From: a virus
Reading direction: 5' to 3' (one strand)
Length of the DNA: 23,638 bases
Virus record (IMG/VR): IMGVR_UViG_3300044731_001268
Location: 1 to 23,638 of that record
Shown: positions 1-23,638 of the stretch, piece by piece
Numbering within the stretch: position 1 is the stretch's first letter
Layout of the letters: the number at the start of each line of letters is the position of its first letter
The notes under the pieces: generated by a model
Databases searched by the model: none
What the model was told of the DNA's origin: nothing
What the model saw: only the letters and a program-made list of their open reading frames with translations
Translations under genes and position numbers: made by a program

Positions 1-1
1 A

Positions 2-742
2 TGGCCGACCATGGGCCTGTTTGCCGTAGTGGGCGGCATGCTGGATGAGAAGCGCCACAAACCCGCAAGCTGGGCACAGCACGGCACGGCGGGCCATCTC
101 CTGCGCGGCGTGGCCACCGGCTACACGCAGGTAAAGAACGTGTCAGCCGTGCGCAATCTGGTGGAACTCTTCGGCGAGCCGACTTTCAGCGCGGATGCGG
201 TGAGCGGCACGATTGACAAGATGATCAAGATCGGCACGAACTTTGCGGGCGGATTCATGCCCACGCTGATCAAGGACGCGGAGGCCTGGACTGATCCGCG
301 CAACTTCAAACCCGAGGGCACGGCGGAGCTGATGCTGCGGAGCATGGTCATCGCCCGCAAATTTGTGAACGATGGCCGGCCCCAGCTCAATCTGCTGGGT
401 GAAGAGGTCAAACTGCAACGCGCTCCGTGGAGTCGGGCCTATACCAGCGTGGAGAGCGGCGAGGCGCATCGCGTGCTGGGTGCCCTGCTGGCCCGTGGAC
501 TGGCCCTGCCGATGCCGAGCGATCAAATCAGCGTGTTCAAGAACGGCGTCAAGGTGCCGCTGGAAAGCCTGGGCCGTGAAGCCGTGTGGAAATACGAGAA
601 GGCCGTGGGCCAAGGCTACAAAGAATGGCTCTACCTCGAAGGCTCCGACCTGCTGCAAATGCCCGTGAAGCAGGCCGCCAAGGTGATCGAGCAGCGGGCC
701 GCGAGCATCAAGCGGCAGGCGCTAGCGCGGGTGGTGCGGTGA
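2..742 (+). CDS. C-terminal part of a large phage virion-associated protein (5' partial)
   Basis: The frame is open at the left edge of the window, so the gene starts upstream; the first internal ATG is at 11. At least 246 residues are visible. It has no signal peptide or membrane segment and is rich in short amphipathic helices, ending with a basic helix. I do not recognise a named domain. The style, with long helices around residues 90-240, resembles the tails of the very large polyvalent or internal virion proteins that close the late operon of podovirus-like phages. Its place just before the attachment site fits the end of the late region. Function is inferred from position only; no catalytic motif is visible. 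Confidence 0.6.
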   Translation, partial: WPTMGLFAVVGGMLDEKRHKPASWAQHGTAGHLLRGVATGYTQVKNVSAVRNLVELFGEPTFSADAVSGTIDKMIKIGTNFAGGFMPTLIKDAEAWTDPRNFKPEGTAELMLRSMVIARKFVNDGRPQLNLLGEEVKLQRAPWSRAYTSVESGEAHRVLGALLARGLALPMPSDQISVFKNGVKVPLESLGREAVWKYEKAVGQGYKEWLYLEGSDLLQMPVKQAAKVIEQRAASIKRQALARVVR

Positions 743-769
743 GTTGACAGGCGTGGTAGGGTGAAGACC

Positions 770-1075
770 ATGAAACGCTTCACGCTTTCCCTGCTGGTGC
801 TGACGGCGCTGGCGCTGCATGCCAACACGCCCCCGAGTCCCGACGCGGCGCAGGTGATGCGCTACCAGTGCGTGGCCGGCACGGTGCACGGCCTGACGAA
901 AGCCGAGGACCGGCCCGCCACCTTCCGCATCGACACCGCCACCGGCAAAACCTGGATGCTGCAAGCCGTGCCCATGAACACGCCGAATGGCGTCATCATT
1001 GTCTCGACCTGGATCGAGGTTCACGAGACGAACGGGGAACTGTATCGGGTGGCGATGCAGAGCATGAGCAAGTGA
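770..1075 (+). CDS. Small exported protein, possible lysogenic-conversion gene
   Basis: About 101 residues. The N-terminus is a typical signal peptide: basic MKR, then a hydrophobic run TLSLLVLTALAL, then a likely cleavage after LHA. The mature part is about 80 residues, mostly beta-like, with one cysteine, and is not recognised. ATG at 770 is chosen because a GGTAGGG stretch at 754-760 is well spaced from it; a GTG at 761 is an alternative start three codons upstream. It lies 27 bases after the preceding virion gene and directly before attP. Extra genes carried next to att by temperate phages are often expressed from the prophage, so a lysogen-modifying role in the periplasm or envelope is possible but is inference. 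Confidence 0.65.
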   Translation: MKRFTLSLLVLTALALHANTPPSPDAAQVMRYQCVAGTVHGLTKAEDRPATFRIDTATGKTWMLQAVPMNTPNGVIIVSTWIEVHETNGELYRVAMQSMSK

Positions 1076-1091
1076 AATGTATCTAGCTGAA

Positions 1092-1100
1092 CGTCTAGCA
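1092..1100 (+). repeat. CGTCTAGCA repeat, left of att core
   Basis: First of three exact 9-bp copies. It lies about 60-70 bases left of the tRNA-like core, and a partial copy, ATCTAGC, is at 1081. It is a candidate arm-type integrase-binding site. Confidence 0.55.
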
Positions 1101-1159
1101 CCGTGACTTTTGCGCTGGAGTCCTTGTTTTACAAGGCATGCACGATTCCGCGCAACGCA

Positions 1160-1203
1160 TTCTGAATCTGTTATTCAAGGTTCGAATCCTTGTGAGGCAA
1201 CCA
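1160..1203 (+). other. 3' half of tRNA-Gln(CTG): putative att core
   Basis: The anticodon loop TTCTGAA lies at 1160-1166 with anticodon CTG at 1162-1164. A degenerate anticodon stem surrounds it (1155-1159 with 1167-1171, one mismatch). A short variable loop follows at 1172-1175. The T-arm is perfect: CAAGG, loop TTCGAAT, CCTTG, at 1176-1192. The 3' acceptor strand TGAGGCA is at 1193-1199, discriminator A at 1200 and CCA at 1201-1203. No D-arm and no matching 5' acceptor strand TGCCTCA is found upstream, so it is not a complete tRNA gene. Phages that integrate into tRNA genes carry exactly such a 3' copy, which restores the host gene after recombination. Confidence 0.75.
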
Positions 1204-1220
1204 CTCCAAAAGGGGTGGTT
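1199..1220 (+). terminator. Terminator-like hairpin after the tRNA fragment
   Basis: AACCACTCC (1199-1207) pairs with GGGGTGGTT (1212-1220), nine pairs with one G-T, around loop AAAA. It begins within the tRNA CCA end. It may be the host tRNA terminator carried along in the att core, so the crossover homology may run beyond the tRNA itself. The following T-run is short. Confidence 0.45.
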
Positions 1221-1341
1221 TATGGCCTGAAACGGGCTGGAAGGGCTGATTTACAAGGGTTTGAGGGGTGAGTTGTGGTCCAGAGGTGTGTCAAAAGCTG
1301 ATTTTAATTATTTTCATTTATGTTGATTTATGGCGGCGGCT

Positions 1342-1362
1342 CGTCTAGCAGTTCGTCTAGCA
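1342..1362 (+). repeat. Tandem pair of CGTCTAGCA, right of att core
   Basis: Two exact copies in direct orientation, at 1342-1350 and 1354-1362, are spaced 12 bp start to start. They match the copy at 1092. Direct repeats about one helical turn apart are typical of arm sites for tyrosine integrases. They overlap the upstream part of the reading frame that precedes the integrase, which argues for that gene starting at 1390 instead. Confidence 0.55.
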
Positions 1363-1389
1363 GGATCAAACCACCTGCCCCACCATTCA

Positions 1390-1620
1390 ATGAAACTCCC
1401 CGATGAATTGACTCCGCAGGAGCATGGCGTTATTAAAACGGCTCTGCTGGAATTGGAAACACGCAACGCTGTCTGGCTGAAGGACTCGCATTGGTCGCCT
1501 GAGATGCGGGCGGGTTTGCAGCGGGATATGGAGCAGGCTAGTGCGCTGCGCGAGAAGTTGCGCGAGGTGTATCTGGTGCCGATGGCACGCCATTGGAGCA
1601 AAGGGAGGGCGGCACGATGA
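1390..1620 (+). CDS. Small unknown protein preceding the integrase
   Basis: About 76 residues (MKLPDELTPQEHG...), charged and helical, with no recognised domain. An upstream in-frame ATG at 1330 would add 20 residues, but that stretch runs through the tandem CGTCTAGCA repeats, so 1390 is preferred. No strong ribosome-binding site is visible for either start. It ends inside the integrase gene: its TGA at 1618-1620 overlaps the integrase ATG at 1617, so the two are translationally coupled. Its position suggests a recombination-directionality or integrase-accessory role, but nothing in the protein proves it. Confidence 0.5.
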   Translation: MKLPDELTPQEHGVIKTALLELETRNAVWLKDSHWSPEMRAGLQRDMEQASALREKLREVYLVPMARHWSKGRAAR

Positions 1621-2972
1621 AAACGGCTCTGGGATCATACTCGATTTATCGGCAGCCAAAGGCGCGGGCGGAGGGGCTGCCTCAGTTTGAGTGGAAGTGG
1701 GTCGTGCGGTTCTTTGTCGGGACGGGCAAGCCGCTGACGAGATCGAAGCACCCCTACCCTATTTGTGATAAGTGCCTGGCGGAGGTGGGGAATCCGGTGG
1801 AGACGCGGCCGAATTGCGGGTGCCAGGTGGTGGTGCGGAAGTGGGCGGAGTTGTTTCTGAAGACGCACACGGCGATGCTGCAACGCGGCGAGATGGACCG
1901 GCTGACGGAGCTTTTAACGCCGAAGCAGTTCACGTCACCTGCGGAGGTGCTGGCGGTGTATCGGGAGCGCGGGCCGGAGGACCGGGTGCAACGGTTGAAC
2001 TTTCTGGCGGCGGTGTTTGAGCAGACGACGGGGAAGGACATTTCATGTGTGAGGTGGGAGGATTTGACGGCGGACCTGAAGCTGGACTGGGCCGAGCTGC
2101 GCCAGGAGGCTGGCCGCCGCGGCTGGCTGGGGCTGGGTGCTGGCCGGAACATGCCGGCCAATGGTTGGGCGATGCTGCGTGAGCTGAAGCGTGCGGGCAA
2201 GCTGCCTGCGCTGGACGATCGCACCGAGGCGGCATGGAACACGACGGTGAACACTTACATGACGAGCATCAATTCCATTTTTGGCGAGAAGGCGCGGACG
2301 AAGATCCTGCGGGGGCTGAACGTGCCGCCGCTGGCGGAGTTTCTGGGCTGCCGTCTGGCTTTGCCTGCGCCGAAGGGGCACAAAGAAATCGAGGCGGGTG
2401 TGATGGCGCGGATTGATGCGGCGCTGCCGGTGCTGCGGGCGGAGGATGCGCGGGTATGGTTGTTTGAGCAGCTATGTGAGGAGACGGGCATCCGCCCAGT
2501 GTCGGTGCGGCGGCTGGTGCCGGGTGATCTGCGGGCGCTGACGACGGCGGAGGCGGCGGAGTGGAGGTCACGCATGGCGGCGGAGTGGCGCGTCGAGGAA
2601 GCGGATCTGTGCGAGTTTGGCGGGCTGCTGCGGGTGGCGGCGGCGAAGCATGGGGCGGAGATCCTGACGCCCATCTCGGCGGAGGTGGTGGCGGTGGCGC
2701 TGGCGGTGCAGACGGCGGGCAGCCTGATCGGTGCCAGGCATGAGACGGAGGGCCGCCAGCTTCATGCGCGGCTGAATGCGTTTCTGCGCGTCTGTGGCGT
2801 GTCGGGCACGCAGGCGGCGTATTTGCTGAGGCATCGCAAGGGGCAGCTTCTCCGTCGTTTTGGTGGCAAGGCAGCGGCGGCGGCGGGCCTGGGCCATACG
2901 AGCGAGGCGATGGCGGGACGGTATAGCCGCGAGGATCGCGTGGTGCCTGCGGTGGGCCTGCGGGTGGCGTGA
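1617..2972 (+). CDS. int: Phage tyrosine integrase with N-terminal Cys motif
   Basis: 451 residues. Start ATG 1617 follows a strong AAGGGAGGG at 1601-1609. The C-terminal half is the catalytic domain of tyrosine recombinases. Box I arginine is R293 in ETGIRPVSVRRL, the second arginine is R405 in YLLRH, then LGH (H427), and the nucleophile is Y436 in GRYSRE. The first histidine of the usual HxxR motif is a tyrosine here (Y402). The N-terminal part carries C50-x2-C53 and C67-x-C69, a possible small zinc site that is uncommon in this family. It should recombine the attP at 1081-1362 with a host tRNA-Gln gene. The gene ends 83 bases before a bidirectional terminator. Confidence 0.9.
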   Translation: MKTALGSYSIYRQPKARAEGLPQFEWKWVVRFFVGTGKPLTRSKHPYPICDKCLAEVGNPVETRPNCGCQVVVRKWAELFLKTHTAMLQRGEMDRLTELLTPKQFTSPAEVLAVYRERGPEDRVQRLNFLAAVFEQTTGKDISCVRWEDLTADLKLDWAELRQEAGRRGWLGLGAGRNMPANGWAMLRELKRAGKLPALDDRTEAAWNTTVNTYMTSINSIFGEKARTKILRGLNVPPLAEFLGCRLALPAPKGHKEIEAGVMARIDAALPVLRAEDARVWLFEQLCEETGIRPVSVRRLVPGDLRALTTAEAAEWRSRMAAEWRVEEADLCEFGGLLRVAAAKHGAEILTPISAEVVAVALAVQTAGSLIGARHETEGRQLHARLNAFLRVCGVSGTQAAYLLRHRKGQLLRRFGGKAAAAAGLGHTSEAMAGRYSREDRVVPAVGLRVA

Positions 2973-2987
2973 GTGGAGATGGGAAGT

Positions 2988-3050
2988 AATCGGACAGGGA
3001 GATATGGAGACAGGGAGATATGGAGACAAGGAGACAGAGAGATAGTAAGA
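2988..3050 (+). repeat. Purine-rich spacer repeats (GGAGATATGGAGACA type)
   Basis: Imperfect direct repeats GGAGATATGGAGACA occur twice, followed by further GGAGACA/GAGA variants, between the integrase stop and the terminator. A 15-mer at 2988-3002 (AATCGGACAGGGAGA) is identical to 21319-21333 in the spacer after the portal gene, so this belongs to a dispersed spacer family. Confidence 0.6.
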
Positions 3051-3055
3051 CAGAG

Positions 3056-3085
3056 AAAAGCCGCAGGACTGGTCCTGCGGCTTTT
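3056..3085. terminator. Perfect bidirectional terminator
   Basis: AAAAGCCGCAGGAC (3056-3069) and GTCCTGCGGCTTTT (3072-3085) form a perfect 14-bp stem with a 2-base loop, A-run on the left and T-run on the right. It separates the rightward integrase from the leftward gene block and can serve both. Confidence 0.9.
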
Positions 3086-3117
3086 GATTTTCTGGAATGT
3101 TTCCGGTTTTGCGGGTG

Positions 3118-3468
3118 CTAACCGGAAATGTTGTCTGGATAGTTCTTGTTCAGCTTCTTCTTCGCGTCGTTGGCGGCGTCGTAGAGTTGAGACATAACCC
3201 TGTTTTCAAGTCCGCTGCTGCCGTGGTTCGCGAGCCTGTTCGCTTCGTCGTAGCATGTCCGCATCAGCGTGGTGGCAAGCGCCTCCATTTCGCGGGCACG
3301 AGTTGCGAGGTTGTGGATCAGCGAACTGTCGCCACTGTCGCTGGACAAAATGGCGTCAACCGAAGCTGAACCCGGCATCGCAGCCAATGAGCCACGAGCT
3401 TCTTGGTGGTGGAACGGGCAGTCCGCAGATGGGACCGTGGGGCACGTGCAGATTTTGGGAAGGCTCAT
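3118..3468 (-). CDS. Unknown small protein, last gene of leftward block
   Basis: 116 residues. The N-terminus has a Cys/His-rich stretch (CTCPTVPSADCPFHH, residues 7-21) that could hold a metal. The rest is helical with a basic end (KKKLNKNYPDNISG). I do not recognise it. ATG at 3468 overlaps the TGA of the gene upstream (3465-3662) as ATGA, so the two are coupled. It ends 33 bases before the shared terminator at 3056-3085. Being in the leftward block with its own promoter, it is likely expressed early or in the lysogen; function unknown. Confidence 0.6.
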   Translation of the reverse strand: MSLPKICTCPTVPSADCPFHHQEARGSLAAMPGSASVDAILSSDSGDSSLIHNLATRAREMEALATTLMRTCYDEANRLANHGSSGLENRVMSQLYDAANDAKKKLNKNYPDNISG

Positions 3469-3662
3469 GGCTGGATTTGATCGTTCTGGACACCGGCGAG
3501 AGTCGCTAGGTATTCGTAAAGTTCAAGGCTTCCGGCCTTCGCTCGCAGTCCGGCAACGGTGCCGTCAATGAGTCTATCGGCGAGCCGTTCGTTGCGGTTT
3601 GTGCGCTTGCTGCCCGGCACGGGTCCGGGCTTGCGTTTCTTGGTTGCTTTCTTCTTTGGCAT
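3465..3662 (-). CDS. Small basic protein
   Basis: 65 residues. The first 25 are very basic (MPKKKATKKRKPGPVPGSKR) with a KPGPVPG stretch faintly like an AT-hook, followed by a helical region. It may bind nucleic acid; this is inferred from charge only. It overlaps the next gene by an ATGA junction, and the gene upstream ends at 3764. No strong ribosome-binding site is visible. Confidence 0.55.
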   Translation of the reverse strand: MPKKKATKKRKPGPVPGSKRTNRNERLADRLIDGTVAGLRAKAGSLELYEYLATLAGVQNDQIQP

Positions 3663-3725
3663 GACTTTGAATGGGTTTGGCTATTTGCCACTGACCGCAG
3701 CGGCTTTGACTGGCTCTCGCCGCTG

Positions 3726-3755
3726 GCTCCGCTCCCCGTCGCTGGGGAGCGGAGC
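3726..3755 (-). other. Strong 12-bp hairpin after the 3764-4174 gene
   Basis: GCTCCGCTCCCC (3726-3737) pairs perfectly with GGGGAGCGGAGC (3744-3755) around a 6-base loop. In the leftward transcript it begins 8 bases after the stop codon. No T-run follows, so it could be a weak terminator, an mRNA 3'-end stabiliser or an attenuator for the downstream leftward genes. Confidence 0.6.
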
Positions 3756-3763
3756 ACCTTCGG

Positions 3764-4174
3764 TTATTCTGTCCATGAGAGTTGTTCTTCATGGTCTGCC
3801 CACGCTTGAGCAACCCAGGCTTCCAAGGCTTGGCGCATCGAAGTTTCGCCTTTGCTGAAATTTGTCAGCCATGTCACGTCGCCATTGTGTCCCCAGTAAT
3901 AATGCTTAGGCTTACGGTATTGCTCAAAGCCGCAGGCTTTCAGAAACTCCTCATTTAGTTCGCGCAAGTCAGCGTCGCCTTCGTCGGCTCCATATTGTGC
4001 GCAGACCTGCTTGAGCCCTTCCATGCCTGTCAGCACGAGGTAGCCTTGTTTTTCCCAGTAGTCACAGGCAAGCTGGCTGAGGTCGTGCAGGTCGTGACGG
4101 CTGTCATTGCTTTCAATGCGCTCAATGACTTTGCTGAGCATTTCGTCGGAGGTAATGGCTTTCAGTGTTTTCAT
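3764..4174 (-). CDS. Unknown protein, first gene of leftward operon
   Basis: 136 residues, acidic, rich in Trp and Tyr (for example HYYWGHNGDVTWL near residues 91-103). No transmembrane segment, signal or recognised fold. The ATG is preceded by an AGAGAG purine run. A good sigma-70 promoter lies at 4226-4253, giving a leader of about 45 bases. The gene is followed by a strong hairpin and then two coupled small genes. Position between the integrase and the repressor is where temperate phages often carry superinfection-exclusion or other lysogen-expressed genes; this is only context. Confidence 0.65.
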   Translation of the reverse strand: MKTLKAITSDEMLSKVIERIESNDSRHDLHDLSQLACDYWEKQGYLVLTGMEGLKQVCAQYGADEGDADLRELNEEFLKACGFEQYRKPKHYYWGHNGDVTWLTNFSKGETSMRQALEAWVAQAWADHEEQLSWTE

Positions 4175-4225
4175 GGCTCTCTATTTGTTTGTTTGTGTTT
4201 CGCGAGGTCGCTCTCGCTTGGTTCC

Positions 4226-4253
4226 ATTATCGCACTTTAATTGCTGGCGTCAA
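4226..4253 (-). promoter_or_regulatory. Sigma-70-type promoter for leftward operon
   Basis: On the minus strand TTGACG (4253-4248), a 16-base spacer and GATAAT (4231-4226). It is the best promoter match I can see in the window and points at the gene starting at 4174. Confidence 0.7.
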
Positions 4254-4348
4254 TAATTATTTATTGGTGCCAAGAAGTATATTTGGAAGCGTGAGGCAGG
4301 TGTCCAGAACCAAACGCTGATCCGAACCGCCAAAGCGCGGTCGGATAG

Positions 4349-4603
4349 CTATGCGTTCGGCTTCTTCCACACGCCGGGCTTCACCCATTGCTTGCCTTGG
4401 GCCGCATACTCGGCAGCGCCAGCAGCATCGCAGAGAGCCATCTGTATTGCGTCGATTGGCTGGATCAGCCCTGGGCTTAGATGCGTCGAGTAGAAGTTTG
4501 CCATTTTGCGGAGGCTCACAGCGAAAATCGCCAAAGCCGAACCATCCGCTGCACCCTCAACGGCTGCCGCCGTTGCCCGTTTCATTGTTTTCTTCTTTGC
4601 CAT
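4349..4603 (-). CDS. Unknown small Ala-rich protein
   Basis: 84 residues, MAKKKTMKRATAAAV at the start, then an alanine-rich helical segment and a C-terminal KQWVKPGVWKKPNA. The pattern of a lysine-rich start followed by small residues is like other small phage proteins, but I do not recognise it. It sits alone between the repressor gene and the promoter of the next leftward gene, with no clear ribosome-binding site. It could be co-transcribed with the repressor, whose stop is 103 bases away. Confidence 0.45.
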   Translation of the reverse strand: MAKKKTMKRATAAAVEGAADGSALAIFAVSLRKMANFYSTHLSPGLIQPIDAIQMALCDAAGAAEYAAQGKQWVKPGVWKKPNA

Positions 4604-4705
4604 AGTCGTCAGTGTTTGCGGTGCCTATTCCCCGGCAGCCGTCGCCTGACGCTGATCGTTCGGCCCCTTGCACGATCTGGCGGATCGGGTGCAGCGGGTG
4701 GGTGG

Positions 4706-5086
4706 TCATGGGCTGGCGTCGGTTTTGTGGGTCGCCGGGGTTTCGTTGAGGCTGATGGTGCTGGCGTCGGGCTGCTCGGCTTCGAGTTGCTTTTTGATCG
4801 CCGATTCAATCCACTCGTTGACCGTGATGTTTTCCCTGTTCGCAGCCTGCTGGATGCGAGAATAATTGTTGAGCGTGATCTGCGGATTGATGACCATGCG
4901 CTCATTCATAAGCGTGTTGATGATGCGCAGGCAGGGTGCTGGAATGGCTCGCTGAGCGTTTTCGGCCAGCCACCCATCGACCGTGCTTTTGCTAACGCCG
5001 CAGTGGTTCGCAAGCCAGGCCCGGTCTTGGTCGATTCGTTTCAGCCAGCGTTTGATGATGGCTGGCGTTGTTGTGGGGTTGTGCAT
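4706..5086 (-). CDS. Repressor-like protein: HTH domain fused to ribbon-helix-helix domain
   Basis: 126 residues. Residues about 20-45 (DRAWLANHCGVSKSTVDGWL) form a lambda/Cro-type helix-turn-helix. Residues about 67-102 (ITLNNYSRIQQAANRENI, then TVNEWIESAIKKQL) match an Arc/CopG-type ribbon-helix-helix: a short beta strand followed by two helices. The tail is polar. The gene is divergent from the early operon and faces a short region with three related operator-like motifs, the normal place of a lysogeny repressor. A promoter at 5119-5092 would put the transcript start at the ATG, so it may be leaderless; no ribosome-binding site is visible. The combination of two DNA-binding folds is unusual for a phage repressor. 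The repressor role is inferred. Confidence 0.7.
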   Translation of the reverse strand: MHNPTTTPAIIKRWLKRIDQDRAWLANHCGVSKSTVDGWLAENAQRAIPAPCLRIINTLMNERMVINPQITLNNYSRIQQAANRENITVNEWIESAIKKQLEAEQPDASTISLNETPATHKTDASP

Positions 5087-5091
5087 GGGGA

Positions 5092-5119
5092 TAAATAACT
5101 CTTTTTAGCACTATGCCAA
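5092..5119 (-). promoter_or_regulatory. Candidate leaderless promoter of the repressor
   Basis: On the minus strand TTGGCA (5119-5114), a 16-base spacer and TATTTA (5097-5092). Only five bases separate the -10 from the ATG at 5086. An operator-like motif (5105-5116) overlaps the -35, which would allow autoregulation. Confidence 0.4.
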
Positions 5120-5180
5120 AATATTATTTGCATAATTAGCACTCTACGAGCATTTGTTCGGCGTTCTGCTAAACTATGCA
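5105..5180. promoter_or_regulatory. Operator region of the lysogeny switch
   Basis: Three related motifs lie in 76 bases: GCATAGTGCTAA (minus strand, 5116-5105), GCATAATTAGCA (plus strand, 5130-5141) and GCATAGTTTAGCA (minus strand, 5179-5167). The last overlaps the start codon of the Cro-position gene and the first overlaps the putative repressor -35. This is the expected arrangement of multiple operators between divergent repressor and early genes. Confidence 0.55.
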
Positions 5181-5355
5181 ACTTATCACTCTCTCCCTGT
5201 CGCCGAGTCCCAGCATGCCCATAGAGGTGTTGGATCAGGTGTTTCAACGAGCCGAGGCTGAAGGTGTCACCCCCGAGGCGTGGGTGTATTCCCGATTGCA
5301 GGAGGCTTTGACCAAAGTGGAGGGCGCTGACCGCGAGGCCGCGAACCCGCAGTGA
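5176..5355 (+). CDS. Small ribbon-helix-helix protein in Cro position
   Basis: 59 residues. The start MQLITLSLS reads as a beta strand, followed by helix PIEVLDQVFQRAEAEG, a turn with TPEAW, and helix VYSRLQEAL: the CopG/Arc ribbon-helix-helix pattern. It is the first gene of the rightward operon and divergent from the repressor, so a Cro-like or early regulator role is likely. There is no ribosome-binding site before ATG 5176, and an operator-like motif overlaps it; an internal ATG at 5215 would delete the beta strand. The stop TGA overlaps the next start as GTGA. Confidence 0.6.
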   Translation: MQLITLSLSPSPSMPIEVLDQVFQRAEAEGVTPEAWVYSRLQEALTKVEGADREAANPQ

Positions 5356-5486
5356 TCGCGCTCGCTTTGTTTTTTGCCCTGGCTGTCTGCGGGCTGGCTG
5401 CGTGGAATGTGATCCTGCCGCCGCGAGATTATCGCGCCGATGATTTCGAGCTGTCGAATTTGCGCACGAAGGAGGACCGGCCATGA
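5352..5486 (+). CDS. Tiny single-pass membrane protein
   Basis: 44 residues starting at GTG 5352. Residues 1-18 are strongly hydrophobic (IALALFFALAVCGLAA), then a cytoplasmic or periplasmic tail with mixed charge (PPRDYRADDFELSNLRTKEDRP). It overlaps the gene before (GTGA) and the gene after (ATGA), which supports it as a real gene. Function unknown; phage early operons often carry such small membrane proteins. Confidence 0.5.
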   Translation: MIALALFFALAVCGLAAWNVILPPRDYRADDFELSNLRTKEDRP

Positions 5487-5680
5487 GCATGTCTGCCGAA
5501 GGTTTGAGGATTTCCCGCCTGCTGTCCAGGAGCGCAGGCGAGGCCGTGAGGGTTCCCCGTGCCGCGTTGGTTGAGGGCGGCACGGGGAACAATGCGTGCG
5601 GCTGCGTGCAGGTGCGGCGTGTGTCCCGTGATCGCAAGGGCCGCCGTATCGTTGAGCGCTGGACCGAGGCGGCGCGATGA
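5483..5680 (+). CDS. Unknown small basic protein
   Basis: 65 residues, arginine-rich C-terminus (VRRVSRDRKGRRIVERWTEAAR), two cysteines in ACGC. Start ATG 5483 has an ideal AAGGAGG at 5469-5475. It overlaps both neighbours by ATGA junctions. A perfect 14-bp inverted repeat lies inside the gene (5552-5590). Not recognised. Confidence 0.55.
   Translation: MSMSAEGLRISRLLSRSAGEAVRVPRAALVEGGTGNNACGCVQVRRVSRDRKGRRIVERWTEAAR
5552..5590. repeat. Perfect 14-bp inverted repeat inside a coding region
   Basis: GTTCCCCGTGCCGC (5552-5565) and GCGGCACGGGGAAC (5577-5590) with an 11-base loop. Such a perfect long stem within a gene is not needed for coding and may be a protein-binding palindrome or an mRNA structure controlling translation of the operon. 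Confidence 0.7.
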
Positions 5681-6009
5681 CGTGGCCGGGCCTGCTGCTG
5701 TGTGCGGCGGCCCTTTTCTTTTTTGACGAACCGATGAGTGATGAACTGACAGCTCTACGCAGACGCGGCCGCCCGGCTGGGCCTGAGCCGCTATGCACGG
5801 TGGCAGAGGTCGCTGAGGCGTTCCGCGTGCCGCTCCAGACTGTCTATGGCTGGACGCGCCAGCGGTGCGCCGATGGCAAGCCTGTGCTTCCCGTGCGCAA
5901 GCTGGGCCGACTGGTGCGCGTGCGTGTGCGGGATCTGGATTTGCTCGATGAGCGCCTGGCGTGTCGGCCCGCCGTTTCTTTTTTTGTGAAGGAGGGGCAA
6001 GATGACTGA
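5677..6009 (+). CDS. Excisionase-like HTH (MerR/HTH_17 type) protein
   Basis: 110 residues from ATG 5677 (ATGA overlap with the previous gene). The DNA-binding core runs about residues 39-92: LCTVAEVAEAFRVPLQTVYGW is the helix-turn-helix and VRKLGRLVRVRVRDLDLL the beta wing, the pattern of phage excisionase-like proteins. The first 19 residues are hydrophobic (WPGLLLCAAALFFF), odd for this family, so the internal ATG at 5734 may be the real start. The TTTCTTTTTTT tract in the 3' end is one copy of a dispersed repeat. It overlaps the strong ribosome-binding site of the next gene. Role could be excision control or early regulation. Confidence 0.65.
   Translation: MTWPGLLLCAAALFFFDEPMSDELTALRRRGRPAGPEPLCTVAEVAEAFRVPLQTVYGWTRQRCADGKPVLPVRKLGRLVRVRVRDLDLLDERLACRPAVSFFVKEGQDD
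5956..5988 (-). repeat. Dispersed poly-A/G-rich repeat, inverted copy
   Basis: Read on the minus strand this is a run of seven A, then GAAAC, then GGCGGGCCGACACGCCAG. The last 18 bases are identical to 6525-6542 on the plus strand. A weaker relative in the same orientation is at 5711-5728. Confidence 0.65.
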
Positions 6010-6026
6010 CTCTCCAATGCTGGCCG

Positions 6027-6215
6027 GTGGTGTCCTGCGTGCTTCCTGTGGAGCAGTTTGCGGGCGCATTACTCATGCTGCCGCAGCCAGCCAGGGAATG
6101 GATTCAGCGGCGGCGGGAGAATTTGCATTGTCGGCGGCCGGCCTGGGTGCGGCTGGGATCGGCGGGCTGGATGAGGGTGGAAATGGGGCAGAATCCGGCG
6201 AGACTAGATTTGTAA
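6027..6215 (+). CDS. Small unknown protein, start uncertain or frameshifted
   Basis: About 62 residues from GTG 6027 (LPVEQFAGALLMLPQPAREW and on). Codon third positions are G/C rich in this frame and not in the overlapping one, so this is the coding frame. However, the excellent ribosome-binding site AAGGAGGGG (5989-5997) serves ATG 6002, which is in another frame (MTDSPMLAGG). Either the gene starts at a GTG without its own site, or one frameshift between 6002 and 6030 separates the start from the body. Function not recognised. Confidence 0.45.
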   Translation: MVSCVLPVEQFAGALLMLPQPAREWIQRRRENLHCRRPAWVRLGSAGWMRVEMGQNPARLDL

Positions 6216-6248
6216 TCTGTTGTTTACTCATCGTATCACTGGGGGAAA

Positions 6249-6458
6249 TTGCTGGACACGGCTCTGCTAGACGGTTGGCTAGCTGTTCAGCGGTGGCAGG
6301 TGGTGCCGATCTGCTCGGTGGCCTGGCTGAATTTCAGGAGGGGGGGAGGGGGTCGCGGGCGCGGCGCGAGCGCGTGCTCTCAATACATCGGCAGCCAAAG
6401 AAAATTTTCACATTGCCCCAGCCTATGCACGCCATGCGATGCCCGCAGTGCCTTTTGA
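6249..6458 (+). CDS. Doubtful small reading frame
   Basis: A TTG-started frame; the first 30 residues (LLDTALLDGWLAVQRWQ, then VVPICSVAWLN) look protein-like, after which it runs through a glycine/arginine-rich stretch and into the next gene in another frame. GGGGGA at 6240-6245 could be its ribosome-binding site. It may be the remnant of a gene; the segment 6216-6424 otherwise holds nothing I can identify. Confidence 0.25.
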   Translation: MLDTALLDGWLAVQRWQVVPICSVAWLNFRRGGGGRGRGASACSQYIGSQRKFSHCPSLCTPCDARSAF

Positions 6459-6658
6459 GTCACTGCATTGACTGCCTTGAAGTGGGATGCCCCTACCCTG
6501 CCGGGATGGTCGCAAAAAAAGAGGGGCGGGCCGACACGCCAGCGGCGGCGGCGGCTGTGTCCGCATCGCGGTGTCCGCAGTGTCTCATCGCGTCTCCCAT
6601 CGACTGCCAAGAGCGCCCGTGTGGATGGCCGGAAAAAAAGAAGGGGGGCGCGGCATGA
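6425..6658 (+). CDS. Duplicated zinc-finger-like small protein
   Basis: 77 residues from ATG 6425 (or ATG 6434). Two repeats of a cysteine motif are present: CPQCLLSHCIDCLEVGC near residues 6-22 and CPQCLIASPIDCQERPC near residues 49-65. Each is followed within a few residues by a lysine-rich KKEG or KKKGG. The first repeat has five cysteines, the second has four because SP replaces HC. The pattern CPxC-x5/7-C-x4-C suggests a metal-binding knuckle, probably nucleic-acid or protein binding. The alanine-rich linker and both lysine tracts coincide with copies of the dispersed poly-A/G repeat. ATGA overlap with the next gene. No known family recognised. Confidence 0.55.
   Translation: MHAMRCPQCLLSHCIDCLEVGCPYPAGMVAKKEGRADTPAAAAAVSASRCPQCLIASPIDCQERPCGWPEKKKGGAA
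6511..6542 (+). repeat. Dispersed poly-A/G-rich repeat, direct copy
   Basis: Seven A, GAGG, then an 18-base block (6525-6542) identical to the inverse complement of 5956-5973. It lies in the linker of the zinc-finger protein. Confidence 0.65.
6631..6654 (+). repeat. Dispersed poly-A/G-rich repeat, second subtype
   Basis: Seven A, GAA, six G, then CGCGGC, ending directly at the ATG of the next gene. Nearly the same string is at 8233-8255. Confidence 0.5.
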
Positions 6659-6957
6659 GCGCGGCGAATCTCGAGCTTTGGCAGACGGCACCTGCGACGG
6701 CGGCGGTGCGTGAGCGGCCGGTGCAAGAGCTGCTGCATTGCCAGCGCGAGATGGACGCGCTGAGCGAGCAGATCCGAGTGATTGATGACTTGCTGCGTGA
6801 TCCTGAAGTTTGCGAACTCGACCGCCTGGCGCTGGCGATGGAAAAGGCGGTGGCGAAATGCCGGCTGCTGGCCTGCGCGAACATCATCACCGCCTGCGAG
6901 GAAACCATGCGCAGGCAGGCCGCACGGATGCAGGCGCGGCACGGCTTCCTCCTTTGA
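6655..6957 (+). CDS. Unknown helical protein
   Basis: 100 residues from ATG 6655 (ATGA overlap with the zinc-finger gene; GGGGGG just upstream). Residues about 25-95 are heptad-like and probably coiled coil (QELLHCQREMDALSEQIRV, then IDDLL), with a basic C-terminal helix (RRQAARMQARHGF). No domain recognised. Belongs to the early rightward operon before the replication genes. Confidence 0.6.
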   Translation: MSAANLELWQTAPATAAVRERPVQELLHCQREMDALSEQIRVIDDLLRDPEVCELDRLALAMEKAVAKCRLLACANIITACEETMRRQAARMQARHGFLL

Positions 6958-6973
6958 CACTTTCTCTCAACCT

Positions 6974-7246
6974 ATGAACGAACTCGAATCTAAACCCATG
7001 CCGCTCGCTTCCGCCGTCCAGGTGGTGAAGTGGCGGGCTAACTCCACGACGGGCGCTATGGAGCCGTGGCCGGTGGCAACCATCGAAATCGACATTGCGG
7101 GCAAAGTCACCTTCAAGGGCGACGCCAGCAAAGCCTACGAGACGCTGCTGCGGGCCACCCGCAAAGCCGCCTCACGGCTGGTGGATCAAAGCATCCGCGA
7201 AGCCATGCACGAAGCGCAACAACTCAAAGCTGACTCCGACCTGTGA
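6974..7246 (+). CDS. Unknown small protein upstream of replication genes
   Basis: 90 residues from ATG 6974. A central part VATIEIDIAGKVTFKGDAS looks like a beta hairpin, followed by a helical charged C-terminus. No recognised family. The stop overlaps the next gene as GTGA. Start chosen because earlier in-frame codons lie within the preceding gene. Confidence 0.6.
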   Translation: MNELESKPMPLASAVQVVKWRANSTTGAMEPWPVATIEIDIAGKVTFKGDASKAYETLLRATRKAASRLVDQSIREAMHEAQQLKADSDL

Positions 7247-7731
7247 AAACCTCCCCTTCTCGACCCCAAAAACCTGCCGCGAAAAAACATGGCGGCGGCC
7301 ATGAGTATGTGCTGGCTGTCGAAAAGCTGCTGCCAGCCGAGCGTGTCATTGCCGGTCCTTATCTGGTTACGCACGAGATGCGGCACATTCGCAGCGAGGA
7401 ACAAGGGCTGGCGGCCAAGGCGCTTTCGGTCCAGACAAAAAACGGTCACAAGGCGCGGATCGTGATGCACCAGGGCCGGGCGTTTGTGGTCCGCCCGCGT
7501 GAGGGCTGGGTGTCGGCGGGCAAGCACGGGCTGCCGCGCACGGCCAAGGCGGTGCCGATGGTGGGGCAGGTCTGGGTGAGCAAGGAGCACGGCACGGCCC
7601 GGATCACGAACCTGACCCGCGACAGCATCGACTACCAGCTTGAGGCCGCCAAGGAGGGCCACCGCAACAAGGTTTCCCCGCTGAACTGGTTCACGAAACA
7701 CTTCACCCCGGCCCAGAAATCCCATGCATAA
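7243..7731 (+). CDS. Unknown basic protein of the replication operon
   Basis: 162 residues from GTG 7243, overlapping the previous stop. Basic and His-rich; the start (residues 1-20) is lysine/proline rich and the middle (RIVMHQGRAFVVRP, GQVWVSKEHGTARITNLTR) is beta-rich, like a small SH3- or OB-like barrel. Not recognised. It overlaps the initiator gene by 8 bases, so is co-translated with it. Confidence 0.65.
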   Translation: MKTSPSRPQKPAAKKHGGGHEYVLAVEKLLPAERVIAGPYLVTHEMRHIRSEEQGLAAKALSVQTKNGHKARIVMHQGRAFVVRPREGWVSAGKHGLPRTAKAVPMVGQVWVSKEHGTARITNLTRDSIDYQLEAAKEGHRNKVSPLNWFTKHFTPAQKSHA

Positions 7732-8698
7732 ATACTGGCGACACATCGGCGATTACGCGAAGGACACGCGCCACTTGTCCATTCTGGAGCATGGAGCCTA
7801 CACGCTCATGCTGGACTGGTGCTATGCTTCGGAAAAGCCGCTGCCAGTGGATGAAAAGGTGCTGTTCCGGTTGTGCGGCGCGTTTGAAAAAGCGGAGCAA
7901 AAGGCCGTCATGGCCGTGCGCGACGAGTTCTTTGTCCTTGAATCTCAAGGCTGGACGCAAAAGCGCGTGATGGAAGAGATCGGAGAATACCAGGACAAGA
8001 AGAGCAAGGCGAGCAAAGCGGCAGACATGCGCTGGCAATGCGAACGCAATGCGGATGCATTACAAACGCATAGCGTCCGCAATGCGAACGCAGATGCGAA
8101 CGGTATGCCTCGCGCGCGCGTTCCAGCAACCAGCAACCAACAACCATCAACCAGTTTCTTGCTCGCACCTGACGGTGCCGAGCCGCCGCCGAGCGCCGAG
8201 GCTTCCGCCATTGACCTCGCATCCGATCCCCAGAAAAAAAAGAAAGGGGGCGCGGCGGATGAAGGTTTGGCATGGGCGGCTGAAACGGGCTGGCGTGGCT
8301 TTACGGATACGCTGATGAGTGAACTGGCCGAGGCTTACCCGGCCTGTGATATCCGCAGGCAAATGCTGGCGATGGAGCAATGGCTGAAGGCGAACAAGGC
8401 GAAGGCTAAAAAGTCGAACTGGAGGAAGTTTGTCACCAACTGGCTTGCCAAGGAGCAGGATCGCGGCGGCGATTTGCGAGGCCGCACACCATCGCAGGCA
8501 TTCATGGCCGCGTATGAGTCGAGAAATGACCCGCCGCCACGCATGATCGAATCGCCCCCGGAAGGCTACGAGGCGGCGATGGTGGAGCTGTGGGGCGAGG
8601 GGTGGCAGGAGACGGTGCCCGCGTGGGCGCAGATGGTGGCGAGTGACAAGGCGCAGGTGCGCAAGTGGCTGGCGGAGCATGGAAAGGAGGCCGCATGA
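7724..8698 (+). CDS. DUF1376 (YdaU-like) replication initiator
   Basis: 324 residues. The N-terminal 90 residues (YWRHIGDYAKDTRHLSILEHG, AYTLMLDWCYASEKPLP) match the DUF1376/YdaU family, found in phage replication modules. Residues 100-190 are low-complexity and polar (ERNADALQTHSVRNANADAN, NQQPSTS, KKKKGG). The C-terminal part (residues 190-324) is helical with Trp, probably for helicase loading. The low-complexity part coincides with an 11-bp iteron array and 7-bp repeats at DNA level, so the origin appears to lie inside the gene as in the lambda O gene. The stop overlaps the DnaB start as ATGA. Initiator role is inferred from family and position. Confidence 0.75.
   Translation: MHKYWRHIGDYAKDTRHLSILEHGAYTLMLDWCYASEKPLPVDEKVLFRLCGAFEKAEQKAVMAVRDEFFVLESQGWTQKRVMEEIGEYQDKKSKASKAADMRWQCERNADALQTHSVRNANADANGMPRARVPATSNQQPSTSFLLAPDGAEPPPSAEASAIDLASDPQKKKKGGAADEGLAWAAETGWRGFTDTLMSELAEAYPACDIRRQMLAMEQWLKANKAKAKKSNWRKFVTNWLAKEQDRGGDLRGRTPSQAFMAAYESRNDPPPRMIESPPEGYEAAMVELWGEGWQETVPAWAQMVASDKAQVRKWLAEHGKEAA
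8026..8150. other. Candidate phage replication origin: 11-bp iterons plus 7-bp repeats
   Basis: Seven to eight consecutive units spaced 11 bp (one of 12) fill 8026-8114. AATGCGAACGC occurs exactly at 8037-8047 and 8081-8091; variants are AATGCGGATGC, ATTACAAACGC, ATAGCGTCCGC and GATGCGAACGG. A CG run (8111-8120) and 7-bp repeats CCAGCAA, CCAGCAA, CCAACAA, CCATCAA (8123-8150) follow. Because 11 is not a multiple of three, the repeats do not give a repeated peptide, so they are selected as DNA. Confidence 0.65.
8233..8255 (+). repeat. Dispersed poly-A/G-rich repeat, third plus-strand copy
   Basis: Eight A, GAAA, five G, then CGCGGC; closely like 6633-6654. It encodes KKKKGG in the initiator linker. 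Confidence 0.5.
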
Positions 8699-10350
8699 GC
8701 GATTTCCCGAACAAAGAAAAGCTCGTTTCCACCGAGGAGCGGCTGGCGAGGATCAACCGGGCGCTGCCGTTTTCGGATGAGGCGGAAAAAGGGGTGTTGT
8801 CGTGCTTGATGCAGGACCCGGAGCGCATTGCGGAGGTGCGGGCGAAGCTGCCGGTCGAGGCGTTTTACCATGTCGGCAGCCGGACGTTGTTCGAGGTGAT
8901 GCTGGAGATGCTGGACAAAAACCTGCCGGTGGAGCCGGTGGCGCTGACGCATCGGCTGCGGGACCAGGACAAGCTGGAGCTGGTGGGCGGCGCGGCGCAG
9001 GTGACGGAGCTTTACACCTTCGTGCCGATCGCGGCGCACTACCCGCACTATGTCGGCATCATCCGCGAGAAGTGGGCGCTTCGGCAGACCATTCATGCAT
9101 GCGCTGAGAGTATTGACGAGTGCCTGGCACATGGCAGCGAGGACACGAGCGAGGATGTGACGACCGTGGTAGGCCGTGCCGAGGGGCGCGTGTTTGAGTG
9201 CGTGCAGGCTTTGCAAGCCTCCGGCGAATACTCAACCGGCCCCGTGCATGCGAAGCGTGGCGTGATGGACTGGCTGGAGCGGACGGAGCAGACCATTGCC
9301 AATCGTGGCAAGATCATGGGCATCGAGACGGGTATTCTGGAACTCGATCAGACCGTGCATGGACTCGATGACGCGCAGGGCGAGATTGTCGTCATTGCCG
9401 GCCGCCCCGGACAGGGCAAGACCGCGATGGCAACGACGCTGATTCACAACCTTGCCGTCGAGCGAGCAGTGCCGGGACTTGTGTTCAGCGCGGAAATGAG
9501 CGCGGTGCAGCTTTACGACCGCATCATCTTGGGCGGCGCTGGCATCGACACATCCAAGGCCATCACCGGCATGTTTTCGCGTGACGATCAGGATGGCATG
9601 CGCACGAAGCTACGGCAGGTGCAAGGCAGTCCATTGCTCATCAGTGACGGATCAGCCATTTCCACCGCCGACATTCGCAGCCAGGTGCAGGTGGCGAAGC
9701 GGCAGCATGGCATCCGCTGGATCGTGGTCGATCATTTGCACCTCATCAAAGCCGTCAGCAAACGCGGACTGAAAGACGAGCGCGAGGCGCTGGTGGAGGT
9801 GATGGAGACGCTGCAATTTGTGAAGAAGTTCTACAAGCTCACGGTGCTGCTCATGGTGCAGCTCAACCGTGAAACCGACCGCAACGCGGGCAAGCCGCCG
9901 GTGCTGGCGGATCTGAGCGGCAGCGCGGCGATTGAATGGTATGCAGACCACGTTTGGATGCAGCACCGCGATCCTTATTTCTTTGGCTGGCACACGCTGA
10001 GCGCGGAGAAAAAGAAAGGCTGGATGGACGCGGTGGAGCCTCGCCGGATGCGGAATCCGCACTGCTGGAGCGCGGGCGAGAAGTATCAGCCGGACGAGGG
10101 CGGGTGGGCGCGGGAGGACTATGAGGAGGACGCCAAGATTTATGTGCGCAAAAACCGGCGAGGCCCGACGCCGGAGCTGCATGTGCGCTTCGAGCCGGAG
10201 CGCACCTGGTTTTCCTCACGCATGCCCAAGCTCAACTCCACCGACTGGCGCGACTGGCAGTTCGGCAGCTACGCGATCCCCAAGAAGGAGACGACCGAGA
10301 AACGCGGCCGTCCGAAGCAAAGCAGTCTCGATGAAGATTTCCCGGATTAA
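8695..10350 (+). CDS. dnaB: Replicative DNA helicase, DnaB family
   Basis: 551 residues; ATG 8695 has a strong AAAGGAGG at 8683-8690 and overlaps the previous stop. The N-terminal domain (residues 20-140, ALPFSDEAEKGVLSCLMQDP) is DnaB_N. The RecA-like motor follows: Walker A AGRPGQGKT at 235-243, Walker B WIVVDHLHLI at 342-351, motif QLNRETD at 389-395 and DLSGSAAIEWYADHVW at 406-421, the arginine-finger region. It unwinds DNA at the phage fork as a hexamer, probably loaded by the DUF1376 protein. It is longer than the roughly 470 residues of bacterial DnaB because of an insertion after residue 420 (Trp- and Lys-rich) and a basic tail. Confidence 0.92.
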   Translation: MSDFPNKEKLVSTEERLARINRALPFSDEAEKGVLSCLMQDPERIAEVRAKLPVEAFYHVGSRTLFEVMLEMLDKNLPVEPVALTHRLRDQDKLELVGGAAQVTELYTFVPIAAHYPHYVGIIREKWALRQTIHACAESIDECLAHGSEDTSEDVTTVVGRAEGRVFECVQALQASGEYSTGPVHAKRGVMDWLERTEQTIANRGKIMGIETGILELDQTVHGLDDAQGEIVVIAGRPGQGKTAMATTLIHNLAVERAVPGLVFSAEMSAVQLYDRIILGGAGIDTSKAITGMFSRDDQDGMRTKLRQVQGSPLLISDGSAISTADIRSQVQVAKRQHGIRWIVVDHLHLIKAVSKRGLKDEREALVEVMETLQFVKKFYKLTVLLMVQLNRETDRNAGKPPVLADLSGSAAIEWYADHVWMQHRDPYFFGWHTLSAEKKKGWMDAVEPRRMRNPHCWSAGEKYQPDEGGWAREDYEEDAKIYVRKNRRGPTPELHVRFEPERTWFSSRMPKLNSTDWRDWQFGSYAIPKKETTEKRGRPKQSSLDEDFPD

Positions 10351-10371
10351 CCAAGAACCAAGAACGAAGCT

Positions 10372-10953
10372 ATGAAAGCAAACGAACTTACAATCTTCAA
10401 ATCCGATGACTTGGTGCGTTGCATCACTGATGGAATCGCCAACTGGAAAAAGGCAGGCGACATGGTGGTGAATGCCATCGACCACGGAGGCATGAGCCTG
10501 CAAAGTATTGCGGACTCTTGCGGCTCTGAGTGTATCACAGTGGAAGTTTTGGCGCAATTTGAAAGGATTGGGCGCAAGCAGGTGATGCCGCAGGTGTTTG
10601 CGTTGCCGTGTGCGGCGCAGAAATACCTTGAGCGCCTGCCCTACTCCGAGCAGCAGCGTCTTTTGTATGGCGCTGTTCCTGTGGTGCTCATTAAGGATGG
10701 CAAGGTAGATGTGCTGGAGGTGTCAGTGAAAAACCTGACCCGCTACCAATGCAAGCAGGTGTTCAACAGCGGAGGAGTGCGCAGCGTGGAGGCGCAACGC
10801 GCCTGGCTGGAAAGCGAGCGCGAGAAGAAAACGGCGCAGATGTCCAGCCCGCGTCAGGTGCCGTGGATCGTGAAGCAGGGCAAGGTGGTGTTCACGGAAC
10901 CTTGTGAAATCAACCGGCATGATCTGGCAACCATTTTGAGTCAAATTGCATGA
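10372..10953 (+). CDS. Unknown protein of the replication operon
   Basis: 193 residues. The C-terminal part (residues 130-193, NRHDLATILSQIA at the end) is charged and helical; the middle has QVFALPCAAQKYLERLPYSE and a beta hairpin VPVVLIKDGKVDVLEV. I do not recognise it. ATG 10372 follows a spacer with the repeat ACCAAGAACCAAGAAC and no strong ribosome-binding site. It overlaps the next gene by ATGA. Confidence 0.65.
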   Translation: MKANELTIFKSDDLVRCITDGIANWKKAGDMVVNAIDHGGMSLQSIADSCGSECITVEVLAQFERIGRKQVMPQVFALPCAAQKYLERLPYSEQQRLLYGAVPVVLIKDGKVDVLEVSVKNLTRYQCKQVFNSGGVRSVEAQRAWLESEREKKTAQMSSPRQVPWIVKQGKVVFTEPCEINRHDLATILSQIA

Positions 10954-11378
10954 AAACTAAACTGCGAAGACAGCGCAGCGAACGCAAGTTTGCCAAAGTT
11001 GCACGTTTGCCAGAAAACCAATGGGCAAAAAATAATAACATTCGATGGAGAGTCAGTGATTATTTTACGGGCGAACGCCGCCGTTCGTATTTCAAAAACG
11101 AAGTGGATGCTCGTGCCTTTGCAGCGGCGTTAAATGCGGAGTTTGCCAGCGTGCCACCCAAAGAGATTTATGCAGCGTGGGCTTTCGTTGATGAGTGGCT
11201 ACGGCATTTCGGTGGAGGCTCGCTGCTAGAGTTAGGCAAAGCGAGAATCTTGGAGCTTCAGCAAAGCCGTCCATCAAGTAGCAAGCAAACCAAAAGATTT
11301 ATGCAGATGCTTGCTGCTGGTTTTGACATCAAAACCAAAGCCATTGGTGCTTCAAATCTAATAAGCAAGAACCACTAA
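10950..11378 (+). CDS. Orphan integrase-arm-like DNA-binding protein
   Basis: 142 residues. Residues 25-70 (NNIRWRVSDYFTGERRRSYF, KNEVDARAFAAALNAEF) resemble the AP2-like arm-DNA-binding domain at the N-terminus of tyrosine integrases: a basic three-stranded sheet and a helix. There is no catalytic domain after it, and its DNA is more AT-rich than its neighbours. It may bind the arm sites of attP and act as a directionality factor, or be a truncated integrase remnant. ATGA overlap with the gene before. Moderate support only. Confidence 0.5.
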   Translation: MKTKLRRQRSERKFAKVARLPENQWAKNNNIRWRVSDYFTGERRRSYFKNEVDARAFAAALNAEFASVPPKEIYAAWAFVDEWLRHFGGGSLLELGKARILELQQSRPSSSKQTKRFMQMLAAGFDIKTKAIGASNLISKNH

Positions 11379-11406
11379 CCAATAACTCATAACTAATAAC
11401 ACACCC

Positions 11407-11823
11407 ATGCCTAACAAACTAAACGCCTACCTCGACCCGCTGAAACTTCAGGGCGCGGTTTTGATGACCCTGAAAGACAAGACCGGCGCACCGACCGAGT
11501 GCCTGGTGATCCCGTTGAAAAACTCGCGGATTCGCCGGGCGGAACGATCTGGCAAGCTCGGGTTGTCCATCGACCTGGTGCCGAATCGGGATGGCAAAGA
11601 CGAGTTTGGCAACACGCACTGGATCAAGGAAAGCACCACGAAGGCGGAACGCGAAAGCGCCACGCCGCCGAATCTGCCGTTTCTTGGCAATGCCCGCGAG
11701 TATGACGCTGCCACAGGCGGCCAGCGCACGGCGCGGCCTGCCGGTGGTGTGCTGGTGACGGGCGTTGGCGGCGATTCAGCGCCGATGGCGGAGGGGATGG
11801 AAGACGATGAGATACCGTTTTGA
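11407..11823 (+). CDS. SSB-like protein with acidic C-terminal tip
   Basis: 138 residues. The last residues EGMEDDEIPF are the acidic tip ending in IPF typical of single-stranded DNA-binding proteins, which recruits replication partners. The N-terminal 90 residues (LQGAVLMTLKDKTGAPTECL, GKLGLSIDLVPNRDGKDE) are beta-rich and could form an OB fold, but lack a clear match to the bacterial SSB core. A glycine-rich linker joins them. Its place between helicase and primase-type genes supports the role. AT-rich spacer before the ATG has repeated AATAACT strings. Confidence 0.6.
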   Translation: MPNKLNAYLDPLKLQGAVLMTLKDKTGAPTECLVIPLKNSRIRRAERSGKLGLSIDLVPNRDGKDEFGNTHWIKESTTKAERESATPPNLPFLGNAREYDAATGGQRTARPAGGVLVTGVGGDSAPMAEGMEDDEIPF

Positions 11824-11863
11824 CCGCAACACTCTCCCATGAGGAGGGCGTAAAGGAGAAACT

Positions 11864-12388
11864 ATGACACCTACGACATCACCGCCCTCCGAATTGGGAG
11901 CAGCACATGGTTCAGCCTGGAAGGTGATCTTTTTGGACATTGACGGCGTTCTCTCATCATTCGGCCTTCGTGGACTTTGCGGAACGAGGCTCGACCTATT
12001 CGCCGACATCGTGAAGCAGACGGGCGCGGAGGTGGTGCTATCATCAACATGGAGATATCCACACTGCCGTGATCAACGCATGAGGCTGCAACAGGAACTT
12101 GGAAAGCGAGATGTGGAGTTCTTCGGCATGACTCCGATTGTTGGGACGAATCGCGGTCAAGAAATTAAGCAATGGCTCAGCTCAGCCAGTCGCCGCCATC
12201 AGATCAACTTCGTGATTCTCGATGACGATCCGAACAATGAAATGGGCGAGCTAAAACCAAATCTTGTCAAATGTGACGGATACTCAGGACTCACGCCCGA
12301 CATCGCCGCAGAGGTGGTGCGTCGGCTGAACGCTCAATCTCTGCCAACCCTGGGGCACGACCAGGGCAACACGACAAAGGCCCAATAA
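11864..12388 (+). CDS. HAD-superfamily protein of the Swiss-army-knife RNA-repair type
   Basis: 174 residues; ATG 11864 with AAAGGAG at 11852-11858. HAD motif I is FLDIDGVLSS (nucleophile D25, acid/base D27), motif II VVLSSTWR (S60, T62), and motif IV ILDDDP near residue 127. The region RGQEIKQWL is usual in this subfamily. These small HAD proteins are known from RNA-repair gene sets and from phages; they may remove phosphates from nucleic-acid ends or nucleotides. The substrate cannot be read from sequence. The first 18 residues are probably disordered. Confidence 0.75.
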   Translation: MTPTTSPPSELGAAHGSAWKVIFLDIDGVLSSFGLRGLCGTRLDLFADIVKQTGAEVVLSSTWRYPHCRDQRMRLQQELGKRDVEFFGMTPIVGTNRGQEIKQWLSSASRRHQINFVILDDDPNNEMGELKPNLVKCDGYSGLTPDIAAEVVRRLNAQSLPTLGHDQGNTTKAQ

Positions 12389-12389
12389 C

Positions 12390-12812
12390 ATGACCGAAGC
12401 AAGCACACTAACAATGACCCAAGACCAGCCCCAGAGGTTGGCAGCAGAGCCGGGTTGTCCTCCCGAATGGCTGGAAGAGATAGTCGAAACTATCGGCATT
12501 ACCGATGGCGTCGATCTCGTTGAATGGCACCTAGACCAGACGGGCGACTACATCGTCAAAATCGAATACGGCGAGGAAGAAATGAGCTTCCGCGCGGGCA
12601 CAGATGGCGAGAGCCACGGCCAAGACTACGATGGCACAATCATCGACATGACCACGACGGATCAAGTGCAGTGGTGGTGCGCTGGTGAACTCTACACGCG
12701 GCTCCAAAGGGCCAAGCGCAAGATCGAGGACTTGGAGGCGAACGTCCCTGCTCTGGCAGCAAGCCTGGCGGAAAACTCAAACCAAGCGACTGATACCCAA
12801 GATGAAAACTGA
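12390..12812 (+). CDS. Unknown acidic protein with coiled-coil end
   Basis: 140 residues, or 132 from ATG 12414. Acidic (YGEEEMSFRAGTDGESHGQDY), with a C-terminal heptad region (ELYTRLQRAKRKIEDLEANV). Starts one base after the HAD gene stop and overlaps the next gene by 11 bases, so is part of the same operon. Not recognised; acidic proteins of this size in phages may mimic DNA, but nothing shows that here. Confidence 0.55.
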   Translation: MTEASTLTMTQDQPQRLAAEPGCPPEWLEEIVETIGITDGVDLVEWHLDQTGDYIVKIEYGEEEMSFRAGTDGESHGQDYDGTIIDMTTTDQVQWWCAGELYTRLQRAKRKIEDLEANVPALAASLAENSNQATDTQDEN

Positions 12813-13113
12813 CCCGATACTCCAAGAAGCTGGCGAAGCTTGCCAGCAGCAGGCTTGTTCGGCTTCTGCTCGCCGTCATGCCGACAATGTGTGGTGCATT
12901 GTGTATGCGGAACATAGTGCGCGATACCAGCATGAGGTAAAATGCACAGGCGCGGCGTGCGACTACTTCGAGGCCAAGCGCAAAGTCGTGGATGCACAAG
13001 CTTTAGCCGACCCAAGAGTGATCGACGCAAACCGGCTGGCCTATGGTGAGCCGAACGGCATGGATGAGAGGGCGCGAAGCTCGACATCCTCAACCACTCA
13101 CAGCACACTATGA
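12802..13113 (+). CDS. Unknown small Cys-containing protein
   Basis: 103 residues from ATG 12802, which lies inside the end of the previous gene. Five cysteines (C14, C19 and three more by residue 53) and a patch ARYQHEVKCTGAACDYFEAK. No recognised domain. The stop overlaps the next start as ATGA. Confidence 0.5.
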   Translation: MKTDPILQEAGEACQQQACSASARRHADNVWCIVYAEHSARYQHEVKCTGAACDYFEAKRKVVDAQALADPRVIDANRLAYGEPNGMDERARSSTSSTTHSTL

Positions 13114-13442
13114 GCGATCTTCCTCCATCCAATTGTTCTGCCTGCCCTCAGTGCCGAGGGTTTAAGATCATTCTGAACTTCCACGGGCAGAGCTTGGGGC
13201 AATGCGATATGTGTGAAGGTGCTGGCATCATGCCTGAGTGCGTTAACAGGTGGCACGCCTATGGCCAAAGGCTCAAGGCTGAGCGCATCTATCGACGAAT
13301 GACACTTCGAGCGGCAGCTAGGCATCTTGGCATAGACGCCTCCAATCTGTCGAAGATGGAACGCGGAATCATCGCGCCTCGTGGTCTTTGGCAGAACGCT
13401 TCAAGTCTGGCGACGGCGGGCGCTGGACTACCGAAACCATAA
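13110..13442 (+). CDS. Zn-ribbon plus XRE-type HTH regulator
   Basis: 110 residues. C12-x2-C15 and C32-x2-C35 (CDMCEGAG) form a zinc ribbon with a DnaJ-like CxxCxGxG half. Residues 54-90 (LKAERIYRRMTLRAAARHLG, IDASNLSKMERGIIAP) are an XRE-family helix-turn-helix. Both folds bind nucleic acid, so a regulator of middle or late genes is likely. ATGA overlap with the previous gene. The last 20 residues look unstructured. Confidence 0.7.
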   Translation: MSDLPPSNCSACPQCRGFKIILNFHGQSLGQCDMCEGAGIMPECVNRWHAYGQRLKAERIYRRMTLRAAARHLGIDASNLSKMERGIIAPRGLWQNASSLATAGAGLPKP

Positions 13443-13445
13443 ACA

Positions 13446-13465
13446 GGCAACGGCCCGCCGTTGCC
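13446..13465. other. Intergenic hairpin
   Basis: GGCAACGG and CCGTTGCC form a perfect 8-bp stem with loop CCCG in the 64-base gap before the zinc-finger gene; a CCGG-N5-CCGG element lies just after it. No T-run follows, so it is not a standard terminator. Confidence 0.5.
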
Positions 13466-13506
13466 AGCACTGCCGGGTTCTCCGGCGAACTACCCAAACC
13501 AACACC

Positions 13507-13809
13507 ATGAGAAAAATCATACCAGAAGACAGACTCGATAGAATCCTCAAGTCCACAGACCTGCGGAAACTGATCGAGCAAACCGAAACAACAACAGCCC
13601 GTGGAAATGTGATCTGTCCATGGTGTCACGATACCCAATCTTTCCGCATCTCCGAGAAGCATCAAAGCTATCATTGCTTTTGCTGTGGACGTGGCGGTAA
13701 CGCGATCCGTTGGATGATGGAACGCAAGGGGATGGGATTCCGCGAGGCCGCTAAGAAACTGGAGGAGAACAACCAGCTCTGCCAGAAGCGGGGCGAAACC
13801 AAACTTTGA
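13507..13809 (+). CDS. Stand-alone primase-type (DnaG N-terminal) zinc finger
   Basis: 100 residues from ATG 13507. Residues 36-75 (CPWCHDTQSFRISEKHQSYH, CFCCGRGGNAIRWMM) match the zinc finger that starts DnaG-type primases. The usual ligands are Cys-His-Cys-Cys; here the second is cysteine (C37, C40, C57, C60). The protein ends after the domain, with no TOPRIM catalytic part. It may recognise template or origin DNA for a host or phage primase, or regulate transcription. It is followed within 5 bases by the first methyltransferase. Confidence 0.75.
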   Translation: MRKIIPEDRLDRILKSTDLRKLIEQTETTTARGNVICPWCHDTQSFRISEKHQSYHCFCCGRGGNAIRWMMERKGMGFREAAKKLEENNQLCQKRGETKL

Positions 13810-13813
13810 AATC

Positions 13814-14527
13814 ATGACCGACATCACCGCCCCGATTCTTGGCAGCAGCGTCTTGTTAGGCCCCGTTGGTCTAGCGCATGGCATAAGGCCGTATTACCAA
13901 GACGCAGCCGTTACCATATATCATGGAGACAATCGCGTCATCATGCCGCAACTCGCTCCGTTCGATCTCCTACTGACTGACCCGCCGTATGGGATCGGGG
14001 CGGACAATCGAAAGCGCATTCTGTCGCGGAGGAAGTTGGCTGCCGCCAAAGACTACGGAGAACAAAACTGGGATGCCGATGTGGTCGATGAATGGGTGAT
14101 GTTCCTCGCTCGAAGACTTGGAAGAAAGCAGATCATCTTCGGGGGAAACTATTACGACCTGCCTCCGACGAAATGCTGGCTGGTATGGGACAAGCTAAAC
14201 GGGGAGAATGACTTTGCTGACTGCGAGCTTGCATGGACGAACCTGGAGCGAGCTGTAAGGCGAAAGACTCATTTATGGAATGGGATGCTACGCAAAGGCG
14301 GAGAGGATCGTGACCACCCAACGCAAAAGCCGCTGGAGGTAATCTCATGGGCGCTCCAGCTCGCTGGAGACGTGACGACAGTGCTCGACCCGTGGGCAGG
14401 CTCAGGAACAACCGGACGTGCCTGCAAAGACCTCGGCAAGCTGTGCGTGCTTATCGAGCGAGAGGAACGCTACTGCGAGGTAGCAGCCCAACGCATGGAA
14501 CAAGAAGTGCTCCCGCTAGGGGCCTAA
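13814..14527 (+). CDS. DNA methyltransferase, beta-class (N4-cytosine or N6-adenine)
   Basis: 237 residues from ATG 13814. Motif IV is TDPPYG (D56 to Y59) near the N-terminus and the AdoMet motif DPWAGSGTT is at 192-200 near the C-terminus, the order of beta-class enzymes. YYQDAAVTIYHGDN at 27-40 is the usual start of these proteins, so the first 26 residues are an extension and an in-frame TTG at 13853 is an alternative start. No restriction gene is next to it, so it is a solitary methylase, likely protecting phage DNA or altering its regulation. The target cannot be predicted. The stop lies inside GCCTAAC. Confidence 0.85.
   Translation: MTDITAPILGSSVLLGPVGLAHGIRPYYQDAAVTIYHGDNRVIMPQLAPFDLLLTDPPYGIGADNRKRILSRRKLAAAKDYGEQNWDADVVDEWVMFLARRLGRKQIIFGGNYYDLPPTKCWLVWDKLNGENDFADCELAWTNLERAVRRKTHLWNGMLRKGGEDRDHPTQKPLEVISWALQLAGDVTTVLDPWAGSGTTGRACKDLGKLCVLIEREERYCEVAAQRMEQEVLPLGA
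13847..13867 (+). repeat. 21-bp repeat with GTTAGGC, copy 1
   Basis: AGCGTCTTGTTAGGC and six more bases; 18 of 21 positions equal those at 14639-14659. It lies in the same frame near the start of the first methyltransferase, as copy 2 does in the second. Confidence 0.6.
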
Positions 14528-14653
14528 CGCCAGCGGTGAGCCGCGCCCCCTCGAATGACTATGAACACCACGACTGAAACCCTGACCCTCGAAAGCCCTG
14601 CGCAGGCCGCCAGCGTGACCAGCGGGGGTGTTGGCTCTAGCGCCTTGTTGGGC
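14522..14653 (+). other. Candidate integron attC-like site between the methyltransferases
   Basis: GCCTAAC (14522-14528, fits RYYYAAC) and GTTGGGC (14647-14653, fits GTTRRRY) can pair completely with one G-T. Inside them GAGCC (14538-14542) pairs with GGCTC (14633-14637) and CCCCC (14546-14550) with GGGGG (14624-14628). The 132-base length is within the range of known attC sites. It overlaps the start of the second methyltransferase frame, which is against a standard cassette boundary, so confidence is low. Confidence 0.3.
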
Positions 14654-15085
14654 TCCGTTCATTTTTCGAGCGCGTCCGATGAATGGCCAACGCCTCGCGC
14701 CTACTTTGAAACGGTGGAACGTGAGTTCGGCCCCTTCGACCTCGACCCGTGCGCAACGCCTGCCAGCGCCAAGGCTCCCAAATACTTCACGAAAGCAGAC
14801 GACGGCCTCGCCCAAGAATGGCGCGGGCGCGTGTGGATGAATCCGCCCTACGGTCGCACCATCGGCGCGTGGATGCGGAAAGCCTACGAAGCCGCGCAAG
14901 CCGGGGCTGTGGTGGTGTGCCTAGTGCCAGCCCGCACGGACACCGCATGGTGGCACGACTACGCAGCCAAAGGCACCGTCCGCTTCCTGCGCGGGCGGTT
15001 GAAGTTCGGAGACGCCAAGAACTCCGCGCCCTTCCCCTCGGCTCTCGTCGTCTTTGGTATGCCTAACAAGAATTATCCAGACTGA
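14555..15085 (+). CDS. Phage N6-adenine DNA methyltransferase (Dam-like)
   Basis: 176 residues from ATG 14555; ATG 14561 or an in-frame TTG 14648 are alternatives, and the last would start MGSVHFSSASDEWPTP, the usual family beginning. SDEWPTPRAYFETVEREFGP, FDLDPCAT and the catalytic NPPYG (96-100) identify the phage N6-adenine-methyltransferase family. The first 33 residues are an extension encoded over the attC-like region. It methylates adenine in phage DNA; the target is unknown. The end of the gene carries GCCTAACAAG (15061-15070), the exact inverse complement of 13852-13861. Confidence 0.88.
   Translation: MTMNTTTETLTLESPAQAASVTSGGVGSSALLGSVHFSSASDEWPTPRAYFETVEREFGPFDLDPCATPASAKAPKYFTKADDGLAQEWRGRVWMNPPYGRTIGAWMRKAYEAAQAGAVVVCLVPARTDTAWWHDYAAKGTVRFLRGRLKFGDAKNSAPFPSALVVFGMPNKNYPD
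14639..14659 (+). repeat. 21-bp repeat with GTTGGGC, copy 2
   Basis: Second copy of the sequence at 13847-13867, differing at three positions. Confidence 0.6.
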
Positions 15086-15129
15086 CTTTTCCGCTCAACA
15101 CCTGCAAAACCGGAAATATTCTAAAACTT

Positions 15130-16130
15130 ATGAACCTGCGTGATACACTGGAACAAGTTCGGCTGACGTGCCGCATGCGGCGGTTGTCGAGGCACACGGA
15201 AGAGTCTTATGCTGGGTGGATCGTGCGGTTTGCCAGGCATGTAGCCAGCAGGGCGGAAGAGTCACGGGAGGAGCGGGTGCGGAGTTTTCTGGAGCAGATG
15301 GCCCCGTGTTGCTCGGCATCGACGCAAAACCAGGCTTTGAATGCCATCGTGTTCTTTTACCGCGATGTGCTGCGGCAGCCGCTGGGTGATCTGGGGAAGT
15401 GGGCGCGGGCGAAACGGCCGGCACGGCTGCCGTCGTGGCTGAGTCCTGACGAGATGCGGCGTTTGTTCGATGCGATGACACCGGGGCCGCGACTGATGGC
15501 GCAGGTGGCGTATGGCAGCGGCGTGAGACTGGCGGAACTGCTGGCGCTGCGGGTGAAGGACATCGACCTCGATGCGTGCCTCATCACGGTGCGCGGCGGC
15601 AAGGGTGACAAAGACCGTGTGACATGCCTGCCTCGCTCGCTGGTGTTCACGTTGCGGGCGCATTTGGAGCGCATTCGGTTGCTTTACGATGCCGACCGCC
15701 AGGCGGGGGCGATGCCGGTGTATCTGCCGGACCAACTGGAGCGCAAATATCCAAACGCAGGCCGTGAGTGGCCGTGGTTTTGGCTGTGGCCTGCGGCGAA
15801 AGCACCGATCCACGCAGCGGCATCGTGCGCAGGCATCACATCCATGAGGACACGCTGGGCAAGGCGCTGAAGAATGCCCGCCGTCGCTGCGGACTGAGCA
15901 AACGAGTCACGGCGCACACGCTGCGTCATAGCTTTGCCACGAACTTGCTGGCGAACGGCGCGAGTATTACTCAGGTGCAGGAATTGCTCGGGCACAGCAG
16001 CGTGGAAACGACGCAAATTTACACGCACTGCATTCCGCAGTTTGCCCGCAGCATCACGAGTCCGATGGACACGCTGCCGCAACCTGAGAATGTCGTGCCG
16101 TTTGAAGCGCAAGCAAGGAGGGCGGCATGA
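15130..16130 (+). pseudogene. intI: Integron integrase IntI, split by a frameshift
   Basis: Reading frame one runs from ATG 15130 and supplies the N-terminal SAM-like domain, YGSGVRLAELL (first arginine), GGKGDKDR (lysine) and [16 protein letters not shown]. The frame then must shift by one base near 15790-15802 to continue [47 protein letters not shown]. The stretch from LERKYP to [10 protein letters not shown] is the extra domain found only in integron integrases. The joined product would be about 333 residues, close to the family length (IntI1 has 337), with all catalytic residues. The likely cause is a lost A in the run at 15799-15801, either a real mutation or a sequence error. The end overlaps the small terminase start as ATGA. 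Confidence 0.88.
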
Positions 16131-16750
16131 GTGAGCTGGTGACAACGGAACTGGGGCTGGCGGTGCCGCCGAAACCTGCGGAGGCGTGGCGGGAGCACAC
16201 GACGGAGCGGTGGCGTGAACGTGACCCGGAAGGGTATGAGTTCGCGTTGTATCTGGTGCGCGAGCTGGGGCTCACGAACAAATCGAAGATCGAGGGCATG
16301 GTGAGCCAGCATCGCCAGGCGCGAGGACTGGACGGCATTTCACGCAACAGCATCATCGCGTTGTTCAACGACACGCGGGAGTTCAAACCCGGAGAGATTG
16401 ACGAGATCATCCGGCGACGCTCGGCGCTGCTGACGGCGGATGCGCTCGACAAGGTGGAGGAGCTGCTTTACTCCGCGAAGGCCGCGAAGGACTTGGGCGC
16501 GGCGAGCATGGCGCTGACGGCGGTTTACAACGTCAAGCAACTTAGCAGCGGCGGCGCGACTCGGATTAGCGGGAACACGCAAGACAGCGCAAAAGCGAAG
16601 ACGTTTGATGACTTCGTGAAGATGGCGCAGGAGCGCATGAAGCTGAAGGAAGCTGAAAGGGTGACGGAGGTGGAGGTGGTGCCGGTGAAGGAATGTGAAA
16701 CTGAAGCGGGCAGGAGTGCCCGCGCTCCTCTCCAAAACAAAACTCTATGA
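16127..16750 (+). CDS. Probable small terminase subunit
   Basis: 207 residues; ATG 16127 with AAGGAGGG at 16115-16122. The order and the ATGA coupling to the large terminase identify it as the likely packaging-initiation protein, which binds phage DNA and feeds it to the motor. Residues 45-80 ([20 protein letters not shown], then HRQ) look like an HTH and residues 90-140 are helical, as expected for oligomerisation. The C-terminal tail is charged. No strong family match by eye. Confidence 0.65.
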
Positions 16751-18732
16751 GCACGGACGAAACCAGAATGGCGTTTGAACTGCTGGCGGAGACGCAGCGG
16801 CCGCATGGGATGCTGGCGGCGTTGTCGGCGGATGAACTCATGGCGCTGGGGCCGGAGGATGCGATGCGCGCGGTGCAGGCGCGGGAGGAACGCATTCGGG
16901 AGGCGGCGGATGATCCGTTCAATCACGGCTGGTTCTTCCGCTCATGGGATGACATTCTGTGGGAAACGTGCCGCCTGCGTGTGGCGAATCCGGGCGTGCC
17001 CTGCACGATGGGGATCGGCGGCTCGAATGGCTCCGGCAAGACGCAGGCGCTGGCGCGGTTTTACACGCTGGCGATGGAGCAATGCACGCCGGACATGCCG
17101 GAGCATCAACGCACGTTTTGGACGTTCAGCTACGACGACGACAAGAGCGCCGAGGTGGTGGAGGCGGCGATTCGGTTCTGGCAGCCGAACGAATACAAGA
17201 CCGAGACGGGCCGCCTGAAGAAGATGGCGAACCAGAAAATGGCCTATGATCGCGCAGGCGGTTTCACGAACAATGAGTGCGCGGTGATGAGCGGCGCGGT
17301 GTGCCGGTTCAAGACTTGGGCGCAGGACATCGGCAAGCTGGAAGGTCCGCGCCCCACGACGGCCTGGGCGGATGAAAGCGTGCCGGTGATGGTGCTGGAG
17401 GCGGTGGAAAACCGCCTGCTGACGGCGGCGGAGTTCACGCATGAAATGATGCCGAAGTGGAAGGAACTGCTGGCGCAGAAGGAGCGTGACCCGGAGCTTT
17501 GGTTTCCGCGTGAGCTGATCGGCCGCCTGATGGTGGCGATGCAGTTCGTCACCTACACCTTCCGCGACGGTTACACGGAGACGGTGCGCTGGTTCATGGA
17601 CAAGGCGGTGACGATGAAGGAGATCGAGGCCGATCCCGAGCTGCTGCCGCGTTGCGACGATCAGGGCCGTGTGATCGGTGGCGAGAAACTGCCCTGCGTG
17701 GTGCATTGCGCCATGCCGACGCGGCGCTTTGTGTGGATCTATGCGTGGCAAAATCCTCTCGGTGGCAACTGGGAGGGCATGAAAAAGGCCGAACTCAAAA
17801 GCCCGCGAGCGAAGAAACTTTGGAAATGCTACGGCATCGCCGAGGGCACGGCGGATTCACCGTTTCCGAACTTCAACGTGCAGGTGCATGTGCGTCCGGT
17901 TCCGGCCTGGCTGCCGCCGTATGAAATTGGAACGTGGTGGATGTCGCAAGACCCGAACGCAAGCGGCGGCCGTGCGTGGTTTCAACTGTGGGCGTTTGTG
18001 CTGGGCGAGGCGTTTGGCAAGATGCACCCCGGTGACATCCTCATCGCGCACGAATACCCGCAGACGAACGACATCGTGAGCGTGCCGGGCGCGGCGATCT
18101 ACACGGGCGAGGACTGCGAATGGGCGCAGACGGGCGGCAAGAACGGGCTGGGTGTCAAAGGCAACGCGCAGAAGCAATGGCCCTGCGGCTATGCGTTCCG
18201 CGCCGCCGAGATCCGGCGCATCGAGGCGAAACTGGCCGACTGGCAGGGCGTCAAGGACATGCGCGGCAAGTTTGAGCGCAGCATGCTCGACCTCTACGGC
18301 CGCCGCATTTCCGACAGCCGCAGCACGAACACGCAGGTGGAAGGCCAGGAAGAGAGCAAGACCATCATCGAGTGGATGGAGGAAAACGATTTGTATTTCA
18401 GCCAGGCGGGCGGCAATGCGGCGGCGGACAACGTGCTGAGCGGTGAGCAGAACATTAACAGCATGCTGATGTGGGATCGTGAGCGCGGCATCATCCAGCC
18501 GAACGGCTGGATTGAGTTCGATCCGCAGCACGGGCGCGGCCCCGGCCTGTGGATCGCGCAGCATTGCACGAACCTGATCGGCGCGTTGCAGAACTACCCT
18601 GGCTACGCGGTGAGTGGCAGCAGCGGCAGCGCGTGGAAAGACCCGATCGACACCCTGCGCATTTTGTTGGCGGCGCGGCCCGAGCATCTTTCGGAAAAGG
18701 ATCTGCGGATTGAGAGGGGCGGGAGTTATTGA
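16747..18732 (+). CDS. terL: Terminase large subunit
   Basis: 661 residues. The ATPase half has Walker A GGSNGSGKT (91-99) and Walker B TTAWADE (204-210). A probable nuclease half follows, with D402 in SQDPNASGGRAW as first acidic residue and KDPIDTLRILL near 631-641 as the last acidic motif. It cuts concatemeric phage DNA and pumps it into the prohead through the portal. It is larger than most (about 500 residues), with an extended N-terminal region before the Walker motif. Preceded by the small subunit and followed by a small gene and the portal. Confidence 0.85.
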   Translation: MSTDETRMAFELLAETQRPHGMLAALSADELMALGPEDAMRAVQAREERIREAADDPFNHGWFFRSWDDILWETCRLRVANPGVPCTMGIGGSNGSGKTQALARFYTLAMEQCTPDMPEHQRTFWTFSYDDDKSAEVVEAAIRFWQPNEYKTETGRLKKMANQKMAYDRAGGFTNNECAVMSGAVCRFKTWAQDIGKLEGPRPTTAWADESVPVMVLEAVENRLLTAAEFTHEMMPKWKELLAQKERDPELWFPRELIGRLMVAMQFVTYTFRDGYTETVRWFMDKAVTMKEIEADPELLPRCDDQGRVIGGEKLPCVVHCAMPTRRFVWIYAWQNPLGGNWEGMKKAELKSPRAKKLWKCYGIAEGTADSPFPNFNVQVHVRPVPAWLPPYEIGTWWMSQDPNASGGRAWFQLWAFVLGEAFGKMHPGDILIAHEYPQTNDIVSVPGAAIYTGEDCEWAQTGGKNGLGVKGNAQKQWPCGYAFRAAEIRRIEAKLADWQGVKDMRGKFERSMLDLYGRRISDSRSTNTQVEGQEESKTIIEWMEENDLYFSQAGGNAAADNVLSGEQNINSMLMWDRERGIIQPNGWIEFDPQHGRGPGLWIAQHCTNLIGALQNYPGYAVSGSSGSAWKDPIDTLRILLAARPEHLSEKDLRIERGGSY

Positions 18733-18758
18733 GACAATCAGACAAGGCGACAATCAGA
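18733..18758 (+). repeat. GACAATCAGA spacer repeats after terminase
   Basis: Two copies of GACAATCAGA (18733-18742, 18749-18758) fill the gap between the terminase stop and the next ATG. The same motif occurs after the portal gene and a relative after the integrase. Confidence 0.65.
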
Positions 18759-18760
18759 TT

Positions 18761-19003
18761 ATGAGCAACACGATGACAACAGCAAAAACCACGGCTTCAG
18801 CCAAACCGGCAAGCAAACCCGCGTTGAAAACCTTGATCACCTGGGCGGAGGTGATGGGGCATGCGAGGCAGGCGAGGATTTCCGAGCACACGGCGCGGAA
18901 GATTCTCTGCCGGCAGGGCAGCCCGGCGAAAATCCACTTGCCAACCATGCAGCAATTCCGGTATGATGAGGCCGTTGTGCTGCGGGAGTTTGGGTTGCTT
19001 TGA
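18761..19003 (+). CDS. Small unknown protein between terminase and portal
   Basis: 80 residues from ATG 18761. The first 25 residues are Ala/Thr/Lys rich and disordered; the rest (WAEVMGHARQARISEHTARK and on) is helical with a possible HTH. Head-completion or DNA-binding functions are possible; not recognised. Confidence 0.55.
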   Translation: MSNTMTTAKTTASAKPASKPALKTLITWAEVMGHARQARISEHTARKILCRQGSPAKIHLPTMQQFRYDEAVVLREFGLL

Positions 19004-19024
19004 TCCATTCCTGCCCGCACGGCC

Positions 19025-21310
19025 ATGCCCACACTCGATTTAGATTCAGACGATGAATCCCTGCACGTCGTTGAAAGCGACGAAACTCTTGATCCCGCCT
19101 GGGTGATTGACGAGCTGATGGTGTCACTCACCGATCTGGGGCCGTGGATTCAGGACATGCAGGACCATGAACGCACGGCGCTGGCCGTGTGGGCGGGGCA
19201 GTCGCAGGACGGGCGGAAGCACGCGGCGAACTACGGCAAGAAGGTGTTCCCCTTTGAAGGGGCGGCGGATTCCCGCGTGCATCTGGCGGGCGCGGCGATT
19301 GACGAGCTTACCATGCTGGAAATGCTGGCGATTGAATCCGCCAAGGTTCAGGTCATTGCGATGGAAAGCAGCGATGCCGCCGCAAGCAAGAAGGTGGAGA
19401 CGCTGATGAAATACGAGACGCGGCAGCGCATGCGCAACGAGCTTTGGCGCGAGCGCAATTTTGCGCGGCAGATCAAGCACACCTGGGGCCATGCCGTGAT
19501 GCACGTTGGCTGGGAGCAGCGCATGGGCACGGCGCAGGCCACGGTGAGCGTGGACGATTTGATCGCCGATCACACGCAGACGAAGCTGGCCGAGGCCCGC
19601 ATCCAGGCCGCCGACGCGGGTATGCAGCCGCTCGATGAATCCGGGGAACTGCTCACCGCCGAGCAGCAGCTTGCTATCGCCGATGCCGCCGAGGTGGAGG
19701 TGAACGATTTCCTGCGCTCCGACGATCGCGCGCCGCTGGTGGCGATGATCCGCCGCAGGCATCCGCTGCTTTCTCCCATCCGGGCGCGGCGTGCCGCCAA
19801 GGAGCTGCGGGGCGAGGACAGCGTGACGTTTGCCGCGCCGTATCGCAAACCGGGCAAGCCGTGCGTGCGTGCGTATCTGCCGGGCATTGACGTGTTTTAT
19901 CCGCACTGGTGCGGCCAGGTGGACCGTGCGCCCTGGGTGGCGCATGTGGAGCAATACAGCGAGCCGGAGCTGCGGGCGAAAGCCAAGACGGACGGCTGGA
20001 ATCAGGACGCCATCGACGCGCTGCTGAAGCTGGGGCCGAAGCCGGTGGTGGACAGCTCCGCCGTGCTGCACACCGTCGCCGCCAGCGTGGAGCGCATCTT
20101 GAACGAACCGGCGCGGGACACCTTCACCGCCCGCTATCGCAACCGCGAGCAGACGTGGTATGAAGTGCTGCGCATCACGGTGCAGACGGTGGATGAGGAA
20201 TGCTTTCCCGCCGTGCAAGAGATCATCTTGCATCCGGGGCTGGTGGGCAAAAACCGGCGCAAGGAGGACAACGAGCTGCTGTTCGTGAACCGGCTGCTGG
20301 ATTACTACTTTGACGGCGGCTGTTATGTCGATCTGCGCCGTGAATACAAGGCGCGGCCGTTGTTTGAGAGCCGTGGCGTGCCGGAGCTGGTGGGCACGCA
20401 TCAATACCTGCTTAAGAGCACGCGGGATGCGAGCATGGACCGGACGAGCTTTGCCACCATGCCGATCGTGAAGGTGTCCGCACGCCGGGCTGGCAGCGGA
20501 ACGCGCTGGGACTACGAGCCGGGCAGCAAGCTGCCGCTGGCCTCCGGCGATGAGGCGGACTACATGCGCCCGCCGCCGCTCGACCAGGGCACGGTGCTGG
20601 ACAGCAACGAGATCCGCAAGGACGTGGCCGATTTGCTCGGGCTGCATCACGGCGACATCGTGCCGGCCAAGGTGCAGATGCACCAGCAATGGATTGTCAC
20701 CACGGCGCTGATGGAAGAGCGCGAGATTCTGCTGCGCATTCTCGCGCTGGATCAGCAGTTCATGGACCCGCTTTATGTGTCCCGCGTGCTCGGCAACGGG
20801 CCGCTGCCGTTCCAAGTCACCCGCGAGGAGATCGCGGGCAGCTTTGATTTTGTGCTGGAGTTTGATGTGAAATCGCTGGATATGGAATACTTGCAGAAGC
20901 GGTGGAGCGCCCTCAAGGATGCGTTCAGCATTCCCGGCGTGGCGGGACAACTGCCCACAGTGCCGGTGGTGTCCTGGCTGCTGAACAACATCGACCCCGG
21001 CCTCTCCGATCTTGTCACCGGCAGCCTCACCGAACGCAATGCGGCTGAAGGCGAGGAGGAAAAAGCGGCCATCGCCATGCTGCTCACGGGCGTGGAGCCG
21101 ACTGTGACGGAGAGCATGGATGCCGCCACCCGCTTGCAGGTGGATCAGGAGCAGATGCAGAAGAATCCGGCCGTGGCGCAGGCGTATGCGGCGGGCGGCA
21201 TGTTCACCGAAATGATGAACCGGCGCATGCAGGCGTTCCAGTTTGCCATCCAGCAGCGCACCGAGAATGCGCAGACGGGGCGGACGGGATTCAAGCCGGT
21301 GGTGGAGTAG
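19025..21310 (+). CDS. Portal protein
   Basis: 761 residues, acidic N-terminus (LDLDSDDESLHVVESDE). Identification rests on size, place between terminase and scaffold/capsid genes, and portal-like stretches: HTWGHAVMHVGWEQRMG near residue 155, and a C-terminal segment rich in Met and Gln helices. It would form the dodecameric ring at one capsid vertex through which DNA passes and where the tail attaches. The length is that of the larger podovirus-type portals. No strong ribosome-binding site. The opposite strand is also open over this whole length, but that is a shadow of the GC-rich code. Confidence 0.75.
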   Translation: MPTLDLDSDDESLHVVESDETLDPAWVIDELMVSLTDLGPWIQDMQDHERTALAVWAGQSQDGRKHAANYGKKVFPFEGAADSRVHLAGAAIDELTMLEMLAIESAKVQVIAMESSDAAASKKVETLMKYETRQRMRNELWRERNFARQIKHTWGHAVMHVGWEQRMGTAQATVSVDDLIADHTQTKLAEARIQAADAGMQPLDESGELLTAEQQLAIADAAEVEVNDFLRSDDRAPLVAMIRRRHPLLSPIRARRAAKELRGEDSVTFAAPYRKPGKPCVRAYLPGIDVFYPHWCGQVDRAPWVAHVEQYSEPELRAKAKTDGWNQDAIDALLKLGPKPVVDSSAVLHTVAASVERILNEPARDTFTARYRNREQTWYEVLRITVQTVDEECFPAVQEIILHPGLVGKNRRKEDNELLFVNRLLDYYFDGGCYVDLRREYKARPLFESRGVPELVGTHQYLLKSTRDASMDRTSFATMPIVKVSARRAGSGTRWDYEPGSKLPLASGDEADYMRPPPLDQGTVLDSNEIRKDVADLLGLHHGDIVPAKVQMHQQWIVTTALMEEREILLRILALDQQFMDPLYVSRVLGNGPLPFQVTREEIAGSFDFVLEFDVKSLDMEYLQKRWSALKDAFSIPGVAGQLPTVPVVSWLLNNIDPGLSDLVTGSLTERNAAEGEEEKAAIAMLLTGVEPTVTESMDAATRLQVDQEQMQKNPAVAQAYAAGGMFTEMMNRRMQAFQFAIQQRTENAQTGRTGFKPVVE

Positions 21311-21315
21311 CGGGA

Positions 21316-21341
21316 GACAATCGGACAGGGAGACAATCAGA
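21316..21341 (+). repeat. GACAATCRGA spacer repeats after portal
   Basis: GACAATCGGA (21316-21325) and GACAATCAGA (21332-21341) lie just before ATG 21344. AATCGGACAGGGAGA (21319-21333) is identical to 2988-3002. Confidence 0.65.
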
Positions 21342-21343
21342 CC

Positions 21344-21646
21344 ATGAGACAAAGCAAAAGCAGAAACAGCCGAGTGCTGGTTGAGACGTGCATGGAGTCC
21401 GGGCCGTTGACGGAGGATCAGATTGCGGATGCTTTGGAAGCCACGCATGAGACGCGGGAGCTGCGGGCGGTGATGTCGCTCATCGAATGCTTCATTGCGG
21501 AGGCGCACGCGGAGATGACACAGCGGGGGCAGGAGGCACGGATTCGGGACGAGGCGGCGGGCGCGGCGCGGTTTTTGAAGGATCTGCGGGCCGATGTGAT
21601 CCGGCTCACGGCGCGGAAGAAGCCGGACAAAGCACCTGAAAAGTGA
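21344..21646 (+). CDS. Unknown small protein after the portal
   Basis: 100 residues, charged and helical throughout, basic C-terminus (LTARKKPDKAPEK). No recognised domain; possible head-maturation or scaffold partner from position. The 111 bases after its stop (21647-21757) hold no gene, only a hairpin at the end. Confidence 0.55.
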   Translation: MRQSKSRNSRVLVETCMESGPLTEDQIADALEATHETRELRAVMSLIECFIAEAHAEMTQRGQEARIRDEAAGAARFLKDLRADVIRLTARKKPDKAPEK

Positions 21647-21734
21647 TGGTGTGTCATGGTCAATGACCGCAGGTGGCCCCAAGTGGTGAGCGTGGAATTT
21701 TGACGGCGGGGCCGTGGTGCGGTGAACGTGGCGG

Positions 21735-21757
21735 CGTGCGCAGGGCGCACGTCTTTT
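21735..21757 (+). terminator. Hairpin plus T-run directly before the scaffold start
   Basis: CGTGCGC (21735-21741), loop AGG, GCGCACG (21745-21751), then TCTTTT up to the ATG at 21758. It is terminator-like, but it occupies the position of the ribosome-binding site, so it may act as an attenuator or translational control element. Confidence 0.5.
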
Positions 21758-23008
21758 ATGTTCATCTCCAATCATGCGGTTCCAAACGCACCGGCTGCCC
21801 GCAGGGCAGGTGGTGATGTCGCCTCCGCAGGCGGCACGGGCACGAACACACCCGTAGAAGCTGGTGTTCAGGGCGGTTCTGATGAATCTCCGTTGTCCAT
21901 TTTCGAGTCACTGGCGAGCAACACGGTTGCCGAGCAGATGGCCGCGCTGGATGCAGCGGAAGGAAGCAGGACAGAGCCGGTGAAGGCGAAGGCCAAAAGC
22001 CAGCCGACACAAGCCGCCGCGAAACCGAAGTCCCAAACTGTCACCTCGACAGCCGACGATGACGACGACGCGGGAGCCGATGACGCAGACGAGTCCGACA
22101 AGACGGCCGGGAAATCTCAGGAACGCGACGCGATCCTGCCCGACGATGAGGACGAAGCCGCCGAGGCGCCCGCCGAGGATGAATCGAACGCTGACGAACA
22201 CGACGACGCGGACGACGGGGAGGCGGGCAGCGACAACGACGACGATCCCGAGGACACGAAGGAAGCCGCCGCCAAGCTCAAGGCACTGGAGAAGGACAAT
22301 TTCAAGACGCGGGCGAAGAACCGCGAACTGCGCGAGCAGCTTGAGAAAATCCAGGCACGGATGCAGGAGCTGGAAAGCCAGGGCACGACAGCAGGGATGC
22401 CGGTTCACGGCATGCCGGAAGGATTCGAGGCCGTGAAAACGGAATCCGATCTGAACAAGCTGGAGCAGCAATGGCAGGCGAGTCTGGAGTGGGCCGAGGA
22501 TCACGAGCAGGAAGGCTACATCGGCAAGGACGCACAGGGCAACGAGGTGGAATACACCCCGCAGCAGGTGCGCCAATACCGCCGCCAGATGGAGAAGGCA
22601 TTGAAGCAGGCCGACAAGGCCCGCACGGTGCTGAAGGACCGGATGGCGAAGGAAGCCGAGGCCAAGGCCGCCGCGAGCAGAAAGTATCCCTTTGTGCTTG
22701 ATGCGAACAGCAGCCGCCACGCGCTCGTGAAGCAGATCGAGTCCGAGCACCCTGAGATCAGTTTGAGCCCGCAGCGCGCCCTTTTGCTAGGCCGCCTGGC
22801 TGTCGCCAAACTCATCGAAAGCGGCGCTTATGAACTCGTCAAGAAAGGCAGCAAGCCTGCTGCCGTCGTCACCCGGAAAGTCGCCACGCCTCCCTCCCCG
22901 CCGCCTGCTCGTCGCCCGGCTCCCAAGTCGGACGCGCCCGATTCCTTTGCCAGTCTCGCCATGAGTCTTGCGCAAGGCACCGTGTCAAGTCTGACAAAAG
23001 CCGCCTGA
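21758..23008 (+). CDS. Scaffold-like capsid assembly protein
   Basis: 416 residues from ATG 21758 (GTG 21722 in frame is an alternative). A very acidic, disordered region at about residues 90-170 (runs of Asp/Glu), a long coiled coil at about 175-205 (KLKALEKDNFKTRAKNRELR, EQLEKIQARMQELES), another helical region at 260-310, and a Pro/Lys-rich C-terminus. This composition and the position just before the major capsid gene are typical of scaffolding proteins, which guide prohead assembly and leave afterwards. No protease motif is seen. Confidence 0.75.
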   Translation: MFISNHAVPNAPAARRAGGDVASAGGTGTNTPVEAGVQGGSDESPLSIFESLASNTVAEQMAALDAAEGSRTEPVKAKAKSQPTQAAAKPKSQTVTSTADDDDDAGADDADESDKTAGKSQERDAILPDDEDEAAEAPAEDESNADEHDDADDGEAGSDNDDDPEDTKEAAAKLKALEKDNFKTRAKNRELREQLEKIQARMQELESQGTTAGMPVHGMPEGFEAVKTESDLNKLEQQWQASLEWAEDHEQEGYIGKDAQGNEVEYTPQQVRQYRRQMEKALKQADKARTVLKDRMAKEAEAKAAASRKYPFVLDANSSRHALVKQIESEHPEISLSPQRALLLGRLAVAKLIESGAYELVKKGSKPAAVVTRKVATPPSPPPARRPAPKSDAPDSFASLAMSLAQGTVSSLTKAA

Positions 23009-23069
23009 CGAATGAGGCCCGGAGCTTCGCGGAAAACCTGAACTTCAACACTTCAACTTTTCCACGACC

Positions 23070-23638
23070 ATGCCCGCCACTTTTGAGCGCACCCAAACCG
23101 GCCGCCGCGAAGACCTCGCCGACGCCATCTACAACATCGACGCGAAGGACTATCCTTTGCTCTCCGCCATCCCGAAAGGGAAAGCCGCCGTCAAGACCCG
23201 CTTTGACTGGCAGGCCGACAGCTATGCCACCCCGAGCACCGACGGCGTTGTCGATGGTGCCGACGTGAGCACCTACGAAGACGCCGCCGAAAATCGCGGC
23301 CTGCTCTCCAACTACGTCCAGAAGGTGCGCCGCACCCCGATGGTCACGGAGATGGCGCAGGACGTGTCCGACGTGGCCGGCCTCGCATCCGAAATGGCTG
23401 GCGCCATCGCCAAGAAGACCATCGAGTGCAAACGCGATGTCGAAGCCACCCTCGGCAGCGACAACGAAGCACAGGCCGACAACGGCACGGTGCCTTACAA
23501 GACGCGCGGCCTCGGCAAATGGGCGCTCAGCACCGCGCAAGCCGTGCTTCCGGTGCCCTCCGCCTTCCGCACGCCCTCCGCCAGCATCGACGCCACCGCG
23601 CTTGCCAGCGTGACCCGCGCCGTGGTGAACAACGTCAT
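23070..23638 (+). CDS. Major capsid protein, SU10-like (3' partial)
   Basis: ATG 23070, open to the right edge (189 residues visible). The N-terminal part GRREDLADAIYNIDAKDYPL and IPKGKAAVKTRFDWQADSY is typical of the SU10/DUF5309 major capsid family, an HK97-fold protein of podovirus-like phages. KVRRTPMVTEMAQDVSDVAG and KKTIECKRDVEATLGSDN follow as in that family. It builds the icosahedral shell. The spacer before it has AACTTCAAC/ACTTCAACTTTT repeats and no clear ribosome-binding site. Confidence 0.85.
   Translation, partial: MPATFERTQTGRREDLADAIYNIDAKDYPLLSAIPKGKAAVKTRFDWQADSYATPSTDGVVDGADVSTYEDAAENRGLLSNYVQKVRRTPMVTEMAQDVSDVAGLASEMAGAIAKKTIECKRDVEATLGSDNEAQADNGTVPYKTRGLGKWALSTAQAVLPVPSAFRTPSASIDATALASVTRAVVNNV

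Follow-up and report, generated by a model that had tools for sequence, protein, structure and literature searches.

The DUF1376 gene of the IMG/VR virus record IMGVR_UViG_3300044731_001268 carries, within its coding sequence, a set of 11-bp iterons followed by a 7-bp tandem array. This segment is probably a phage replication origin embedded in its own initiator gene, in which the DUF1376 protein would bind the iterons and the 7-bp array would serve as the opening and loading zone. The best reading of the sequences is that DUF1376 proteins are predicted initiators of the lambda O kind, for which we infer binding, opening, loading and origin activity. The stretch of DNA analyzed, hereafter the window, comprises 23,638 bp (positions 1 to 23,638 of the record) and has the following features at the locus.

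7724..8698, plus strand: DUF1376 (YdaU-type) gene, 324 aa, predicted phage replication initiator (PF07120, PHROGs)
7733..7981, plus strand: DUF1376 domain, residues 4-86, winged-helix-like by predicted topology (Pfam; AlphaFold2)
7961..8050, plus strand: long C-terminal helix of the DUF1376 domain, residues 80-109, ending in the basic tail '..KASKAADMRWQ'
8035..8102, plus strand: 11-bp iterons, consensus CAATGCGAACG / CGCAWTGCG + AA, five in register and one displaced by 1 bp
8045..8053, no strand assigned: palindromic iteron core CGCAATGCG (palindrome analysis)
8078..8086, no strand assigned: palindromic iteron core CGCAATGCG (palindrome analysis)
8123..8154, plus strand: 7-bp array (CCANCAA)4 + CCAG, A/C-rich on the coding strand, predicted opening/helicase-loading element
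8695..10350, plus strand: DnaB-like replicative helicase gene (Pfam, PHROG 19)

The window gene matches Pfam PF07120 (DUF1376/YdaU) with 87.7 bits against a gathering score of 30.1 (E 6.9e-25) and also matches PHROGs 'primosomal protein' families (E 2.4e-30). Its stop codon is overlapped by 4 bp (ATGA) by the start of the helicase gene, which is recognized by Pfam DnaB_C (E 3.9e-51) and DnaB (E 1.6e-22) and by PHROG 19 (E 2.4e-69). Both repeat sets sit between the DUF1376 domain and the C-terminal part of the protein, and the DNA coding for the end of the long C-terminal helix overlaps the first iterons. The AlphaFold2 model of the domain (pLDDT 89) has the order H-H-H-H-E-E-H, that is, four helices, a hairpin and a long C-terminal helix, from which we infer a winged-helix-like fold. 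A search of PDB folds with this model returned nothing significant; several of the top matches were winged-helix domains (ORC2, CggR), all with E values of at least 0.5, as were the best matches overall. A PDB sequence search gave no convincing relative. Elsewhere in the window two adjacent DNA methyltransferase genes, of the N6_N4_Mtase and Dam types, are found at 13814-15082.

Five iteron units follow one another in register with a period of 11 bp, beginning at 8036 (CAATGCGAACG), 8047 (CAATGCGGATG), 8058 (CATTACAAACG), 8069 (CATAGCGTCCG) and 8080 (CAATGCGAACG), and a sixth at 8092 (AGATGCGAACG) is shifted by one base. Tandem Repeats Finder reports 8035-8102 as a repeat of period 11 with 6.1 copies and 70% matches, the lag-11 self-match computed over 90-bp intervals is highest at the iterons in the whole 23.6-kb window, and the observed periodicity was reached by none of 30 codon shuffles of the gene. 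The iterons that the initial annotation placed inside the initiator gene are thus real and beyond chance, although the span it gave, from 8026 onward, began about 9 bases early, the true start being 8035. A GC-skew turn at the locus, named there merely as a check, was looked for and is absent; cumulative GC skew simply rises across it.

The array at 8123-8154 reads CCAGCAA CCAGCAA CCAACAA CCATCAA CCAG. The string AACCNNNAACCNNNAACC (7-spaced AACC, three exact copies) has two overlapping occurrences in the whole window, both in this array, against 0.01 expected, and the CCANCAA repeats described beside the iterons are also genuine. The array is just modestly A+T-rich (15 of 32 bases), the window itself being GC-rich. 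Short 8/16-bp tandem repeats of another kind lie around gene ends at 2993-3053 and 21312-21352 (GACAGGGAGATATGGA; GGGAGACAATCAGACA).

The same arrangement was found in nearly all of 24 close viral relatives plus ten further DUF1376 genes, namely those of E. coli Rac, of named phages of Acinetobacter, Vibrio, Pseudomonas, Shewanella, Paracoccus and Methylophilaceae, and of an uncultured phage. The set was then widened by two alignments with N-terminal-domain patterns, and hence was not selected for the linker, giving 176 genes that were thinned at 80% nucleotide identity to 86 representatives. A significant 11-bp period was present in 75 of the 86, a 7-bp period in 74 and both in 67, and in each of these 67 the iterons come first and the 7-bp array follows on their 3' side. 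The initial annotation had proposed looking for such repeats in other DUF1376 genes, with their absence from close homologues among the refuting outcomes; they are present. Relative to codon shuffles, mean linker self-match was 32 sd above at lag 11, about 20 at lag 22 and about 16 at lag 7, z-scores computed as if the genes were independent, which is only partly true. In the same test the C-terminal region showed no such peaks and the domain region hardly any, apart from a slight rise at lag 11. Control lags were significant in 5-17 of the 86 genes, which is at or near background for most lags, and control regions in 0-3 of 25, which is near background.

The signal persists among distant genes. 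After thinning to domain identities below 60, 50, 45 and 40%, lag 11 was significant in 29 of 34, 12 of 14, 8 of 9 and 6 of 6 genes, respectively, and the order of array after iterons was kept in every gene of the thinned sets that had both repeats. About 13% of the representatives are missing a clear 11-bp signal. In the records of 12 relatives (25-60 kb), exact iteron cores are confined to the DUF1376 gene, with a few one-mismatch copies elsewhere. Eight DUF1376 genes (L156, L259, L293, L311, L253, L255, Vibrio 1.003 and phiAC-1) have an extra iteron copy (ATGCGAACGCAT) within the domain coding sequence at gene nucleotides 157-168, where it encodes a conserved 'MRTH' peptide. Five others (L201, L203, L207, L218 and L230) are shorter than 160 aa and end soon after the iterons and array without a C-terminal domain; the minimal unit may be the DUF1376 domain plus the origin.

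As 11 is not a multiple of 3, successive copies of a unit fall in three different reading frames and encode different peptides, which makes selection at the DNA level the simplest reading. The earlier argument that a period out of step with codons must be selected as DNA is in line with this three-frame reading and with the codon shuffles. It is highly improbable that both repeats are by-products of a low-complexity linker, produced by protein-level selection or drift. That reading would fit the linker location, where repeats cost little, and the resemblance of linker peptides across phages, but neither 11 nor 7 is a multiple of 3, one DNA unit gives different peptides, the periods are not reproduced by codon shuffles, and the units are palindromic and track the type of protein tail.

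The commonest unit is CGCAWTGCG + AA, and other groups have CGTTSAACG, CCCASTGGG/GGTTATT, GTGCACG or GGASTCC; the iteron text varies by group while its place is constant and its period 11 in most. The units hold short odd-centre palindromes, perfect or near-perfect (the GTGCAC centre is even). Codon shuffles gave 25.6 odd-centre palindromes (sd 5.1), whereas the linkers contain 81, whose axes are 11, 22, 33 or 44 bp apart, and no palindrome excess was found when other regions of the genes were searched.

The ends of the DUF1376 domains fall into tail types (..KARW, ..GGRPKK, ..AGKAS.. and ..RExxR), and iteron sequence tracks this basic tail, not overall domain identity. Iteron classes were first defined after looking, and the tail-iteron test was repeated with unsupervised 6-mers. 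By this measure iteron similarity was about 0.15 within a tail type versus 0.014 between types, the same-type pairs being mostly KARW and the smaller types comprising only 10, 5 and 2 genes. The roughly tenfold excess persists whatever the level of domain identity, the 50-70% range included, and the link was matched by none of 1000 label permutations. The tail codons are physically near the iterons, so that joint transfer explains part of the correlation; joint transfer of tail and iterons is what a recognition pair would show. The plasmid-borne DUF1376 genes of pSWBY1 and of the circular 60.7-kb pANC7919.1, found afterwards and judged by eye, have the iteron type that their tails predict.

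The match between tail and iteron types speaks for cognate recognition rather than for replication itself, and to that extent also suits a reading in which the iterons are operators by which DUF1376 controls its own operon or copy number, with replication starting elsewhere. Iterons of known replicons do also act in control. We nevertheless consider the operator reading improbable: sites about 300 bp inside a gene would be unusual for operators, a weak strand-asymmetric array follows them, and helicase or loader genes adjoin.

On average no part of the gene is less stable than that array, the median share of weaker intervals along the gene being 7%. Its mean GC across the family is 0.38 versus 0.51 in the iterons and 0.52 downstream, and the coding strand has A 0.50, C 0.34, G 0.06 and T 0.11, the strand being fixed (53 versus 1). 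An easily opened region adjoining the iterons is thus seen as a family average and is mild in the window itself.

Heptamers of this style also occur without 11-bp iterons. In the window, similar AACC-type repeats lie at gene junctions at 10349-10369 (the end of the DnaB-like gene) and 11372-11400 (the end of the ORF before 11407), and arrays of the same type are frequently seen at ordinary junctions between genes in IMG/VR contigs. A heptamer-first scan with AACCNNT x4, which serves as a control, returned 80 IMG/VR loci (L036-L115). Note that four such units put TAA in all three frames, so the scan can return solely non-coding or stop-bearing arrays. These loci carry arrays of at least four units in non-coding DNA, in many cases immediately ahead of a start codon, and the arrays amount to universal stops. 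In L057 (reverse strand, about 5115 from the 5' end), a DUF1376-like gene has an in-frame stop within its 7-bp array and the frame resumes after it. Arrays at junctions are common, and many bacterial genomes have an excess of heptameric repeats (PMC4692102); heptamers alone are therefore no marker of an origin, and the idea that they are origin-specific is not supported.

These observations also lend something to the view that the iterons are true initiator sites and the 7-bp array is a mere slippage-made heptanucleotide repeat tolerated in a flexible linker. Bacterial heptanucleotide simple repeats are likewise 7-bp tandem units, often near gene starts (PMC4692102). They are, however, mostly intergenic, whereas the DUF1376 array is coding and directly 3' of the iterons in 67 of 67 genes with both repeats, keeps its strand (53 vs 1), forms the weakest duplex on average, and is absent from the domain and C-terminal regions. 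Slippage alone is an unlikely explanation of the array.

The gene neighbors bear on loading. The gene that follows DUF1376 in named phages and in E. coli prophages is often one for a DnaB-like helicase, for a P-like loader or for an ATP-binding protein of the YdaV/DnaC-like kind. Neighbors were scanned with PHROGs and Pfam because tblastn with a few helicase and loader proteins matched just 27 of 73. Of the 85 ORFs lying immediately downstream, drawn from about 70 loci, about 24 were DnaB-like, 5 P-like and 3 DnaC-like; a recognized helicase or loader was missing as the next ORF in over half of the loci.

In E. coli the locus is mosaic, with a border just 3' of the iterons. The first 506 nucleotides of Rac ydaU (domain plus iterons) are common to another E. 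coli prophage, in which the C-terminal half is a DnaT domain and the adjoining gene is P-like, and nucleotides 485-858 are common to a prophage with an unrelated N-terminal half. In E. coli prophages the domain and iterons, judged from these sequences, move as one cassette, apart from the C-terminus. A gene of E. coli M18 (L326:2086-2874) joins an unrelated N-terminal half to a Rac YdaU C-terminal half and has its own GCGTTAC-like linker repeats.

The lambda-type origin put forward in the initial annotation draws support from the conservation of the repeats, their order and their position in distant DUF1376 genes, from sequence change at a kept period, palindromic units and iteron type following tail type, and from the low average duplex stability of the array, helicase and loader neighbors and cassette inheritance in E. 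coli. At the level of sequence it is supported, less the GC-skew turn and with a heptamer type that is not origin-specific. In the mechanism we propose, the palindromic 11-bp iterons, which at one per helical turn all lie on the same side of the duplex, would be bound by the DUF1376 domain, winged-helix-like by prediction and ending in a long basic helix. This protein-DNA complex would melt the weak A/C-rich array that directly follows the iterons on their 3' side, and the C-terminal part of the protein together with a phage helicase or loader would then load on the exposed strand. The loading partner would be DnaB-like in the window and P-like or DnaC-like in relatives.

The origin in lambda gene O adjoins the helicase-loader gene P, and an E. 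coli DUF1376 protein is likewise found adjoining a lambda P-like protein. Lambda iterons are about 18 bp, whereas the DUF1376 units are 11 bp and palindromic; the DUF1376 opening zone is a 7-bp A/C array in place of lambda's A+T tract, and the window encodes its own DnaB-like helicase. In lambdoid phages the iterons lie in the middle of initiator gene O, adjoining an AT-rich and strongly strand-asymmetric region (PMC7466680; PMC5043065), and DUF1376 genes too have iterons inside the initiator gene beside a weak strand-asymmetric region. Membership of the lambda O family (Phage_rep_O) was rejected, DUF1376 being the sole Pfam match at E <= 0.001. The comparison supports a DUF1376 locus that would work like a lambda-type origin without belonging to the lambda O family.

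The iterons of iteron plasmids are usually 17-22 bp and outside the rep gene, and the P1 origin has heptamers in its A+T-rich region. These plasmids (P1, F, RK2, pSC101) resemble DUF1376 loci in having repeated initiator sites beside an A+T-rich, sometimes repeated region, but the DUF1376 iterons are 11 bp and inside the gene. In the RK2 origin the A+T-rich region is itself repeated, as 13-mers (PMC5043065). The window protein has no match to a Pfam Rep family, and membership of the iteron-plasmid Rep proteins was rejected.

Rac ydaU also encodes a DUF1376 protein, carries in the corresponding linker a TGTTCAAAC-type repeat with 11-bp spacing, and has the ATP-binding YdaV as neighbor; it differs in its weaker iterons and in having no significant 7-bp array after them. 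The Rac prophage has an active origin, oriJ (PMC3945230), the position of which relative to ydaU was not found in the literature searched. E. coli K-12 ydaU is a candidate for Rac oriJ.

There is about an even chance that DUF1376 proteins form a separate, widespread initiator class with a gene-embedded origin, in which a swappable basic tail reads one palindromic 11-bp iteron per helical turn, the strand-asymmetric 7-bp array serves as a platform for loading in steps of 7 nucleotides, tail and iterons are exchanged as a cassette, and origin specificity is legible from the protein. The tail code forms part of the same estimate and would run from KARW to CGCAWTGCG, AGKAS to GTTSAAC, GGRP to CCCASTGGG and RExxR to GTGCACG. 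In the PubMed Central literature searched, where DUF1376 is rarely mentioned, no description of an origin-in-gene role was found. Genes for DUF1376 (YdaU) occur widely in phages and prophages from several bacterial phyla, and annotation calls the family unknown or, vaguely, 'primosomal'. If the reading is true, a large family would gain a function and origins could be located by eye in any DUF1376 phage. The correspondence between protein tail and DNA site could be put to the test, and oriJ of the Rac prophage would gain a concrete candidate in a laboratory strain, E. coli K-12.

Follow-up and report, generated by a model that had tools for sequence, protein, structure and literature searches.

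Integrons capture genes and thereby underlie much of the spread of antibiotic resistance, and recent work indicates that they also carry cassettes for bacterial defense against phages; their integrases are normally chromosomal or borne on plasmids and transposons. A gene for an integron integrase (IntI) in the packaging operon of a virus raises the question of whether the phage holds a stray piece of bacterial DNA, the remains of an old capture, or an integron that it uses itself. We addressed this question with the IMG/VR virus record IMGVR_UViG_3300044731_001268, all 23,638 bases of which were analyzed and are referred to here as the window. The locus is very probably a complete, resident phage integron that exchanges cassettes, and it looks like a variant of the integron apparently at home in phages, unlike the captured host integrons described earlier.

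An Integron Integrase Gene in a Phage Genome

The TIGR02249 profile identifies a genuine IntI gene at 15130-16130, split over two reading frames. The frame 15130-15870 matches model positions 2-223 (212.7 bits, E 8e-63), the frame 15768-16130 matches positions 223-315 (126.3 bits, E 1.5e-36), and the two half-matches meet at a single point, model position 223. By this profile, part 1 of the gene (15130-15801, plus strand) encodes the N-terminal and core-binding domains, the start of the catalytic domain, and the IntI-specific insert; part 2 (15798-16130, plus strand), delimited by the profile and by comparison with 14 loci and contig L098, encodes the remaining catalytic domain in the other frame. 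The window copy is read in two frames because it lacks 4 bases that its relatives have, at ~15798-15801, and its first-frame ORF ends at 15870, ahead of the codons for the latter half of the active site. Programmed frameshifting was rejected, since every other copy examined is a single frame; with part 1 as the query, 14 further viral intI loci were found, and all 14 read through the join in one frame. Across 23.6 kb, the 4-base gap is the sole difference between the window and IMGVR_UViG_3300034096_000737 (contig L098, genome G005), which has an intact intI and closes through a 127-base end overlap into a circle of ~39.3 kb; thus, the same phage exists as a circle with an intact gene. The gap is located within a short direct repeat; slippage and an assembly bubble are thus both possible, and a real deletion and an assembly slip are to be considered alike. 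Because its intI copy is frameshifted, the window genome itself may be incapable of recombination, unless the gap is an assembly error.

The intact proteins keep R133, K158, H264, R267, H290, and Y299 (L098 numbering; invariant or aligned throughout), which we regard as the catalytic residues of a tyrosine recombinase. A preliminary description of this DNA held that the gene encodes all catalytic residues; they are present, but in the window copy they are divided between two frames. Its claim of the extra domain that distinguishes integron integrases holds without qualification, as this domain is present and is invariant or nearly so among the relatives. Intact intI genes occur in ~25 other viral contigs, and dN/dS values of 0.06-0.13 in the listed pairs, with a median of 0.19 over 54 usable pairs, argue that intI is maintained as a working gene. 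Two related contigs contain a truncated intI (L164, 8001-8447; L166, 4070-4309), and L166 retains three attC sites, which suggests that the integrase was lost in these contigs while the arrays stayed.

The best match of the protein among solved structures is Vibrio IntI4/IntIA (PDB 2a3v; 253 bits), with which it aligns over its full length, followed by XerA (138 bits) and XerD (82 bits). Among the NCBIfam models, part 1 scores 213 bits for integron integrase versus 74 and 60 bits for models of the XerC/XerD and phage tyrosine integrase kind. The insert domain is common to the phage protein, VchIntIA, and IntI1; identity to IntI1 is about 43% over the first 220 residues, and the phage clade is separate. 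XerC/XerD and the phage tyrosine integrases belong to the same superfamily and share the catalytic residues; however, XerC/XerD give much lower profile scores, lack the IntI insert, and occupy a different position in the tree. In this 91-row IQ-TREE phylogeny, the window protein and 21 other viral IntIs form one group inside IntI, separated from E. coli XerC/XerD at 100/100 support. The tree thereby bears out the preliminary assignment of the gene; placement among ordinary Xer or phage integrases, set beforehand as the refutation, did not occur.

We also scanned the GTDB collection (about 85,000 species, each represented by a single genome) for bacterial and archaeal IntIs. Among the matches listed, the closest is 53% identical, and none from a host chromosome or a known mobile integron is near-identical to the phage protein. 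A wider viral scan found intI at 62-100% identity in ~30 viral contigs from many samples, and the phage IntI clade, among the matches listed, consists of viral contigs only. More distant viral IntIs, 33-42% identical to the window clade, occur in L139, L141, L143, L144, L148, L149, L153, L155, L157, L159, and L160, and most of these form one separate clade; the contigs inspected have attC-like arrays upstream of intI and many ORFs co-directional with intI.

Position in the Packaging Operon

The overlap between the intI stop and the terminase start, noted in the preliminary description, is the ATGA at 16127-16130. The overlapping gene (16127-16750, plus strand; 4 bases shared with intI) is a probable terminase small subunit, which precedes the large-subunit gene and is conserved in relatives, and it returned no family match in a profile search. 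The terminase large subunit (TerL) follows at 16747-18732 (plus strand) and was identified by fold comparison (BFVD terminase match, E 3e-19); this sequence had no Pfam or PHROGs match, and a sequence-profile search against the PDB returned just a P-loop kinase (E 0.08). The major head protein is encoded at 23070-23636.

In most contigs of the clade, intI lies directly upstream of the small- and/or large-terminase gene, and this adjacency persists though the terminases diverge to 27% identity. Intact copies at the same site in related phages, which the preliminary description had named as a check, were found beside terminase genes. In L008-L010, on the other hand, intI lies away from the terminase, facing the recombinase gene of the phage itself, and intI is missing next to the TerL gene in several contigs whose TerL is close; the intI-terminase position is therefore common, not universal. 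The window also encodes a divergent tyrosine recombinase of its own that is not an IntI (1593-2972, plus strand). It has no sequence-family match, and its predicted fold, from a low-confidence model (pLDDT 60), matches XerA, lambda Int, and Cre (probability 1.0, best E 1e-4). Among 388 Verrucomicrobiota genomes, 11 contain a match to the TerL profile (to 1e-52), as does 1 of 294 Planctomycetota genomes (3e-4); based on the former, the host likely belongs to the Verrucomicrobiota.

attI Sites and attC Arrays

The attachment site adjoining intI, attI1, lies at 15061-15121 (plus strand), with the core GCCTAAC at 15061-15067 and a predicted cut between 15066 and 15067. Homology between the window and contigs L005 and L099 resumes exactly at 15061. 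Across the clade, the motif AACA[AGC][TG]GATTATCC is conserved past the core before intI, and the sequence preceding the core differs. We used the exact 15-base motif only in combination with attC and intI, because this form matches unrelated contigs by chance. A second, inverted site, attI2 (3095-3154, minus strand; core GTTCAGC at 3148-3154), is 84% identical to attI1 over 57 bp and, with an attC array of its own (array B), adjoins the tyrosine recombinase gene at 1593-2972. This site is conserved in genomes G006 and G007 with different cassettes beside each, and G006 has at least seven attC there. In contig L107, a second attI (12590) is preceded by two attC and is not followed by intI. A reverse-strand motif at 8257 of L295 is attI-like, with one attC upstream, a distant large-terminase gene directly downstream, and no intI between.

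A strict attC consensus (RYYYAAC/GTTRRRY, one mismatch) returned zero sites even in bacterial arrays and was thus too strict; a looser scan with a positional model replaced it, and bacterial attC were then recovered. Sites were scored with two custom positional models, one trained on sites from bacterial arrays adjoining IntI and the other on phage sites at fixed orientation, as training in both orientations lost polarity. The bacterial-trained model gives 25.3 for the site at 14522-14653 and values near 10 for further sites of the window, and in 473 kb of shuffled DNA it yields 7 matches above 9. At a threshold of at least 14, it finds 25 matches in clade contigs versus a single one in 472 kb of related contigs that lack intI, although intI-less contigs with related TerL are not a clean control, several having high-scoring attC-like sites upstream of the terminase. 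Such sites, all of the same polarity and in fragments with no recognizable intI, lie at 421-1374 of L259, 120-212 of L264, 2793-3777 of L271, 4940-5031 of L272, and 1796-1882 of L273, which are possibly integrase-less arrays. With the phage model (25 sites), leave-one-out scores range from 22 to 41, and the shuffled maximum is 20.1 in 1.42 Mb.

Upstream of intI, the window contains at least four attC (array A), all on the minus strand. With the bacterial-trained model and leave-one-out phage model, respectively, the sites of cassettes C1 (14522-14653), C2 (13391-13483), and C3 (13050-13141) score 25.3 and 34.9, 10.0 and 40.6, and 10.9 and 26.0; the site of C4 (12737-12863) has a leave-one-out score of 32.0 with the phage model, and its boundary is confirmed by an exact indel in L005. 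A probable further attC on the same strand (cassette C5, 12325-12460) scores 33.5 with relaxed core pairing. Array B, on the plus strand, comprises the attC of its first cassette at 3365-3489 (score 33.4), another at 4536-4664 (leave-one-out 31.4 in the plus sense), and a possible weak site at 4304-4361 (12.6 only). Since at least four attC lie upstream of intI, the methylase genes in this region are cassettes. The preliminary description placed intI between phage methylase genes and the small terminase gene; the location stands, but the methylases are cassettes and not fixed phage genes.

The polarity relative to intI is canonical for 47 of 50 strong attC, and the other three belong to the inverted array B. 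Hairpin pairing was assessed on 44 attC picked on arm sequence only, with pairing not required; the site's own arm gave the best pairing for 27 of them, against 43 foreign arms each (p = 6e-21), and pairing is kept despite the diverged arm sequences. When aligned by hand, the sites carry extra unpaired bases on the R'' side in the called orientation, as bacterial sites do.

Cassettes, Cargo, and Orientation

Cassettes C1 (14528-15066) and C2 (13397-14527), both on the plus strand and delimited by core sites, encode a Dam-type DNA adenine methyltransferase (PF05869, 93 bits; ORF 14555-15085) and a CHC2 zinc-ribbon protein with an N6/N4 DNA methyltransferase (PF01807, PF01555), respectively. Cassette C3 (13056-13396, plus strand) encodes a small helix-turn-helix protein (PF13560; ORF 13110-13442) and is also present in L097 (97%) and L005 (94%). 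Cassette C4 (12743-13055, 313 bp, no strand assigned) is identical in L097 and precisely absent from L005. In array B, cassette B1 (3149-3483, minus strand; ORF 3118-3468) is 90.3% identical, core to core, to an array A cassette of L009. The Dam ORF of C1 terminates inside attI1 and the minus-strand ORF of B1 inside attI2, both reading through a common NKNYPD stretch; the TAA stop codon of the C2 methyltransferase is part of the core site.

Other arrays contain additional N6/N4 and C5 methylases, an RNA ligase, a PAPS-reductase-like protein, and a protein with an Acb2/Tad1 hairpin domain (L009, 4807-5190; PF24729, 30.7 bits), of a family known from anti-CBASS and anti-Thoeris sponges. In the second viral IntI group, C5 methylases, a Mom-family protein (L153, 4008-4865), and a Lar-like restriction-alleviation protein (L144, 5098-5589) lie in or near attC-bearing regions. 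Judged by family name, the cargo would consist of DNA-modification and counter-defense families; this theme rests on a minority of cassettes because many have no recognizable function, and most small cassette ORFs returned no family match.

Cassette orientation was taken from the longest ORF, a crude gene call in GC-rich DNA that was applied alike to the bacterial controls. By this measure, the gene points toward attI in 34 of 46 distinct phage cassettes versus 0 of 36 in bacterial arrays (Fisher p = 3e-13). Most phage cassettes thus depart from the usual layout, in which genes read away from attI and can be expressed by a Pc promoter at intI/attI; this layout does not belong to the minimal definition of an integron. 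Based on this orientation, it appears that the cassettes would be transcribed from an upstream phage promoter, along with intI and the terminase genes, instead of from Pc.

Probable Cassette Exchange between Phages

Near-identical phages differ by whole cassettes, with core sites as the breakpoints. L005 is 99.97% identical to the window up to the core site at 12737-12743, is without 12743-13055, and matches again from the following core site onward. In the L097 contig (G007), the left end contains the C4 cassette and the right end does not, and 98 bases leading up to the core site are identical at both ends; we interpret this as the coexistence of two array states in a single population, the alternative being a chimeric assembly. 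L009 and L011 have in common a stretch of 1,011 bp that is 99.8% identical and bounded at both ends by core sites, whereas their flanks are 68-82% and their intI genes 79.9% identical. The preliminary guess that such a phage could collect gene cassettes is thus supported by the attI and attC sites and by the presence, absence, and sharing of cassettes at core sites, from which we infer recombination. IntI would be the catalyst of these swaps, and homologous recombination at conserved attC arms could account for some of them.

Proposed Mechanism and Alternatives

We propose that IntI is produced from the phage operon just upstream of the terminase genes and recombines folded bottom-strand attC hairpins with attI1 and at least one further attI of the same genome, which would insert and excise small promoterless cassettes. 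The array would lie inside a co-directional phage operon, so that cassette genes mostly point toward attI and intI, the reverse of bacterial cassettes; pointing this way, they would be read from the upstream phage promoter, with stop codons often supplied by a core site or by attI. Co-infecting or recombining phages might then swap cassettes and hold a shifting stock of counter-defense and DNA-modification genes.

One alternative, which we consider improbable, is that the locus is an anciently captured and now dead integron, and that its cassette differences arose by homologous recombination between attC arms and attI. The frameshift in the window intI and the truncated genes of L164 and L166 would fit such a relic, and attC arms of different phages are in some cases 90% alike, enough to be usable as homology; however, intI is intact in all other full-length relatives read and is under purifying selection, hairpin pairing survives the divergence of the arms, the breakpoints fall at core sites, and the multiple attI copies retain their motif. 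Less probable still is that IntI performs another phage task, with the cassettes incidental. Tyrosine recombinases commonly handle lysogenic integration and the resolution of genome multimers, which here would take place by the packaging site, and intI adjoins the terminase genes in many phages; on the other hand, several phages own a separate tyrosine recombinase (1593-2972 and its relatives), the DNA adjoining intI consists of attI and attC arrays, and in L008-L010 intI is away from the terminase. Host DNA or a misassembly joined to phage DNA, an idea prompted by the classically bacterial nature of integrons and the assembly-like 4-base gap and named in the preliminary description as a second refutation, can be dismissed almost entirely, since about 30 viral contigs from many samples carry intI, two with this arrangement can be joined into circles through end overlaps of 127 and 123 bp, and the nearest bacterial IntI among the matches listed is as distant as 53% identity.

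The resident phage integron resembles the sedentary chromosomal integrons of bacteria (L020, L042, L036; Vibrio IntIA) in that its IntI contains the extra domain, an attI adjoins the integrase gene, attC hairpins form arrays of the same polarity relative to intI, and the cassettes vary. It differs from them in lying within the packaging operon of circular ~39-kb genomes, in its mostly reversed genes, in the presence of at least two attI in several genomes, and in R boxes that are often GTTC, not GTTA. With somewhat less confidence than in the resident integron itself, we consider it likely that these loci represent a virus-resident integron class: an old, phage-only IntI lineage with backward-read cassettes, several attI per integrase, and a circulating pool of counter-defense genes.

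Phage-borne IntI as such is already reported. According to Qi et al. 2023 (PMC9892861), 10,705 phage genomes yielded three complete integrons, one cassette-less intI, and 17 attC clusters, and the integrons were attributed for the most part to the capture of host or class 1 integrons; the four IntI-bearing phages comprise captured Vibrio integron pieces, a P1 carrying class 1 integrons, and a Shewanella prophage that is inactive. The same study notes methyltransferase cassettes, as found here, among the phage integrons and CALINs, and an assay in which IntI1 recombined phage attC. Those of its IntIs that were compared fall outside the window's clade, and the portions of the study consulted mention neither a resident lineage nor reversed cassettes nor a site linked to the terminase. 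The literature searched, with preprints and most subscription journals outside its scope, did not describe any phage lineage with a resident integron.

If this proposal is true, phages own a dedicated site-specific system to swap counter-defense genes, which would account for the movement of small anti-restriction genes between otherwise diverged phages. The attI motif and attC arms would then provide a clean marker for finding new counter-defense genes, and the small family-less cassette ORFs are leads because their neighbors are methyltransferases and Mom-like, Lar-like, and Acb2/Tad1-like proteins. The reversed gene sense makes a separation of the phage and bacterial cassette pools by orientation testable. 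The same architecture in the second, distant viral IntI group would mean recurrent invention.

Apart from the integron, the window contains short intergenic tandem repeats of GGGAGACA-like units at 2993-3053 and 21312-21352.
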